DNA of 64,000 nucleotides from an uncultured Lachnospiraceae bacterium (GTDB taxonomy: Bacteria; Bacillota; Clostridia; Lachnospirales; Lachnospiraceae), in NCBI GenBank assembly GCA_902779575.1, contig CACZBW010000002.1, forward strand, positions 1 through 64,000, written 5' to 3'. The translations under genes and the position numbers were made by a program. The notes under the pieces were generated by a model, which worked only from the letters and a program-made list of their open reading frames with translations, did no database searches and had not been told where the DNA came from. The number at the start of each line of letters is the position of its first letter. Position 1 is the stretch's first letter. Positions 1-64,000 of the stretch are shown here, one piece after another.

Positions 1-7
1 AAAGACA

Positions 8-208
8 ATGGAAACGACAATGACGCTGAGCCATCTGGCGGATCTGATTATCGTGATCAGCTTCTGTAGCATGTGCGGTGCCGGTCTCGGCTATATGGTT
101 GCTGAACTGGTAAGCATCGCCTTTGATGGCATCAAGAAGGAACTGATCGAGCGCAAGGAGCGCAAAGCAAAAGCGCTGGAGGAATCCAGTACTGATACAA
201 CTGAATAA
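8..208 (+). CDS. Small membrane protein of a mobile element
   Basis: This 66-residue protein is not recognised. Residues 8-37 are hydrophobic enough for one or two membrane segments (LIIVISFC, then AGLGYMVAEL). A charged tail follows, rich in Lys, Arg and Glu. It lies 53 bases before the phage-type DNA polymerase on the same strand, so it probably belongs to that module. Only seven bases precede its start in the window, so its ribosome binding site cannot be assessed. A similar small one-helix protein follows the sigma-like gene at 11,838, but the two sequences are not clearly related. Confidence 0.55.
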   Translation: METTMTLSHLADLIIVISFCSMCGAGLGYMVAELVSIAFDGIKKELIERKERKAKALEESSTDTTE

Positions 209-261
209 TAGAACTGTGGCGGCAGGGCTCCAAACCCTGCCGCTTTGTGAAAGGAATTCAT

Positions 262-2250
262 ATGGAGATTAAAAATCTGTCTTTAGACCTTGAGACGAAA
301 TCAAGTGTCGACATCGGAAAATCCGGTGCCTATAAATACGCGGAGTCCCCGGATTTCGAGATTCTGCTGTTCGGTGTGTCCGTCAACCACGGCCCCATCA
401 CCGTGTACGATCTCGCCTGCGGAGATACGGTCCCGGAAGAGATCATTGCTGCGCTCTCCGATGAGCGGGTGACGAAGTGGGCCTACAATGCCAGCTTCGA
501 GCGGGTCTGCCTGTCGGTCTGGCTGCGCCGGAACTATCCGGAGCACTTCCGCTCCTATAGCATCCCCGGCGATCCGGTCCAGAACTACCTCGATCCGGCA
601 TCGTGGAAATGCACCCTGGTCTGGGCCGCTTACAATGGCCTGCCCCTGGGACTGGAAAAGGTCGGTGCAGTCCTCGGCTTTGAGGAACAGAAACTGAAGG
701 AAGGCAAGGACCTGATCAAATACTTCTGCTGCCCCTGCAAGCCTACGAAAAGCAATGGTGGCCGGACCTGGAACCTGCCGCACCACGCGCCTGAGAAATG
801 GGAACTGTTCAAAAAATACAATGAGCGCGACGTGCAGGTGGAAATGCAGATACAGGAACGGCTGAAAAACTACCCGGTGCCGGACTTCGTCTGGGATGAG
901 TACCATTTGGACCAGCAGATCAACGATCGCGGTATCATGATCGATCAGGATATGGTCCGGGAGGCGCTGCGGATCGACGAGCTTTCCAAGACGGACCTGA
1001 CCGTCCGGATGCAGAAAAAGACCGGGTTGGACAATCCCAACTCGGTCATACAGATGAAAGACTATCTGGCAGAGAACGGCATGGAGGTAGAAAGCCTCGG
1101 GAAGAAGGATGTCGCTGCCATGATCAAAACCGCGCCGGAGGATCTGGCCGAGGTGCTCTCGCTCCGGCTGCAGCTGGCTAAGAGCTCCGTCCGGAAGTAT
1201 CAGGCGATGCAGAATGCGGTCTGCGCTGATGGCCGCTGCCACGGTATGTTCCAGTTCTACGGAGCCAATCGAAGTGGACGATGGGCCGGAAGGCTGATCC
1301 AACTGCAAAATTTGCCGCAAAATCACATGGACGATCTGGAGCAGGCCCGGGAACTGGTAAAAGCCGGGGATTACGAAATGCTGGACATGCTGTACGACTC
1401 CGTCCCGGGCGTCCTGTCGGAGCTGATCCGCACAGCCTTCGTGCCGCGCCCAGGATACAAGTTCATCGTGAGCGACTTCTCCGCCATCGAAGCGCGGGTC
1501 CTGAGCCATCTCGCCGGTGAGACCTGGCGTGCAGAGGTCTTCCACAAGGGCCGTGACATCTACTGCGAAAGCGCCAGCAGGATGTTTGGTGTGCCGGTCG
1601 AGAAGCACGGCCAGAACAGCCACCTCCGGCAAAAAGGCAAAATCGCGGAATTAGCCCTCGGCTATGGCGGCAGCGTCGGTGCCCTCAAGGCGATGGGCGC
1701 TCTCGACATGGGCCTGACCGAAGACGAGCTGCAGCCGCTGGTAGATATGTGGCGCAGCAGCAACCCGCATATCACGCAGTACTGGTGGGCTGTCGATGCC
1801 GCTGTGAAGGATGCGATCCAGATGCGGACCCAGACCCAGGTTGGCGACATCACCTTCCTGATGAAAAACGGGATGCTCTTCATCACTCTACCCTCCGGAC
1901 GCAGGCTTGCCTATGTAAAGCCCCGGATCGGTGAAAACCGTTTCGGAGGTGAGTCCGTCACCTACATGGGGATTGATGCCCAGAAGAAATGGAGCCGGAT
2001 CGAAAGTTACGGTCCGAAGTTCGTCGAGAACATCGTGCAGGCGGTCAGCCGGGACATCCTGGCTCATGCTATGCGTACCTTAAGCTACTGCCAGATTGTC
2101 GGCCACGTCCATGACGAGCTCATCATCGAGTGCACCCCGGAGGTGTCCCTGGACGTGATCTGTGAGCAGATGGGGAGGACCCCGCCGTGGATACCCGGCA
2201 TCGAGCTCAGGGCCGATGGATATGAGTGCGGATTTTATCAGAAGCAGTAA
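262..2250 (+). CDS. Phage-type family A DNA polymerase with 3'-5' exonuclease domain
   Basis: It is predicted to replicate the DNA of a phage or integrative element. At 662 residues it lacks the 5' nuclease domain of cellular PolA. The N-terminal exonuclease motif I is LDLETK, with Asp9 and Glu11. The polymerase domain shows motif A (SDFSAIEARVL, Asp405), motif B (RQKGKIAELALGYGG) and motif C (GHVHDELIIE, Asp618), all with catalytic residues present. An upstream GTG at 247 is in frame, but AAGGA at 251-255 sits at ideal distance from the ATG at 262, so 262 is the better start. It reads rightwards, against the defence genes that follow. Family assignment is firm; the element type is inference. 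Confidence 0.93.
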   Translation: MEIKNLSLDLETKSSVDIGKSGAYKYAESPDFEILLFGVSVNHGPITVYDLACGDTVPEEIIAALSDERVTKWAYNASFERVCLSVWLRRNYPEHFRSYSIPGDPVQNYLDPASWKCTLVWAAYNGLPLGLEKVGAVLGFEEQKLKEGKDLIKYFCCPCKPTKSNGGRTWNLPHHAPEKWELFKKYNERDVQVEMQIQERLKNYPVPDFVWDEYHLDQQINDRGIMIDQDMVREALRIDELSKTDLTVRMQKKTGLDNPNSVIQMKDYLAENGMEVESLGKKDVAAMIKTAPEDLAEVLSLRLQLAKSSVRKYQAMQNAVCADGRCHGMFQFYGANRSGRWAGRLIQLQNLPQNHMDDLEQARELVKAGDYEMLDMLYDSVPGVLSELIRTAFVPRPGYKFIVSDFSAIEARVLSHLAGETWRAEVFHKGRDIYCESASRMFGVPVEKHGQNSHLRQKGKIAELALGYGGSVGALKAMGALDMGLTEDELQPLVDMWRSSNPHITQYWWAVDAAVKDAIQMRTQTQVGDITFLMKNGMLFITLPSGRRLAYVKPRIGENRFGGESVTYMGIDAQKKWSRIESYGPKFVENIVQAVSRDILAHAMRTLSYCQIVGHVHDELIIECTPEVSLDVICEQMGRTPPWIPGIELRADGYECGFYQKQ

Positions 2251-2295
2251 AAAAAACGGGCAGCGCCTACCTTGTTGGTAAGTGCTGCCCGAAAC
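2251..2295 (-). terminator. Terminator of the RsrI-like methylase gene
   Basis: The arms CGGGCAGC and GCTGCCCG pair around a partly paired centre. On the minus strand the hairpin is followed by a run of eight T. It lies about 90 bases beyond the methyltransferase stop and directly after the polymerase stop, so it separates the two convergent units. Confidence 0.75.
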
Positions 2296-2384
2296 ATATC
2301 GGTTATACTTGTCGTTGACACGGTAGCTATTCTAGTGAAAGTTACTTCAATCACCACCTGACAAATAAAATAGTTACGCTTTCT

Positions 2385-3188
2385 TTATTTAACAAAATGG
2401 GTAATAGCATTTGAATATGTGAAGTTCCTGTTGATACACCTATCAAGTTGATCTTGGGCATATTCTAGTGTTGTCGGATCTTTATCGCAGCTTATTGAGT
2501 TTCTGCCTGTTTCAATGCATACTCTGGTCGATATTGCTGACCCTGCGAATAAGTCCATTACTGTGTCACCCTCGGAGCTTAGCCCTTTAACCAGTCTTTC
2601 GATTATAGCATATGGTTTCTGTGTGGGGTGCCCCACTCGTTCTAAAGAATTGCTGTTTAATCTTGATATTTCCCATACGTTTGTGGGATTTTTCCCTTTA
2701 TCCAGGTTATCGGGATTCAGTCTCTTATCCCTTTTATATAGTTCAAGCGTAGCCGCATCATACTTGATACGTATGTCGTCAAGATTAAAAGTATATTTCT
2801 TGGTTTTTGCAAACCACATTATTTCTTCATGCCGATTAGAAAAGAAGCGCCTGGCAGAAATACCATTCTTATAATACCAAATGATGACATTAACTAACTT
2901 TAATTGTGTGTGTGATCTAATATAATGCACTAGTTCAAAAAGGTCACCACGCCCAGCATTTTCAAACTGAAATCCACCGAAAAGAACTAAATTTCCGGTT
3001 CTTGATAAAACACGATAAGACTCCTCGATCCATTGAGAAGCCCATTCTATATAATTATCATAAGAATCCCACTCCGCGATATCAATATTATACGGCGGAT
3101 CAGCAATAATAAGCTGAATTGAATTATCTGGTATTTGCTTTAGACAATCAAGTACATCACAAACAATTACCGCATGTTTAGTTTCCAT
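2385..3188 (-). CDS. RsrI-like N6-adenine DNA methyltransferase (predicted GAATTC)
   Basis: It is predicted to methylate adenine in GAATTC and protect DNA from the neighbouring EcoRI-like nuclease. The catalytic motif IADPPYN is near the N-terminus (Asp30-Tyr33) and the SAM-binding motif VMDLFAGSA is near the C-terminus, which is the beta-class order. From memory of M.RsrI, long blocks match closely: RHEEIMWFAKTKKY, KRLNPDNLDKG, NPTNVW and SLERVGHPTQKP. It is 267 residues, shorter than M.RsrI (about 319), mainly at the termini. It has its own promoter, separate from the nuclease operon, which would let methylation come first. The ribosome binding site (AGGAAGGG) is rather far from the ATG. 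Confidence 0.93.
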   Translation of the reverse strand: METKHAVIVCDVLDCLKQIPDNSIQLIIADPPYNIDIAEWDSYDNYIEWASQWIEESYRVLSRTGNLVLFGGFQFENAGRGDLFELVHYIRSHTQLKLVNVIIWYYKNGISARRFFSNRHEEIMWFAKTKKYTFNLDDIRIKYDAATLELYKRDKRLNPDNLDKGKNPTNVWEISRLNSNSLERVGHPTQKPYAIIERLVKGLSSEGDTVMDLFAGSAISTRVCIETGRNSISCDKDPTTLEYAQDQLDRCINRNFTYSNAITHFVK

Positions 3189-3227
3189 AAATATTACATT
3201 TACCCTTCCTCTGCTATCAATCGTAAT

Positions 3228-3255
3228 CCTATATTCTCCCTTCTGCCCGTGTCAA
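3228..3255 (-). promoter_or_regulatory. Promoter of the RsrI-like methylase gene
   Basis: A perfect -35 TTGACA (3250-3255) and a -10 TATAGG (3228-3233) are 16 bases apart on the minus strand. They would start transcription about 33 bases before the methylase ATG. This is the only good promoter between the endonuclease and the methylase. Confidence 0.6.
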
Positions 3256-3289
3256 CATAGAAAGGATGATATGACTATCCCAAGCGCTC

Positions 3290-3327
3290 AAAAGCCAATT
3301 ATCGTTTGCAGACGATAATTGGCTTTT
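3290..3327. terminator. Bidirectional terminator between nuclease and methylase genes
   Basis: A perfect 16-base-pair stem (3290-3305 with 3312-3327) encloses the loop TTGCAG. The outer arms are AAAA and TTTT, so it could terminate on either strand. It lies just after the EcoRI-like gene and isolates the defence operon from the methylase promoter. Confidence 0.85.
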
Positions 3328-3353
3328 GCAATGCTACTTGACAGCAGAAGCCT

Positions 3354-4184
3354 TTATCTTTTACTAAGCTGATCAAAAAGATCTGAGCCCAGCATCTTTA
3401 AGGAAGTGCGCGCAACATCAAGCATGACCATGATCATGTCTTCATCATTCCAATGTCCGCCTTCTCCCTTAGTGTATATTGAAGCCGCCTGTAACATGAT
3501 GGTTGCACCATTGCATTTTACGAATTTGTTTTCACAAAGATTTGTATTAATTGGCATTCCATAGTTAGCTGCAGTCAGCCGGTCAAGTCTATTCAATGTA
3601 CCGTCATTGTAAACCAAGGTCACTTCTCTGCCGTCAGGTCTTTTGACCGTAACGTTCTGAGTCAAAAAGTTAGAGCCCTCCAAAAATAGTATGTAAGGGA
3701 AATATCGTTCGGCCAGCATGAAATTAGCTATCTCATTAACATTTTTATAAGCTCTTTCTATAGCATTTCCGGCCGCCATGAGGTCTTGATTATTTTTCTT
3801 CCCTACAAGTTTTCCAGCTTTGATGTTTTCAATATCCTTGCCTTGATGTTTAGCCTCTGATACCAGCACAACACGCCAATTTCCATTATCATCCTGTACT
3901 TCAATAAGACCACCATCAGGTCTTATGCTTGCACTTTCGACAAAAAGTGTCTGTCCTAAGTATTTATCAACTTTCTGCAAAGCCTCATTTATCTCTTTTT
4001 TGGACAAGTCCTTCCTGTAACGAAAAGTAAGCATAGGGAACTCATACTCAAGCTGTTTTATAACAAATAGCGAAGTATTACCGACCTCTTTGTCGTGGAT
4101 TTGAGCGTCTTTATGGAAAATAGTAATCGGTCCCTGTCCCTCTTTTTGCTGTACAGTAAGTCTATTTGACTGTCCTTTTTTCAT
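3354..4184 (-). CDS. EcoRI-like type II restriction endonuclease
   Basis: It is predicted to cut unmethylated GAATTC. The 276-residue protein is collinear with EcoRI (277). The catalytic residues appear as PDGG (Asp90) and SEAKHQGKD (Glu110, Lys112), one position off EcoRI Asp91/Glu111/Lys113. The recognition segment MAAGNAIER, which in EcoRI reads the GAATTC bases, is identical, and RLDRLTAANYGMPIN is also conserved. AAAGGAG precedes the ATG. It is the last gene of the long defence operon, 34 bases after the zinc-ribbon methylase and before a strong terminator. No inactivating change is visible. Specificity is inferred from conserved recognition residues. Confidence 0.95.
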   Translation of the reverse strand: MKKGQSNRLTVQQKEGQGPITIFHKDAQIHDKEVGNTSLFVIKQLEYEFPMLTFRYRKDLSKKEINEALQKVDKYLGQTLFVESASIRPDGGLIEVQDDNGNWRVVLVSEAKHQGKDIENIKAGKLVGKKNNQDLMAAGNAIERAYKNVNEIANFMLAERYFPYILFLEGSNFLTQNVTVKRPDGREVTLVYNDGTLNRLDRLTAANYGMPINTNLCENKFVKCNGATIMLQAASIYTKGEGGHWNDEDMIMVMLDVARTSLKMLGSDLFDQLSKR

Positions 4185-4218
4185 GATACTTCACTCCTTT
4201 ACTATTGCTTAATCGTTT

Positions 4219-6003
4219 TTATTTCAGAAAATATTTATTGCCATTTTTGTCGCATGTACGATCCAGCCATGCTGCAATTTCTTTGTCGTCCGGAACTTCA
4301 GCCAAATTATATTCGTTAACTAATTTTATAATCTGGGACTGCACAGCGCGCATTGTTTTTCCGCCCTGTAAAAACTCTGGATCTAGTAACTCGAAGGCAC
4401 TCTTTTTTACATTTGAGCCTATACTATGTGGTTTTCCATCTTCCGCCTTGCGATAAGTGATGAAAGCACTAACCGGATTCGTGTCATTTATATGATTAGT
4501 GTGGAACGTTGTTCCTCTTTCGTTTTCAACTATATTAATAAACTCAAAACCTAAGCGCACCTGCATGATCTCCTTAAGTTCGTTCCATATATTGCTAAAC
4601 TTACTATGGAAGGCCACCGTGAAATACGCTCCGGGTTTAAGCACTCTAAACACTTCTCCAAAAGCCTTCTCTATATATGATCCCCAAAGTTCCACATATC
4701 CTTCCTTCTTTTCATAATCCATAGGAATCATTATTTCATTTTCAAGGTCTTCTTTTTCATGCAGCCAAGCACTATAAAACAAGTTTAATTCCGCATATGG
4801 TACCATGCCCCCATACGGCGGATCAATAAAAGCATAATCTACCGAGCAATCTGGAATATCTATTTTTTTCGCATCTCCACGTATGATTCGAATGTCTGAC
4901 CTTGTCTTTTCCTGATCTAACTGATTCTGCAAGAAGGCCTTTGCCTCAGAGATAGCTTTATACTTGCGTTTAAACACGGTAAGAACATTCTGTTCTTTTC
5001 CGACAGGAGGAATATGATAAACATTTTTTATGCCCGAACCAGTAAATAATCGACTACTCGTCCTGAACAAAGTTTCCAAAAAGATGAACTTCATGAAGCT
5101 CTTTACACTGTAGTCTTGAATCTCTTCTTCGATATAACGATTTAATATTTTCAATGCAATAAGATTGTTCTTAGGGAACAGATCACTTACAGAAGCGTCT
5201 ATGGCAAAGCCAGGCCATCCTCCGACTCTTGGATAAGCCCTATTATATACAATCTGCTCGCTAGGCGACCATAAATCTCCGTATTCTTGCTCATACCGAG
5301 CTAAAGTACTAGCCCACAATTTCTTATCATCATCTGTAATTTCGCGGGTTTCCTTTTTACCCTTCTTCCCCACAGGCTGTATAGTAACTTCTACAGGTCT
5401 TCTTTTATCAGTCTGAAGCTCTTTTATCTTTTTATCTGCTATATTGATAATTTGTCCACAGTGAGGGCATTTGTATTCGGATCTTTTTCCGGTCTCATTC
5501 TTATACAGGACTATTTCTTCATGACAGCTTGGGCATGCATATACATTACTAGCAATGATTACTTCGCTATATCCTTCTGAGCCATCGGACAGCAGCGTTG
5601 TATATATTCCATTAATAATTGGCTCGAGTTTCTTAACCAGTGATTTATATTCCTTGTCTAGCATCTTCAAATCAACATAGTTAATTATGTTGTATTCCAT
5701 ATTGACAGCAAGAGGGCTATCATCCATCAAAATGGCTTTTCTCCCCTCTAACAGAGCCGCGACGCCAGTAGATCCACTCCCTGCACAAGTATCGAGCACC
5801 ACTCCACCTGCTTTTGTATAAGACCTAATGTATTTTTGAATATTCTGGTAGAAAATCTTACTGGGGTAGCCAATCGATTTGAATATAGGGTCCCCCATAC
5901 GTTTCTTGTCGCTAAAGTCTTCATCGTGAAAATGAAAGTCACTATTAACACAGGATTCAGTATTAAAGAATCCTTGCAAGTCCATATATTCTTCTTTTTT
6001 CAT
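4219..6003 (-). CDS. Zinc-ribbon adenine-specific DNA methylase (COG1743-like)
   Basis: This 594-residue protein is predicted to methylate adenine in DNA. The SAM motif VLDTCAGSGSTG lies near residues 66-77. A zinc ribbon with two pairs of cysteines (CPSC and CPHC) lies near residues 157-184. The catalytic motif IDPPYGG is at Asp394. The SAM motif comes first and the catalytic motif last, with a large central insert that could read the target. A GGAGG site precedes the ATG at 6003. It is cotranscribed with the EcoRI-like nuclease, although the cognate GAATTC methylase is more likely the RsrI-like one. It may be a second modification specificity; its target cannot be told from the sequence. 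Confidence 0.82.
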   Translation of the reverse strand: MKKEEYMDLQGFFNTESCVNSDFHFHDEDFSDKKRMGDPIFKSIGYPSKIFYQNIQKYIRSYTKAGGVVLDTCAGSGSTGVAALLEGRKAILMDDSPLAVNMEYNIINYVDLKMLDKEYKSLVKKLEPIINGIYTTLLSDGSEGYSEVIIASNVYACPSCHEEIVLYKNETGKRSEYKCPHCGQIINIADKKIKELQTDKRRPVEVTIQPVGKKGKKETREITDDDKKLWASTLARYEQEYGDLWSPSEQIVYNRAYPRVGGWPGFAIDASVSDLFPKNNLIALKILNRYIEEEIQDYSVKSFMKFIFLETLFRTSSRLFTGSGIKNVYHIPPVGKEQNVLTVFKRKYKAISEAKAFLQNQLDQEKTRSDIRIIRGDAKKIDIPDCSVDYAFIDPPYGGMVPYAELNLFYSAWLHEKEDLENEIMIPMDYEKKEGYVELWGSYIEKAFGEVFRVLKPGAYFTVAFHSKFSNIWNELKEIMQVRLGFEFINIVENERGTTFHTNHINDTNPVSAFITYRKAEDGKPHSIGSNVKKSAFELLDPEFLQGGKTMRAVQSQIIKLVNEYNLAEVPDDKEIAAWLDRTCDKNGNKYFLK

Positions 6004-6058
6004 GTAGCAATCCTCCTGCCTGTAAGTAAATTCATATTAAGATCTTGAAATAATCAAG

Positions 6059-6304
6059 TCATTTTTTTACCACATCGAAGGTTGCTGGTTTAGAAGTGAC
6101 CTGCACAAAACGAGCATCTTCCCCTCGCGCAATATCTTTATGCAACAAAGCATTTATAGTATTCTGTGGTGTTTTTCCCATTTTGCCTATCGCGTCAATT
6201 GTTCCATCTTTTTTTGCAGCATCCAAAGCCTCCTTTATTGTCAGTGGCCTGTTTGCTAACAATATCTCTTTTTCCATTAATTCTAATAATGTCACGACAG
6301 TCAT
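6059..6304 (-). CDS. HARE-HTH domain protein
   Basis: The 81 residues match the HARE-HTH winged-helix fold. They begin with a helix (LLELMEKEIL), then RPLTIKEALDAA and GKTPQNTINALLHKDI, followed by a short beta hairpin. In other bacteria this domain is often fused to restriction enzymes and is thought to sense modified DNA. Here it stands alone between a Cro-like regulator and the zinc-ribbon methylase in the same operon. It may be a DNA-binding subunit of that methylase or of the nuclease. The family is fairly clear; its partner is inference. Confidence 0.7.
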   Translation of the reverse strand: MTVVTLLELMEKEILLANRPLTIKEALDAAKKDGTIDAIGKMGKTPQNTINALLHKDIARGEDARFVQVTSKPATFDVVKK

Positions 6305-6322
6305 TACCTTTCTAATAATTGT

Positions 6323-6526
6323 TTATTCCTCAATGGTCTCCATAATATCTTCAACTTTACAGTTCAAAGTTTTACATATTTTTAGAAGCACATCTGTAGT
6401 AATATTGCCACCCTTCCCAAGTTTCGCGATAGATGCGGCGCTAATACCTGCCGCATCTTTCAGGTCCATCTTAGTCATTTCTTTATCTATTAGTAGTTTC
6501 CATAATTTGTTATAACTGAGACGCAT
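6323..6526 (-). CDS. Small Cro/C1-type HTH regulator, possible controller protein
   Basis: This 67-residue protein is a single helix-turn-helix domain: LWKLLIDKEMTK, then MDLKDAAGISAASIAKLGKG, then VLLKICKTLNCKVEDI. It resembles YozG-type repressors. AGGAGGAGG lies just before the ATG. It is 13 bases after the ATPase gene and ahead of the methylase and nuclease genes. This is a position in which restriction-modification controller proteins delay nuclease expression. No matching operator was found near 6,527-6,540, so the control role is inferred. Confidence 0.75.
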   Translation of the reverse strand: MRLSYNKLWKLLIDKEMTKMDLKDAAGISAASIAKLGKGGNITTDVLLKICKTLNCKVEDIMETIEE

Positions 6527-6539
6527 CTAAAACCTCCTC

Positions 6540-8855
6540 CTACTTGATTCCCATCATCATTTTGAAATGCTGATCTTGCCCCATGTGGTGAAAGATCTCC
6601 TGGAACGTTTCTCTGCACTGTTCTATATCAATAACGTCATCCACATAGTGAAGTCCGTCATTAACACCGTAGGTGGTGGCCGCTATGTAAGAAAGCATAG
6701 TGGTTGCCATGTCGAACTTGGTATAGTCTTCATTACCTTCCGCATCATGTGTTAAATCTGGCTTGTGTTCCTCCAGTATAGTACGTCGCAACTGGCTGCC
6801 GTCAAATCCACATATCTGGAGAAAGTAGTACTCAAGGATTCGCCGGATTACATTGATGAGTGGAATCGCAGAAGTAACATCTTTCAACTCCTTATACTCA
6901 TCCCACAGTGCAGCATAGGAATTCTTTACGGGATTTACGTTCATCCATTCTGTGGGGCAGTCCGGATCTCGTCTGCGCTTCAAGTCAACGGAGGATCTAT
7001 TTTCTCTCTTCTTAACAAGGTAGAAAGATACAAACTCGTACCGATGAGCATGCGGATAAGTGATTTCTCGGTGGAAATATGCATTATGGGTCAGGATGAA
7101 TATCTGCTTTATGAAGTTTCCTTTCATCACTGCGTCTCGGTTATCTGCGTTGTTCCTGCAGATCTCGATCATCTTCCGTACCTGTTCACCGACGATGAAA
7201 AGTACGCCACTGTCCATACTCGATACAGGATCGTCAATGACTACAATTTTCTGTCGGCTGTCACCCTCAGCTGATTCGCTTCCAAAAACCCTCTGTTGAA
7301 AATACAAGAAGGCTATGAAATTCTTTTCGCCTTCACTCAAATCTTCAGCCACTAAACCGGTATCTGTCCTAACGACCTCATAATTGATTGACGGACCGGA
7401 TTCTGCACCTGGGCCCCCTGTTTTGCATGGACGGACTTCAAAGCCCTGAAAACCTGCGTCCCGAAGCATAGTGTTGATATTGGCAATCGCAGTCTCTGTC
7501 TCGACCGTCTGGCTGCGCAGATCGCGTAGTTCCCCTTGGATTATTTCCACGGTTTCATTCTGCTTGTTAATCGTAGTCTGTAGATTCTGCATTTCCTTAC
7601 TCAATGCAGTATCGCTGCGGTTATATGCTTCGAACACGTCCCTCAACACGAAAGCCATGTGCTCAAAAACTAGATCCCGGCACTCTTTCTTTTTCTTCGG
7701 CCCTGCTTCCACTATGACATTATTCTGATCGATAAGTTTATTGAATCCCTCAATCAACTCAGATAGGTCTTGCATCAAGGAGGCCGTCGGCTCCAGACTG
7801 ACGATCTTGGTAGGGTCTTCCTGTTTTTCTTTAATAAGATCTATATTCGTTGTGATAGCAGCCCTCAAGGCCGCAAGTTTGTCCTGATACTTCTTTATTT
7901 CGACCGCCGGATAAATGTCCTGCGGCACCTGCGATAATGGTACAAATAGAGCGTTTGCAGCATCTCGGTAGGCGGTCAGAAAAGCGTTAAGTCGCTGAAG
8001 ATTCCTTTCGTATCTATTGTCAAAACTGTCCGCCATCATCTTTTCAAAATCATCCTGGAGAGGACGTGAGCAGTACGGACATTTTCCGTCAGCCTTAACG
8101 TGATATGCCTCATGGCCTTGCCGGAACCATTCTGTAGCACCGAGATCGTTGAGGAAAGATGCGAACTCTGTCTGTGCGGCGTTTACGATCACCACTCTCA
8201 AAATGTCCCCACCTTCTATCTCGTCGAGAACCGATGTGTCAGCTATGGTGTTGAACCGGGGATATCTCTTAGCGGTATCAGAATACGCTGCATCACACAT
8301 CCGCCGAAGCTCATCCAGGTCATGTTCGACCGGGCTGTGTCTTTGTACCTCCTCGGTAAACTGCCTGGATTTCTTTTTCCCTTCTTGGGTTTCATCAAAC
8401 CTTTCACGCAGATCACTGGTTTTATCCCAACAGTCTTTGAATAACTGTTTCTGAAGCTCAACCCGGATACCTCTTTTTTTCTCATATTCTGCAGAGGCAT
8501 CAGCTGATGCTTTTCTCGCATCCGACTGCAAGGCAGATTTTTCATCGATCTGTTCCTGGATTCTGACGTTCACATCGTTGATTGTAAAAACTCCCGGGAG
8601 TGAATGATAGCTGGCTACATTCCGGTTGATAAAATCCTGATTGTAAACCAACGGAATGTAATCTGCATGTGACCGTCCCGGGGCATATGTCACGCCCGTT
8701 CCGGACTGGATTGCTTTTGCTATGGTTGACTTTCCAGTGCCGTTATTACCAAAGAAAAAGTTCACATACGTAGGCTCAATTACGGCATGCGTCCCCTTAA
8801 AAGTAGCATCGTCCAGTTCAATCTTTCTAATCTCACTCGGCAGTTTATCTGGCAT
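6540..8855 (-). CDS. RloC/PrrC-like AAA_13 ATPase with zinc hook
   Basis: This 771-residue protein is an SMC/ABC-type ATPase. Walker A is GNNGTGKST (residues 36-44), the ABC signature LSEGE is near residue 507, and Walker B VVIDDP is near residue 539. Coiled coils flank a zinc-hook CPYC (Cys259, Cys262). The C-terminus has RRILE (Arg671/672, Glu675) and a later NDGLH (His736). This recalls the Arg-Glu-His nuclease centre of the anticodon nucleases PrrC and RloC, but the spacing is wide and activity is unproven. PrrC and RloC genes are often linked to restriction systems, as here. It is the third gene of a cassette with two unknown proteins. An alternative is the ATPase of an ABC-three-component system. 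Confidence 0.8.
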   Translation of the reverse strand: MPDKLPSEIRKIELDDATFKGTHAVIEPTYVNFFFGNNGTGKSTIAKAIQSGTGVTYAPGRSHADYIPLVYNQDFINRNVASYHSLPGVFTINDVNVRIQEQIDEKSALQSDARKASADASAEYEKKRGIRVELQKQLFKDCWDKTSDLRERFDETQEGKKKSRQFTEEVQRHSPVEHDLDELRRMCDAAYSDTAKRYPRFNTIADTSVLDEIEGGDILRVVIVNAAQTEFASFLNDLGATEWFRQGHEAYHVKADGKCPYCSRPLQDDFEKMMADSFDNRYERNLQRLNAFLTAYRDAANALFVPLSQVPQDIYPAVEIKKYQDKLAALRAAITTNIDLIKEKQEDPTKIVSLEPTASLMQDLSELIEGFNKLIDQNNVIVEAGPKKKKECRDLVFEHMAFVLRDVFEAYNRSDTALSKEMQNLQTTINKQNETVEIIQGELRDLRSQTVETETAIANINTMLRDAGFQGFEVRPCKTGGPGAESGPSINYEVVRTDTGLVAEDLSEGEKNFIAFLYFQQRVFGSESAEGDSRQKIVVIDDPVSSMDSGVLFIVGEQVRKMIEICRNNADNRDAVMKGNFIKQIFILTHNAYFHREITYPHAHRYEFVSFYLVKKRENRSSVDLKRRRDPDCPTEWMNVNPVKNSYAALWDEYKELKDVTSAIPLINVIRRILEYYFLQICGFDGSQLRRTILEEHKPDLTHDAEGNEDYTKFDMATTMLSYIAATTYGVNDGLHYVDDVIDIEQCRETFQEIFHHMGQDQHFKMMMGIK

Positions 8856-8870
8856 TCATTTCCTCCATAA

Positions 8871-9518
8871 TCACATCGGCCGCTTCATATTTGGAATTTG
8901 CGCCTGATCAAAAGCTTCAAACAGATTGACTTTATGCACAGACCACGCACTGTGGTTCAAATCCGTGATGGCACAATCCATATTTAAATCAAAATAGATA
9001 GCATTTTTCTTCTCACACAGTTTTGCCTGGAAGAAAGGTGCGATAGGCTGGAACGCAACTTTAATGTCCCGCCCCACCTTCATCACGCGCCGTATGTAAG
9101 CATACATTCCCATCTGTTCCGGATCGGTTATGCCTCTCAGTTCGGTATTCTCCCGGCAGATAAGAGCCGGAAATGTCTGTAGTTCTTTTATTCCTTCCTC
9201 GGTTAAACCGGAGCACCTTTCAAATATCTCCGGAGGGACGAGTCTCTGACAAAGAGCGCGATCGGCAGAAACTGTGACTATGTTGTCCTTAAAAACAGAT
9301 TCTTCACAGGTAACTAAGAGCTGATAGTACCGCTTACTGAAGCGTTGAACAGCCATCATTTCTTCTGCGCTGCCAATGACCGCACCTTGCTGAATATTGT
9401 AGTTGAAATTGACTATGCCGCCCTGCTGATTCGTGACATTGACATTGTTCTTTCCCACCTGCCCTACAGCTGGCGTGCCGGGAGGCATTATCTGCTGAGT
9501 CACAATTTCATTGCTCAT
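8871..9518 (-). CDS. Unknown protein with N-terminal Gly/Asn/Gln motif
   Basis: This 215-residue protein is not recognised. Residues 18-42 form a low-complexity beta-prone stretch, GQVGKNNVNVTN followed by QQGGIVNFNYN, and then IQQG. The upstream protein ends in a closely similar motif. The remainder (residues 50-215) looks globular and mixed alpha/beta, with no transmembrane segment or familiar catalytic motif. GGGAGG precedes the ATG, 12 bases after the upstream stop, so the two are almost certainly cotranslated partners. It ends 15 bases before the ATPase. It may relay a signal to the ATPase; that is inference. Confidence 0.75.
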   Translation of the reverse strand: MSNEIVTQQIMPPGTPAVGQVGKNNVNVTNQQGGIVNFNYNIQQGAVIGSAEEMMAVQRFSKRYYQLLVTCEESVFKDNIVTVSADRALCQRLVPPEIFERCSGLTEEGIKELQTFPALICRENTELRGITDPEQMGMYAYIRRVMKVGRDIKVAFQPIAPFFQAKLCEKKNAIYFDLNMDCAITDLNHSAWSVHKVNLFEAFDQAQIPNMKRPM

Positions 9519-9530
9519 TACCGGCCTCCC

Positions 9531-10700
9531 TTAAAAATTGAAATTCATAGTCCCGTTGTTCGTGACGTTTATGTTGTTGTCTCCATTCTGGATGACATTG
9601 GTCTGTTGCTGAATGATGGTCGTTTTCTGTCCTTCCTGTCCCGGATCTTCTTCCGTGGCAGTTTTTTCATCCTCAGTAGTCTCCGATTCTGAGGCCGCTT
9701 TCTCCTGGCGCTGACCCTGTCTAATCTGTTCTGCCCACGAGTGCCTTTGAGCTTTAAGGACAGTAGCAATGGCTGCAGCGCCTTGCATAAGGTTCTCCTT
9801 CTGCTGATCGTCTGGGGTCACCGCTTTTGCTGCAGCGGCAACAGTTTCAATCACACCTGTCATTGCCTCTGTGTTTATCTTTGGAGTGCTTATACCGCCA
9901 AATACGGATGCCAGGGCCTCACTCGTCCGAAGCAGGGAACCATTAATTACTTCATCATCTGTTTTATCACCGGCATCCTCACTCGGAGTCAAAGATGCTG
10001 GAGCAACAGCAGTTTTCACAACTGCTTGATAATCCTTCTTTGTATAGAGATTAACCGTGATTGTTCTGGTTATTGCATCGCCAAGATGCCCATTATACTG
10101 CCGCTCTTTATATTTCACCTTACTGCTATTCGCATCCAGCGTTGGTACACCAAGATAATTGCAATCTGCTCGGTGGAGCAAAATGAAATGAAGTACCCCC
10201 AAAAGAAACGGCTGCAATTCGAATACAGTTTCATTTCTCAACTCTGCTTTTGTAATAGATGCTCCATCGCCCCTAACATAGAACCTATCCCCATCCAGGA
10301 TTTCGTTGTCATTCTCTATAACATCCAGGCAAGCCTTGACGAACCACCCACGCATTTCAGGGTTAAGATGCCACTTAACAAACTTACATGTTCTGGCAAG
10401 GGCCTCCTCATATCTCTCCGTTACGGTACTGTCAAAAGCAGAAATATATGCCATGTCATTGAATGGCACGTTAATGCTTCCTTCAATTTTTCCTTCCCGA
10501 TAATTTGATGTATCAGACGAAGACCCAGCTGTCTGTACTCCGGTAAATATATAAACCAAGTCCGACATAAAGATCGGATTCTTATGTTCATCCTTAATAC
10601 CGTCTTGATGTTCTCTTGGACTTGCGTCGGGCAGCGCGGCCTTTCTTAGAAGCAGATACAGAACGCATCCGCTCAAAAAGGGAACGTTTTTCTCTGTCAT
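9531..10700 (-). CDS. Unknown protein with C-terminal Gly/Asn motif, first gene of defence operon
   Basis: This 389-residue protein is not recognised. Residues 1-230 look globular, with a weakly hydrophobic N-terminal stretch (LSGCVLYLLL). Residues 230-310 are Ala-rich and probably helical. Residues 320-360 are a Gln/Glu/Lys-rich linker. The last 20 or so residues are VIQNGDNNINVTNNG then TMNFNF, matching the motif at the start of the next protein. GGAGGG precedes the ATG. It is the first gene after the promoter at 10,861-10,889. By analogy with paired amyloid motifs, its globular part could be either sensor or effector. No activity can be assigned. Confidence 0.75.
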   Translation of the reverse strand: MTEKNVPFLSGCVLYLLLRKAALPDASPREHQDGIKDEHKNPIFMSDLVYIFTGVQTAGSSSDTSNYREGKIEGSINVPFNDMAYISAFDSTVTERYEEALARTCKFVKWHLNPEMRGWFVKACLDVIENDNEILDGDRFYVRGDGASITKAELRNETVFELQPFLLGVLHFILLHRADCNYLGVPTLDANSSKVKYKERQYNGHLGDAITRTITVNLYTKKDYQAVVKTAVAPASLTPSEDAGDKTDDEVINGSLLRTSEALASVFGGISTPKINTEAMTGVIETVAAAAKAVTPDDQQKENLMQGAAAIATVLKAQRHSWAEQIRQGQRQEKAASESETTEDEKTATEEDPGQEGQKTTIIQQQTNVIQNGDNNINVTNNGTMNFNF

Positions 10701-10860
10701 CCTTCACCCTCCGAAAAAAATAACTCAAAAAACTCAAAAAACGAGTAATGCATTCTCTCGGGCGTTGACAACAACTGAGCCAACGATAGGTTGAAAGCGT
10801 AAGGTCGAGTCAGGAAAGATCTTATGCTCACGTTTGGCAGGAGAGAAAAGCACAATTTTT

Positions 10861-10889
10861 AGTATAACCGAGAAATGTGAATTTTTCAA
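10861..10889 (-). promoter_or_regulatory. Promoter of the defence operon
   Basis: The minus strand has -35 TTGAAA (10,884-10,889), a 17-base spacer and -10 TATACT (10,861-10,866). Transcription would start near 10,854, giving a leader of about 150 bases. That leader carries three TTTTTTGAG-like repeats near 10,713-10,745. No other good promoter was seen before 3,354 on this strand. Confidence 0.65.
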
Positions 10890-11064
10890 CTGCGTTCGTG
10901 AATATTTGAGGTTGTTCCGCAAAAATTTTTACGTGATTGCAGAATTTCGCTCAACATCCGTCCCGGGCAAGACGTTAAACTACCTGCCGGAACTACGGCT
11001 TCCTTCAAAGGCCACGAAGGATGTTTCGCAGCGGCAGTGACGGTAACCAACTACTAACCAGGAG

Positions 11065-11176
11065 CCAGCAAGCGAACTGCTGGTCACCTACGTGAAACGG
11101 GGAAAACCCCCACGAGGTGGCCGATGAAAACACTGGCAAGCCATATGGATTCTCCCCGTTTCGGAAAGAAACGAGG
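11065..11176 (+). ncRNA. Structured leader with competing stems before the sigma-like gene
   Basis: A first hairpin pairs CCAGCA (11,065-11,070) with TGCTGG (11,078-11,083). A ten-base segment GAAACGGGGA (11,094-11,103) pairs perfectly with TCCCCGTTTC (11,153-11,162). That segment can instead form GGGG-AAAA-CCCC locally (11,099-11,110). Its partner can instead form the hairpin CGTTTC/GAAACG (11,157-11,173), which touches the ribosome binding site GAGGA. These mutually exclusive folds suggest translational or transcriptional control. No known riboswitch class was recognised. The rest of 10,701-11,185 holds the divergent promoter and no gene. Confidence 0.5.
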
Positions 11177-11185
11177 ACAATCTGA

Positions 11186-11845
11186 ATGGCAAGAACAAAA
11201 AAGGCCGAGCTTGAGGCCGAATTCAAGCATGGAACATCGATCGGTGACAACGGCGAGATCTTGTACGACTGCCCGATCGAAATCAAAGACAAGGCGGACC
11301 TTGACAACTATGGCATCACAGATGCCGACTGCCGATATCTGAACTTCAACGGCAGCCAGAAGATGCGGGTGTTCTTCTACAAAACCTCTGACCGTGTGTT
11401 TGCGGAATCGCAGTGGGAGTACATCAACACCCTTCATTCCAGCGGCTACTTCAGCACGCGGTGCATGGTCCCAGGCAAGCGTAAAGCCTTCACTCGCTGC
11501 AGAGACACGAACAAGTGCTCTGCTTGCCCGTATGGCCGCACCCCGGAAACCAAACAGTCACCTGTAGTTTCGTGGGACGGGCTTCTTGAGACGGGCTGGG
11601 AGCCGGATGCAACAGAATCCATTGAGCAGCAGGTGCTGGCCAAGATGGAGTACCAGGCTATCCGCTCCCTGATGGATGCGGAAGACCCGAGGATCGCTCT
11701 GGCCTTTGAAGCCAAAGAGCTGTACGGCGATTCCGTAAAGGCAATCGCGGCAGACCTTGGTGTCTCAGAGCCGAGGGTCTATCAGTTGATCAAACGTGCC
11801 AAGACAATCGGAAGACAATTCAGAAAGGACAATGACAATGAGTAA
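11186..11845 (+). CDS. Sigma-70 region 4-like regulator of a mobile element
   Basis: The C-terminal third of this 219-residue protein is a helix-turn-helix like sigma region 4: VKAIAADLGVSEPRVYQLIKRA. The middle carries a cysteine group (CRDTNKCSACPYG) that may bind metal. Proteins of this build occur in integrative elements and prophages of Clostridia, where they probably control element genes. The ATG follows GAGGA at normal distance, behind a structured leader. It overlaps the next gene by eight bases, so the two are coupled. The target promoters are unknown. Confidence 0.7.
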   Translation: MARTKKAELEAEFKHGTSIGDNGEILYDCPIEIKDKADLDNYGITDADCRYLNFNGSQKMRVFFYKTSDRVFAESQWEYINTLHSSGYFSTRCMVPGKRKAFTRCRDTNKCSACPYGRTPETKQSPVVSWDGLLETGWEPDATESIEQQVLAKMEYQAIRSLMDAEDPRIALAFEAKELYGDSVKAIAADLGVSEPRVYQLIKRAKTIGRQFRKDNDNE

Positions 11846-12044
11846 ATCGGAGGTATTTGAGAAAATGATGAGCAGTGAAAATGGCGGCCTGTATGCCGCA
11901 ATCGGTGGTATCGTTCTGGTATACAGCATTGACCGTATCACAAAGAGCCACTACAAGGCCGACGTGAAAAAGGACTCCATCACGCTGGCTCCTGCCGGTG
12001 ATGCGGACAAGCCCCAGCCCCAGGAAACGGAAAAAGAACAGTAA
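11838..12044 (+). CDS. Small single-helix membrane protein
   Basis: This 68-residue protein is not recognised. It has a hydrophobic segment (GGLYAAIGGIVLVYSI, about residues 16-31) flanked by charged residues and a Pro/Gln-rich tail. The ATG at 11,838 overlaps the end of the sigma-like gene in the sequence ATGAGTAA, and AAAGGA precedes it. A longer in-frame reading from 11,796 exists but lacks a ribosome binding site. Confidence 0.6.
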   Translation: MSKSEVFEKMMSSENGGLYAAIGGIVLVYSIDRITKSHYKADVKKDSITLAPAGDADKPQPQETEKEQ

Positions 12045-12053
12045 ATTGAAAAA

Positions 12054-12086
12054 GGCGGTGTCAGGACTCTACATCCTGGCACCGTC
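12054..12086. terminator. Terminator between convergent small genes
   Basis: GGCGGTGTCAGGA pairs with TCCTGGCACCGTC around CTCTACA. The minus strand gives a T-run directly after the stem, and the plus strand gives TCTCTTCG. It would end the symE-like transcript and, less strongly, the sigma-like transcript. Confidence 0.75.
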
Positions 12087-12093
12087 TCTTCGT

Positions 12094-12369
12094 TTATGCC
12101 GGGATCAGCTTTTTGATCACCAGCTCGTTTTCCTTCACAGACACGTCGATCTGGTCGCCAACATGGAACCCGGCCTCTGCCAGCCACTTGGCGTTCAGAA
12201 GGATCTGTGGCTTATCTACACTCTTTCCGTCATCTCCCCGATATGTACCGTACCCGCATACCTTCATGTAGCGGTGGTTCATTTCCTCTCCGGGATCAGC
12301 CGGGACGAGCTCAACTTCTTCAGTTACAGTTGTGGTTGTGGTCGTCTTCTTGTTTACGAGTTTTGCCAT
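12094..12369 (-). CDS. SymE-like toxin-family protein
   Basis: This 91-residue protein has the SymE pattern: RYMKVCGYG, then PQILLNAKWLAEAGF, then HVGDQIDVSV and LVIKK. SymE of E. coli is the toxin of a type I system controlled by the antisense RNA SymR, and its fold derives from AbrB-like DNA-binding proteins. In mobile elements of Clostridia such proteins may instead regulate genes. GGAGG sits seven bases before the ATG. A 6-base-pair inverted repeat (12,414-12,419 with 12,425-12,430) lies about 45 bases upstream. No antisense RNA gene was identified. Confidence 0.78.
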   Translation of the reverse strand: MAKLVNKKTTTTTTVTEEVELVPADPGEEMNHRYMKVCGYGTYRGDDGKSVDKPQILLNAKWLAEAGFHVGDQIDVSVKENELVIKKLIPA

Positions 12370-12563
12370 TCATTGTCCTCCTTGCTTTAGATTTAGATTG
12401 AGATGAAATATTTGTGCCAGATGGTGGCACGGACGCCGGAACTCTCTCCGATCGAAATAAGATAAAAGACCGCTCCGAATATACGGAGGGTAGACTTTTA
12501 TTTTACGCTCAAACGCGCTGTGTAACAAGGCATAGCTTCCTTAAATTTCCTTGATCGCCCATC

Positions 12564-12670
12564 AGTAAAATCATAGCCTCGACCTACCCCAAATAGTAAA
12601 ATCGTTTTCTCGTTTTGCCCAAAATAGTAAAATCGTTGACTCGTTTTCAAAAATAGTAAAATCGTAGCCT
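12564..12670. repeat. Four tandem 31-base repeats
   Basis: The core AGTAAAATC begins at 12,564, 12,595, 12,626 and 12,655, so spacings are 31, 31 and 29. Most copies read AAATAGTAAAATCGT followed by a CTCG-containing half. No gene lies between 12,370 and 12,788; apart from these repeats the stretch holds only the rlmD terminator. The spacers are too short and too alike for CRISPR. They may be iterons or regulator-binding sites at the edge of the mobile element. Confidence 0.7.
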
Positions 12671-12704
12671 CGACCCTGCTTCTTGACCAGTTCCCGCGAA
12701 CATA

Positions 12705-12758
12705 AAAAGAGGGTTTCCATCACTCGAAGCGGAACTTGCTCCCAGTGACGGAAACCCC
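12705..12758 (-). terminator. Terminator of rlmD
   Basis: On the minus strand GGGTTTCCGTCACT pairs with AGTGATGGAAACCC around a GC-rich loop, followed by TCTTTTTATG. It lies about 30 bases after the rlmD stop and marks the boundary between ordinary chromosome and the accessory region. Confidence 0.75.
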
Positions 12759-12788
12759 AGTATTTCAGGCTTTTTCAGGCCCTATTCC

Positions 12789-14174
12789 TCAAGAATGTGT
12801 TAGTAGACAGACAGTCTCGACGTGAACGGTATGCGGAAACATATCCACCGGCTGCACTTCCCGGATCTGATAGCCTCCCTCCGCGAACAATCTGAGATCC
12901 CTCGCCATTGTGGCGCTGTCGCAGCTCACATAGACAATTCTGTCCGGAAGTGTTCGGAGAATCGTCTCCGTCACGGTCCTGTCCAGCCCTTTCCGGGGCG
13001 GATCCACCACAATGACGTCCGGCGCTCCCGGCGTCCCCTCCTGATCCCCGGCCAGCCGGGGCAGGATGTCTTCCGCCTTTCCCACCAGAAATTCCGCGTT
13101 CCGGATCCCATTCAGCTCTGCATTAATCCTGGCATTTTCTATAGCTTCAGGGACAATCTCCACGCCAATGACACTGCCTGCCTTTCGGGCCAGAAAGAGG
13201 GAGATGGTTCCTGTCCCGCAGTAAAGATCCCACACTTTTTCAGTTCCGGTAAGGGAAGCATATTCAAGCGCTGTGCGATACAGTTTTTCTGTTTGAACCG
13301 GATTGACCTGATAAAATGACAGCGACGAAATTCTGTACAGATTATCGCCGATCCTGTCCTCTATGTAATCCTGTCCGTACAGAACGCGGTTCTTACGTCC
13401 CAGTATGACATTCGTAACTGCCTTGTTTGTATTCAGCACAACAGAGGTCAGCCTGCAGGTCCACCTGTCCCGCTCCGAGGCTTCCAGAAGGCTCCGGACA
13501 AGATCCTTTTCAGCCGGAAGACGGTCCGCGGCAGCGACGATAACCACCATCAGCTGCCCTGTCGCATGTCCCCAGCGGGTCATCACATGGCGGACGGTTC
13601 CGCTGTGAGTGGTCTCATCATAAGCGGGGACATGATTTCTTTTCATATAGGCAAGCACCGTCTCAAGCACCGGCCGGTTTTCGTCAATTCCGATCGCGCA
13701 GTCATGGTTGTCTATGATCGAGTGCGTCCGCCCCGCATAAAATCCGGCAGTCAGCTTCCCGTCCCGGCTCATGCCGACCGGAAACTGGGCCTTATTCCGG
13801 TAACGGTACGGCTCCTCCATCCCAATGACCGGAAGCACTTCCAGTCCTGAAAATCCCCCGATCCGTTCCAGGTTATTCCTGATCTTGCGCTGTTTCAGCA
13901 AAAGCTGGGCTTCGTAGGACATCTCCTGCAGCTGGCAGCCTCCGCAGGCGCGGGCAACCGGACAGAAAGCCTTCGTCCGGTCCGGGCTCGGGATGAGTAC
14001 CTCCTCCAGACGCGCGTAGGCAAAGTTCTTCTTCACTTTTACGATCTTTGCCCGGACTGTATCTCCCACGACACTGTCCTTCACAAAAACGGCCATGCCC
14101 AAGGCATGGCCAATTCCCAGTCCCTCATCGGACATATCTTCAATCGTAACTTGTATAATGGTATTCTTTTCCAT
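12789..14174 (-). CDS. rlmD: 23S rRNA (uracil-C5)-methyltransferase, RlmD/RumA family
   Basis: It is predicted to methylate a uracil (U1939-type) of 23S rRNA with SAM. The 461 residues start with a TRAM domain (MSDEGLGIG...). An iron-sulphur motif follows (CPVARACGGC). The C-terminal Rossmann methylase has VDPPRKGLD and the catalytic-cysteine motif YVSCDSATMARDL. GGGGGAG precedes the ATG. Firmicutes often have several paralogues of this family, so the exact uracil is uncertain. Confidence 0.9.
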   Translation of the reverse strand: MEKNTIIQVTIEDMSDEGLGIGHALGMAVFVKDSVVGDTVRAKIVKVKKNFAYARLEEVLIPSPDRTKAFCPVARACGGCQLQEMSYEAQLLLKQRKIRNNLERIGGFSGLEVLPVIGMEEPYRYRNKAQFPVGMSRDGKLTAGFYAGRTHSIIDNHDCAIGIDENRPVLETVLAYMKRNHVPAYDETTHSGTVRHVMTRWGHATGQLMVVIVAAADRLPAEKDLVRSLLEASERDRWTCRLTSVVLNTNKAVTNVILGRKNRVLYGQDYIEDRIGDNLYRISSLSFYQVNPVQTEKLYRTALEYASLTGTEKVWDLYCGTGTISLFLARKAGSVIGVEIVPEAIENARINAELNGIRNAEFLVGKAEDILPRLAGDQEGTPGAPDVIVVDPPRKGLDRTVTETILRTLPDRIVYVSCDSATMARDLRLFAEGGYQIREVQPVDMFPHTVHVETVCLLTHS

Positions 14175-14364
14175 TTCTCCCCCGGATCCCGGTCCGTTTC
14201 ATCTGATCCGTTCCGTCCTGGCCTGACTGCCCGTCACAGATACAGCACCTTCAGCTGCAGGAATTCATCAGTACCGGCCAGCGTCTCCAATCGTACCTTA
14301 AGTATGCCGGCAGATCTTCAGCTGCCAGAATTCATCCGCAGCGGCCATAGCTCTGCCCCGCCGC

Positions 14365-15321
14365 TCAGTTCCAGTCTCCGGACCTGCGGATATTCGACTC
14401 GAACAGCTTATTATATCCCAGCCAGTCATCGGGATTCCGGTTTCTTGCCGCGCTCTCCATCAGTTCCTTCATGGTTTCCAGTCTTGCGTCCGTGTTGTCG
14501 GCAAGATTCAGTGCCATCGCCTCCGGCAGGGCAGGCTTCTTTGGGCTTCCGTACTCATATTCGCCGTGGTGCGCAAGGATACAGTGCTGAAGCTCGCTCA
14601 TCAGCCTGTGCGGAAAGCCTTTGATGGTTCTGCACGCGTATCCGATCAGCTCCGATCCCATCACGATATGCCCGAGCAGCTGACCGTCATCCGTATAATC
14701 ATTCTCCGGAAAATTCGAGATTTCCTTCAGCTTTCCCACATCATGGAAAGCCGCAGCCGTCAGCAGCAGGTCCCTGTTCAGATAGGAATACTGCCCGCAG
14801 TAATAGTCGCAGAGCCTTACAACGCTCAGCGTATGCTCCAGCAGTCCGCCCACAAAGCTGTGATGAACGGTTTTCGCGGCGGAATGTTTCTTGAATGCCT
14901 CCGCAAAGGTTTCGCTTCCGAAATACTTGTCGATCAGCATCTTAAGCCAGGGATTCCCCACCGTTCCCAGGAGGTCCATCAATTCCCCGTACATTTCATC
15001 CTTGTCTCTGGCGCTGACGGGAAGATAATTCTCCGGCTCGTATTCGCCGGATTTCGCCACCCGCACTCTCTTGATATTAAGCTGAAGGTTTCCCTGGAAG
15101 CTTGTCACATCTCCCACAATATAGACATAATCAAGGGGACTGAATTCATCGATCCCCGTCGAGGTCGGATCCCATATCTTGCAGTCGACCGTCCCTGTCC
15201 GGTCCTGGAGAACTACATTCTCATAGTTCTTTCCGTTCTTTGCCATCGCGCTCTGCCTCTGCTTGCAGAGATAGACGTCCCCGATCCTGTCTCCCTCGTG
15301 AAATGTCTCTATGAATTTCAT
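14365..15321 (-). CDS. yhaM: 3'-5' exoribonuclease YhaM family
   Basis: This 318-residue protein combines an N-terminal OB-fold nucleic-acid domain (residues 10-95, with GTVDCKIWDP) and an HD phosphohydrolase domain. The HD domain shows HHSFVGGLLEHTLSV and AAFHDVGK, which carry the metal-binding His and Asp. YhaM of B. subtilis trims RNA and can degrade DNA from the 3' end. The order and length match the family. The 190 bases to rlmD hold no gene. Confidence 0.92.
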   Translation of the reverse strand: MKFIETFHEGDRIGDVYLCKQRQSAMAKNGKNYENVVLQDRTGTVDCKIWDPTSTGIDEFSPLDYVYIVGDVTSFQGNLQLNIKRVRVAKSGEYEPENYLPVSARDKDEMYGELMDLLGTVGNPWLKMLIDKYFGSETFAEAFKKHSAAKTVHHSFVGGLLEHTLSVVRLCDYYCGQYSYLNRDLLLTAAAFHDVGKLKEISNFPENDYTDDGQLLGHIVMGSELIGYACRTIKGFPHRLMSELQHCILAHHGEYEYGSPKKPALPEAMALNLADNTDARLETMKELMESAARNRNPDDWLGYNKLFESNIRRSGDWN

Positions 15322-15621
15322 TCTGTCTGCCTCTTTCTAGCTGCCTCCCGCAATTATTCCCCGTTCCTGTCCCGAACACCCGACCGGATGTATACGCAGC
15401 ACCGCCGCTGAAACCCCGAGGCGCCGCTGAAAGCCTTTTTCCGGCCTTTTCCGGTAAATCTGTCTGTCCGGAACCATATTATGGGAAAAATAATCTGAAA
15501 ATTTCTGAAAACAGATTTCATTTTTGTCTATTATAGAGTAAAATGAAAATGAAGTAAATAACAGAATTCGGCCATGCCTCCGGCGGCACGGCCGAATTGA
15601 TTTCACTGCAGGGGTGCAGAC
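15322..15621. promoter_or_regulatory. Divergent yhaM/mutS2 control region
   Basis: The minus strand has a perfect -10 TATAAT at 15,530-15,535, with TTTACT 17 bases upstream, which suits yhaM. The plus strand has TATTAT (15,529-15,534) for mutS2, with a poor -35. A 14-base stem with one mismatch (15,565-15,578 with 15,585-15,598) lies just before mutS2; it has no T-run, so it may be a leader hairpin. A GAATTC site lies at 15,564. Confidence 0.45.
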
Positions 15622-18039
15622 ATGCACTCCTTTTTGGAGACTCTGAAATATCGTATGAATGAAAAAGCACTCCGGGTACTGGAATACCCAAAAATCATAG
15701 AAATGCTCACAGAACAGGCGGCTTCCGCTCCGGGGAAAGAGAAATGCAGGCAGCTCACTCCTTCCTCCGACATGGCGGAAGTCACCAGAATGCAGACGGA
15801 AACAGGCGACGCGCTGAAGCGGATCTACCGCAAAGGTCCAATCTCCTTTTCCGGGGTAAAGGATCTGCGGGCGGACATTATGCGGCTTACCATCGGAAGC
15901 AGTTTCGGGATTTCCGAGCTTCTGGACATTGCAAAGCTCCTTGACGCCGCGGCCCGCGCGAAACAGTACGCGAAAGCGGAGAATCTCCGGGAGGAGGAAG
16001 CGGAGCCGGATTCTCTCGCTCCCATGTTCGAAGGAATCGAACCGCTGCCCGCCCTCTCGCGGGAGATCCGGAGATGCATCCTGTCCGAGGATGAGATCGC
16101 GGACGACGCCTCTCCCACGCTCAGGCATATCCGCAGGCAGATTTCATTGTCGGCGGAACGCATCCGTTCCCAGCTGAATTCTATCGTCAACGGATCGATG
16201 CGCGCTTATCTGCAGGACGCGATCATCACCCAGCGGGACGGACGTTATTGTATTCCTGTCAAAGCGGAGCACCGTTCGCAGGTTCCGGGCATGATCCACG
16301 ACCAATCCTCTTCCGGTTCCACCATCTTTGTGGAACCGATGGCGGTTGTAAAGCTGAACAACGATATCCGCCAGCTGGAGGCGGACGAAAAGAAAGAGAT
16401 TGAGCGGATTCTGGCGGTATTAAGCGCTTCCGCCGCAGAGCAGAGTGAATTCCTGATTGCGGACATTCAGCTTATGACGGAGCTGGATTTCATATTCGCG
16501 CGCGCTTCCCTTGCAAAGAAAATGAACGCCACTGCTCCCGATTTTAATGAAGAAGGGATCGTGGATCTTCACCGGGCAAGACACCCCCTGATCGACCGCA
16601 AAAAAGTAGTGCCGATCGATATCCGGGTCGGAAGGGACTTCGACCTGCTCGTAATCTCCGGCCCCAACACAGGCGGCAAAACGGTCAGCCTGAAGACAGT
16701 CGGTCTCCTCTCGCTGATGGGACAGGCAGGCCTTCACATTCCAGCGGCGGAACACTCGGAACTGACGCTGTTCACCGAGGTATTCGCGGATATCGGGGAT
16801 GAGCAGAGCATCGAGCAGAGCCTGAGTACATTTTCCAGCCATATGACCAATATCGTCTCTTTCTGGAAGATGGCGGATGAAAAATCCCTGGTTCTATTCG
16901 ATGAGCTGGGCGCCGGCACCGATCCGGAGGAGGGCGCCGCTCTGGCCATTGCCATCCTGTCCAGCCTGCACGGCAGGGGAATCCGGACGATCGCCACGAC
17001 GCATTACAGCGAACTTAAAATCTACGCCCTCTCAACCTTCGGCGTAGAGAATGCCTGCTGTGAATTTGACGTCGGGACCCTTCGTCCGACCTACCGCCTT
17101 CTGATCGGCGTTCCGGGGAAGTCGAACGCCTTTGCCATCTCCAGAAAACTCGGCCTTCCGGAAGAAATCATCGAGGAAGCCCGCAGGCACATTTCCGAGG
17201 AGGAGGAAGACTTTGAGGACGTCATCTCCGATCTGGAGAACAGGCGCCTCTCCATGGAGCAGGCGGAGGATGAGATCTCCCGGAACCGCGCCCAGATCAA
17301 GGCGCTCCGGGATTCGCTGGCATCCAGTCAGCAGCGTCTGAATGACTCCCGGGAGAAGATTCTTGAGAAGGCCAGGCAGGAGGCCGCGCAGATTCTGCGG
17401 GAAACCAAACAGTACGCGGATGAGACGATCCGCAACTACAACAAATACGGCGGCAGCGCCAATGCTGCCCGCGAGATGGAACGCGAGCGCACCCGCCTGA
17501 GGGAGAAGATTGCTTCCATGGACCAGGCGAAAACAGAAGCTGCGGCAAAAACGCCCCGCAGGGAGCTGACCGCCGAAAAGATCCATGTCGGCGACCGGGT
17601 ACACGTCATGTCCATGAATCTGGACGGTACGGTGCTCTCTCTTCCGGACGCGAAAGGGAACCTGCAGGTGCAGATGGGGATTCTGCATTCCCAGGTCAGC
17701 CTGAAAGATCTTGCCCTGCTTGAGGAAGCTTCCAAAACAGAAAAGAAGGTATCCTTCTCCGGAGCCGGCAAAGTGAAGATGTCCAAGTCCGCCTCCGTTT
17801 CTACAGAGATTAACCTGCTTGGAAAAACAGTCGACGAGGCTCTCTCGGAGCTTGACAAATATCTGGATGACGCTTTTCTTGCGCATCTTCCCAGTGTGCG
17901 GATCGTACACGGAAAAGGAACCGGCGCCCTGCGCAAGGCGGTCCATAACTATCTGCGCAGGCAGAAACACGTGGACAGCTTCCGTCTGGGCCAGTTCGGG
18001 GAAGGCGACGCGGGCGTAACGATTGTGACTTTCCGCTGA
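15622..18039 (+). CDS. mutS2: MutS2 family ATPase/endonuclease
   Basis: MutS2 suppresses recombination and, in Firmicutes, helps rescue collided ribosomes. The 805 residues hold the MutS core, Walker A GPNTGGKT, a coiled-coil region after residue 520, a KOW-like segment (VGDRVHVMSM) and a C-terminal Smr domain with VRIVHGKGTGALR. The start at 15,622 follows AGGGG at good distance. A later ATG at 15,655 gives the commoner family start (MNEKALRVLEY) but lacks a well-placed ribosome binding site. The gene is full length. Confidence 0.95.
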   Translation: MHSFLETLKYRMNEKALRVLEYPKIIEMLTEQAASAPGKEKCRQLTPSSDMAEVTRMQTETGDALKRIYRKGPISFSGVKDLRADIMRLTIGSSFGISELLDIAKLLDAAARAKQYAKAENLREEEAEPDSLAPMFEGIEPLPALSREIRRCILSEDEIADDASPTLRHIRRQISLSAERIRSQLNSIVNGSMRAYLQDAIITQRDGRYCIPVKAEHRSQVPGMIHDQSSSGSTIFVEPMAVVKLNNDIRQLEADEKKEIERILAVLSASAAEQSEFLIADIQLMTELDFIFARASLAKKMNATAPDFNEEGIVDLHRARHPLIDRKKVVPIDIRVGRDFDLLVISGPNTGGKTVSLKTVGLLSLMGQAGLHIPAAEHSELTLFTEVFADIGDEQSIEQSLSTFSSHMTNIVSFWKMADEKSLVLFDELGAGTDPEEGAALAIAILSSLHGRGIRTIATTHYSELKIYALSTFGVENACCEFDVGTLRPTYRLLIGVPGKSNAFAISRKLGLPEEIIEEARRHISEEEEDFEDVISDLENRRLSMEQAEDEISRNRAQIKALRDSLASSQQRLNDSREKILEKARQEAAQILRETKQYADETIRNYNKYGGSANAAREMERERTRLREKIASMDQAKTEAAAKTPRRELTAEKIHVGDRVHVMSMNLDGTVLSLPDAKGNLQVQMGILHSQVSLKDLALLEEASKTEKKVSFSGAGKVKMSKSASVSTEINLLGKTVDEALSELDKYLDDAFLAHLPSVRIVHGKGTGALRKAVHNYLRRQKHVDSFRLGQFGEGDAGVTIVTFR

Positions 18040-18250
18040 GGCGGAGAGATATTTCTTCGATAATGATTCTCTGCGGTACGGGGAATTACCGCGGAGGATC
18101 CTGTTCCGGAAACCAGGAGAAGGTTTCAGACCGGCGCCGGCTGTCCCGGCGGCGTGGTCTGCGCAGGGGAAAGGCTGCAGCATAAGAAGAACAGCAGCTG
18201 CCGGTCCTGAACTGCCGCCCGATCTGCGGCAGGTTATGGGAGAGAACAAT

Positions 18251-18964
18251 ATGAAGAAAGGACAGAAGATACTGATCGCTGATATGGATGAGAAGCTCGC
18301 GAGAAGCGCGGCTGCTTATCTTTCAGGAGAACTGTTTGATGTGAAGGTGCTGTCTGACACCGCCTCCGCGGCGGAGCGGATTCGCGCCTTCCCTCCGGAT
18401 GCCGTGATTCTGGACCCGCTGCAGCCCAAAACGGACGGGCTGCAGATCATCCGCGGCATACGGCAGAAGTCGCAGGTGCCCATTATCGTTACCAGTGCGC
18501 GAAGCGACGTTTTCAGCAGGGTGCTTGCCCTGGAGATCGGGGCGGACGACTACCTGGTCAAGCCGTACGACATGCGTGAGCTGAGCGCCCGGCTTAAAGC
18601 GCTGCTTCGAAGGGCGGTTCTGGCAGAAAAGGAACTGTCCTCCCGGTCCGGCCACCCTCCGATCGAATATCCCGACCTGAGGATCAGCCTTGAGACCTAT
18701 TCGGTCGTATACAAAGGCGCGCTCCAGCAGATGCCGCCCAAAGAAATTGAACTGCTTTATTTTCTTGCGGCCTCGCCGAACCAGGTATTCACCCGGCAGC
18801 AGCTGCTGAACCATATCTGGGGGTATGACTACGTCGGGGATACCCGGACCGTCGACGTGCACATGAAACGGCTTCGGAAAAAGATCCATGATACCGGAAA
18901 ATGGTCTCTCTCCACGGTCTGGGGCGTCGGCTACAAGTTTGAGCTGAAGGAAAAAGGCCTGTAA
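18251..18964 (+). CDS. OmpR-family response regulator (orphan)
   Basis: It has a receiver domain with the acidic residues in ADMDE, the phosphoacceptor Asp in VILDPLQPKTDG, and the conserved Lys in LVKPYD. A winged-helix DNA-binding domain follows (YVGDTRTVDVHMKRLRKKI). The first in-frame ATG is at 18,236, but GGGAGAG lies between it and the ATG at 18,251, which is the likelier start. No histidine kinase gene is adjacent: mutS2 lies upstream and dnaE converges downstream. The partner kinase must be elsewhere. Confidence 0.9.
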   Translation: MKKGQKILIADMDEKLARSAAAYLSGELFDVKVLSDTASAAERIRAFPPDAVILDPLQPKTDGLQIIRGIRQKSQVPIIVTSARSDVFSRVLALEIGADDYLVKPYDMRELSARLKALLRRAVLAEKELSSRSGHPPIEYPDLRISLETYSVVYKGALQQMPPKEIELLYFLAASPNQVFTRQQLLNHIWGYDYVGDTRTVDVHMKRLRKKIHDTGKWSLSTVWGVGYKFELKEKGL

Positions 18965-19030
18965 CAGAAAAAGTACGCCCGGCGGGCGTATATTTCATTT
19001 CTCACTGATATTTTAAAAACAGAAAGCATA

Positions 19031-19086
19031 AAAAATCAGCCGGATTCCTCAAAAGGAGCATCCGGCTGATCTGCTTATGTTTTTAT
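19031..19086. terminator. Bidirectional terminator, response regulator and dnaE
   Basis: ATCAGCCGGAT (19,035-19,045) pairs perfectly with ATCCGGCTGAT (19,060-19,070), with an inner TCCT/AGGA stem. An A-run precedes and TTATGTTTTT follows, so it serves both converging genes. Confidence 0.85.
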
Positions 19087-19098
19087 CCGTTTGAAGTT

Positions 19099-22000
19099 TT
19101 ATGCCTTATTCCGGTACGGAAGAGTCCCGGTCATCAGTTTACCTGATTTCTGTATCACATTCTCTTCCCCGAAACGGGAACGCAGACTCCCTGTAAGACT
19201 TTCCGGCAGGTAGATCTGGCTGGTGAAGGTCAGATTTTTCACGCATCTGGGATTCTGAACAAATACCGCTATGCGGGATGCCGGAACTGTCTTCCGGATC
19301 TCCGGAATCCTCTGCGACTCCAGAAGAAGCTCCATCAGCTCTTTCTCCGAAGCGCAGTACTGATCCATCGTATCAAAGCGGATCCAGAGCTCGGCCGGCA
19401 CTTCCTCAAAACGCCAGATTTTCTCGGCGATCAGCTTGCTGGGCTTGTCATCCTCCTGGGAAACCCTGCCCCGGATAAACAGACGCTCATCCAAATTCAG
19501 AAGCTCTCTGCTCTTCTCATAGTCATTTGGAAAGACCAGAACTTCCACGGAGCCTGTCAGATCCTCGATTGTGAGAAATGCCATCGTGCGGCTTGTCTTG
19601 GTGTATTTGGTCGTGATGTCTTCCAGGATCCCTCCGATAATCTGGATGGAACCGTCCGTAAGCCGGTCTGCCTGGCCGGTCTCATCGTTAATGGCAAAAT
19701 CTGTGGACAGGGCGCTTATGTTCCGCCTCCAGACCTCCTCATACTGCTCCAGCGGATGGCCGCTGACATAGATGCCGAGGACTTCCTTCTCATAAGCCAG
19801 AAGCTGCCCCTTCTCGTATTCAGGGACATTCGGGAGCGTTACAGAACCCGCCTCCCGGTCTTCCCCCGAAAGAAGGTCAAAGATCGACATCTGCCCCGTT
19901 ATCTGGTTTTTCTTCTCTTTCTGGACGGAGTCGAAAATCCCTGCGTAGGCCAGCATCTTCTGCCTGCGGTTTCCGCCGAGCGAGTCAAGCGCGCCTGCCT
20001 TAATGAAATTTTCCACCGCTCTCTTATTCAGTTCAGATCCCAGACGTTCCGCCAGATTGCGCAGATCTGTATAGGGCCCCCCTTCCTGTCGCCGGGCAAT
20101 CAGCGCCTCGATCACAGGCCTTCCGACGGAACGGATGGCGTTCAGCCCGTAACGGATGCTTCCCGGTCCGCCCTCTTCCTCATAGGTTACTGAAAATCCG
20201 CCCTCCCCCTCATTGACGTCCGGAGGCAGAATACGGATGCCCATGCTTCTGCAGGTCATGATATATTCCGCGACTTTTCCGGGATTGTCAATCACGGAGG
20301 TCATCAGGGCAGCCATGAATTCCACCGGATAATAGTATTTCAGCCAGGCCGTCTGGAAGGCAACTACCGCGTAAGCCGCGGCATGGGACTTATTGAAGGC
20401 ATATTTCGCGAAATCTGTCATCTCATCATAGATCCTGTTCGCAGTCTGCTCGTCGATCCCGTTCGCTATGCAGCCGGGAACGCCTTCCTTCGCATTGCCG
20501 TATACAAAATTTTTCCGCTGCTCTGCCATGACAGAGGCCTTTTTCTTGGACATGGCGCGCCTGACGTTGTCGCTCTGCCCCAGGTTGAAGCCTCCGAGCG
20601 ACTGCACGATCTGCATGACCTGCTCCTGATAGACAATGCATCCGTAGGTCGGCTGGAGGATCGGCTCCAGGAGGGGCGTATCATATGTGATGGTCTCCGG
20701 ATGATTTTTCCCGCGGATATACTGGGGAATAAAGTCCATCGGGCCCGGCCGGTAAAGGGAAATGCCGGCGATCAGGTCCTCCAGGCTCCCGGGCCTGAGC
20801 TCCTTCATGAAACTCTTCATTCCCGCGGATTCCAGCTGGAAGATACCGTCGCACTTTCCTGTAGAAATATACTCATATACCTTCGGATCCGAATAATCGA
20901 TCCGGTCGATATCAATCTCCCTTCCCTCTCTGTCTGACGCCATCCGGACTGCGTTCTGGATCACTGTAAGCGTACGCAGGCCCAGGAAATCCATTTTCAG
21001 AAGTCCCAGGCTCTCGATCGCGGTCATGGTGAACTGCGTGACGATGCTGCCGTCAGACGACCGCGACAGGGGGACAAACTCGTCCACTTCCTTCTGGCAG
21101 ATCACCACGCCCGCGGCATGCATGGAAGTATGCCGCGGCAGCCCTTCCAGGCGTTTTGACATATCGATGAGCTCATGGATCTTCTCATCGGTTTCATACA
21201 TGGTCCTGAGTTCCTGGCTCTGCTGCAGCGCCTTGTCGATGGTGATCCCCAGTTCCATGGGAATCTTTTTTGAGATGGTATCGCACAGGGAATACGGCAG
21301 ATCCATGACTCTCCCGACATCGCGGATCACGCCCCTGGCCGCCAGGGTTCCGAATGTGACGATCTGGGCAACGCAGTCCTTCCCGTAACGGCGGACCACG
21401 TAATCGATCACTTCCTGCCTTCTCTCAAAATCGAAGTCAACGTCGATATCGGGCATGGATACCCTGCTTGGATTCAGGAAACGCTCGAAGAGCAGATTGT
21501 ATCGGATCGGATCCAGTTTCGTGATGCCGAGGCTGTAGGAGACCAGGCTTCCGGCGGCGGACCCCCTGCCGGGACCTACAGAGATCCCTACACTGCGGGC
21601 GTAGCGGATATAGTCCCAGACAATAAGGAAATAGTCGACAAATCCCATCTGGCGGATAACCTGCAGTTCATAGCCGAGCCGCTCCCTGAGTTCTTCCGTC
21701 ACCGGATCATAAAGTTCAGAAAGACCTTTTTGGCACAGCTCATTCAGATACTCCCAGGCGCTGATTCCCCCGGGCACATCAAAACGCGGCAGCTTATAGT
21801 GTCCGAATTCGATGGTCACGCTGCATCTTTGTGCGATTCTGTATGTATTCTCCAGAGCCTCCGGCGCATAGGGGAACAGGGCGGCCATCTCCTCCGGAGA
21901 TTTGACATAATACTGTCCGCCTTCATATCGCATACGGTCCTCATCCTGCAGCTTCTTCCCGGTCTGGAGGCAGAGAAGAATATCGTGGGGCGCCGCGTCC

Positions 22001-22638
22001 TCCGCACAGGTATAATGGCAGTCATTCGTCGCGACAAGGCCGATCCCCAGTTCTCTGCTCATGCGCAGCAGCTGGGCGTTCACCTGCTTCTGCTCCGGAA
22101 TCCCGTGGTCCTGCAGTTCCAGGAAGAAATTCCCCTCCCCGAAGATATCCCGGTAGGACAGAGCCGCCTCCTTTGCCTCCTCATAGAGGCCGCGGGCCAG
22201 AAATCTCTGTACTTCTCCCGCAAGGCAGGCGCTTGTGCAGATGATCCCCTCATGATAAGTGCGCAGTACTTCTTTATCCACTCTGGGTTTGTAATAATAT
22301 CCGTCCACGAAGCCCTTGGACACGATCTTCATCAGGTTCGCGTAACCCTGGTTGTTCTCGGCAAGCAGGATCAGATGATAATAGCGGTCATCCCCCCTGC
22401 TGATCTCACGGTCGAAACGGGATCCCGGCGCGACGTATACTTCACATCCGATAATCGGCCGGATTTCCTGCGCCAGGCACTCCTTATAGAAATCGATCAC
22501 GCCGTACATCACGCCGTGATCCGTGATCGCCGCGGAATCCATGCCGAGCTCTTTCACACGGGCGACATATTCCTTTATCTTATTGGAACCGTCCAGAAGA
22601 CTGTACTCCGTATGGACATGCAGATGTGTGAAATTCAA
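19099..22638 (-). CDS. dnaE: DNA polymerase III alpha subunit
   Basis: This is the replicative polymerase of the DnaE1 type, 1,179 residues. The N-terminal PHP domain shows HLHVHTEYSLLDG and ITDHGVMYG. The polymerase active site includes PDIDVDFD and the GPGRGSAAGS motif. A helix-hairpin-helix region and an OB-fold (VEVLVFPNDYEK) follow. The start codon is TTG, with AAGGAG five bases before it. The gene is complete. Gram-positive bacteria usually also have PolC, which is not in this window. Confidence 0.96.
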   Translation of the reverse strand: MNFTHLHVHTEYSLLDGSNKIKEYVARVKELGMDSAAITDHGVMYGVIDFYKECLAQEIRPIIGCEVYVAPGSRFDREISRGDDRYYHLILLAENNQGYANLMKIVSKGFVDGYYYKPRVDKEVLRTYHEGIICTSACLAGEVQRFLARGLYEEAKEAALSYRDIFGEGNFFLELQDHGIPEQKQVNAQLLRMSRELGIGLVATNDCHYTCAEDAAPHDILLCLQTGKKLQDEDRMRYEGGQYYVKSPEEMAALFPYAPEALENTYRIAQRCSVTIEFGHYKLPRFDVPGGISAWEYLNELCQKGLSELYDPVTEELRERLGYELQVIRQMGFVDYFLIVWDYIRYARSVGISVGPGRGSAAGSLVSYSLGITKLDPIRYNLLFERFLNPSRVSMPDIDVDFDFERRQEVIDYVVRRYGKDCVAQIVTFGTLAARGVIRDVGRVMDLPYSLCDTISKKIPMELGITIDKALQQSQELRTMYETDEKIHELIDMSKRLEGLPRHTSMHAAGVVICQKEVDEFVPLSRSSDGSIVTQFTMTAIESLGLLKMDFLGLRTLTVIQNAVRMASDREGREIDIDRIDYSDPKVYEYISTGKCDGIFQLESAGMKSFMKELRPGSLEDLIAGISLYRPGPMDFIPQYIRGKNHPETITYDTPLLEPILQPTYGCIVYQEQVMQIVQSLGGFNLGQSDNVRRAMSKKKASVMAEQRKNFVYGNAKEGVPGCIANGIDEQTANRIYDEMTDFAKYAFNKSHAAAYAVVAFQTAWLKYYYPVEFMAALMTSVIDNPGKVAEYIMTCRSMGIRILPPDVNEGEGGFSVTYEEEGGPGSIRYGLNAIRSVGRPVIEALIARRQEGGPYTDLRNLAERLGSELNKRAVENFIKAGALDSLGGNRRQKMLAYAGIFDSVQKEKKNQITGQMSIFDLLSGEDREAGSVTLPNVPEYEKGQLLAYEKEVLGIYVSGHPLEQYEEVWRRNISALSTDFAINDETGQADRLTDGSIQIIGGILEDITTKYTKTSRTMAFLTIEDLTGSVEVLVFPNDYEKSRELLNLDERLFIRGRVSQEDDKPSKLIAEKIWRFEEVPAELWIRFDTMDQYCASEKELMELLLESQRIPEIRKTVPASRIAVFVQNPRCVKNLTFTSQIYLPESLTGSLRSRFGEENVIQKSGKLMTGTLPYRNKA

Positions 22639-22740
22639 ACTGTCTCCTTCCCGAACTGTTCAGCTCCTGTAATACCTTTTCATGCAGAAAGGGAACCCTG
22701 TTTCGGAATTTAACGAAACATTCCGGGTTATTCCGGTAAT

Positions 22741-22830
22741 TTCGGCTTTATCGACAATCCCGGGCTGAACCGATCATTCGGGCTTATCGAAAATCCCGGG
22801 CCGAACCGATCATTCCGGGCTTATCGAAAC
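22741..22830. repeat. Two and a half copies of a 36-base tandem repeat
   Basis: Copies run 22,741-22,776, 22,777-22,812 and a partial 22,813-22,830. Each contains CTTATCGA, then ATCCCGGGC and GAACCGATCA, with two or three differences between copies. They lie upstream of dnaE and immediately before the terminator hairpin of the protease gene. No function is apparent. Confidence 0.8.
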
Positions 22831-22853
22831 AGGCTCTCCTGCGAGGAGAGCCT
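22831..22853 (-). terminator. Hairpin after the CPBP protease gene
   Basis: AGGCTCTCCT pairs perfectly with AGGAGAGCCT around a three-base loop. On the minus strand TGTTTCG follows, so the T-run is weak. It lies 60 bases past the protease stop. Confidence 0.6.
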
Positions 22854-22914
22854 GAATGAAAAACCTTTTATCAGCAGATCCTTATCCGCGCCGGGGCATA
22901 CCCGCAGCGGCGGA

Positions 22915-23853
22915 TCAGTGTAAAAGCAGACGGAAGCCCATATAAATCAGCGGCAGCGCAAATCCGATAATCAGTTCCACTGAGAAGAGCTTTCCTTCCT
23001 TCCCTCTCCGGCGGTCCCTGCCCTTTGCCGCCTCAGAGAAAACCTTCTCTCTGCCGCAGGTTTTCGCGATCTGCCGCATAACGATAATGGCGAGTATGAC
23101 GCCGGCGGTCGCGACAGCGGTAAGAAGAATCCAGTAGATCAGGCTCAGGCCGCTCACGCTCGCGGTTTCGCTCTGTGCTTCAACCATCGCGCTTGTCACA
23201 TTTTCCGGAAGATTCATGGTAGCGATGTACTGGGCCAGAACGTTCAGCCCGTTCACAACCGAATGAGCAAGCATGCAGGCAAAGAGACTGCCCGACGCGT
23301 CTTTCAGGAATGTAAAGAATACACCGATCGCAACGGTGTAGAGAAACTGGTTCAGGTTCAGATGCGCCAGGCCGAACATAAGGCCTGTGATCAGGGCCGT
23401 CTTCAGAAGGCCGTAGGGGCGGAAATACTGGTAAAATACGCCCCGGAACAGATACTCTTCCACCAGTGCCGGAAGGCAGGCGCAGTAGAGCAGGTTCAGC
23501 AGCAGCGGCATACGGCTGATGGACGAAAACATGTCAGCCACCACGTTCGGAACCAGGAACTGGGTCAGAAGGTTCAGCAGTATGCAGAGCGGAACCAGAA
23601 GCGCAGCAAAAAGCATCGTCCAGAGAATCGTCAGGATATTGACCGGTTTCAGCTTCATACCGCGCAGAATCTCGAAACGTCCCTGCACCAGGATCACGAC
23701 AACCGGCGCAAGATAAAGAAGCTCTGAGAGCGAAGTATCACTGTAAACATTCAGCAGCCTGCCTACTCCGATCAGTCCAAGAAGCAGACTCACACCTATT
23801 ACTACCGAGACCATGATCAGATAAACTCTGGCCCCAATCTTAGTTCTGTTCAT
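22915..23853 (-). CDS. CPBP (CAAX/Abi) family intramembrane metalloprotease
   Basis: This 312-residue protein has about eight hydrophobic segments. The family signature EEYLFRG (motif 1) is followed by FGLAHLN (motif 2) and AHSVVNGLN, which carry the glutamate, histidine and asparagine of the membrane-embedded metal site. Such proteases process small peptides or prenylated substrates; in bacteria many are linked to bacteriocin immunity or are of unknown role. No bacteriocin gene is nearby, so the substrate is unknown. Confidence 0.88.
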   Translation of the reverse strand: MNRTKIGARVYLIMVSVVIGVSLLLGLIGVGRLLNVYSDTSLSELLYLAPVVVILVQGRFEILRGMKLKPVNILTILWTMLFAALLVPLCILLNLLTQFLVPNVVADMFSSISRMPLLLNLLYCACLPALVEEYLFRGVFYQYFRPYGLLKTALITGLMFGLAHLNLNQFLYTVAIGVFFTFLKDASGSLFACMLAHSVVNGLNVLAQYIATMNLPENVTSAMVEAQSETASVSGLSLIYWILLTAVATAGVILAIIVMRQIAKTCGREKVFSEAAKGRDRRRGKEGKLFSVELIIGFALPLIYMGFRLLLH

Positions 23854-23974
23854 ATCAGATTCAGCCGCGGCTGCGGCTTCCCTCCTTTTCTCAGAATATG
23901 CCGGAACAGAATTATCCGCCCGTGAATCGCAGCATTTTTTTAATCATAACACGAAACTTCCTCTTTGGGTAGCT

Positions 23975-24835
23975 TCATTCTTCATTGCATCCGTCCCCCT
24001 GTTCCGGATTCTCCAGGCGGTAGATTCTCCGGTCTCCGATCCTGACCAGCCCCTGCTTCATCAGATGTCCGACTGCCCGTTTGAAGGCATTCTTGCTCAG
24101 TCCGAATTCTCTTTTAATGATCTCCGGGGATACCTTGTCGTCAAAAGGAAGTACGCCCTCATACTCATCGATCCCTTTCAGGATCAGTTCGGCATCGGCA
24201 TCCAGCTGCAGGTAGGCTTTCCGGCGTACAGCAAGGTTCAGCTTTCCGTCCGGGCGCACTTTGGTAACCCTGGCCCGGATCACATCCCCGATCCTGAGGT
24301 CGCCCGCCTCTTCCTGCTTCGGGATCAGGGCGCTGTAACAGTCATCCACCGCCACAAAAACGCCGAAATTATCACTCTTTTCATAGATCCGGCCCTGAAC
24401 GGTCTGATCCGGCAGATACGGGGAATCCGTCCGCAGGTAGGGATATACGTTCATAGTGGCGGCAAGGCGCCCGCTCTTGTCGATATAGAGAGCCGCAAGC
24501 ACTTCCTCTCCTGCCTGGACCCTGCGCGTCTGCTCATGAAACGGAAGCAGCAGATCCTTCTCCAGTCCCCAGTCCAGAAAAGCCCCGATCTTCGATACTT
24601 CCCGGACCTTCAGCAACGCGGTCTGATGAAGGGTTAAAGCGCTCTGTCTGGTAGTGGCGATCAGCCTGTCCGAAGAATCTTTGTAGAGGAAAACCTCGAT
24701 CTCATCTCCCTCCCGGAGATTCTCCGGCAGCTCCTTTTTCGGAAGCAGGACAGTGCTCTCCCCATCTGAAAGATAAGCCCCGAAATCCCGGAACCGTTCT
24801 ACCTTCAGCACCTGTTTTTCCCCTAGTTTCATCAT
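23975..24835 (-). CDS. cvfB: CvfB-like S1 RNA-binding protein
   Basis: The 286 residues hold three S1-like beta barrels (for example GAFLDWGLEKDLLLPF and NFGVFVAVDDCYSALI) and a C-terminal winged helix (KREFGLSKNAFKRAVGHLMKQGL). This is the domain order of CvfB/YitL, an RNA-binding regulator of virulence and gene expression in staphylococci. Two ATG codons lie in tandem (24,835 and 24,832); both suit the ribosome binding site. The role in this organism is inferred from family only. Confidence 0.88.
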   Translation of the reverse strand: MMKLGEKQVLKVERFRDFGAYLSDGESTVLLPKKELPENLREGDEIEVFLYKDSSDRLIATTRQSALTLHQTALLKVREVSKIGAFLDWGLEKDLLLPFHEQTRRVQAGEEVLAALYIDKSGRLAATMNVYPYLRTDSPYLPDQTVQGRIYEKSDNFGVFVAVDDCYSALIPKQEEAGDLRIGDVIRARVTKVRPDGKLNLAVRRKAYLQLDADAELILKGIDEYEGVLPFDDKVSPEIIKREFGLSKNAFKRAVGHLMKQGLVRIGDRRIYRLENPEQGDGCNEE

Positions 24836-24992
24836 CGTTATTCCGTCCTTTCCTTATCTCTGTCCGGTAGAATCTGACCGTATGCTTCCCGCGCAGACCA
24901 TGCTGGAAACAAACTGCTGTTTATCTGCCTCCTGCCATCCGGAACATATTTCATTTCGCTGCCGGGCAGACGACACAGGCTGCCAGGCGGCT

Positions 24993-25703
24993 TCATCCGG
25001 CATAGAATTCCACAACCGCGAAGCTTTCCCCGCTCGCGTTTCTCAGAGCGGCAACCGTCTTTTTCTCATCCGCCTGCACATAGGGGCAGATCCTGTCTCC
25101 CAGCAAAGCCTGTTTCTTGTATTCACAGCGCATTTCGCGGATCCGGAAGCCATCCGGCAGGTATTCGGAAGCCATGGCTATATACTGCCCGTTATTAACA
25201 TGATGGTTTGTGTCAAGATGGTGCTTCTCCACCTCGAATCCGGCCATCTGAATCCCGTTATCCGGTTCCGGGACCTTTCTTGAGGCGTAGTCCATCTCCA
25301 GTCTGGGACTTATTCCATAGATGTCTATTATCTCCTGCGGCACGCGAACCGGTCTTAGCCGCTCCGTATCGTACAGTACCCAGACACTGTTCGCCCATGC
25401 AGCCATCTTACCACTGCCGTCCAGAAGGGTAAAGTTCCTTGATCCGAAAAAGCCCTGAAAATCATAAGCCCAGGTCTGGGCTGTAACCGGCTCCGCCAGC
25501 TTCGGGTAACGGTCTATGATGATCTGCCATGCGCTCAGAATCCATGCAGCATGATGTTCTCTCAGGTATCCGATCCCGATTCCCCCTGCCTCTCCCTGAA
25601 AGGAAGAAACATCCTGGAAATAATTGACGATTGACCCCAGTGTCAGTTTCCCGTCCTGCCCGCATTCACTGTAGCGTACCAGACTGTGAAATTCGTGTTT
25701 CAT
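24993..25703 (-). CDS. Acyl-ACP thioesterase
   Basis: It is predicted to hydrolyse acyl-ACP and release free fatty acids. The 236 residues form two hot-dog folds, as in plant FatA/FatB. The second repeat carries the conserved HHLDTNHHVNNGQY segment with the catalytic Asn and His. Bacterial members are common in Clostridia. It stands alone, 150 bases after cvfB on the same strand, with about 350 bases before it. Confidence 0.88.
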   Translation of the reverse strand: MKHEFHSLVRYSECGQDGKLTLGSIVNYFQDVSSFQGEAGGIGIGYLREHHAAWILSAWQIIIDRYPKLAEPVTAQTWAYDFQGFFGSRNFTLLDGSGKMAAWANSVWVLYDTERLRPVRVPQEIIDIYGISPRLEMDYASRKVPEPDNGIQMAGFEVEKHHLDTNHHVNNGQYIAMASEYLPDGFRIREMRCEYKKQALLGDRICPYVQADEKKTVAALRNASGESFAVVEFYAG

Positions 25704-25883
25704 GTAATATTTCTCCTTTTGCCCCGTTCATTCCGGCAAGGCGGTTTTCAGCTGCTATCTTACTACAAGATTCCCCTGAATGCACGCAGATAAGATGCAC
25801 GGATGAAGCATTGATTATATGATTGCGACGCCGGAAGTATGGTCTGCAAAATTCCGGCAGGTGAGTCATTATATGATCCGCCC

Positions 25884-25922
25884 CATAAAAAACACTGTAC
25901 GGACCAATAATCCGCACAGTGT
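25884..25922. terminator. Terminator after the zinc dehydrogenase gene
   Basis: ACACTGTACGGA pairs with TCCGCACAGTGT with one mismatch, around CCAATAA. TTTTTTATG follows on the minus strand and CTTTTC on the plus strand. It would end the uxu/TRAP operon. The rest of 25,704-26,051 holds no gene or repeat that can be supported. Confidence 0.7.
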
Positions 25923-26051
25923 CTTTTCTTCGCCGCAGAACATCCCGCCCTGCGTTCTTTCTATCAGCGATCCATACTGTCCGTCCCGCTCCTGGATAAC
26001 CCTGCCCGGTCACAGCATTATCAGCTGTCAGTTCCCGGTTCAGAATCCGCT

Positions 26052-27083
26052 TCAGTCCATGGTCAGTACTATCTTCCGGATCGACGGATCACGGGTATCA
26101 TTGAAATCGAAAGCGGCCTGGGCATCTGTGAAATGATAGGTGTGGGAGATCTTGTGATCCAGATCCACCTTGCCCGCGTTGACCAGATCGATGACTTCCT
26201 GGAACTTGCGGTTCTGCAGCCTGGAGCCGCGGATATCCAGTTCTTTGGAAGTGATGCCGAAATTGGTGACTTCCGTCGGCGCTACAGAAAATCCCATGGT
26301 GATGACGCGTCCGGCGTTGCCGGTCACTTTGATGCAGGTCCCGAGGGAATCCTTTGTGCAGGCGCAGTCAATCGAAACGGTCGGGCCATACTCGTCCGTC
26401 GTATACTCTTTACATTTTTCCGCCAGGTCTTCCTTCAGCAGGTTAACCGTATAATCCGCGCCGTTCTGCTTTGCTTCCGCAAGTTTCTCATCCACGACAT
26501 CCGCGACGATGATTTTGCAGCCATGGAGCTTCGCGATGCTGAGCATTCTGGAGCCGAGGGCGCCGCAGCCCATGATCAGAAGCTCGTCCTCCTCATTCAG
26601 CTGGGCTCTGGAGCAGGCCTGGACCGCGATCGTAGTCGGCTCGATCAGCACAGCGTCCTCGTAGCGCAGGAAATCCGGAAGGATGTAGCAGTCCTTGTCC
26701 GGCACCGCCATATACTCACGGTATCCGCCGTCGATATGGACCCCGCGCACCTGCAGATGCTGGCAGACATTCGGGCGGCCGTGCCGGCAGGCCCAGCAGT
26801 GTCCGCAGGCCGTAACCTGGTCGATGATGACGCGGTCGCCGACTTTTACCTTCTTTGCCGTCGGTCCGGCTTCCACAACCTCTCCGACGATCTCATGCCC
26901 GATCACGCGCGGGTAGGTGGCAGCGGCATTCTGGCCGTGGTAGATTCCCACGTCCGAGCCGCAGATACCTGAAGCTGTGATCTTTACCAGTACATTGTTC
27001 TTCTCGTCGATCACCGGCATATCCATGTCGATGATCCGCAGATCTTCGGGTTTGAAAATCTGTACAGCCTTAATTTTTCCCAT
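26052..27083 (-). CDS. Zinc-dependent medium-chain dehydrogenase, probably sugar-acid or polyol
   Basis: The 343-residue protein has the catalytic-zinc motifs GICGSDVG and GHEIVGEV, the structural-zinc four-cysteine cluster beginning ACGHCWACRHG, and a Rossmann motif LIMGCGALGSRM. It belongs to the threonine/sorbitol dehydrogenase group. It follows the TRAP permease gene by 68 bases in an operon for uronate breakdown. An aldonate 5-dehydrogenase activity, as in LgoD (L-galactonate to tagaturonate), would fit, but the substrate cannot be read from the sequence. Confidence 0.85.
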   Translation of the reverse strand: MGKIKAVQIFKPEDLRIIDMDMPVIDEKNNVLVKITASGICGSDVGIYHGQNAAATYPRVIGHEIVGEVVEAGPTAKKVKVGDRVIIDQVTACGHCWACRHGRPNVCQHLQVRGVHIDGGYREYMAVPDKDCYILPDFLRYEDAVLIEPTTIAVQACSRAQLNEEDELLIMGCGALGSRMLSIAKLHGCKIIVADVVDEKLAEAKQNGADYTVNLLKEDLAEKCKEYTTDEYGPTVSIDCACTKDSLGTCIKVTGNAGRVITMGFSVAPTEVTNFGITSKELDIRGSRLQNRKFQEVIDLVNAGKVDLDHKISHTYHFTDAQAAFDFNDTRDPSIRKIVLTMD

Positions 27084-27151
27084 ATATGTCTCTCCTGTCA
27101 GTCAGGGGGTCTCCTTTCAGGAGCTGCCCCGGTAGAATTATTCCGCTGTTG

Positions 27152-28462
27152 TCAGCGTCCTGTGATCAGATTCGCTACGCCGACGGAGATCGCCGGAACA
27201 TAGGTTGTCAGTGCCAGCACGGTAAAGTTGGAAATCATAAAGGGAATCAGCGCTACCACGTTCTCCGACAGCTTGTTTCCGGGTCCGCCCAGATCCTTTG
27301 ATGTCTTGTCGCCGATGGAAGTGGCCGCGAACAGGCAGACGCCGACCGGCGGTGTGCACAGTCCAAGCACCAGGTTCATGACGACGATGATGCCGAACTG
27401 AACCGGATCAACTCCTACAGCCGTAGCCAGCTGCAGCAGAACCGGGAAGAGGATCAGGATGGCGGCGATCGTCTCCATGAACATGCCGACAAAGATCAGG
27501 AAAAGATTGATCAGCAGCAGGATGATGTACTTATTGGAGGTAAGGCCGAGCATCGCGTCCGCGATCATATTCGGAATCCGTTCCTTGGTAAGGATATAGG
27601 CGAAGACATTCGCAAAGGCAACCAGCGCCATAATGGCGGCCGAGGAGGAAAGCGTAGTCTTCAGGCACCCGTAGAAGGACTTGAGATTCAGCTTCCGGTA
27701 AACCACAAAGGATACGATTGTTCCGTAGGCAATGCAGACGATGGACGCTTCAGTAGGCGTCATAACACCGCCCATGATACCGAACAGAATGATCGCTACC
27801 ATGATGATGGCCCAGATGGCTTCCCTGCCTTCATGCACAATTTCCTTGAAGCTGCTCATCCGGTCCCGTTTCGGATAATTATGTTTCTTTGACTCATACC
27901 AGCAGACAAAGCACATGCCGGCGCCCATGAGGATGCCGGGAACGATACCGGCCATGAACATCTTGGATACGGACAGGCCTGTCATCGTTGCCGCGATGAT
28001 CATCGGTACGGAAGGCGGGATAATCGGGCCCATACAGGAGCTGGCCGCTGTTACCGCAACGGAGAAGGGGACGTCATACCCCTGTTTTGCCATCATCGGG
28101 ATTTCAATGCCGCCCAGGGAAACCGTATCCGCGAGCGCGGTTCCGGAGATTCCGGCAAATACCATGGAGGCGAGAACGTTCGCGTAGGCAAGGCCGCCGC
28201 TCAGATGACCGACGATCGCGTCCGCGAAGCCGAGGAGCTTATCCGAGATACCGCCCTGGTTCATCAGGTTTCCCGCAAAAGTAAAGCCCGGGATGCAGAG
28301 CAGGGTAAAGGAATCCATACCGGCGAAGAAACGCTGTGCAAACTGGATAATCGGCATGCCGGTTCCGAGGAAATAGACCAGTGAGGCGACTCCGAGGCTG
28401 AAAGCAACCGGGATTCCTACGAACAGGCAGACGACAAATGTGATAAATAATGCAGCTACCAT
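27152..28462 (-). CDS. TRAP transporter large permease (DctM type)
   Basis: The 436-residue protein is strongly hydrophobic, with 12 or so membrane segments and family motifs such as GMPIIQFAQRFFAG and PPSVPMIIA. It forms the sodium-driven channel of a TRAP transporter for organic or sugar acids. Its ATG overlaps the end of the small-permease gene. Linkage to uxuA and uxuB suggests a hexuronate or aldonate substrate. Confidence 0.93.
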   Translation of the reverse strand: MVAALFITFVVCLFVGIPVAFSLGVASLVYFLGTGMPIIQFAQRFFAGMDSFTLLCIPGFTFAGNLMNQGGISDKLLGFADAIVGHLSGGLAYANVLASMVFAGISGTALADTVSLGGIEIPMMAKQGYDVPFSVAVTAASSCMGPIIPPSVPMIIAATMTGLSVSKMFMAGIVPGILMGAGMCFVCWYESKKHNYPKRDRMSSFKEIVHEGREAIWAIIMVAIILFGIMGGVMTPTEASIVCIAYGTIVSFVVYRKLNLKSFYGCLKTTLSSSAAIMALVAFANVFAYILTKERIPNMIADAMLGLTSNKYIILLLINLFLIFVGMFMETIAAILILFPVLLQLATAVGVDPVQFGIIVVMNLVLGLCTPPVGVCLFAATSIGDKTSKDLGGPGNKLSENVVALIPFMISNFTVLALTTYVPAISVGVANLITGR

Positions 28463-29013
28463 TACGCGATCCCCTCCTCTTCTTTCATAGCCTGCAGTTT
28501 TTCTTCCTCGGTCATGGGGCTTTTATTCCAGTCCGCAATCATAAGAATGATGCGGAAAATGCAGCTGAGAGAAAGAAAACCGAACATCAGAACCTGGGAA
28601 AAATAGATATACTGCATCGGAACCTGCATGGCTGTGGAAACCATCTGGAATTTCAGGAAGGCAAATCCCGGAACAGCAAAGATCAGAATATAGACGCTCA
28701 GCGCAAGCATCACAACTGTCACCAGAAGCCGGATTACCTTGTTCACAGAATGGAATCCCTTTGCCTCCAGGGTATCATTCAGAAACTCAACGAATACAAA
28801 TTCATCTTTGAGAATGGCAACGCCGCTTCCGAAAGCAACCATGTAGATGAATGTATATCTTGCCAGTTCCTCTGTCCAGGACGGAGCGGAAGGCAGGAAG
28901 TTTCTGGAGATAATCTGGATCAGAACACAGGCGCAGAAAGTAAGAAAGAAGCAGCTGCCGATCACGCTGAGGATCTCTCTGTAGACAGCAACAAACTTTT
29001 TGAAAGCTTTCAT
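28462..29013 (-). CDS. TRAP transporter small permease (DctQ type)
   Basis: The 183-residue protein has four hydrophobic helices, including LSVIGSCFFLTFCACVLI and VVMLALSVYILIFAVPGF, and the PSAPSWTEELARY signature between them. A longer reading up to 29,121 exists, but AAGGAG lies at the right distance from the ATG at 29,013. A GC-rich hairpin (29,129-29,136 with 29,145-29,152) separates it from the binding-protein gene and may lower permease expression relative to it. Confidence 0.9.
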   Translation of the reverse strand: MKAFKKFVAVYREILSVIGSCFFLTFCACVLIQIISRNFLPSAPSWTEELARYTFIYMVAFGSGVAILKDEFVFVEFLNDTLEAKGFHSVNKVIRLLVTVVMLALSVYILIFAVPGFAFLKFQMVSTAMQVPMQYIYFSQVLMFGFLSLSCIFRIILMIADWNKSPMTEEEKLQAMKEEEGIA

Positions 29014-29128
29014 CTCTGTTATCTCCTTCATAACATTGCGGTACGATCTTGCGGGCCTTCCCCTCTTTTGTCCCGTCCGGAGCAAAACCATGGAGAAAAT
29101 ACTCAGACCATACGAATGCAAACATATT

Positions 29129-29152
29129 GCCGGCGGCCCTGAGACCGCCGGC
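29129..29152 (-). terminator. Intercistronic hairpin in the TRAP operon
   Basis: GCCGGCGG pairs perfectly with CCGCCGGC around eight bases, between the binding-protein and small-permease genes. There is no T-run, so it more likely stabilises the upstream mRNA or attenuates partly than fully terminates. Confidence 0.55.
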
Positions 29153-29194
29153 TTGCCTGGCAGCAGATCTGTCAGGCAGATCTTTCAGCTGATA

Positions 29195-30175
29195 TTACTC
29201 TTCTGTCTTCAGAGCTGCGATCTCATCGTAGATCGCCTTCTGGCTCTCGGTCAGAGTCGGAAGAACGCCGCCGACCATGGCTTCAGCAAACTCATCAACA
29301 TCAACATCAACGAACTCCATGCCCTGCTCCTGAAGCAGCTCTGTGAACTTTTCCTCGTTCTCAAGGAAGAGCTCATGCTCAACTTCCTGCGCATGCTTTC
29401 CGCCGTCAAGAACGACCTGCTGCAGATCTTCCGGAAGCGCGTCGAACTGAGCCTTGCCCATCGCAATGTAAACCCAGGAACGAAGGTGAGCGGTCTTGAT
29501 GAGGTACTTCTGTACTTCATAGAAGGACTGGCTCTCGATGAAGGCCATCGGGTTTTCCTGTGCTTCGATGGTGCCCTGCTGCAGAGATGTGAAGACTTCA
29601 TTCAGAGCCATCGGGGTCGGCTTAGCGCCGGTCGCTTCGAAAGCGGCAACGGTCATCGGAGACTGCGGGGTACGGATCAGAAGATTCTTCATGTCGGCAA
29701 GACTTTCGATCTTCTTGTTGGAAGTGATATATCTCGGGCCGCGGGTGAAGTAACCGAGAACTTTCATGCCGCAGTCTTCCATCAGCTGCTCGAACTGGTC
29801 GCCGATTTCGCCTTCCAGAACCGCTTCCATCTGCTCGTCAGACTGAATCAGGTAAGGCATGCCGAGCATACCCAGATCCGGCTGATAGGTCTGCATGGAC
29901 TCGCCGGTATAGGTGATGTCGCATCCGGACTGCTGGAGGATGGAGGTAAGCATATCGATCTCGGAACCGAGCTGGGAGTTCGGATAGACTTCTACTTCGA
30001 TCGCGCCTTCGGATTTCTCCTCAACATACTCTTCAAATGCAAGAGCTGCCTGATGCCAGGAGTCGTCCTCGGACTGGATGTGTCCCAGAGTGATGGTGTA
30101 GTCCGCCGCCATGGCCGGAACTGCAAGTGCTGCCGCAACCGCTGCGGTGATGATAGCTGCCGTAAACTTCTTCAT
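29195..30175 (-). CDS. TRAP transporter solute-binding protein (DctP family)
   Basis: The 326-residue protein starts with a Sec signal peptide (MKKFTAAIITAAVAAALA, cleavage near AMA-AD). Features of DctP proteins follow: LGHIQSEDDSWHQAA, NSQLGSEIDM and the IRTPQSPMTVAAF segment, whose Arg normally binds the substrate carboxylate. It delivers an acid substrate to the DctQM permease encoded next. The uronate context suggests glucuronate, galacturonate or a derived aldonate. Confidence 0.93.
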   Translation of the reverse strand: MKKFTAAIITAAVAAALAVPAMAADYTITLGHIQSEDDSWHQAALAFEEYVEEKSEGAIEVEVYPNSQLGSEIDMLTSILQQSGCDITYTGESMQTYQPDLGMLGMPYLIQSDEQMEAVLEGEIGDQFEQLMEDCGMKVLGYFTRGPRYITSNKKIESLADMKNLLIRTPQSPMTVAAFEATGAKPTPMALNEVFTSLQQGTIEAQENPMAFIESQSFYEVQKYLIKTAHLRSWVYIAMGKAQFDALPEDLQQVVLDGGKHAQEVEHELFLENEEKFTELLQEQGMEFVDVDVDEFAEAMVGGVLPTLTESQKAIYDEIAALKTEE

Positions 30176-30318
30176 AACTTATATCCTCCTTAAAGATATA
30201 ATTATCTGCTGCGGTTCACACTTCCATGCACCAGGATGTAAACCGCGGCTATTATGCATGTTCTCCGACATGCAGGTTACCTTTGTCTGCCGGGGCCGGT
30301 ACAGATACCGGTTCCCTG

Positions 30319-31041
30319 TCAGGCGGGGCGCTTCCCGCGCCCGCCTTTCTTCACCACTACTGTCAGTTTCTTCAGAGCCAGAGCCGTCTCCTGGGGATCG
30401 AAGACCGCCGTTTCCGCTGCAAGCTTTTCGCCAAGCATCCGGATCAGCCCTTTTGTATCATAGACGCCTTCTTCGTTCTGAAGCAGGAGGGTGACATCAC
30501 GGTTCGTGAATACGCTTTCCACCTCAAGAGGAACATCTTTCATCCCTGCCCTGTCCATCGCTTCCCGCACAAGTCTGTACTGCCTGCGGCTCAGCTCCCT
30601 GGGGTTTTCTATCTGATTGTCCTGCCCGTTCATATGCTGCTTCCAGAACTTCCCGGAAAGTTCCCGGATACTGCCGGAATAGCCGAAACAGTTGATCCCG
30701 TATACACAGGCGCCTGTAACGACAAAGCACAGGATCGTGGACTGTTCCTGCCCCTTCACTACTGTCCCCGGATAGACCATGCTGATCTTATTCCTTCTGA
30801 CGAAGATCAGGAGAGTGGAAACCAGCTGGGTCAGTTCATTCTTCCGCCCGTTGCTCAGGACCGGCTCCCGGATCTGCTTCGTTCTGTCGCCCGGGCCGTA
30901 TTCCCTCTTTGCAAAGCCGGTAAAGATGGACTTCACGAACTCCCCGTAGCTCATCCCGTTCCTGGCAGCCAGCATCGGAATAATGAAGATCAGCAGAATC
31001 GCCAGGATAAATGGCAGGATCGTCTGAAAAGTAATGTTCAT
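30319..31041 (-). CDS. Membrane-anchored NERD-like protein with altered active site
   Basis: The 240-residue protein has an N-terminal membrane anchor (ILPFILAILLIFIIPML). The region VYGINCFGYSG, then FWKQHMNGQ and ENPRELSRRQY, aligns by eye with the NERD domain pattern (VIEVKNYSG, W.Q, NP..Q). The nuclease Glu and Lys are replaced (Asn and Phe), so it is probably not a nuclease. It sits between uxuB and the TRAP binding protein on the same strand, 100 and 143 bases from its neighbours. Its role in uronate use is unknown. NERD kinship is a manual judgement. Confidence 0.55.
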   Translation of the reverse strand: MNITFQTILPFILAILLIFIIPMLAARNGMSYGEFVKSIFTGFAKREYGPGDRTKQIREPVLSNGRKNELTQLVSTLLIFVRRNKISMVYPGTVVKGQEQSTILCFVVTGACVYGINCFGYSGSIRELSGKFWKQHMNGQDNQIENPRELSRRQYRLVREAMDRAGMKDVPLEVESVFTNRDVTLLLQNEEGVYDTKGLIRMLGEKLAAETAVFDPQETALALKKLTVVVKKGGRGKRPA

Positions 31042-31142
31042 CTGGTCGCTCCATTAAGACTCTGTCCGGGTATCTGACAGATCAGATCCTGCAGACTTTG
31101 TCCTGCAGCCGCTTTCCCTGCTCCGGACAAAGCCGTCAGATA

Positions 31143-32768
31143 TCAGTGCACGTATTTCTTAAGGGTAGCCCTGACCGCGCCTTTTCCTGCAATCAGTTCC
31201 AGGAAATATCCGAGCACTCTGTCAGCAAGACCCGCTTCAAACAGGTTCACGCCGAAGATCCTGTCATCCTCCAGAAGTTCTCTGAGCTTTTCTTCTGCTT
31301 CTTCCTTTGTGACGGGCTCTCCGAGCCTGAAGGATGCCACATAGGGGCAGACCTGATCCAGCAGCGGATCCGGGCTGAGTTCGAAGCGCTCACCCTCATC
31401 GTCGACGCCCATCAGATAACGCAGCCATCCTGCATAAACCAGCGGGATCAGCTTCAGGTCCATGACGTCCTTGTCATCCGCCTTTATGTAAGCCTTGATC
31501 GTCTCGCCGAAGCGGATCGGAAGCTTCTGGGAGGTATCGCAGGCAATTCTCTGCGGCGTATCAGGCATAAAGGGATTCGGGATACGGATGTTCACGACCG
31601 TATCGATGAACTCCTTCGGCACCAGGATGCCGGGATCGATAACAACCGGAAGGCCTTCTCTGTAGCCTGCGCCCATGATCAGATCCCTCAGTTCGCTGTC
31701 CTTCATCTCATCGCTCAGCTTGGTATAGCCCAGCAGGCATCCGTAGATCGCAAGGGAGGTATGAAGCGGGTTCAGGCAGGTGCAGACCTTCATCTTCTCC
31801 ACCTTGTCCACGGTCTCTCTCTCGGTAAAGATCACGCCGACCCTGTCAAGCGGCGGGCGGCCGTTCGGGAAAGCGTCCTCGATGACCAGATACTCGGTCT
31901 CCTCCGCATTGACGAAAGGAGCGACATAGGTCTTCTTTGTGGTAATAACCGGCGCGAGTTCCTCGATTCCGTCTTCCGCCAGCATCTTCTCGACGGAGGC
32001 ATCCGGTCTGGGTGTGATCTTGTCGATCATGGACCAGGGGAAGGATACTTTGCTCTTATCATTCACATACGCTTCAAATCCTGCCTCCGCAAGGCCCGCC
32101 TTCTCCCATGCCGCGGCGAAGGCATGCATGGCATCGTACAGCTTGTCCCCGTTGTGGGAGCAGTTGTCCGTGCTGACCATGGCAATCGGCTTCTGACCGG
32201 ATACAAAACGCTCATAGAGCAGAGCGGCGACTTTTCCGATATAGCTCTTTGGCTTCGCCGGGCCTTCCTTCAGGTCGCTGGTGACGTCCGGCAGCTGTTC
32301 GCCTCTGCCGTTGACCAGGCTGTAACCCTTCTCCGTGATGGTAAATGTAGCCATCTGGAGGCTGTCAGAAGCGAAGATCTCTTTCATACGGCCGAATTCC
32401 GCTTCATTTTCCGAATCCAGGACCAGTGACTCCGCTACACTGCCGATGATCGTCTTCTCCATGCTGCCGTCCGACTTCAGCATGACAAAGATGCCGAGGT
32501 CATCATGCGGACGGTACATTTTCTCGATAATCTCATAATCATAGCCCTCAACGACCACCAGGCCGCGGTCCATGATCCCGTCATCCAGAAGCCTCTGCAT
32601 CAGGTTGGCATGAAAGGCGCGGAAAATATTGCCGGCTCCGAAATGGACCCAGAAAGGGTTCTCCTTTGTCTTCGCAATCATCTGCTCCCGGTCAAACTGC
32701 GGAAGCCTGTAGCCCTTCTGAAGAAATTCGTCCCTGCTCTCAACTAAACCCTGATTATTAACCTTCAT
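31143..32768 (-). CDS. uxuB: Fructuronate reductase (mannitol dehydrogenase family)
   Basis: It is predicted to reduce D-fructuronate to D-mannonate with NADH. The 541 residues include an N-terminal Rossmann segment (VHFGAGNIFRAFHA) and the family signature ending SFPWSMIDKITPRPD, plus STDNCSHNGDK with the catalytic Lys nearby. It lies six bases after uxuA, and the two enzymes act in sequence, so translation is probably coupled. The length suits the family's Firmicute branch. Confidence 0.92.
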   Translation of the reverse strand: MKVNNQGLVESRDEFLQKGYRLPQFDREQMIAKTKENPFWVHFGAGNIFRAFHANLMQRLLDDGIMDRGLVVVEGYDYEIIEKMYRPHDDLGIFVMLKSDGSMEKTIIGSVAESLVLDSENEAEFGRMKEIFASDSLQMATFTITEKGYSLVNGRGEQLPDVTSDLKEGPAKPKSYIGKVAALLYERFVSGQKPIAMVSTDNCSHNGDKLYDAMHAFAAAWEKAGLAEAGFEAYVNDKSKVSFPWSMIDKITPRPDASVEKMLAEDGIEELAPVITTKKTYVAPFVNAEETEYLVIEDAFPNGRPPLDRVGVIFTERETVDKVEKMKVCTCLNPLHTSLAIYGCLLGYTKLSDEMKDSELRDLIMGAGYREGLPVVIDPGILVPKEFIDTVVNIRIPNPFMPDTPQRIACDTSQKLPIRFGETIKAYIKADDKDVMDLKLIPLVYAGWLRYLMGVDDEGERFELSPDPLLDQVCPYVASFRLGEPVTKEEAEEKLRELLEDDRIFGVNLFEAGLADRVLGYFLELIAGKGAVRATLKKYVH

Positions 32769-32774
32769 CGCTTC

Positions 32775-33908
32775 TCATCCTCTCCTGTGACTTTTGTCGA
32801 TCGCTTCCCAGAGACCGTTCAGATAAGTGGCTCCGAGCGCCCTGTCATACAGACCGTAGCCCGGCATTGCCTTTTCGCCCCAGATCGCGCGGCCGTGATC
32901 CGGACGGATCGGTCCGTCAAAATGAGTCTCGTACAGAGCTCTCATGATCTCATACATATCGAAGGTTCCGTCCGAAGACAGGTGCGATGCTTCCTCGAAA
33001 TCTCTCTCCCCGTAAGGAATCTCGATTCCGGACCAGCTGGTGACCGCCTTTCCTTCCGCGCTCTTGAAGGAGTTGAACTGCAGATTGCGGACGTGGGCGA
33101 AATGAATCCTTCCCTCAAGAGAACGGATCATCTCCGGCAGATTGTTCTCCGGGTTGGTGCCGTAGGAGCCTGCGCAGAAGGTCACGCCGTTATGGACGTC
33201 GTCAACCATCTTCATCATGCGGTTGATGTTCTTCTGGCTGATGATGATGCGGGGAAGTCCGAATACGGACCAGGCCGGATCATCCGGATGGATGCCCATC
33301 CTGATGTCGTACTTGTTGCAGACCGGCATGATCGCCTCGAGGAAATACTGAAGATTCTCAAACAGCTTGTCCTCATCGATTCCGCTGTAAAGATCAAAAA
33401 GCTCCTTTACATGCGCCATGCGCTCCGGCTCCCAGCCGGGCATGACCGTTCCGTTCATATCTCCGGCGATCGTTTCGAACATGCTCTCCGGATTGATCGC
33501 GTCCACTGCAGACTGTCTGTAGGCCATGCAGGTGGAGCCGTCCGCCTTCACCCTTGCAAGCTCGGTTCTGGTCCAGTCGAAGACCGGCATGAAGTTGTAG
33601 CATACCATGTGGATGTCTTCTTTTCCCAGATTTTCCAGTGTTTTGATATAAGTATCGATGTCCCTGTCTCTGTCGGGGGTCGCCGCCTTGATGGCGTCGC
33701 TGACATTGACGCTCTCAATGCCGGAAAGACGAAGTCCGGAAGCCTCCACTTCGCTCTTCAGCTCATGGATCCGTTCCTGGCTCCAGAGTTCTCCGGGCTG
33801 CGTGTCATACAGAGTCGAAATAACTCCCGTCACACCGGGAATCTGACGAATCTGCTCAAGCGTAACCGTATCAAACTTTGATCCGTACCACCTTAATGTC
33901 ATTTCCAT
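32775..33908 (-). CDS. uxuA: Mannonate dehydratase
   Basis: It is predicted to dehydrate D-mannonate to 2-keto-3-deoxygluconate. The 377-residue TIM-barrel protein carries typical UxuA segments: MTLRWYGSKFDTV, GIHPDDPAWSVFGLPRI, FCAGSYGTNPENNL and IRPDHGRAIWGE, with the metal-binding His, Cys and Asp. It is the first gene of the operon, behind a strong promoter. The later enzymes KdgK and KdgA are not in this window. Confidence 0.95.
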   Translation of the reverse strand: MEMTLRWYGSKFDTVTLEQIRQIPGVTGVISTLYDTQPGELWSQERIHELKSEVEASGLRLSGIESVNVSDAIKAATPDRDRDIDTYIKTLENLGKEDIHMVCYNFMPVFDWTRTELARVKADGSTCMAYRQSAVDAINPESMFETIAGDMNGTVMPGWEPERMAHVKELFDLYSGIDEDKLFENLQYFLEAIMPVCNKYDIRMGIHPDDPAWSVFGLPRIIISQKNINRMMKMVDDVHNGVTFCAGSYGTNPENNLPEMIRSLEGRIHFAHVRNLQFNSFKSAEGKAVTSWSGIEIPYGERDFEEASHLSSDGTFDMYEIMRALYETHFDGPIRPDHGRAIWGEKAMPGYGLYDRALGATYLNGLWEAIDKSHRRG

Positions 33909-34028
33909 AACGCATCTGTCTCCTTTACCTGGAACCTGTTATCTGACTGCCCCTGCAAAAGCGGAAATACTTCCGAAAAACCGGCCCTGCCCCATCCGCA
34001 GGGAGAATGGGAACTGCCTTTAAAATAC

Positions 34029-34079
34029 TAATATATTACTCCGCAACCTTACTGTAACGTACCTCCTCTCTCTTGTCAA
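34029..34079 (-). promoter_or_regulatory. uxu operon promoter and likely operator
   Basis: The -35 TTGACA (34,074-34,079) and -10 TACAGT (34,051-34,056) are 17 bases apart. A palindrome TAATATATTA (34,029-34,038) lies just after the expected start site, a position suited to repression. The divergent-neighbour GntR/FCD protein is the obvious candidate. The rest of 33,909-34,214 holds an AT-rich stretch but no gene. Confidence 0.7.
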
Positions 34080-34214
34080 TAGCCTGGCCAAAAAAAAGCT
34101 TGATAATAAAAAAACATTATTGAAAATGACGAAGGACGGGAGGCGGATTTGTTCCGGCTGTCTGCTGATTTGACAAATCGTTTCCCTGCCGCTCCGCTTT
34201 TCCCTTCTCCCACG

Positions 34215-34940
34215 TCAGCTGACCGGCAGTTCGCCGGCAGACCTGCTGCCTTCCTCCAGAGGAACGAAGTACTCCGGATATTTTTTGATCAGCCCTTTCA
34301 CATTCGTGAGATAACGCCCCAGATGGTTCTCGATCTCGTATCCCGCGCGCGCACGGTCACCGGCCCGCACGGCATCCAGGATCGCCCTGTGGTCGGCAAT
34401 CGTATTCTGGGAATGTTCCAGATCCGCCGCCTCCAGGTTTCTTACCCGGTCATAGTGAATCGAGACTGCATGCACGACCCGGTAAAGCATCTCATTGCGG
34501 CTGATGCAGAACAGCTGATGATGGAATTCGTTATCCTTCTGAATCAGTTCCGGAAGCATCCCGCGCTGACAGTAAAATTCCTGGAGCGCCAGATTTTCCT
34601 CCAGTTTTGTAAGATCTTCAGCGGTGACGTAATCACAGCAGTCCATGGCGACTTCCTTCTCCAGCGTCATTCTCAGAAGCCTGGCCTGCCGCACAAGATC
34701 CATATCAATCAGTGAAACACGCATGCCCCGCTGCGGATAGATATCGATAATCTCCGATTCACTCTTCAGCTTCATAATCGCTTCCCGAACCGGTGTCCGG
34801 CTGAGACCAAGCTGCCTGGAGATCTCCATATCGCTGATGGTCTCCCCCGGCTTTTTCTCGAAATTAACGATACTGTCCCGGATGATTCTGTAGGCGTAAT
34901 CCTTTGCTGTCTCCCTGTAGTTTCTCTGTATTGAACTCAT
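34215..34940 (-). CDS. GntR-family regulator, FCD (FadR-like) group
   Basis: The 241-residue protein has an N-terminal winged helix (ETISDMEISRQLGLSRTPVREAIMKL) and an alpha-helical FCD ligand domain with metal-binding Asp and His residues (DNEFHHQLF, DHRAILDAV). This group includes the uronate regulators UxuR and ExuR, whose ligands are sugar acids. GGAGAAGG precedes the ATG at 34,940; a TTG 18 bases upstream is less likely. It lies upstream of uxuA on the same strand and probably represses that operon. Confidence 0.88.
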   Translation of the reverse strand: MSSIQRNYRETAKDYAYRIIRDSIVNFEKKPGETISDMEISRQLGLSRTPVREAIMKLKSESEIIDIYPQRGMRVSLIDMDLVRQARLLRMTLEKEVAMDCCDYVTAEDLTKLEENLALQEFYCQRGMLPELIQKDNEFHHQLFCISRNEMLYRVVHAVSIHYDRVRNLEAADLEHSQNTIADHRAILDAVRAGDRARAGYEIENHLGRYLTNVKGLIKKYPEYFVPLEEGSRSAGELPVS

Positions 34941-35012
34941 CCTTCTCCATTTTCCCAAGTCTTTGCCCCGGCGGGAGCTGCTCTTCCCGGGCCGGGTGCG
35001 GCAATCCCGCGT

Positions 35013-35342
35013 TTACGCGTTTTCGTGGGCTTCGTTCTTCATCTCCCAGTGAAGCAGAAGCGCCATCGCCGCACGCAGTACAACGATCGCGCCGAGCGTA
35101 ATCAGCGCACCTTTTTCGTGGGCGATTACTGTCCGCAGGACCTCAGCGCCCATAAAAAAGGCAAGGGTCAGGGACACGCCCTGGGACAGCTGCAGCTGGA
35201 CCTTCGGATCCTTCTGGAACAGTCCCAGAACGGCTTTCAGCGCATTGATAATCAGAATACAGACGCCGAAGATCTCCATCGCAAGTGAGGAGTATAAGAT
35301 AATGACCTGGAACGCATATTCCACTTTTTCGTATAATTCCAT
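35013..35342 (-). CDS. DUF1622 family membrane protein
   Basis: The 109-residue protein has three hydrophobic helices and matches DUF1622: a first helix with MEIFGVCILIINAL, then LSQGVSLTLAFFMGAEVLRTV, then GAIVVLRAAMALLLHWEMK. Family members are small integral membrane proteins of unknown function. It lies 46 bases after an ABC permease gene on the same strand and could be cotranscribed by chance. Confidence 0.75.
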   Translation of the reverse strand: MELYEKVEYAFQVIILYSSLAMEIFGVCILIINALKAVLGLFQKDPKVQLQLSQGVSLTLAFFMGAEVLRTVIAHEKGALITLGAIVVLRAAMALLLHWEMKNEAHENA

Positions 35343-35388
35343 CTTTCTTCCTTCCGTCAGAATATACCTGAGCTGTCAACAGAAACCG

Positions 35389-36252
35389 TCAGCTCTTTAC
35401 ACCGCCGGACGTCAGACCGGACACAAGGTTCTTTTCAATACAGATAAAGAGGATCACAACAGGTACCGTGGCAAATACGGAAGCCGCGAACAGGTAATTC
35501 CACTCTATCATATTGTAGCCGTTGAAAAGGTTGATCCCGACCGTGATCGGCTTCAGCCTGTCATCGGATATCATCACAAAGGCGATGGTATATTCATTCC
35601 AGGCGTTGATAAAAACGAATATCAGCGTTGTGACGATACCCGGAGCCGCCATCGGCAGAAGCACCCTGGTTACAGACTGAATCGTCGAGCAGCCGTCGAT
35701 CGTCGCCGCCTGCTCCATCTCCGGGGAAATCGAGCGGAAGGTGCCCTGCAGCAGCCAGATGGCAAAGGCCTGGTTGAAGGCCGCATCGATCAGGATCAGT
35801 CCCAGATCGCTGTTATTCAGGCCGAAGGTCAGGAGTACCCGCTGGATTCCGACCAGCAGAACGACCGGGGAAAACATCTGGGACAGGATAACGATGGCCA
35901 TAAAGATCTTCCGTCCCCTGAAACGCATGCGGGCCAGGGCGTAAGCCGCCGGAATCCCGCAGATGATCGCGATGGCGGTGGCTCCGAAGGAGATAAAGAC
36001 CGAGTTCAGCAGATAACGCACCACGCTGCGGTTGCTGAACAGCACATAGGCGTAATTCGCCCAGATCCATTTTTCAGGAAAGACATTCCCCGACATGATA
36101 TCCGCCGTATTACGCGCACCGTAAGTGAACATGACGAAGTAGGGATACAGGATCACGACGCACATCAGGATCACAAACAGATAAAGAGCGGCGCGCACCG
36201 CGGGGCGGTTCCCCGGTTTGCGGACAGCTTTCAGCTTATTCCCCTGCTTCAT
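35389..36252 (-). CDS. Carbohydrate ABC transporter permease (MalG type)
   Basis: The 287-residue protein has six membrane segments and the ABC permease motif EAATIDGCSTIQ (the EAA loop). It belongs to the CUT1 sugar transporters. It overlaps the MalF-type gene by four bases. No ATPase gene is present in the cluster; CUT1 systems in Firmicutes often share a general ATPase such as MsmX, which would be encoded elsewhere. Confidence 0.92.
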   Translation of the reverse strand: MKQGNKLKAVRKPGNRPAVRAALYLFVILMCVVILYPYFVMFTYGARNTADIMSGNVFPEKWIWANYAYVLFSNRSVVRYLLNSVFISFGATAIAIICGIPAAYALARMRFRGRKIFMAIVILSQMFSPVVLLVGIQRVLLTFGLNNSDLGLILIDAAFNQAFAIWLLQGTFRSISPEMEQAATIDGCSTIQSVTRVLLPMAAPGIVTTLIFVFINAWNEYTIAFVMISDDRLKPITVGINLFNGYNMIEWNYLFAASVFATVPVVILFICIEKNLVSGLTSGGVKS

Positions 36253-37151
36253 GATTCATCCCCTCCTCCCGAAGAAATGGCCAGGTAGGCCGCGGAAACC
36301 ACGCAGAGGATCAGGAAGCTGATCACCGAGACTGCGGCAGCCTGCCCGTTCTCTCCGTTGATGAAAGCCAGCTTGTAAAGATAGGTGACGAGCGTATCTG
36401 TCCTGCTGGCGGGATCTCCTTTCGTCATCGCCCAGATGATCGGGAAAGAGTTGAAAACATAAATGATATTCAGGACGGTTGACACGGTCAGGCTGGGGCG
36501 GATCAGAGGCAGGGTGATATAGAAGGTCTGCTGCCAGAATCCTCCTCCGTCGATGGCCGCCGCCTCATAATAGCCGCTGTCGATCGACTGCAGGCCTGAA
36601 AGCACACAGAATGCGACAAAAGGAACCGTCACAAAAATACCGACCCAGATCTCCCATGCAAACCATGCTTCCGGCGACGAGGTAAAATTTACCGCGCTTT
36701 TTGTCAGGCCCAGCTTCATCAAGAGCGCGTTCAGCGCGCCGTGGTCCGTATTGATGATAAACTTCCAGACGGAAGCCTGGATGATCAGGGACGTCGCCCA
36801 GGGAAACACAACGATCGCGCGGGCGATCTTTCTTCCTTTAAATTCACTGTTCAGCACCATGCCGATGATGATGCCCAGAATCGTGGAAATCAGCACGACA
36901 AGGACTGTCCAGACCAGTGTGTTCCGCAGGACAAGAGAAAACTTGGCGGAATGCAGCACCTGGCTGAAATTATCCGCGCCGATGAAACCCTTGATCTTTC
37001 CCGCTTTGCTGAACTTCTGAAAGGACCGGTAAAAAACCGTCAGGATGGGCAGCAGAACCATCACTGTCATCAGTGTGAAGCTTGGCAGAAGCCAGACGTA
37101 AGGCGTCAGCGCTTTTCTCCAGGATTTTGCACTTTTTTTCTTTTTCTGCAT
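36249..37151 (-). CDS. Carbohydrate ABC transporter permease (MalF type)
   Basis: The 300-residue protein starts MQKKKKSAKS and has six membrane helices and the EAAAIDGGGFWQQ loop that contacts the ATPase. An in-frame extension to 37,322 lacks a ribosome binding site, whereas AGGGG precedes the ATG at 37,151. It pairs with the MalG-type permease. Two GC-rich hairpins lie upstream, between it and the binding-protein gene (37,212-37,236 and 37,249-37,270). Confidence 0.92.
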   Translation of the reverse strand: MQKKKKSAKSWRKALTPYVWLLPSFTLMTVMVLLPILTVFYRSFQKFSKAGKIKGFIGADNFSQVLHSAKFSLVLRNTLVWTVLVVLISTILGIIIGMVLNSEFKGRKIARAIVVFPWATSLIIQASVWKFIINTDHGALNALLMKLGLTKSAVNFTSSPEAWFAWEIWVGIFVTVPFVAFCVLSGLQSIDSGYYEAAAIDGGGFWQQTFYITLPLIRPSLTVSTVLNIIYVFNSFPIIWAMTKGDPASRTDTLVTYLYKLAFINGENGQAAAVSVISFLILCVVSAAYLAISSGGGDES

Positions 37152-37211
37152 CGGACCATCCCCTGAAAAGCAGCTGCAGCCCGGCGGACTGCAGAAGAAA
37201 CAAAGAAGCAG

Positions 37212-37270
37212 GGCGCACCGGCAAATCCCGTGCGCCGGATAAGAAACCGGAGCGTCCCGGAAGACGCTCC
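37212..37270 (-). terminator. Two intercistronic hairpins in the sugar ABC operon
   Basis: GGCGCAC pairs with GTGCGCC (37,212-37,236), and GGAGCGTC with GACGCTCC (37,249-37,270). They separate the binding-protein gene from the permease genes, with no strong T-run. They likely allow more binding protein than permease. Confidence 0.55.
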
Positions 37271-37398
37271 TTGCTTCCGGCGGCGGGCGCATGCTCATGA
37301 AGCAGCGCCCCGCCGTCCTCATATCAGAAATATCAGAAAAACGGAGTCATCCGGAAACAGATCCATTCCGCCCCGGTCAGCATCTTAAAAGTCTGCCG

Positions 37399-38631
37399 TT
37401 ACCCTGCGACTTCTTCCTGAAGTGCATCCAGCAGCGTTCTCACGTCTTCGCCGAGAAGAGCCTGCTGTTCCACGTCGATGGAGCCCTGCTTGACATCGAT
37501 CCACTCGGTCTTTGCAGTCGGATAGAACTGGCAGGTTCCGAGAATGTCAATCCAGTTCGCATAGCTCTCATCCATGGCCGCGATCGCTTCCGCGCCGGTG
37601 GAAGTAGCCGGAAGGAAATCTTCCATCTTGACCCAGGCCGCATAGCGCTCATCGTCAAAGAAGTAATCAAAGAAGGTGGTGACTGCCGCGAGCTCTTCCT
37701 CGCTGTAGCCATTGTCGAAGCACATGAAGCGGTCCATGACGCCCATGGCGATGGAATCGCCGGTATTGCTCGGAATGGAGGCAATGCCGTAATTGATCTC
37801 ATATCCGCCGTCGGACAGATAGGTCGGGATTCCGTTCGGGCCGATCATCATGGCCAGCTTGCCCTGTCCGAAGAGGTCCTGCAGGTCATAGCGGGTCTGG
37901 TTTGCCGGATCGCTGTTGGTGTAGCCTTCATTGTAAAGGCTCATCTCGAACTCGACCGCTTCCACATTCGCATCGCTGTTGAGCGCCCAGTCGCCGTTCT
38001 CATCGACAAATCCGCCGCCGTTGTTCCAGGTATAGTAGGCAAATGCCGCCTGGCCTTCATCCGTTGTCATGTCGATGCCCCAGGGATATACCTCGTCGCC
38101 GTAGAAATCCTTCAGGGCTTTGCAGGCTTCCTTCAGCTCATCCCAGGTCGCCGGTACTTCCACGCCTGCCTCCTCCAGCAGATCCTTGTTGTAGAACATG
38201 GTGCGGACAGACGCCAGATCGGGCACTGCCCATACCGTTCCGTCAATCTCGCTCTGGCCGAGGAATGCCTCATAGTACTTCGCATATGTCTCTTCCGATA
38301 CATAGTCCTTCGCCGGAAGCAGCAGATCATCCGCGTAATAATCCGCGAAGGTATCAATATTCAGTACGTCCGGAGCCTGATCGTTCTGCAGCAGGGTATT
38401 TACTTTCGTGTAAATATCATTCCACGAAACAACTTCCACTACCAGATCAATATCCGGGTTATCCGCTTCAAAGTCTTTCTCAAAATCAGCCCACCAGGCA
38501 GCCGTATTGTTCCCGTACTGGGCGGCAATTACGGATACGCTGGTCTTCTCGGAAGCCTGAGTCTGCATGGTCATGCAGCCGAACGCGGCCGCAAGTGTGA
38601 GTGCAAGCGCGAATTGTTTCTTCATCTTCAC
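37399..38631 (-). CDS. Sugar ABC transporter solute-binding protein
   Basis: The 410-residue protein has a signal peptide (KKQFALALTLAAAFGC) whose Cys may be a lipid-anchor site, though the lipobox is not typical. Family-1 binding-protein features follow: NDIYTKVNTLLQNDQAPDV, MFYNKDLLEEAG and a late aromatic-rich region. It serves the MalF/MalG permease. The substrate is unknown; the nearby kinase and GH3 glycosidase suggest an oligosaccharide. Confidence 0.92.
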   Translation of the reverse strand: MKMKKQFALALTLAAAFGCMTMQTQASEKTSVSVIAAQYGNNTAAWWADFEKDFEADNPDIDLVVEVVSWNDIYTKVNTLLQNDQAPDVLNIDTFADYYADDLLLPAKDYVSEETYAKYYEAFLGQSEIDGTVWAVPDLASVRTMFYNKDLLEEAGVEVPATWDELKEACKALKDFYGDEVYPWGIDMTTDEGQAAFAYYTWNNGGGFVDENGDWALNSDANVEAVEFEMSLYNEGYTNSDPANQTRYDLQDLFGQGKLAMMIGPNGIPTYLSDGGYEINYGIASIPSNTGDSIAMGVMDRFMCFDNGYSEEELAAVTTFFDYFFDDERYAAWVKMEDFLPATSTGAEAIAAMDESYANWIDILGTCQFYPTAKTEWIDVKQGSIDVEQQALLGEDVRTLLDALQEEVAG

Positions 38632-38726
38632 TTTTCCTCCTTCTCATCAGAAAACTGGACTTCATCGGCATTTTTTCATAATTTTTTTCATGAAATTGAC
38701 CGAAAAAAATGCCTGTAATTGTCTTA

Positions 38727-38755
38727 ATTGTACAACCTGCCGGAGCATTCGTCAA
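38727..38755 (-). promoter_or_regulatory. Promoter of the sugar ABC operon
   Basis: TTGACG (38,750-38,755) and TACAAT (38,727-38,732) are 17 bases apart on the minus strand, about 85 bases before the binding-protein ATG. Two identical palindromes lie just upstream and are listed separately. Confidence 0.75.
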
Positions 38756-38756
38756 A

Positions 38757-38792
38757 TGTTTAAACAGGAAAAAGGATCGTTTGTTTAAACAA
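38757..38792. promoter_or_regulatory. Paired GTTTAAAC palindromes, putative operator
   Basis: TGTTTAAACA occurs at 38,757-38,766 and again within TTGTTTAAACAA at 38,781-38,792. Centres are 25 bases apart, close to two helical turns and a half, and just upstream of the -35 box. This suits an activator or a looping repressor. No regulator gene is adjacent, so its owner is unknown. Confidence 0.6.
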
Positions 38793-38846
38793 GGTTATTA
38801 TGGGAAAACGGTCCGCGGGATAACAGGAAAAGCAGAGGCGCAGGCG

Positions 38847-39926
38847 TCAGATATAACGTTCCGTGATCCGGTTCATCTCGTCCTCTTTCTTTTTCATATC
38901 GTCCAGAAGAGCGAACTGAACCCGGGTACGGACCAGATTGTGTTCCGGATAATCCGTTTTGTAGTAGGTATCCCCGTCCAGGAAATCCGCCAGAAAACGG
39001 ATCGCGTTCTCATACGTCATCATCATGGCGCCCATGGGCAGCCAGCGCAGCTCCTGCTCCGTCAGGGAACCTTCGCAGCCTTTCACGAAGCCTTCCGTAT
39101 AGACTTCATAGAGCGGCAGGTTCAGGGAAACTTTTCCGGTGTCCTGCTCATCCTCCACCGCCGTATTGGCCCCGAAACGGATCGAGTCCCCGAAATCATT
39201 CATGGCAAGGCCCGGCATGACCGTATCCAGATCCAGGACGCAGATTCCGCGCCCGGTGGCGTCATCGATCATAATATTATTGAATTTGGTATCATTGTGG
39301 GTCACTCTGAGCGGAATGCGTCCCTCTTTCAGGGCATCCATGAATACCGGTGCGAGATATGCGTATTCTTCGGCCTTTGCGATCATGTCCTCCGCCATCT
39401 TCCGCCTGCCCGAAGCGTCGGCCGATACCGATCTGCGGAAATTTACAAGCCGGTTCGGCGTATCATGGAAGCGCGGGATGGTCTCATGGAGTCTGGCAGC
39501 CGGAAAGTCCTCCAGCAGATGCTGGAAATGACCGAAAGCATATCCGCTCTCATAAAAATCACGCTCATTTTTGACCTGGTCATAACTGGCGGCGCCGTCA
39601 ATAAAAAGCGTGATGCGCCAGCATTCCCCCTCCGGGTCCACAAAATAAGGCTTTCCTGACAGGGTCGGAAGAAGGGAAAGAACCTCCCGGTCTGCGTCCC
39701 CTCCCTTAAGGCGCACTTTCCTGCGGATAAAATCCGTGACCAGCACGAAATTCTCCATCACCTCTTCCGGCTTTTTGAATACTTCCCTGTTGATCCGCTG
39801 CAGGATCAGCTTTCTCTCCGGGATTGTAACAAGAAATGTGTCGTTGATATGCCCGTTGCCGAACGGCCGGTATGTATAAGTCTGCCCCTCCGGCAGAAAC
39901 TGCTGCAGAATCTGTTCCGGCTTCAT
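38847..39926 (-). CDS. APH-fold sugar kinase, NahK-like
   Basis: The 359-residue protein has the aminoglycoside-phosphotransferase kinase fold, with RPFGNGHINDTFLV, the catalytic loop VTHNDTKFNN and the metal-binding VLDLDTVMPG. The sequence around these motifs is as in N-acetylhexosamine 1-kinase (NahK), which makes sugar 1-phosphates. GGGAGGAG precedes the ATG at 39,926, though the frame is open much further upstream. It lies before the sugar ABC operon, which may supply its substrate. The exact sugar is uncertain. Confidence 0.82.
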   Translation of the reverse strand: MKPEQILQQFLPEGQTYTYRPFGNGHINDTFLVTIPERKLILQRINREVFKKPEEVMENFVLVTDFIRRKVRLKGGDADREVLSLLPTLSGKPYFVDPEGECWRITLFIDGAASYDQVKNERDFYESGYAFGHFQHLLEDFPAARLHETIPRFHDTPNRLVNFRRSVSADASGRRKMAEDMIAKAEEYAYLAPVFMDALKEGRIPLRVTHNDTKFNNIMIDDATGRGICVLDLDTVMPGLAMNDFGDSIRFGANTAVEDEQDTGKVSLNLPLYEVYTEGFVKGCEGSLTEQELRWLPMGAMMMTYENAIRFLADFLDGDTYYKTDYPEHNLVRTRVQFALLDDMKKKEDEMNRITERYI

Positions 39927-40298
39927 CTCTCCTCCCGCTCCTTCCGGAGTCTTTTCTTTCAACTGATTGCAAACCGGCCGTGAAGAAACAGCGGCCGGGG
40001 GTTCCTGTTCAAAGCTCTCCGCCAGGAGAACCCTGGAATCATTATCTCTTATCCGGGCCAAATAATCCAGAGACAGAACAGGAAAAATCCATTCCGCCGG
40101 CGGAACAGCAGCTGATGAACAGAAAAGGACAGAAGGCTCTGCTCTCACAGAATCTCCTGTCCTTAATCTCTGATCCGGGAAACACTGAGCAATCAGCACT
40201 TCCTTTATCCCTTCCGCTTTGGCGGAATTACGACAGCACGCACGGCAGTTTCAGCCGTCAGGCGGCAGCAGTGCGCTTATGCGTCTGCGCCGCAGCGA
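39927..40298. other. Intergenic region between flavin reductase and kinase genes
   Basis: No gene can be supported here. An in-frame extension of the kinase reads through part of it but has no ribosome binding site. A small hairpin TTCCGC/GCGGAA (40,212-40,227) lacks a T-run. No clear promoter for the kinase was found, so it may be read from upstream. Confidence 0.4.
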
Positions 40299-42263
40299 TT
40301 ACTGTGCAGCGTAGTCTGCCGCGGACTGGCCGGCAATCCGGCCGTATACGACGAAATCCGCAACTGCGGTTCCGCCGAGACGGTTCTGTCCGTGTACGCC
40401 GCCGGTCACTTCACCTGCTGCGAACAGGCCCGGAATCACTTCGCCTTCCGTGCTGAGCACCTCTGCCGCAGAGTCAATCTCAACGCCGCCCATGGTGTGG
40501 TGCACGCCGGGTGTTACCTGCAGCGCATAGAACGGAGCAGTATCCAGCGGATTCGCGAAGCTGGTGCGGGCATTTTCTGCCAGCATGGTGTCTTCGCCGG
40601 CTTCCACGCAGGCGTTCCAGGCTTCCATGGTTGCCGCGAAGACTGCCGGATCCGCGCCCATGGCTTCCGCCAGTTCCTCATAGCTCTCGCCTGTTACGGT
40701 AAAGCCCTTGCTGATGTAACCCTGGATAACGCCGGATGCATCCGCCATTGCCTGGTCGATCACAAGCCATACATAGTCTGCCCCTGTTGCCGCCTGCTGT
40801 TCGATCTCAGCCGCGGAGACTTTGTCACGGGTGGAAACCTCGTCATAGAAACGTTCGCCGTTCGCATTGACCAGGATCGCTCCGTCGCCGCGGAGACCTT
40901 CCGTGATCAGGGAAGCCGCCCCTGCTTCGTCCACATGGACAGTCGGATGAATCTGGATCTGGTCCATCTCAACCGTGTTGGCGCCAACATCCTCTGCCGT
41001 CGCCATCAGGATACCCTGGCCCTGGGCGCCTGCCGCGTTCGTCGTGCAGTAGTCAACAAGGTCCGGGCGATATTCCGCGATCATATCAAAGTTCGCGCCG
41101 AATCCGCCGGTCGCAAGGATGACGGACTTCGCATTGACCGTAACGGTATTTCCGCTCTTGCCTTCAGCCTCGACGCCGACTGCCTTTCCGTCTGCCATAA
41201 GGATCCTGGTGGCAGTGGTATCATAGAGCACCTCGATGCCCAGCGAATCTGTATTTTCTTTCAGGATCGGCACAAGATAAGCGCCTACGGATACAACCTT
41301 GCCGTCCGCGTCCACCGGTCTGTGGATTCTCTTGACGGAAGCGCCGCCGAATGCGCCGACGTTCTTAAGATCCGCGCCGATGCCGCTGAGCCACTCGATC
41401 GCGTCCGCGGTTCCTTCGCAGAGGGTATTGACCAGTTCCGGCTTGTTGGTGCCGTGTCCGCCGATCATGGTATCCAGTTCCATCAGCTCAACGGAATCGA
41501 AATAGCCTTCCGGATTCTCGTTGTAGGCGTCATACTGTTCCTGAACAGTCTGCGCAAGCTCTTTGATGTAGGCAACTGTCTCTTCCGATACGGATTCATC
41601 CAGTGCTTTTGCCAGAGCTTCCTCGTCCGCGACAGTCGCAAGCGTCTTTTCCACGCCGGCCGCTTCCGCGAATTCATTTTCATCCTGGTAAGGAGTATCC
41701 GCAGCGTTCATGCCGCCGGTGGACCGGACAGAATTGCCGCCCGCCGCGTTCTGGGATTCCAGAACAATAACGGAGGAACCCGCCTTGCAGGCAGTAACTG
41801 CCGCGGTAAGGCCCGCGCCGCCTGCGCCGACGATAACGACGTCCGCTTCCAGAACCATGTCCTCCGCCTCTGTCTCGGCGATCTCAATGACCTCAAGGTC
41901 ATCCGGGCTGAGGCCTGCTTCCGCAAGCGCTGAGGTTGCGGCGGCGATGATTGCCTGGCTGGTTACGGTTGCTCCGGAAATGCCGTCCACTTCCACGGAA
42001 TTGGCGTCGACCATCTCCACGGGCATTTCCTCGATCGCGACGGAACCGATCCCCTGTGTTTCATCCGGCCCTTCCGCGAGAACTTCGGTAATCACGCCCT
42101 TCGAATCCAGGGTGATCGTAACTGTGACATCTCCTCCCAGGCCCTGGGCGACACCGGTATAGGAACCTGCATAATCTTCTTCCGGCAGTGCTTCCGCAAA
42201 TGCGCAGGGTGACATGGTCAGAGCCACGGCAGCTGACAGTGCGGCCATCAGAATCTTCTTCAT
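40299..42263 (-). CDS. Exported FMN-binding flavin reductase (fumarate/urocanate reductase family)
   Basis: The 654-residue protein has a signal peptide (MKKILMAALSAAVALTM, cut near AFA-EA), an FMN_bind domain (residues 30-115) and an FAD-binding fumarate-reductase domain. The FMN domain has DGISGATVTS, where ApbE-type enzymes attach FMN covalently to Thr. The FAD domain shows VVIVGAGGAGLTAA and GVHHTMGGVEID. No haem motif is present, so electrons must come from other flavoproteins or quinols. Relatives reduce fumarate, urocanate or similar acids outside the cell. The acceptor cannot be told from the sequence. Confidence 0.9.
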   Translation of the reverse strand: MKKILMAALSAAVALTMSPCAFAEALPEEDYAGSYTGVAQGLGGDVTVTITLDSKGVITEVLAEGPDETQGIGSVAIEEMPVEMVDANSVEVDGISGATVTSQAIIAAATSALAEAGLSPDDLEVIEIAETEAEDMVLEADVVIVGAGGAGLTAAVTACKAGSSVIVLESQNAAGGNSVRSTGGMNAADTPYQDENEFAEAAGVEKTLATVADEEALAKALDESVSEETVAYIKELAQTVQEQYDAYNENPEGYFDSVELMELDTMIGGHGTNKPELVNTLCEGTADAIEWLSGIGADLKNVGAFGGASVKRIHRPVDADGKVVSVGAYLVPILKENTDSLGIEVLYDTTATRILMADGKAVGVEAEGKSGNTVTVNAKSVILATGGFGANFDMIAEYRPDLVDYCTTNAAGAQGQGILMATAEDVGANTVEMDQIQIHPTVHVDEAGAASLITEGLRGDGAILVNANGERFYDEVSTRDKVSAAEIEQQAATGADYVWLVIDQAMADASGVIQGYISKGFTVTGESYEELAEAMGADPAVFAATMEAWNACVEAGEDTMLAENARTSFANPLDTAPFYALQVTPGVHHTMGGVEIDSAAEVLSTEGEVIPGLFAAGEVTGGVHGQNRLGGTAVADFVVYGRIAGQSAADYAAQ

Positions 42264-42307
42264 AATACCCTCCTGTTCATCAAATGAGAACTGTTTGAAA
42301 CAAGTTC

Positions 42308-42336
42308 ACTGTAACCGAATGGCAATTTCATGTCAA
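42308..42336 (-). promoter_or_regulatory. Promoter of the exported flavin reductase
   Basis: A perfect TTGACA (42,331-42,336) and TACAGT (42,308-42,313) are 17 bases apart. Transcription would begin near 42,301, about 38 bases before the ATG. AGGAGGG precedes the start codon. Confidence 0.8.
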
Positions 42337-42520
42337 TCTTTTTCCGTCGATTGAAGAAGTTTTCATTTCCCGTCCGACAGCCCCGGGATCTCCGGGCATA
42401 CCGCAGGAATCGGCTGCGCCCGTCAGGGCTTCGGAACAAGCGGATAATCCTCTGCTCCCCTGACCCGGCTTCCGGTCATCCCGCCTGTCTGCAGCAGTAC
42501 TTCCGGATATCCGGCAGGAC

Positions 42521-42548
42521 AAAAAAAAGACACCGCACATGCGATGTC
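42521..42548 (-). terminator. Terminator of tRNA-Gln
   Basis: GGACATCGCA pairs with TGCGGTGTC on the minus strand and is followed by eight T. It starts seven bases after the tRNA end. Confidence 0.85.
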
Positions 42549-42554
42549 CTTAAA

Positions 42555-42626
42555 CAGGGGTACAAGGATTCGAACCTTGAAATGACGGAGTCAGAGTCCG
42601 CTGCCTTACCGTTTGGCTATACCCCT
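42555..42626 (-). tRNA. tRNA-Gln (anticodon CTG)
   Basis: The 72-base minus-strand sequence folds as a cloverleaf. The acceptor arms are AGGGGTA and TACCCCT, with discriminator G. The anticodon loop CTCTGAC gives CTG, and the T-arm loop is GGTTCGAATCC. CCA is not encoded. A promoter with -10 TATAAT (42,666-42,671) and -35 TTGCAT, 17 bases apart, lies about 40 bases upstream. The tRNA stands alone. Confidence 0.95.
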
Positions 42627-42665
42627 TTATGATGTCCGCCGCTGCAACTCTCAGCGACGAACATC

Positions 42666-42694
42666 ATTATAGTAGAGTTCCGTCAGGAATGCAA
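42666..42694 (-). promoter_or_regulatory. Promoter of tRNA-Gln
   Basis: The -10 TATAAT (42,666-42,671) is perfect and the -35 TTGCAT (42,689-42,694) is close to consensus, with 17 bases between. Confidence 0.75.
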
Positions 42695-42790
42695 GTAGAT
42701 TTTTTAAAAAAGTTATGATTCACGGGCTGCCTGAATTCAGCTTCTGCTTCGTCGCGCCTCAGGCAGAAACAGGCTCTGATTCAGGCGATG

Positions 42791-45340
42791 TCAGCAGCGG
42801 AGGCACATCCTGAGCACGCGCTCCGCATCCTGCTGCAGGATGGCGCGGGTCAGGTGATAGGGATGCTTCTCATCCTTCAGGGCGTTCAGGATATCGTCGT
42901 AATCCGGCTGAATCCCCGGCATGACCACATCATTGCCGGCCCGGATGCAGCCCGCTGCGGAAGCGCAGGGATGCTTCTCCCCTCCCGGTCCCATGCCGCC
43001 GGTTACCAGCCAGTCGGTCATGACAAAACCGTCGAAGCCCCACTCATCCCGGAGAACATCCGTGACCAGATCCCGCCTGCTGCAGGCGTGTTCTCCGTTG
43101 ATCAGGTTGTAGGAAGTCATAAGTGTACGCGGCTGCGAGGAGGTTACGCAGATTTCGAAGCCTTTCAGATAGATCTCACGCAGCGCCCTCTCGCTCAGTA
43201 TACTGTTGGAGAAATAGCGGTTCGTCTCCTGATTGTTGCAGCAGAAATGCTTGATCGTCGTGCCGCAGCCCTCGTGCTTCTGAACGCCTTCGGTGATGGC
43301 CGCAGCGGTCATTCCGCTGATCAGCGGATCTTCCGAGAAATATTCAAAGTTACGTCCGCATCTGGGATTTCTCATGATATTCATAGCCGGGGCAAGCCAG
43401 AGATTCACGCCGAACAGCTCCATCTCCTCCCCGACAATGTCTCCGCATTTCCTGCACAGGTCATCATTCCAGGACTGGGCAAGGGCTGTGCCGATCGGAA
43501 TGGCGGTACAGTACTGATAGAATACCTCACTGCCTTCCGGCAGGTCTTTCGCGGCATCCTTTCCTTCCGGCTTCTCCCCGCTCTCCTCCATCAGACTGAA
43601 GTCGAGATTGCTGGTCAGAGCGATCGCGTTCTCCCCTTCCAGCCTGTATTCCTGGCTGACCCTGATTCCGGCAGGACCGTCCGCCATGACGATCGGTTCC
43701 ACGCCCAGCTCCTCAAGGCGGCCGGTTGTCTCACCCGCAGCGCCCGCCACATGGAAAGAGGCATTGCCGATCACTTCCAGAAGGTCCGCGCCCGGGGCAG
43801 CCGGTTTAAAGGCGCCTACGCAGAGGTATGCAAGCTGTTCGTCGCTGAGGGAGCCGGTAAATTCCTCCATGGAAATCCGGCCCTGCAGCACATCGTCCAT
43901 GGATCCGGCCTTCCCTTCCATCTCTTCGGGAAGATCCGCGTAATCAATTCCATACTCATCAAAGCAGTCCGCCCGCAGCTGAACCGTCTCCGGTTCCGCA
44001 GGTCCGCTGATGTCCTCTGCCTTATCCGTATAAGAGCCCAGCACCGCTGCAACCGTCTCCGGCTGAGGCTTAAGATCTTCAAAGCCGCAGCTTCCGCCCA
44101 CATTTTTCAGCTTCCAGGTCACGACCTCTTCGTCCAGGACAAGCTTCCCGGCGACTACAAGCCGGTCGCTGTCCGTACCCGCAAGAATGGTATAGGTTCC
44201 TGCCTCAAGCACATAGGACGCTCTTTCCGTATCGTAGGACGCCATGTCGGAGGGGCTGAAAAGCAGTTTCACAAGCTGGGAATCCCCCGGCGCCAGCTCA
44301 TCTGTCTTGCAGTAGACTGCCAGCTCCTTCACCGGCTTGTCGAGTCTGCCCGCGGGGGCGCTGTAATAAAGCTGTACGACCTCCATGCCCGGCCGGCTTC
44401 CGATATTCTCCACCTCAACGCTGACGGCGGCCTCTTCCTCATCCGCCTCAAAGGCAACGACCCGGGAAGCAAATTCCGTATAACCGAGTCCGTATCCGAA
44501 AGGATATGTCTTCGCGGCTTTGAAGGAATCAAAGTAACGGTAACCGACGTAGATCCCCTCTTTATAAAAGGTATCATTCGGATCCCCGAAGCCTTCCGTG
44601 GACGGATAAGCGGCGATCGGAGCCCAGGTCATGGTCAGTTTTCCGGAAGGATAGCTCTTCCCGAGCAGAACATCCGCCAGCGCATCACCGGACGGAGCTC
44701 CGAGCTGGCTCATCAGCAGGATATTTCCGACCTCCTGTTCTATGGGAGTGAGATCAACCATGCCTCCCACATTCAGGATCAGGGCAAATCTCTCATAAGC
44801 CCGGGCAAGGGTCAGGATATCCCGCACTTCCGTTTCGCTCAGGCCGATATCTCCTTTCCCCGCTCCGCGGTCATTCCCTTCTCCGGAAATCCTTGACAGG
44901 ACATAAACAGCGCAGTCCGCCGTCAGATCCAGGGGTAGTTCATATTCGGGTTCGGGCATAACAGCGCCGAAAGCTACCACAAAGATCGGCTGCCCGGTCT
45001 CCTCCGCAATTTGCAGCAGCTTTTTCCTGAACTGCGCGGAGGCTTCTTCCAGGATATGGTCGTAGCTGTCCAGCCAGTCTTTCGATGTCAGGGTAAAGCC
45101 CGCGTTTTCCAGGCCTTTTTCAACGGTCACAAACTCTCTGCTGTTCACATCTCCCGATCCGGTGCCGCCTTTGATCGTATGGCGAACGCCTCTCCCGTAG
45201 GCGGCAATCCTGCACGGCTGATCCAGCGGCAGTCTGCCGTCCTTTTTCAGAAGCACCATGCACTCCGGCGCCAGAGCTCTCACCGCGCTGATATGATCCT
45301 GCTCGAACTGCTGGACCTGGGGTGTATTGATTCGTCTCAT
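42791..45340 (-). CDS. Glycoside hydrolase family 3, domain-permuted beta-glucosidase type
   Basis: The 849-residue protein is predicted to remove glucose or a similar sugar from beta-linked oligosaccharides. The domain order is permuted. The alpha/beta sandwich comes first (GGTGSGDVNSREF), then a fibronectin III-like domain (GSRPGMEVVQLYYSAPAG), and the TIM barrel is last. The barrel carries KHFCCNNQETNR and the nucleophile in GFVMTDW (Asp776). AGGAGG precedes the ATG at 45,340; a start ten codons upstream is less likely. There is no signal peptide, so it acts in the cytoplasm on imported sugars, perhaps those of the ABC system. Confidence 0.92.
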   Translation of the reverse strand: MRRINTPQVQQFEQDHISAVRALAPECMVLLKKDGRLPLDQPCRIAAYGRGVRHTIKGGTGSGDVNSREFVTVEKGLENAGFTLTSKDWLDSYDHILEEASAQFRKKLLQIAEETGQPIFVVAFGAVMPEPEYELPLDLTADCAVYVLSRISGEGNDRGAGKGDIGLSETEVRDILTLARAYERFALILNVGGMVDLTPIEQEVGNILLMSQLGAPSGDALADVLLGKSYPSGKLTMTWAPIAAYPSTEGFGDPNDTFYKEGIYVGYRYFDSFKAAKTYPFGYGLGYTEFASRVVAFEADEEEAAVSVEVENIGSRPGMEVVQLYYSAPAGRLDKPVKELAVYCKTDELAPGDSQLVKLLFSPSDMASYDTERASYVLEAGTYTILAGTDSDRLVVAGKLVLDEEVVTWKLKNVGGSCGFEDLKPQPETVAAVLGSYTDKAEDISGPAEPETVQLRADCFDEYGIDYADLPEEMEGKAGSMDDVLQGRISMEEFTGSLSDEQLAYLCVGAFKPAAPGADLLEVIGNASFHVAGAAGETTGRLEELGVEPIVMADGPAGIRVSQEYRLEGENAIALTSNLDFSLMEESGEKPEGKDAAKDLPEGSEVFYQYCTAIPIGTALAQSWNDDLCRKCGDIVGEEMELFGVNLWLAPAMNIMRNPRCGRNFEYFSEDPLISGMTAAAITEGVQKHEGCGTTIKHFCCNNQETNRYFSNSILSERALREIYLKGFEICVTSSQPRTLMTSYNLINGEHACSRRDLVTDVLRDEWGFDGFVMTDWLVTGGMGPGGEKHPCASAAGCIRAGNDVVMPGIQPDYDDILNALKDEKHPYHLTRAILQQDAERVLRMCLRC

Positions 45341-45707
45341 AGTTCTCCTCCTGTCTCCGATGACTGTCATTTATCCCGCTGCTGACTGCTGAGGGACTGC
45401 TTCATGCCCCCGCTCCGCTGACTGCATCTGCAGGGGGGACGCGCCGGAAACTTCTTCCCGCTTTCATATGGATACGAGCTGGGGCAGGCTTCCGGCACCG
45501 TGGTCATTTATTCAGATTATAGCATGAATATGTTCAGACAACATCCGGAAATACGAAAAATAGCGGGAACAGGAAGCCGGAAGTCAAACCTGTATTTCCT
45601 GATAAAAAAGAACAGGGAGAGAATTCTCTCCCTGTCCGTTTCTCTTGGCAGAATCCGCCAGCATCCGCAGCTGAACTGCGAAATACCCGTTTGTCAGGAT
45701 ATATTGA
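45341..45707. other. Intergenic region with GH3 promoter element
   Basis: The minus strand has a perfect -10 TATAAT (45,516-45,521) that could serve the GH3 gene, but its -35 is poor. The ilvE terminator lies at 45,605-45,635. No gene is supported. Confidence 0.5.
45605..45635 (-). terminator. Terminator of ilvE, a perfect palindrome with an EcoRI site
   Basis: A 24-base perfect palindrome (45,612-45,635) has GAATTC at its centre. On the minus strand it is followed by TCTTTTTTATC. It lies about 70 bases after the ilvE stop. Confidence 0.85.
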
Positions 45708-46736
45708 TTATTCGATCACTTTGATCCAGCCTTCCGGAGCCTCAAGACGGCCCATCTGGATACCGGTCAGCGTATCGTACAGCTTCTGGGTTGTCGGTCC
45801 CATCTTCTCCATACCGCTCGGGAAGCAGATCTCATCGCCATGGTCATAGATCTTTCCGACCGGGGAGATCACGGCTGCGGTTCCGCACAGTCCGCACTCG
45901 GCAAAATCCTTCACCTCGCTGAACAGGACTTCGCGCTCCTCGACCTTCATGCCAAGGATGTTCGCCGCGATCCAGACAAGGCTGCGGCGGGTGATGGACG
46001 GAAGAATGCTCGGGGACTTCGGAACAACCAGCGTATTATCTTTTGTGACAAAGATCACATTGGCGCCGCCTGTCTCCTCGACCTTTGTCCTGGTCGCCGG
46101 ATCCAGATAGAGATTCTCATTGAATCCCTCATTGTGCGCATCAACAATCTGATAAAGGCTCATCGCATAATTCAGGCCGGCCTTGATGTGCCCTGTGCCG
46201 TGAGGCGCCGCGCGGTCATAATCCGAGACACGGATCGTGATCGGCTTCGCGCCGCCCTTGAAATAGGGGCCGACCGGAGTCGTAAACACGCGGAACTGAT
46301 ACTCGTCCGCAGGTTTCACGCCGATTACCGGGCTGCTTCCGAACATGTAGGGACGGATATACAGCGTCGCGCCGGATCCATAAGGAGCGACCCAGTCTTT
46401 GTTGGCGCGGACCACCTGTACAATCGCATCCACCCATTTATCAACCGGATACACCGGCATCTCAAGGCGCCTGCAGCTGTCAGCCATGCGCTCAGCGTTC
46501 AGGTCCGGGCGGAAGCAGACGATCTGGCCCTGCTGGGTCGTGTAAGCCTTCAGGCCTTCAAAACAGGACTGCGAATACTGCAGTACGCCCGCGCATTCAC
46601 TGATCCTGACTTCCGCGTCATCCGTCAGGACACCCTCGTCCCAGGCACCGTCCTTATAATTGGACACAAATCTCTTGTCTGTCTTCATATAACCGAAACC
46701 AAGAGATGACCAGTCGATATTCTTCTTCTCTCCCAT
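45708..46736 (-). CDS. ilvE: Branched-chain amino acid aminotransferase
   Basis: The enzyme interconverts leucine, isoleucine and valine with their 2-keto acids, using PLP. The 342-residue protein is a fold-type IV aminotransferase, with CFEGLKAY near the N-terminus, the PLP lysine in GHIKAGLNYA (Lys185), and LPSITRRSL and the late LCGTAA motifs. GGATGGGAG leads the ATG. It is transcribed alone from a strong promoter with a leader of nearly 200 bases. Confidence 0.95.
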   Translation of the reverse strand: MGEKKNIDWSSLGFGYMKTDKRFVSNYKDGAWDEGVLTDDAEVRISECAGVLQYSQSCFEGLKAYTTQQGQIVCFRPDLNAERMADSCRRLEMPVYPVDKWVDAIVQVVRANKDWVAPYGSGATLYIRPYMFGSSPVIGVKPADEYQFRVFTTPVGPYFKGGAKPITIRVSDYDRAAPHGTGHIKAGLNYAMSLYQIVDAHNEGFNENLYLDPATRTKVEETGGANVIFVTKDNTLVVPKSPSILPSITRRSLVWIAANILGMKVEEREVLFSEVKDFAECGLCGTAAVISPVGKIYDHGDEICFPSGMEKMGPTTQKLYDTLTGIQMGRLEAPEGWIKVIE

Positions 46737-46933
46737 CCTTATCCGCCATCCTTTCCATCATCCGGCCGCCCGGCTTCAGGCACCGGCTGCCTTTCCGCAC
46801 GTGCGCACCCTGCGGAGGGTTTCTGCTTCACCGTGAGCCTGAACGGCACGATGAAGACGAGCCTGCTGCTGCGCAGGGATCCCGTGACTGAGGTTACCGG
46901 TATCCTGCGCCGAAAAATAAATTCACAAAAACG

Positions 46934-46962
46934 AGTTTACCACCTGAATATTTATGAGTCAA
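46934..46962 (-). promoter_or_regulatory. ilvE promoter with long leader
   Basis: TTGACT (46,957-46,962) and TAAACT (46,934-46,939) are 17 bases apart. The start site near 46,927 gives a leader of about 190 bases with GC-rich inverted repeats. No T-box GGTGG motif was seen. A ten-codon peptide beginning with GTG near the start of the leader is possible, so attenuation cannot be excluded. Confidence 0.65.
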
Positions 46963-46999
46963 TACAAGTTTTGCCGAAAAAGTTCTGTCCTGCGCCGCT

Positions 47000-48466
47000 T
47001 TATTCCTTCTCCAGGGACTTCAGTGACATCTCCTCCAGCAGATCGGACTTGATCCGGAAGAGTCTGTCGGAAAGATCGACGTACATCTCATGAGGATTCA
47101 CAAAGCGCCTGGTTTCATCCCAGAGGGTTTCCTTCTCTCTGGTGCAGTACTCCCGGATCTCCATAACGGAGGGAGACTCATAGACACACTCCCCGCCGAC
47201 AAAAACCGGCACCAGAAGCTCGCGCATCTCATAGCTGCCGCCCTTGAGTTTTGTCTTCTTCCAGGTCTCCTTCGGATCAAAGATGATCAGGTCTTTTTCC
47301 GGGTCAAAGCTTTCCCCGACCAGGCAGATGAGGTCAGCGCGGACTTTGTGGAATTCTTTGTCATAAATCCGGAAGATCGTCTTATTGCCGGGGTTGGTAA
47401 TCTTCTCGGTATTCTCTGACAGCTTGATCTTCGGAATGAAATGGCCTTCTCTGTCTTCGATCGCCGCAAGCTTGTAGACTCCGCCGAAAGCCGGCGTATT
47501 CTTCGAGGTGATCAGATTCGTCCCCACACCCCAGGAATTAATCGCCGCTCCCTGGTTTTTCAGGGACTGAATCAGGTATTCATCCAGATCCGACGACGCC
47601 GCGATCGAAGCATCCGTAAATCCTGCCTCGTCCAGCATTTTTCTGGCTTTCTTGGACATGTAGGAAAGGTCTCCGGAATCAAGACGGATTCCGTAGCGGG
47701 TCAGTTTAATTCCTTCTTCCCTCATCTCCCGGAATACGCGGATGGCATTCGGGATGCCGGAGCGAAGCGTATCGTAGGTGTCCACCAGAAGTACGCAGTT
47801 ATCCGGATACATGCGGGCATAGGTCCGGAAAGCAGTATATTCATCCGGGAAGCTCATGATCCAGCTGTGGGCGTGCGTCCCCAGGACAGGTACATCAAAA
47901 AGCTGCCCCGTCAGGACATTGGATGTACCGATGCAGCCGCCGATCATGGCTGCCCTTGCCCCGTAAGTACCCGCGTCCGGCCCCTGGGCCCGGCGCAGAC
48001 CGAACTCCATGATCCCGTCGCCCTTGGCCGCGTAGCAGACTCTGGCCGCCTTCGTGGCAATCAGAGACTGATGATTGATTATATTCAGAATTGCCGTTTC
48101 CATTAGCTGGGCTTCCATGATCGGGGCCACGACCTTGACAAGAGGCTCATGCGGAAAAACGACCGTCCCCTCGGGAATCGCATAAATATCGCCTGAGAAA
48201 CGGAAATTATGCAGATATTCCAGGAAGTCTTCGTCAAACATATGAAGGCTGCTCAGGTAGCGGATATCTTCATCGGAGAAGGTGAGGCGCTTCACATAAT
48301 CAATCACCTGGTCAAGTCCGGCACAGACCGCGTATCCTCCGTCATCCGGGTTCTTGCGGTAGAAAGCGTCGAACACAACACGCCCGTTCATCCCGTTCTT
48401 AAAGTATCCCTGCATCATGGTGAGCTCATAGAAATCGGTCAAAAGAGTAAGCTTCATTGTACTCAT
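47000..48466 (-). CDS. pncB: Nicotinate phosphoribosyltransferase
   Basis: It makes nicotinate mononucleotide from nicotinate and PRPP in NAD salvage. The 488-residue protein begins with LLTDFYELTMMQGYF, and shows the phosphoribosyl site segments ARVCYAAKGDGIMEFGLRRA (in part) and RLDSGDLSYMSKKAR. GGAGGAG precedes the ATG. It is 41 bases after lysC on the same strand, with no terminator between, so it may be read from the lysine-controlled transcript. Confidence 0.94.
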   Translation of the reverse strand: MSTMKLTLLTDFYELTMMQGYFKNGMNGRVVFDAFYRKNPDDGGYAVCAGLDQVIDYVKRLTFSDEDIRYLSSLHMFDEDFLEYLHNFRFSGDIYAIPEGTVVFPHEPLVKVVAPIMEAQLMETAILNIINHQSLIATKAARVCYAAKGDGIMEFGLRRAQGPDAGTYGARAAMIGGCIGTSNVLTGQLFDVPVLGTHAHSWIMSFPDEYTAFRTYARMYPDNCVLLVDTYDTLRSGIPNAIRVFREMREEGIKLTRYGIRLDSGDLSYMSKKARKMLDEAGFTDASIAASSDLDEYLIQSLKNQGAAINSWGVGTNLITSKNTPAFGGVYKLAAIEDREGHFIPKIKLSENTEKITNPGNKTIFRIYDKEFHKVRADLICLVGESFDPEKDLIIFDPKETWKKTKLKGGSYEMRELLVPVFVGGECVYESPSVMEIREYCTREKETLWDETRRFVNPHEMYVDLSDRLFRIKSDLLEEMSLKSLEKE

Positions 48467-48507
48467 ACAGACACTCCTCCTGAAAACGGCCGGAAACAGG
48501 CCGCGCC

Positions 48508-49827
48508 TTATCTTCCGCTTGTGATAAATTCTTTGTAGATTGCCCGGATGGACCGCTCGAAATCCTCGTCGCGCACTCCGATGATGATGTTCAGCTCAGA
48601 AGATCCCTGATCGATCATCTTGATATTGACGCCGGCTCCCGCAAGGGCGGAGAACAGGCGTCCCGCGGTACCCTGGGCATTCCTCATCCCGCGTCCCACG
48701 ATCGCGATCAGAGCCAGATCCGTCTCCAGATAGATATTGTCAGGATTGACCGCGCGGTGCAGACCCGCGATCACATCCTGCTCCTTGTCCGCGAATTCCT
48801 CCTGGTGCACCAGGACGGAGAAAGTGTCGATTCCCGACGGCGTATGCTCGAAGGAAATCCGGTTCTCTTCAAACACCTGCAGCACCCTGCGGCCGAAACC
48901 GATCTCGGAGTTCATCATCGCCTTATCGATGTTGATCGCGCAGAAGCCTTTCCGTCCGGCTACGCCTGTGATCACATGTTTGGGACTGCGTACCGTGGAT
49001 TCCACGATCATCGTTCCCGGATCCCCCGGCCGGTTGGTATTGCGGATATTGATCGGAATCGCTTCAGAACGCACCGGGAAAATCGCGTCCTCATGAAGCA
49101 CGGACGCGCCCATATAGGAGAGCTCTCTCAGTTCCCGGTAGGTAATGGTTTCGATGGTCTCCGGATTGTCGACAAGATGCGGGTCGGTCACGAGGCATCC
49201 CGACACATCGGTCCAGTTTTCATAGACATTGGCGCGCACTGCCCGCGCAATAATAGAGCCTGTTATATCGGAACCGCCGCGCGAAAATGTCTTGATGCTG
49301 CCGTCCGGCATCGCCCCGTAGAAACCCGGGATAACCGCGTTGTCAAGATTCCTGAGCCGTTCATGAAGAACCGCATCCGTCGATTCCGCGTCGAAATTCC
49401 CGCGGGAATCAAACAGAATGACATCTTTCGCATCGATAAAACGGAACCCGAGGTAATTGGCCAGGACCAGTCCGTTCAGGTACTCTCCGCGCGATGCGGC
49501 ATAATCCCTCCCTGCCCGGCGTTTGAAATAATCCCGGATGACCTCAAATTCCTCATCCAGGCTGAAATTCAGCCCGAGTCCCTCTATGATCTCCTGATAG
49601 CGGGCCCGGATGGCGTCCAGTTTATCGTCGATGACTTCTCCCGCCGCTGCGGCGTCATAGCATCGGTAAAGCATATCCGTAACCTTTGTATCATCGGAAA
49701 ATCTGCGTCCCGGAGCAGACGGAACCACATACCTGCGGTCCGGGTCCTCATGGATTATCGCTCCCACTTTGGCCATCTGCTTCGCGCTGGCGAGTGAACT
49801 ACCGCCGAATTTAACCACCTTTATCAT
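48508..49827 (-). CDS. lysC: Aspartate kinase
   Basis: It phosphorylates aspartate, the first step to lysine, threonine and methionine. The 439-residue protein starts MIKVVKFGGSSLASA, has FSRGGSDITGS in the kinase domain and two ACT domains at the C-terminus (residues 310-439) for amino-acid feedback. GAGGAG precedes the ATG at 49,827; an upstream in-frame start is unlikely. It follows dapB by 76 bases in the riboswitch-controlled operon, so lysine is the likely effector. Confidence 0.94.
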   Translation of the reverse strand: MIKVVKFGGSSLASAKQMAKVGAIIHEDPDRRYVVPSAPGRRFSDDTKVTDMLYRCYDAAAAGEVIDDKLDAIRARYQEIIEGLGLNFSLDEEFEVIRDYFKRRAGRDYAASRGEYLNGLVLANYLGFRFIDAKDVILFDSRGNFDAESTDAVLHERLRNLDNAVIPGFYGAMPDGSIKTFSRGGSDITGSIIARAVRANVYENWTDVSGCLVTDPHLVDNPETIETITYRELRELSYMGASVLHEDAIFPVRSEAIPINIRNTNRPGDPGTMIVESTVRSPKHVITGVAGRKGFCAINIDKAMMNSEIGFGRRVLQVFEENRISFEHTPSGIDTFSVLVHQEEFADKEQDVIAGLHRAVNPDNIYLETDLALIAIVGRGMRNAQGTAGRLFSALAGAGVNIKMIDQGSSELNIIIGVRDEDFERSIRAIYKEFITSGR

Positions 49828-49903
49828 CTGAAAACGTCTCCTCTGTCTGCCCTGAAGGCAGCTCACACCTGTCCGGCCGCTCTTCTGTGCCGCTGCCGGA
49901 GCT

Positions 49904-50662
49904 TCAGTTCCCGATCACATCAGCCATGCTGTAGAAACCCGGCTTCTTTCCTGCCAGGAACTTCGCGGCTGACACAGCCCCTTTCCCGAAAATAGACCTG
50001 GAATAAGCGATATGCTTCAGCTCGATCACCTCATCCGTCCCTGCGAAAATCACTTCGTGCGTTCCGGGGATCGTTCCCCCCCGGACTGCGGAGATGCCGA
50101 TCTCTTTCGGGTCTCTCTTCTCAGTGCGCATATGTCTGTCATAGACATAATTGAAGGCTTTGTCAAGTCCTTCGTTGATACTGTCCGCAAGGGCGAGCGC
50201 TGTTCCGCTCGGCGCGTCCTTTTTCTGATTATGATGCCGCTCGACGATTTCGATGTCGAATCCCGCCGGGGAAAGCACCTGCGCCGCCTCCCTGGCCAGC
50301 TTCAGCAGAAGATTCACGCCCAGGGACATATTCGCGGACCGCAGTACGGCAATCTTTCCGGCTTCTGTATCCAGACGGCTGATCTGCTCTTCGGAAAGCC
50401 CCGTCGTACACATGACAACCGGAAGGGATCTGGAAACCGCATAATCCATCAGGGAGTCAAACGCTTTGGGCGAACTGAAGTCCACGATGACGTCCGCGTC
50501 CTCATTGCAGGCCGGAAAACTGTTATATACCGGGTAGTCTCCCGTTCCTTCTCCGAACACGTCCACGCCGGCGCAGATCGTTATTTCTTCGTCTTCACGG
50601 ACGAGCTCTGTGATCACTTTTCCCATACGGCCGTTGCAGCCGCTCAGAATCATCTTTACCAT
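49904..50662 (-). CDS. dapB: 4-hydroxy-tetrahydrodipicolinate reductase
   Basis: It reduces the DapA product with NAD(P)H in lysine and diaminopimelate synthesis. The 252-residue protein has the nucleotide-binding LSGCNGRMGK and the signature ERHHNQKKDAPSGTA. GGGGAG lies before the ATG at 50,662. It follows dapA by 140 bases. The gene is complete. Confidence 0.95.
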   Translation of the reverse strand: MVKMILSGCNGRMGKVITELVREDEEITICAGVDVFGEGTGDYPVYNSFPACNEDADVIVDFSSPKAFDSLMDYAVSRSLPVVMCTTGLSEEQISRLDTEAGKIAVLRSANMSLGVNLLLKLAREAAQVLSPAGFDIEIVERHHNQKKDAPSGTALALADSINEGLDKAFNYVYDRHMRTEKRDPKEIGISAVRGGTIPGTHEVIFAGTDEVIELKHIAYSRSIFGKGAVSAAKFLAGKKPGFYSMADVIGN

Positions 50663-50802
50663 ATCTGTCTCCCCACATTCTATCATCAGGAACACCGGTC
50701 ATTCCCGCCGCTCTGCCGCTCATCCGGCGGACAGGCCTTCTCTAAGGAGCCGGATGCAACTGAGGAAATACTTCTTAAATCAGTGCTTCCCTGCGTTTCA
50801 GC

Positions 50803-51687
50803 TCAGAGAATTCCGTAAGCTTTCATGGACTTTTTCAGCCGCTCAAGATTCTTTTCTTCCATCTCGCACATAGGCGCGCGGAGCGGTCCGACTTCCTTCC
50901 CCATCAGGTTCAGGGCTGTCTTGACCGGGATCGGGTTCACCTCGCAGAAGAGCGCGTCGATCAGATCCAGCGCCTCGAGCTGGAGCTGCGCGGCCTTCTT
51001 CACGTCCCCGTCAAACCAGTACTGGCAGATTGCGTGGGTCTGGGCAGGCGCAACATTGGACAGGACGGAGATCACGCCCAGGCCTCCGACTGAGAGGATC
51101 GGGACGATCTGATCGTCATTTCCGGAATACAGCTCCAGTTTCTCTCCGCACAGCGCCTTTGTCCGCGCGATCTGGCTCAGGCTTCCGCTGGCCGCCTTCA
51201 GGCCGCGGATATTCTCTGTATGGTTCACAAGGTAAGCAACCGTCTCAGGCAGGATGTTGCATCCGGTCCGGCTCGGGACATTATACAGAATCACCGGAAT
51301 ATGCACTGCCTCCGAAATCGCGGTATAGTGCTGAATCAGCCCCTTCTGAGTCGCCTTGTTGTAATAGGGCGTCACGCAGAGAAGAGCGTCCGCGCCGTAG
51401 TTCTCCGCTTCCTTTGACATGAAGACCGCGTCCCTTGTGCAGTTGGACCCGGTTCCGGCAATCACCGGAACACGGTGCGCCGTTTTCTCCACGCAGAAAC
51501 GGATCGTCTCAAGATGCTCCTCCACAGTCAGGCAGGCGGATTCTCCGGTCGTACCGCAGATGATGATCGCGTCCGTACCGCCCGCAATCTGCTCTTCGAT
51601 CAGTTCTTCCAGTTTGCCGTAATTCACGCTTTCATCTTCATTCATAGGCGTGACAATCGCTACGCCGGCTCCCTTAAAAATTGACAT
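50803..51687 (-). CDS. dapA: 4-hydroxy-tetrahydrodipicolinate synthase
   Basis: It condenses pyruvate with aspartate semialdehyde. The 294-residue TIM barrel shows GTTGES, YNVPSRTGCN (with the catalytic Tyr) and the Schiff-base lysine in GLKAASG. AGGGGG precedes the ATG at 51,687. It is the first gene behind the lysine riboswitch. Confidence 0.95.
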   Translation of the reverse strand: MSIFKGAGVAIVTPMNEDESVNYGKLEELIEEQIAGGTDAIIICGTTGESACLTVEEHLETIRFCVEKTAHRVPVIAGTGSNCTRDAVFMSKEAENYGADALLCVTPYYNKATQKGLIQHYTAISEAVHIPVILYNVPSRTGCNILPETVAYLVNHTENIRGLKAASGSLSQIARTKALCGEKLELYSGNDDQIVPILSVGGLGVISVLSNVAPAQTHAICQYWFDGDVKKAAQLQLEALDLIDALFCEVNPIPVKTALNLMGKEVGPLRAPMCEMEEKNLERLKKSMKAYGIL

Positions 51688-51800
51688 ATGCTTTACCCCC
51701 TTTGTATATCTTTCCATGACAGTCCTGTACTGTTTTTCCCTCTTTTGCGTCCGTCTTTCCCGGCATACGGGGGAAATGGATATCCCCCTGTCCGCTCATA

Positions 51801-51830
51801 AAGAAAGAGCAGACGCTGCAGCGCCCGCTC
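51801..51830 (-). terminator. Riboswitch-controlled terminator before dapA
   Basis: On the minus strand a ten-base-pair stem with two G-U pairs (GAGCGGGCGC with GCGTCTGCTC) encloses TGCA and is followed by TTTCTTTATG. It lies 40 bases after the lysine aptamer, where a lysine-bound riboswitch would stop transcription. Confidence 0.8.
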
Positions 51831-51870
51831 AGTAATACTGTCCACAGTCTTAGCCTGCTTCAATATTCTT

Positions 51871-52047
51871 CCGGTGATAGCGCCCCATCTGCAGCAGATG
51901 ACAGTTGCAGACCTGTTCGGCCTGCACCCAGGTGACCTACCGTCCCGACACGCAGACCCCTTCGGCGCGCTCCCCTTTCCATTGTCTTCCCCTGTGTCCG
52001 GGCACATCCGACAATCTACTGATAAAGCTCGCAACCTCTATCCAGAT
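51871..52047 (-). promoter_or_regulatory. Lysine riboswitch (L-box)
   Basis: The minus strand has the conserved lysine-aptamer blocks in order: GATAGAGGTTGCGAG, ATCAGTA, GAAAGGGGAGCGCGCCGAAGG and GGGGCGCTATCACC. The first and last blocks pair to close the P1 stem. High lysine should favour the downstream terminator and reduce dapA-dapB-lysC expression. Blocks were identified by comparison with the known B. subtilis lysC leader. Confidence 0.93.
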
Positions 52048-52054
52048 GAACCAA

Positions 52055-52083
52055 ACTATAGCATTCTGCCATGCCGGTGTCAA
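52055..52083 (-). promoter_or_regulatory. Promoter of the lysine riboswitch transcript
   Basis: A perfect TTGACA (52,078-52,083) and TATAGT (52,055-52,060) are 17 bases apart. The start site near 52,048 is exactly at the 5' end of the aptamer. Confidence 0.85.
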
Positions 52084-52091
52084 ATCTTTTC

Positions 52092-53042
52092 TCATCTGTA
52101 CTGCGGAATCGGGGAAATCCCGAGCTTTCTCCTCACCACCGCGTACTGGTCCGAGTTGATCGCAGGGCGCAGCAGTTCATAGGCATCCGTAATCCGGTAG
52201 CTGTAGGTCCGGTTCGGATAAGAACTGCTGACCCAGGAAACGCACTTCTCGTATTCCCGGATCCTCTGCGCGAACTGCCTGTTGATTTTCTTTACCGTAC
52301 GCACATATTTCTTATTAGAAATGATCTTGTCATACACATCCCTGTGATATGCTCTCGCGAATTCCAGATAATTCAGTGTCCAATAGAGAAATTCCGCATA
52401 AGCGTTCCGGTCATTTTCCCCTTCCACAATAAAGCGGTACCAGTCATCATACGTTTCCGCGTGTTCCCTGAAATAGGGGAACAGCCGGACCGTCGTATCC
52501 AGGCCCCAGCTGTAAGCGGCAAATTCATTCAGAAGTCCGTAAACGCCCAGCTTGTTGGAGGCAGAATTGCTGCCCATGATATAGGTGTTGAAACGGAAGG
52601 TCCGGTTCGCCTGCGGGATCGTAGCCGCTGTCTCGCTGCTGTCGATCAGCTGGGTAAAATGCACGATCGTTCTTTTCCCGTTTCCGGTGTAGATCGCCTC
52701 GGACCGGGCGTTCGGGATCCTGCGTCCCGTGAGCACATGGAACTCCTCATGCACCGCTGTATCGATGCAGTCTACAACGGAACTTCCGTCGTTCCAGTAT
52801 CTCAGGAGTTCCTCCTCACTGCTTCCGCTGTGAGTGAAGATATACAGTCCGTCCGGCGCATATTCGGAAAGCAGCTGGCGGACTTTTTTCACCGTAACGT
52901 CCTTATCCTTCAGGGCATTCTCCGCATGCGCGACTGCCGGCAGGGAGAAAATCAGGAAAAAGGCGCAGATAAAAAGAAAAAGCTTCTCCCTCGCGGTATT
53001 CAGGCAGCCCATATCTGTTCTTTTCATATTCTCTGCTCTCAT
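52092..53042 (-). CDS. Secreted protein with HEEFH motif, putative zinc metallopeptidase
   Basis: The 316-residue protein is not assigned to a family. It has a signal peptide (hydrophobic KLFLFICAFFLIFSLPAVA, cut near AHA-EN). HEEFH at residues 98-102 matches the zinc-peptidase pattern HExxH, and NEFAAYSWG supplies a possible third ligand (Glu173). The rest is rich in aromatic residues. GGGAGGAG precedes the ATG at 53,042; the frame is open further upstream. Its end lies next to the riboswitch promoter. A peptidase is plausible but no substrate can be proposed. Confidence 0.65.
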   Translation of the reverse strand: MRAENMKRTDMGCLNTAREKLFLFICAFFLIFSLPAVAHAENALKDKDVTVKKVRQLLSEYAPDGLYIFTHSGSSEEELLRYWNDGSSVVDCIDTAVHEEFHVLTGRRIPNARSEAIYTGNGKRTIVHFTQLIDSSETAATIPQANRTFRFNTYIMGSNSASNKLGVYGLLNEFAAYSWGLDTTVRLFPYFREHAETYDDWYRFIVEGENDRNAYAEFLYWTLNYLEFARAYHRDVYDKIISNKKYVRTVKKINRQFAQRIREYEKCVSWVSSSYPNRTYSYRITDAYELLRPAINSDQYAVVRRKLGISPIPQYR

Positions 53043-53250
53043 GTATGCTCCTCCCTGCTGCAGATACCCGGCACTGCAGAAAATAGGACCTGCGCTGCTG
53101 CAGTTCATTCGCAATGGCTTTTTCCGGATTCCTGTCTTCGGAATCATCCGACGCTGTCAGCTTTCTGTTTCTGTAACTTCCATTATAGTACGGAACGAAC
53201 CCATATGCAAAGGCAGGCGATTCTTTCCGCGAAAAAACTTTGTTCCAAAA

Positions 53251-53290
53251 CAGGCTGCCGCGGCGGATCTTACTTCCGCCCGGCAGCCTG
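53251..53290 (-). terminator. Terminator of the V-type ATPase operon
   Basis: CAGGCTGCCG and CGGCAGCCTG form the outer stem, with GGCGGA/TCCGCC inside. On the minus strand TTTTGG follows. It lies 13 bases after the last gene, atpD. Confidence 0.8.
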
Positions 53291-53302
53291 CGCGCGCCCG
53301 GA

Positions 53303-54004
53303 TCAGCCTGCAGAATATTTCTCTGCCTTTCTCCGGGCTCTCTTTTCTTCTTTTTCCTTGTAATGATGCTTGTCCTCGAGCATCATGTCTTTTACCTTCA
53401 TCAGGCGGATCTGCGAGCTTCTCTCATTTTCATCAAGCTTCATGGTGATAAACTTGATGCTCGCCTCCATATCCGGAATCAGAACATGCTCCAGGGCATT
53501 GACACGTCTCCTGGTCTTCTCAATCTCCGCCGCCATCAGCTGGCATGACTTCTCGGACTGCGCCAGTTTCAGCATATCCGGGAATACCTCGCTCAGACTC
53601 CGGACCGCACCGTCCAGATCTGCAGAGGTGAATGCGAATCCATAGGAAAACATATCGTTGACGTCGGAAGTCCTTGTCCTGAATGTGTAGGAGGGGACTT
53701 CAACGCTCATGATGTTTTTGTAGGCGACCTCGAGTGAAACCTTCTGCTTGGGCGCCATGAAGGCAACTCTCACTGCCTCATCCGACATGGCGCTCCGGGC
53801 AAGGGCGAAATTCCTGTTCGCGTTCGCGATCTCCAGCTCCACTTTCTCACGCAGGGCCTTATTCTCGCGAACCATCTCCAGAAACTGCCGCATCAGCTCA
53901 TCCCGCTTGTCCTTAAGCAGCTTATGCCCTTTCCGCGCAGTGACGAGCTTCCCCTTCAGCCGGGTAAGTTCCATTCGGGTCGGGATTATCGTTGAACCGG
54001 GCAA
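53303..54004 (-). CDS. atpD: V-type ATP synthase subunit D
   Basis: This is the central-stalk rotor subunit that turns inside the A3B3 head. The 233 residues form long coiled-coil helices at both ends, with the family start IIPTRMELTRLKGKL. The start codon is TTG with GGGGTG upstream; an in-frame ATG ten codons later would cut the conserved start. The C-terminal tail is unusually rich in Lys, Glu and Arg. It is the last gene of the operon. Confidence 0.93.
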   Translation of the reverse strand: MPGSTIIPTRMELTRLKGKLVTARKGHKLLKDKRDELMRQFLEMVRENKALREKVELEIANANRNFALARSAMSDEAVRVAFMAPKQKVSLEVAYKNIMSVEVPSYTFRTRTSDVNDMFSYGFAFTSADLDGAVRSLSEVFPDMLKLAQSEKSCQLMAAEIEKTRRRVNALEHVLIPDMEASIKFITMKLDENERSSQIRLMKVKDMMLEDKHHYKEKEEKRARRKAEKYSAG

Positions 54005-54024
54005 TGTTTTTCACCCCATTTCCG

Positions 54025-55398
54025 TCATTGCTTATCGTAATACTGATCCAGGAAAGCTTCCTTGATACGCTTAAGCTCTTCTCTGGGAAGGATCCTCAGA
54101 AGATCCCAGCCCAGATCCAGGGTCTCCTGGATGGACCGGTTGGTACGATACCCCTGATTGACATAACGGTTCTCGAATTCATCCGAGAACTTCGCATAGA
54201 GCTTGTCGACATCCGTCAGGGCGGCTTCGCCCAGAATAACCATGAGTTCCTTGGCGTCCTTGCCGCGCGCGTAAGCGGCGAAGAGCTGGTTCATCGTATT
54301 CGCGTGATCGGCTCTGGTCTTTCCTTCACCGATCCCCTTATCCTTCAGACGCGACAGCGACGGAAGGACGTCGATCGGCGGCTCCAGGCCCTTCCGGTAA
54401 AGGTCACGGCTCAGAATAATCTGGCCTTCCGTGATGTAGCCGGTAAGGTCCGGAATCGGATGGGTCTTGTCATCTTCCGGCATGGTCAGGATCGGGATCA
54501 TGGTAATGGATCCCTTCTTTCCTCTCTGCCGTCCCGCTCTCTCATACAGAGAAGCAAGGTCCGTGTACATGTAACCCGGATAGCCGCGGCGTCCCGGAAC
54601 CTCTTTGCGGGCTGCAGAAATCTCACGCAGAGCGTCCGCATAGTTCGTAATATCGGTCAGGATAACCAGAACGTGCATCCCTTTTTCAAAAGCAAGATAT
54701 TCCGCCGCCGTCAGGGCCATACGGGGAGTAGCGATACGCTCGACAGCCGGGTCATTGGCCAGGTTCATGAACAGAACCGCACGGTCAATGGCGCCTGTCT
54801 CCTTGAAGGACTCAATGAAATAGTTGGATTCTTCAAAGGTGATGCCCATGGCGGCGAAAACTACCGCAAAAGGTTCGGTCGTTCCGACAACCTTCGCCTG
54901 ACGGGCAATCTGGGCTGCCAGCTGGGCGTGGGGAAGACCGGACGCGGAGAAAATCGGAAGCTTCTGTCCGCGGACCAGGGTGTTCAGGCCGTCAATGGCC
55001 GAAACGCCGGTCTGAATGAATTCCTCCGGGTAGGAGCGGGCTGCCGGATTCATGGGCAGGCCGTTGATGTCACGCCTCTCGTCCGGAAGAATCTCCGGCC
55101 CGTCGTCGATCGGGCGGCCGAGTCCGTCAAAGACACGTGAGAGCATATCTTCCGATACGCCAAGCTCCATGGATCTTCCAAGGAAACGGACCTTGGAGGA
55201 ATCCAGGTTGATTCCTGTGGAACTTTCGAAAAGCTGGACCAGGGCGTTGCCTCCGTCGATCTCAAGGACACGGCAGCGGCGCTTCTCACCGCTGGCAAGC
55301 TCAATCTCGCCCAGCTCGTCGTAAGCGACTCCCTCGACGCCGCGCACCATCATAAGAGGGCCGGCAACTTCCTGAATTGTTCTGTATTCTTTTGCCAT
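54025..55398 (-). CDS. atpB: V-type ATP synthase subunit B
   Basis: The 457-residue non-catalytic head subunit begins [26 protein letters not shown]. It shows the family segments [18 protein letters not shown] and [24 protein letters not shown]. There is no Walker A, as expected. It lies 14 bases after subunit A. Confidence 0.95.
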
Positions 55399-55412
55399 TC
55401 TTCCTGTCCCCC

Positions 55413-57179
55413 TTATACGGCCTGTACGGCTTCCCTGATCGCCTCATCCAGGTCTTCCGAGATCCGTTCATACTCTGCCTGGATCTGATCGTTTTCCGTA
55501 TATTTATAACGGCCGATCTCCTCACGGCAGGAAAGTTTTACGAGCGAATCGATCGTCGCGCCGTTTTTAAGCGCTTCCTGGCCTTTATCATAGTAGGCGA
55601 GGATCAGCTTCATCATCAGGAATTGTTTCTCCAGCGAAGTATAGGTGTCCGTGTCACTGAAAGCGTTCTGATTCAGGAAGTCCTCACGGATTGACCGCGC
55701 CGCTTCCATGGTCAGGCGGTCCGGAGCGGAAAGAGCGTCCATACCGACCAGCTGCACCATCTCGTTCAGCTCGTTCTCCTGCTGAAGAATCAGCATCATC
55801 TTCGCGCGCATCGGCATCCATTCCCCGTCGGTCTGGGCGTCAAACCATCCGCCCATGGAATCCAGGTACAGGGAGTAGGAAGACAGCCAGTTGATTGCCG
55901 GGAAATGTCTCTCATAAGCCAGCTGCGCGTCCAGTCTCCAGAAAACCTTGACAATACGGAGCGTCGCCTGCGTGACCGGCTCGGAGATGTCTCCGCCTGC
56001 CGGCGAAACGGCGCCGATAACCGACAGCGTTCCTTCTCTGTCGTCAGAGCCTGCCGTAAGAACACGGCCCGCTCTCTCATAGAACTGCGCAAGCCTGGAA
56101 GACAGATAAGCCGGATAGCCTTCCTCACCGGGCATCTCCTCCAGACGTCCGCTCATCTCACGGAGCGCTTCCGCCCAGCGGGAAGTGGAGTCTGCCATCA
56201 GGGCTACGGAATAGCCCATATCGCGGAAATATTCCGCGATTGTAATACCGGTATAAATGGACGCCTCACGGGCGGCAACCGGCATATCGGAGGTATTCGC
56301 GATCAGAACCGTACGTTCCATCAGGGAATATCCGGACTTGGGGTCTTTCAGTTCCGGGAACTCGTTCAGAACGTCCGTCATCTCATTGCCGCGCTCACCG
56401 CAGCCGATATAGACGACGATGTCTGCCTCCGCCCACTTTGCGAGCTGATGCTGTACGACGGTCTTTCCGGAGCCGAAAGGTCCGGGAATGGCGGCAACGC
56501 CGCCCTTCGCCAGCGGGAACAGGGTATCGATGACACGCTGTCCGGTAATCAGCGGCTTATCCGGCGCCAGTTTCTGCCTGTAGGGGCGTCCGCGGCGCAC
56601 GGGCCATTTCTGCATAAGGCTCATCGCGTATTCCGATCCGTCCTCCCGCGTCAGGATGCAGACCGTATCCGTAACCGTAAAATCGCCTTCACTGATACTC
56701 TTTACTTTTCCGCTGACCGTCGGCGGAACCATAATCTTCTGAGAGACGATATGGGTCTCCTGAACCGTTCCGACGATATCGCCGCCGGTCACTTCATCTC
56801 CGGCCTTCACAGCCGGAACAAAATGCCAGACCTTTTTCCGGTTCAGGGAGGGTACTTCGATACCCCTCTGCAGGAGATTGCTCCCTGAAGTCTCCATGAT
56901 ATCCTCCAGCGGTCTCTGGATTCCATCATAAATGCTGCCGATCAGGCCGGGGCCCAGCTCTACGCTCATGGGGGCGCCGGTCGACTCGACCGGCTCGCCC
57001 GGTGCAAGTCCGCCTGTCTCCTCATATACCTGAACAGAGGCCTCGTCACCGTGGATCTCAATGATCTCACCGATCAGACGCCTGTCAGATACGCGGCACA
57101 CGTCGAACATATTCGCGTCACGCATGCCCGACGCCACGACAAGCGGTCCGGCCACCTTCTTGATTGTTCCCTTTGCCAT
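55413..57179 (-). CDS. atpA: V-type ATP synthase catalytic subunit A
   Basis: The 588-residue catalytic subunit has Walker A GPFGSGKT near residue 235, [14 protein letters not shown], and the A-specific insert between residues 110 and 190 ([16 protein letters not shown]). An upstream start at 57,242 is in frame but [16 protein letters not shown] at 57,179 is the normal family start. Together with B it forms the ATPase head. Confidence 0.96.
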
Positions 57180-57192
57180 TTTATACGCCTTT

Positions 57193-57528
57193 CTATTCGT
57201 TTTTGCTTCCGAATATGATATCTGAACCGACTGCCTGTTCAACCGACTTTTTCACGGCGGCAATCCCTTCTCCCGTATTCCCGGAAATTCCCGGAATCAG
57301 AATGACGGCCGGACTCGGCTCAGTGCGATAGTGATCAATCTCTCCCGGAATCTTTGCCGCAAGCGCTTCCGTGATATAGATAACCTCGTAATTATTCCGG
57401 GCAAGCCTTCTGAGCATCTGCGCCGCTTCCTCCGGGCTCTCATCCGCCTCGATGCGGAATGTGTCGAGACCCAGCGCGCCGAAGCCGTAGATGGAATCCC
57501 AGTCTCCCATAACCGCGATCTTATACAT
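57193..57528 (-). CDS. atpF: V-type ATP synthase subunit F
   Basis: The 111-residue rotor-stalk subunit starts [20 protein letters not shown] and has [16 protein letters not shown] and [12 protein letters not shown], typical of the family. It overlaps subunit C by eight bases and binds subunit D in the central stalk. Confidence 0.94.
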
Positions 57529-58486
57529 ACATCTCCCTTACCCTTTCCCGGAGCATCTCTTCCGGCAGGTCGTTGCGCTTGGCCGCCAGAATAATCCGAA
57601 CCGTCTTAATCTCATTGTCACGGGCAAGTATATAAGCCGCGAGGGGTCCGATCCCGAACGGGTTGTGAATCTCGGGTTTGATGGTCCGGATCATCCGGTT
57701 GTCGCACCATCTCTCAAAAGCTGCCAGAGACTTTTTCAGCTCCTCCACCGCGTCGGAATAAATTGTGTGGTCCAGGTAAGCGCAGATCGCGTCAAAGCCG
57801 ACCGCGGCGGCGTCTGTCAGACTGCCCGTGTCGATCGTGCTGCAGGGCGCAAGGGCTCTTGCAATGAACTGCCTGCTCTTCCCTGTTCTGGCGCAGCGCA
57901 CCGCGATCTTGATGTCTCCGGTGGCACAGATCAGCTCCCCGTAATCCTCCAGGAGCTTTTCCTTTGTCTTTGCCCCTGCTTCGCGGATCGCTTCCAGGGC
58001 GGCACGGTCTATGATAATATCGCACAGCTGGCCGTCCCGGGTGGTAAGAAGGGTCTCCTTCGCTTCCCGCGCGAGTTCGCGCAGGTTCTCCGGAAGCAGG
58101 TCATAGTCCGACTGTTCCATCGCCTCGTTCAGAAGCCTCGCCGATACAGTGCCGTCTTCGACAAAGATACCCGGATGTTCCCCGTCGATCACGCTCTCCT
58201 TGATCGCGGCCTTCAGATTGTGGTAGTCATTCGGAAGGCGGAAGACATCAAAGAGATCCATGCGGTCCGGAACAAGTTCCCGGATCAGAGCCCAGGTTTT
58301 TTTCTGCTCGCTCCGGAGCATCGCCTCGCCGGACATCCCGGAATCCCCCCAGCCTTTTTCACTGAGGATCCTGAGACATTCCTCCTCGCCGGGGCATGCC
58401 GTCAGCTGGGAAATCACACTTTCATTCAGCAGGGAAAGTTCACGGGAACGGATTCGCGCGACCGCATAGATATAATTTTCGGCCAT
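57521..58486 (-). CDS. atpC: V-type ATP synthase subunit C
   Basis: The 321-residue subunit links the central stalk to the membrane ring. It is almost all helical, with family segments YAVARIRSRELSLLNES, VFRLPNDYHNLKAAIK and IGPLAAYILARDNEIKTVRIIL. It overlaps subunit F and starts 15 bases after subunit E. Confidence 0.93.
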   Translation of the reverse strand: MAENYIYAVARIRSRELSLLNESVISQLTACPGEEECLRILSEKGWGDSGMSGEAMLRSEQKKTWALIRELVPDRMDLFDVFRLPNDYHNLKAAIKESVIDGEHPGIFVEDGTVSARLLNEAMEQSDYDLLPENLRELAREAKETLLTTRDGQLCDIIIDRAALEAIREAGAKTKEKLLEDYGELICATGDIKIAVRCARTGKSRQFIARALAPCSTIDTGSLTDAAAVGFDAICAYLDHTIYSDAVEELKKSLAAFERWCDNRMIRTIKPEIHNPFGIGPLAAYILARDNEIKTVRIILAAKRNDLPEEMLRERVREMYV

Positions 58487-58501
58487 TGCTCTCCTCCTTT
58501 T

Positions 58502-59092
58502 TTAAGAAAACAGAATCTTTCCCGCAAGGTCCTGCATCTGATCCTTCTTCTCCTCAAAGATCGCGTCAACCGACAGATTCTGCTCGATTCCGCCATACTT
58601 CAGGATAAAGCCTCCGTCGATCTTCGCCTCTTCGCCGGAAACATCCAGCTTCGCTCCTTCCGGAAGCGCAGCGACCAGTTTTTTGGCAAAATCCGCGGGA
58701 AGCCTGTTGAAATCGTTCCTGCAGAAGCTGATCTCTCCCTTCCTGGGAAGCGCGTTGCTGCTGACCAGTTTCAGAAGCAGGGCGAAATATTCCTCTGCCG
58801 GAAGCTTCAGGAGCGCCTCTTTCGCAGCATCGATGGTAGACGATATCAGTTCCTGCCTGGCCTCAAGGAGTGTACGGCGCCTTGACAGCTGTGCCGCGGA
58901 ATCCGCGCGTGCGATAAGGTCTCTTGCGGCCTCCTCGCCTTTTATACGGATCTTTTCAACCTGTGCATCCGCCTCTTTTCCGGCTGCCGCCATGGCCCTG
59001 TCGTAGGACGCCTGGGCGTCTCCCCTGATTTTTGCCACGGCCGCTGCGGACTCACTGCGGATGTCCTCTATTATTTTATCCAAACCTGCCAT
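58502..59092 (-). CDS. atpE: V-type ATP synthase subunit E
   Basis: The 196-residue peripheral-stalk subunit has a long N-terminal helix (MAGLDKIIEDIRSESAAAVAKI) and a globular C-terminus with DGGFILKYGGIEQNLSVDAIF. An in-frame extension to 59,158 is unlikely given the family start. It pairs with the small H subunit in the stalk. Confidence 0.92.
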   Translation of the reverse strand: MAGLDKIIEDIRSESAAAVAKIRGDAQASYDRAMAAAGKEADAQVEKIRIKGEEAARDLIARADSAAQLSRRRTLLEARQELISSTIDAAKEALLKLPAEEYFALLLKLVSSNALPRKGEISFCRNDFNRLPADFAKKLVAALPEGAKLDVSGEEAKIDGGFILKYGGIEQNLSVDAIFEEKKDQMQDLAGKILFS

Positions 59093-59174
59093 CAGCTGTC
59101 TCCTTCTTTCTCTCTTTGGTTGCCTGCAAATCAATCTTCCGGCGGCAGCGCTGCGCACGGCCGCCCCTCAGGGA

Positions 59175-61672
<2,498 letters not shown>

Positions 61673-61752
61673 AGGCTTAAACTCTCCTTTCCGGCAGCAG
61701 CTGCTGCCTTTCTTCTGCCTGCCCCGGCAGGCACTTCAGGGGCATCCCTCTG

Positions 61753-62064
61753 TCATTCAGCCACAAGCTTCAAAAGAGCGTCGACTGCTTCCTTCTGCTT
61801 CTTCCCGGCTGCCTCTTTCAGTTTTCTGACTGCTTTTTCAGTTTCTTTGGACTGATCCGCCACCAGCTCCTCCTGCTTTTTCTTTGCATCCTCAAGGGCC
61901 TCTGCGGCAGCCTTGTTTGCAGCCGCGACAGCGTCTCTGATCAGTTTCGCAGCGTCTTCTTTTGTCTGAGATGCGAGACCAAGCGCCTCATTAAGGGCAG
62001 TCTTTTCCGCCTCAGCAGTCTCCTTTTCTACCGCGCGGATCGCATCTATCGTACTTTTGGCCAA
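61753..62064 (-). CDS. V-type ATP synthase subunit H (peripheral-stalk coiled coil)
   Basis: The 103-residue protein is one long helix rich in Ala, Lys and Glu, starting STIDAIRAVEKETAEAEK. It fits the small stalk partner of subunit E (AhaH/NtpF). The promoter's start site near 62,099 excludes the upstream ATG at 62,115. A TTG at 62,064 follows GGGGG at normal distance and is the likely start. It is the first gene of the operon. Confidence 0.82.
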   Translation of the reverse strand: MAKSTIDAIRAVEKETAEAEKTALNEALGLASQTKEDAAKLIRDAVAAANKAAAEALEDAKKKQEELVADQSKETEKAVRKLKEAAGKKQKEAVDALLKLVAE

Positions 62065-62105
62065 TCTGGTCACCCCCTTTGTGTGGTGTATAAACAGTCT
62101 TTCCA

Positions 62106-62134
62106 ATTCTATCATACAGGTGAAAAGGCGTCAA
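62106..62134 (-). promoter_or_regulatory. Promoter of the V-type ATPase operon
   Basis: TTGACG (62,129-62,134) and TAGAAT (62,106-62,111) are 17 bases apart, with a TG extension before the -10. It would drive all nine atp genes down to 53,303. Confidence 0.85.
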
Positions 62135-62151
62135 CGAAGCCGAAAAGGAAA

Positions 62152-62198
62152 ATCCGGGCGGCAGGAGCGGATAAAAATCCTGTCCCTGCTGCCCGGAT
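62152..62198. terminator. Terminator between motor-like genes and the ATPase operon
   Basis: ATCCGGGC (62,152-62,159) pairs with GCCCGGAT (62,191-62,198), with a further inner stem of CAGGA/TCCTG type. The minus strand continues TTTTCCTTTT and the plus strand reaches TTTTTT soon after. Confidence 0.75.
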
Positions 62199-62307
62199 CT
62201 GTAGTTTTTTATTCTGCCGCCGGCATGCCGGGCGGATCAGCTTCAGCCTGCCGCTCCCGGTCCGCCGGCCGGTCCTGCAAAGGCAGACCGCATGATTGTG
62301 CCGGAAT

Positions 62308-62469
62308 CTAACGCCTGTAGATGGTGTCCTGTCCGAGGACATTGACCAGGCGGATCAGCGCGTTCGCGGCCGTCACCATATGGTCAAAGCGTTTCCGCCG
62401 CATCTTCCACTTTTTCTCTCGGTCCTTCTTTTTTAACCGCTTTTTTTCTTCCTCTTTATTCCGGATCAT
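62308..62469 (-). CDS. Small basic protein, 53 residues
   Basis: The start is MIRNKEEEKKRLKKKD, very highly charged, and the second half is amphipathic (TAANALIRLVNVLGQD). GAGGAAGAGG precedes the ATG, which is 15 bases after the MotB-like stop. A terminator follows it. It is not recognised. The position and ribosome binding site support a real gene cotranscribed with the motor-like pair. Confidence 0.55.
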   Translation of the reverse strand: MIRNKEEEKKRLKKKDREKKWKMRRKRFDHMVTAANALIRLVNVLGQDTIYRR

Positions 62470-62484
62470 CGCATCCTCTTCCTC

Positions 62485-63576
62485 TTACGGATTCGCCTCC
62501 GCTATAATCTGGGCCTCATTCGAAAACATATTCGAAAGCTGCTGAATCATCTCCTCATCCTTCAGGCGGAACTTGATCTCTACACGCCTGGATGCATTCG
62601 CATCCTCCACCCCATTTTCGTCCAGCACCAGATTTGAGGAGGACCTTCCGTTCGTGGTCAGCTTCTCCGAGAGTTCTGCGCTCTGCTCCTCCGACAGGAA
62701 GCTGCCGCTGATGTTCAGCAGGTATTCCGCCACAGCCCTGGCCCTGTTCTGAGAAAGTTCCAGGTTCGACATATAACCGCCCGTAGAATCTGTATATCCG
62801 TCTATGATAACCTCCGCCACATAATCGACATATTCAGGCGAAAGCAGGACGCTGCAGTAAGTAGGCAGAGCCTGTGCCAGGATCTCATAACCTTCATCCT
62901 TCAGCTCCGCCTGATTGTAGTCAAAAAGCACGTTGGACTGCAGAACGATCGCTCCGGTCTGTGAATCGATCGACACGCCGATATCCTTCGCCTCAAACTC
63001 CCGGCGGAGGGACTCAATCAGATTCGCCTTGACTCCAATGATCTGGTCAATCATTGCCTGGCTTTCGGCAAGCTTCTGGCTTTGATCTGCAAGCTGCCGG
63101 CTCTGTTCATCCAGCTGCGCTTTGTTGGAGACAAGCAGTTCATCCCTGGCTGCCAGTTCCGCATCTTTTGCCGCCAGCGCCGCGTCTCTGGACGTCAGTT
63201 CCTCATTCCGGGCCGCCAGCTCTGACTCCTGCTGGAGCAGCTGCTGCTTCGCGGCCTCCAGTTCATCTTCCTGCGACTTAAGCTGTGCCGCCTGGGCTTC
63301 CAGCGCCGTCTGGAGATCCGTCAGCGTCAGGGACTGTGCTTCGATCTCCGATTCCCGCTGATTCAGTTCAACCTGTGTCTGCTCCAGCGCATCCTGCGTC
63401 TGAAGCCTTGTCGCCTGCTCGGCCAGCTTGTCATTATAATTCTTCTGCGCCTGCATCAGGCAGACTGCCATGATCAGGACAAACAGGAGAAGCAGGCCGG
63501 ACATCATGTCGGAATAAGACCGCCATATATTATGGCCGGACTCATCGTTCATCCTCCTGCGGTTAACTATCTTCAC
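62485..63576 (-). CDS. MotB/OmpA-like stator protein with long heptad coiled coil
   Basis: The 363-residue protein has one N-terminal membrane helix with an Asp at its start (SDMMSGLLLLFVLIMA, Asp23), as in MotB and ZorB where it carries protons. Residues 45-165 are a coiled coil of near-perfect heptads (LAARNEE, LTSRDAA, LAAKDAE, LAARDEL). The C-terminus is an OmpA-type peptidoglycan-binding domain with VIIDGYTDSTGG and NRARAVAEYLL. It starts with GTG after GGGGG. With the upstream gene it probably forms a MotAB-like ion-driven complex anchored to the wall. Confidence 0.88.
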   Translation of the reverse strand: MKIVNRRRMNDESGHNIWRSYSDMMSGLLLLFVLIMAVCLMQAQKNYNDKLAEQATRLQTQDALEQTQVELNQRESEIEAQSLTLTDLQTALEAQAAQLKSQEDELEAAKQQLLQQESELAARNEELTSRDAALAAKDAELAARDELLVSNKAQLDEQSRQLADQSQKLAESQAMIDQIIGVKANLIESLRREFEAKDIGVSIDSQTGAIVLQSNVLFDYNQAELKDEGYEILAQALPTYCSVLLSPEYVDYVAEVIIDGYTDSTGGYMSNLELSQNRARAVAEYLLNISGSFLSEEQSAELSEKLTTNGRSSSNLVLDENGVEDANASRRVEIKFRLKDEEMIQQLSNMFSNEAQIIAEANP

Positions 63577-63663
63577 GCGATAACCCCCTTTTTATGCTCC
63601 CCCGTGCTCCGGGCTTTTCTGCCCGCCGGCACGCTCCGCATGCGGCTGTTCTTCACTCCCCTG

Positions 63664-64000
63664 TTATCCGAACAGTCCTCTTCTCTTCGGCGGCTCCTTT
63701 GCAGCCTCATCTCTCGCGATGTCGCGCTGCGCCTGTTCCTCCATCAGCCGGACAAGCATCTGCAGCTGCTGGTTGGTCTGCTCCCGTTCTTCCTTCTCTC
63801 TCTTTGTGGAAAGCTCCTGGAGACGGTCCGTAACCTCCTTCAGGGACAGCTGCGTGCTGTCGGTCAGCTGTTTCATGCGGGCCAGAACCTGCGTCATATA
63901 ATCCGTAAATTCACGCAGATGCTCCTGCTGAAGCTTCTGCTCTTCGGCGAGGGTGCTCTGCGAGGTCTGCAGCTGTTCCAGATAGCTGCTGACCGTGCGC
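63664..64000 (-). CDS. C-terminal part of a probable MotA/ZorA-like protein (cut by window edge)
   Basis: The frame is open to the right edge, so only the last 111 residues are seen. They are Gln/Glu/Arg-rich coiled coil (for example KQLTDSTQLSLKEVTDRL), ending PPKRRGLFG. A MotA-like channel protein with a long cytoplasmic tail normally precedes a MotB/OmpA partner like the next gene, so this is the natural reading. The channel domain itself is not in the window. Confidence 0.55.
   Translation of the reverse strand, partial: RTVSSYLEQLQTSQSTLAEEQKLQQEHLREFTDYMTQVLARMKQLTDSTQLSLKEVTDRLQELSTKREKEEREQTNQQLQMLVRLMEEQAQRDIARDEAAKEPPKRRGLFG

Follow-up and report, generated by a model that had tools for sequence, protein, structure and literature searches.

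Paired amyloid signaling motifs of NLRs and their effectors are encoded by neighboring genes, one motif at the C-terminus of its protein and the other at the N-terminus of the next, according to the portions of three reports drawn on here (PMC12261475, PMC7889193, PMC8086366). The BASS pairs are described in one portion of a review mainly from filamentous actinobacteria and cyanobacteria, and the same review, in the part cited, treats as an open question whether fungi and bacteria have NLR-independent signaling amyloids (PMC7889193). RloC is described in excerpts as having the catalytic triad Arg-x3-Glu-x36-52-His (PMC2610378). The ABC-three-component and Lamassu systems comprise an SMC/Rad50-like ATPase, further proteins and a varied output part, as outlined in sections of one study (PMC10586767).

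The module reported here consists of two genes, A and B, that precede an ATPase gene in the window, which is the whole stretch of 64,000 nucleotides analyzed, from an uncultured Lachnospiraceae bacterium. The relevant features are the following.

9531..10700, minus strand: protein A, 389 amino acids (open reading frame and AlphaFold2 model), with a helical N-terminal domain (A-I type), a linker, a long-helix region and a disordered C-terminal tail that carries the motif
9534..9590, minus strand: A-side motif QNGDNNINVTNNGTMNFNF, residues 371-389 (translation, alignment, motif profile)
8871..9518, minus strand: protein B, 215 amino acids, with 48 disordered N-terminal residues that carry the motif, then a compact alpha/beta domain (AlphaFold2)
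9396..9461, minus strand: B-side motif QVGKNNVNVTNQQGGIVNFNYN, residues 20-41 (translation, alignment, motif profile)
8874..9374, minus strand: B core domain, residues 49-215, PUA/EVE/YTH-like with modest scores (structure comparison)
6540..8855, minus strand: AAA_13 (Rad50/RloC-like) ABC ATPase, 771 amino acids, PADLOC candidate PDC-S06
3354-4184, 2385-3188 and 4219-6003, minus strand: EcoRI-family restriction endonuclease with two DNA methylases, beyond the ATPase

The A and B genes are 12 bases apart, and B is separated from the ATPase gene by 15 bases. Protein A ends in TNVIQNGDNNINVTNNGTMNFNF, and its NINVTN..NFN pattern returns in B as NVNVTN..NFN; the local alignment of the two motifs scores 58. 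Both tails are predicted by AlphaFold2 to be disordered, and in the A model the ten-residue pLDDT means are 82-98 over residues 11-220 and <50 over residues 340-389. An earlier note had claimed a matched motif in these adjacent proteins, 12 bases apart, and the translations, the alignment score and the permutations given below bear it out. The motif is C-terminal in A as that note held, but in B it lies near the N-terminus rather than at it; the note's quotation of the A end has the motif as described, but omits one T between NNG and MNFNF. The gene order 3' of the ATPase is a HARE-HTH protein, a DNA methylase, the EcoRI-family endonuclease (PF02963, E 1e-148) and another methylase. A phage-type polymerase-like open reading frame is recognizable by eye at 247-2250 of the window.

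With the BASS 1-10 NLR/Bell pairs and the fungal NWD2/HET-S, sigma and PP pairs, in the portions of the reports cited, the A-B pair shares adjacent genes, a matched motif of ~20-25 residues, a predicted disordered tail and many motif classes (PMC12261475, PMC7889193, PMC8086366). As in the described pairs, the motifs co-vary and are C-terminal in one protein and N-terminal in the other. Unlike those pairs, A-B has no NLR and no Bell domain was recognized, its amyloid form is putative, and A is paired with a small PUA-like protein whose gene is followed by that of an ABC ATPase or another machine. Going by record titles, it also occurs mostly in Clostridia, and its loci are largely prophage-type, as opposed to the actinobacteria and cyanobacteria given for BASS pairs in the cited part of the review (PMC7889193). 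Pfam reveals no NACHT or NB-ARC family in A, B or the ATPase, and nSTAND3 gives only below-cut-off matches, to two neighboring helicase/DruA-type proteins. The likeness to NLR amyloid pairs that had been proposed for this locus is thus sound as to layout and disordered tails, but not as to an NLR. Because there is no NLR and A matches no described family, the pair should not be filed as a BASS pair; by analogy, it may be an NLR-free variant of the amyloid motif pair principle.

The RHIM has a known core pattern and its own Pfam family. The RHIMs of RIPK1 and RIPK3 and the RHIM-like BASS3 and PP motifs share with the A-B motifs the Q-x-G spacing and, in one locus, presence on a kinase. However, some A-B classes lack the Q-x-G core, and neither window A nor window B matches the RHIM family in Pfam to E = 1, a search in which short motifs can fall under the filters. 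Pfam also contains families for middle or C-terminal parts of ABC-three-component systems, none of which is among the A or B matches at E <= 1. The A-B loci resemble the ABC-three-component and Lamassu systems, as these are outlined in the sections cited, in having an SMC/Rad50-like ATPase, further proteins and a varied output part (PMC10586767), but the LmuB profiles match the window ATPase (E 6.5e-22) far more weakly than does PDC-S06.

Neither A nor B has a Pfam or NCBIfam family above cut-off. An hmmscan against Pfam to E = 1 lists one family for A, YqfQ, below cut-off, and none for B; PHROGs has no family for either at E <= 0.01, and when B or A is used for a profile search of PDB sequences, only weak, unrelated-looking matches result. 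When the whole A model is the query, no fold in the PDB or BFVD reaches E <= 0.001 (the best E values are 3.6 and 1.7), the alignments falling mainly on residues 245-344. A 19-residue window reaches a Kyte-Doolittle mean of >= 1.6 in 6 of 77 A proteins, and the maximum for window A is 1.47, so membrane insertion and a Bell/HeLo-like pore role for A are unsupported. PADLOC matches B only weakly and in part, through one profile of type I specificity proteins (E 0.012). In structure comparison, the B core aligns over 107-126 residues with the EVE/PUA-type readers VcaM4I, McrB-N and YTH, with modest scores, and so may resemble PUA/EVE/YTH readers of modified bases; the likeness to these readers extends to the restriction-modification genes close by.

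Relatives were sought with B in the window's own genome, related genomes, viral contigs, genome contigs, plasmids and phage records. Contig C7 of the own genome carries a second system, again made up of A, B and an AAA_13 ATPase. B is otherwise rare, with matches in 6/392 genomes of the order and 5/398 of the phylum, the own genome counted in both. The widest scans give 32 loci in genomes and 43 in viral contigs. Judged by the titles of their records, most of the genome loci belong to Clostridia, some to Negativicutes (Selenomonas, Acidaminococcus, Megasphaera), two to Corynebacterium, and others to metagenome bins named Prevotella, Bacilli and Desulfobulbaceae. Loci are largely prophage-type, and no plasmid matched B. 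A B gene without an upstream A gene occurs in three fusions and otherwise close to a contig end. We found no published description of the module in the open PMC literature.

The pairing count leaves out 17 of 94 rows and keeps 77 A-B pairs, of which 69 are distinct. Those dropped are seven record repeats (L001, L008, L014, L052, L075, L077, L090), seven rows without a separate upstream A (the fusions L046, L066 and L067, together with L012, L013, L032 and L048, which lie close to where a contig ends), the second tandem B genes of L073 and L089, and L054, whose B head is short. The A gene is the longest upstream open reading frame in range, chosen regardless of motif, except in L073, where a 111-aa upstream frame was picked by hand over a longer one. 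In these 77 pairs, the motif stands at the end of A and again toward the start of B, which is the recurrence as neighboring genes that the earlier note had proposed as a check. In L013 (305-1216), a B-like domain without the motif is fused to a C-terminal part of ~140 aa; this part looked like a TIR domain by eye, but neither Pfam (E <= 0.01 with the entire protein, E <= 0.1 with that part alone) nor the PDB sequences lend that assignment any support.

By eye, the 77 pairs fall into ~ten motif classes. Examples are the C7 pair (A NMVIPNYGTITIN, B NVLIPNYGTVNIN) and the pairs of L015 (A GEKNIHIDRVDTL, B GEKNVHVDHADNI), L043 (A KTYNIKDSTVTF, B KTYNIQDSNVNI) and L070 (A EQSGKGTQIGFVENYYE, B EQSGKGKQIGFVQHYEE). 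Classes that look unrelated share a similar Asn/Gln/Gly/Thr/Ser-rich make-up, and the fraction of N, Q, G, T and S is 0.47 and 0.48 in the A and B tails, vs 0.27 for the bodies of A and 0.25 for the cores of B. Across 24 aligned peptides the common element is Q-x-G, often followed by N three residues later, a core that is missing from some classes, such as the AEKIYNI class.

A profile built from these 24 peptides includes the window and C7 pairs, which therefore match by construction, and it covers only some of the classes, missing three of the six genomes of the order that have a B match (G148, G098, G268). At E <= 10, its only matches in the 3.55 Mb own genome are four, the A tail and B head of the window and C7 systems. 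At E <= 0.01, it matches 4/392 genomes of the order and 3/391 of the class, samples that overlap and both include the own genome. Twelve of the 14 places found in the order are in A-B pair loci, and the other two are a pair in genome G441; in the class, two other genomes have one marginal match each (E 0.001 and 0.008), in proteins that look unrelated. This rarity rules out a common linker for the profiled classes, one of the two outcomes by which the note's proposal was to have been refuted. The match at E 0.001 (L109, G727) is the end, ITIVNGGKNNLQIASNNTVNFAWN, of an unrelated-looking 477-aa protein, and stands alone.

Co-variation of the motifs was scored between the last 40 residues of A and the <=66 residues before the B core, neither being selected by motif, in representatives of the 77 pairs. 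With 40 representatives (80% B-core identity), cognate tails and heads have a mean score of 55.2, vs 30.6 for non-cognate combinations, and 0/20,000 permutations reach the observed value. The same holds with 25 representatives (56.7 vs 30.2; 0/20,000) and with 53 (54.7 vs 30.9; 0/20,000), and A tails aligned with the far end of the same B score only 18.4-19.0. Among 107 representative pairs whose B cores are >= 50% identical, the cognate combination exceeds the swapped one in 99, with one tie. The cognate partner ranks top for 10/40 A tails and 14/40 B heads (7/25 and 13/25 at the stricter level); that it often does not is probably because loci of one class match each other. The motifs of A and B thus change in step across systems.

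Given how rich the two tails are in N, Q, G, T and S, the match could in principle be functionless, arising from a shared low-complexity composition or from recent duplication or conversion of DNA. The permutations preserve the sequences and their composition and still never reach the observed score, which rules out chance or low complexity. At aligned positions, 426/854 residues (0.50) are identical in cognate pairs vs 0.375 in non-cognate ones. The 40 cognate pairs use the same codon at 184/423 identical residues, vs 185.2 expected from local codon use; sharing is no higher than expected, so recent DNA copying or gene conversion is not the cause, and the motif match is maintained at the protein level. 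The profile, moreover, finds nothing else in the own genome. The functionless explanation is therefore already contradicted, and we consider it hardly credible.

Our preferred reading, which we think somewhat more likely than not, is that a homotypic tag joins A to B without an NLR, probably by cross-beta (beta-arch) co-assembly. The A tail and the B head would be near-identical flexible tags of 20-25 residues in which like binds like, most probably stacking in register in a cross-beta arrangement, as in the amyloid signaling motifs of NLRs and effectors. Sensing of a nucleic-acid state linked to infection would fall to the PUA-like core of B, or to whatever is encoded after it, the ATPase or another machine; the B head, once freed or concentrated, would nucleate a mixed stack with A tails, and the helical domain of A, an exchangeable output part, would be switched on by clustering. 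Signaling would then pass from B, as nucleic-acid reader, to A, as output, perhaps against phages. Similarity of the partners is what in-register stacking predicts, and so favors homotypic stacking. Like-charge matching was considered as further evidence for stacking, and was dropped when non-cognate alignments gave the same ratio; the failure of this control lowers the odds of the cross-beta interpretation a little.

The tag and the body of A are separable. The 77 A proteins comprise 54 with an A-I body, 15 with an A-II body, and eight that are short, truncated or divergent. Window A is of type A-I, and its seven nearest B cores (64-68%) are in A-II loci with a nearly identical tail. In L050 and L055, the bodies are A-II, but the tails are of a class that otherwise occurs on the A-I bodies of L015 and L016. 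The body of A has thus been exchanged, with the tail still matching B.

Three loci encode A and B within a single polypeptide, in only two kinds: L046 joins A-I to B, and L066 and L067 consist of A-I, a middle domain and B. The motif profile scores -4.3 in L046 and -3.9 in L066 and has no match in L067, vs medians of 24.4 for A and 18.7 for B among the separate proteins, on which it was built; a score no higher than that of the best shuffled tail (8.8) also occurs in 5/77 A and 8/77 B proteins, mainly of divergent classes. In these fusions without a detectable motif, the covalent link replaces the tag, and they show when the motif is dispensable. Such fusions are also what would be expected if a constitutive, non-amyloid beta complex merely tethered A and B into one machine, with no templating, and the side-by-side position of the A and B genes in the loci read agrees with a static tether as well. 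However, the two halves of a lock-and-key pair need not be alike, a third protein can bear a motif class, and unrelated-looking classes keep their similar Asn/Gln/Gly/Thr/Ser-rich make-up. None of these points is decisive, and we judge the static tether to be possible, although somewhat unlikely.

The third protein is a kinase encoded after the ATPase in L034 (7907-8992; PF00069, E 3e-36), the N-terminus of which carries an AEKIYNIEH motif of the class of that locus's A and B. Its motif scores 53 and 57 against those of A and B, a sum of 110, vs 61 for the best of 200 shuffles. No other open reading frame of >= 60 residues in the sequence stretches around the 77 loci passed the same filter, and a search of viral contigs with the kinase gave one partial 31% kinase match only. 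The layout of tag and kinase in this locus is reminiscent of RHIM kinases. L073 and L089 have two tandem B genes with heads that are alike by eye; the second B failed the filter.

The G441 pair is in a broken locus and can only be described. Its first gene encodes a remnant of A-I that ends in a motif tail. The protein encoded next is separate, has a head that matches this tail, and contains the beginning of the middle domain; it is 58% identical, over the common part, to that of L056, in which the middle domain is fused to A-I. On contig 14 of G441 (L101/L104), a Nudix-type open reading frame, recognized by eye, lies between two motif-bearing frames, and a short similar stretch is visible by eye close to both flanking genes.

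The window ATPase matches PF13166 (E 1.3e-107) and PADLOC PDC-S06 (PDLC04890, E 4e-198) and has no match among PDB sequences; among the relatives, the L005 enzyme is AAA_13, and the remaining ATPases were identified through their similarity to those of the window and L005. In common with RloC and PrrC, it has the ABC fold, Walker A, C-x-x-C and R-x3-E, and it is an ABC ATPase with a zinc-hook insert, as RloC is. In contrast to RloC, it has no triad His at the spacing given in the excerpts cited (PMC2610378), and two further proteins accompany it. By loose patterns, Walker A and a mid-protein C-x-x-C are present in 52/52 ATPases, and each residue of the R-x3-E close to the C-terminus in 50/52. 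The window protein has R671-x3-E675 and no His at the RloC spacing; farther on, aligned position 736 is His in 15/52, Asn in 19 and Asp in 12, and His occurs at the RloC spacing in 19/50 sequences scored. Nuclease activity is therefore doubtful in many members, which would fit with an output moved to A. The proposed link to an RloC-like ATPase accordingly stands for AAA_13 and PDC-S06, but not for the triad spacing of the window protein.

The gene after B is this ATPase in 74 of 92 loci, repeat records counted, an SNF2-type helicase in seven, and a contig end in seven; this rule leaves four unassigned, which include L054 (a helicase with NOV_C) and L066 (DruA). Among the 40 representatives, these four outcomes account for 32, 3, 4 and 1, respectively. 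The predominance of the ATPase raises the question of common docking, in which the A and B tails would bind one pocket of a third protein, for example the ATPase, and co-vary with that pocket. Matched motifs nonetheless persist in the seven loci (3/40 representatives) with an SNF2-type helicase in the ATPase's place (L009, L018, L021, L024, L025, L049 and L053, some of them mutual copies), and by eye in two more helicase loci, L113 and L114, and we regard common docking as very improbable. Because A-B also precedes the SNF2-type helicase, the NOV_C helicase and DruA, it is a module of its own, and its placement as a fixed part of an RloC-like cassette does not survive.

The A-B pair may be the front module of a prophage defense hotspot. 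Restriction-modification genes downstream include HsdM in L019, L061 and L038, a double methylase in L050 and an Eco57I-type methylase in L070; the downstream proteins of L031, L055 and L063 gave nothing above cut-off. Alternatively, the coupling is real and the module, which would often include a small excisionase-like HTH gene, serves prophage housekeeping, or lysis-lysogeny control, at a cargo hotspot. By eye, a phage-type polymerase-like gene and companions lie beside the pair in many loci, an HTH_17/excisionase-like gene lies behind B in L002, and one is annotated in the L005 record. Against such a non-defense role are the PDC-S06 ATPase and EcoRI-type restriction-modification system of the window, and the HsdM, other methylases and DruA elsewhere, and we think it distinctly unlikely.

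In its widest form, the co-assembly reading is offered only tentatively: prophages would carry an NLR-free amyloid signalosome in which B templates exchangeable A outputs, and new tag classes arise in both partners together, which would keep coexisting systems largely separate. B would be similar to a modified-base reader, and the outputs would be the two kinds of A body and one RIPK-like protein with tag and kinase. If true, this would be a second, NLR-independent use of signaling amyloid in bacteria. The module makes the question of NLR-independent amyloids directly testable with short peptides and small proteins, and its numerous matched pairs, diverged in nature and including two from a single genome, offer material for work on the specificity of homotypic beta motifs.

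In several of the helicase loci L018, L049, L021, L024, L025, L113 and L114, a small HTH gene is present between A-B and the SNF2-type helicase. Farther downstream, L018 also encodes a DUF4391 protein and a DNA methylase.
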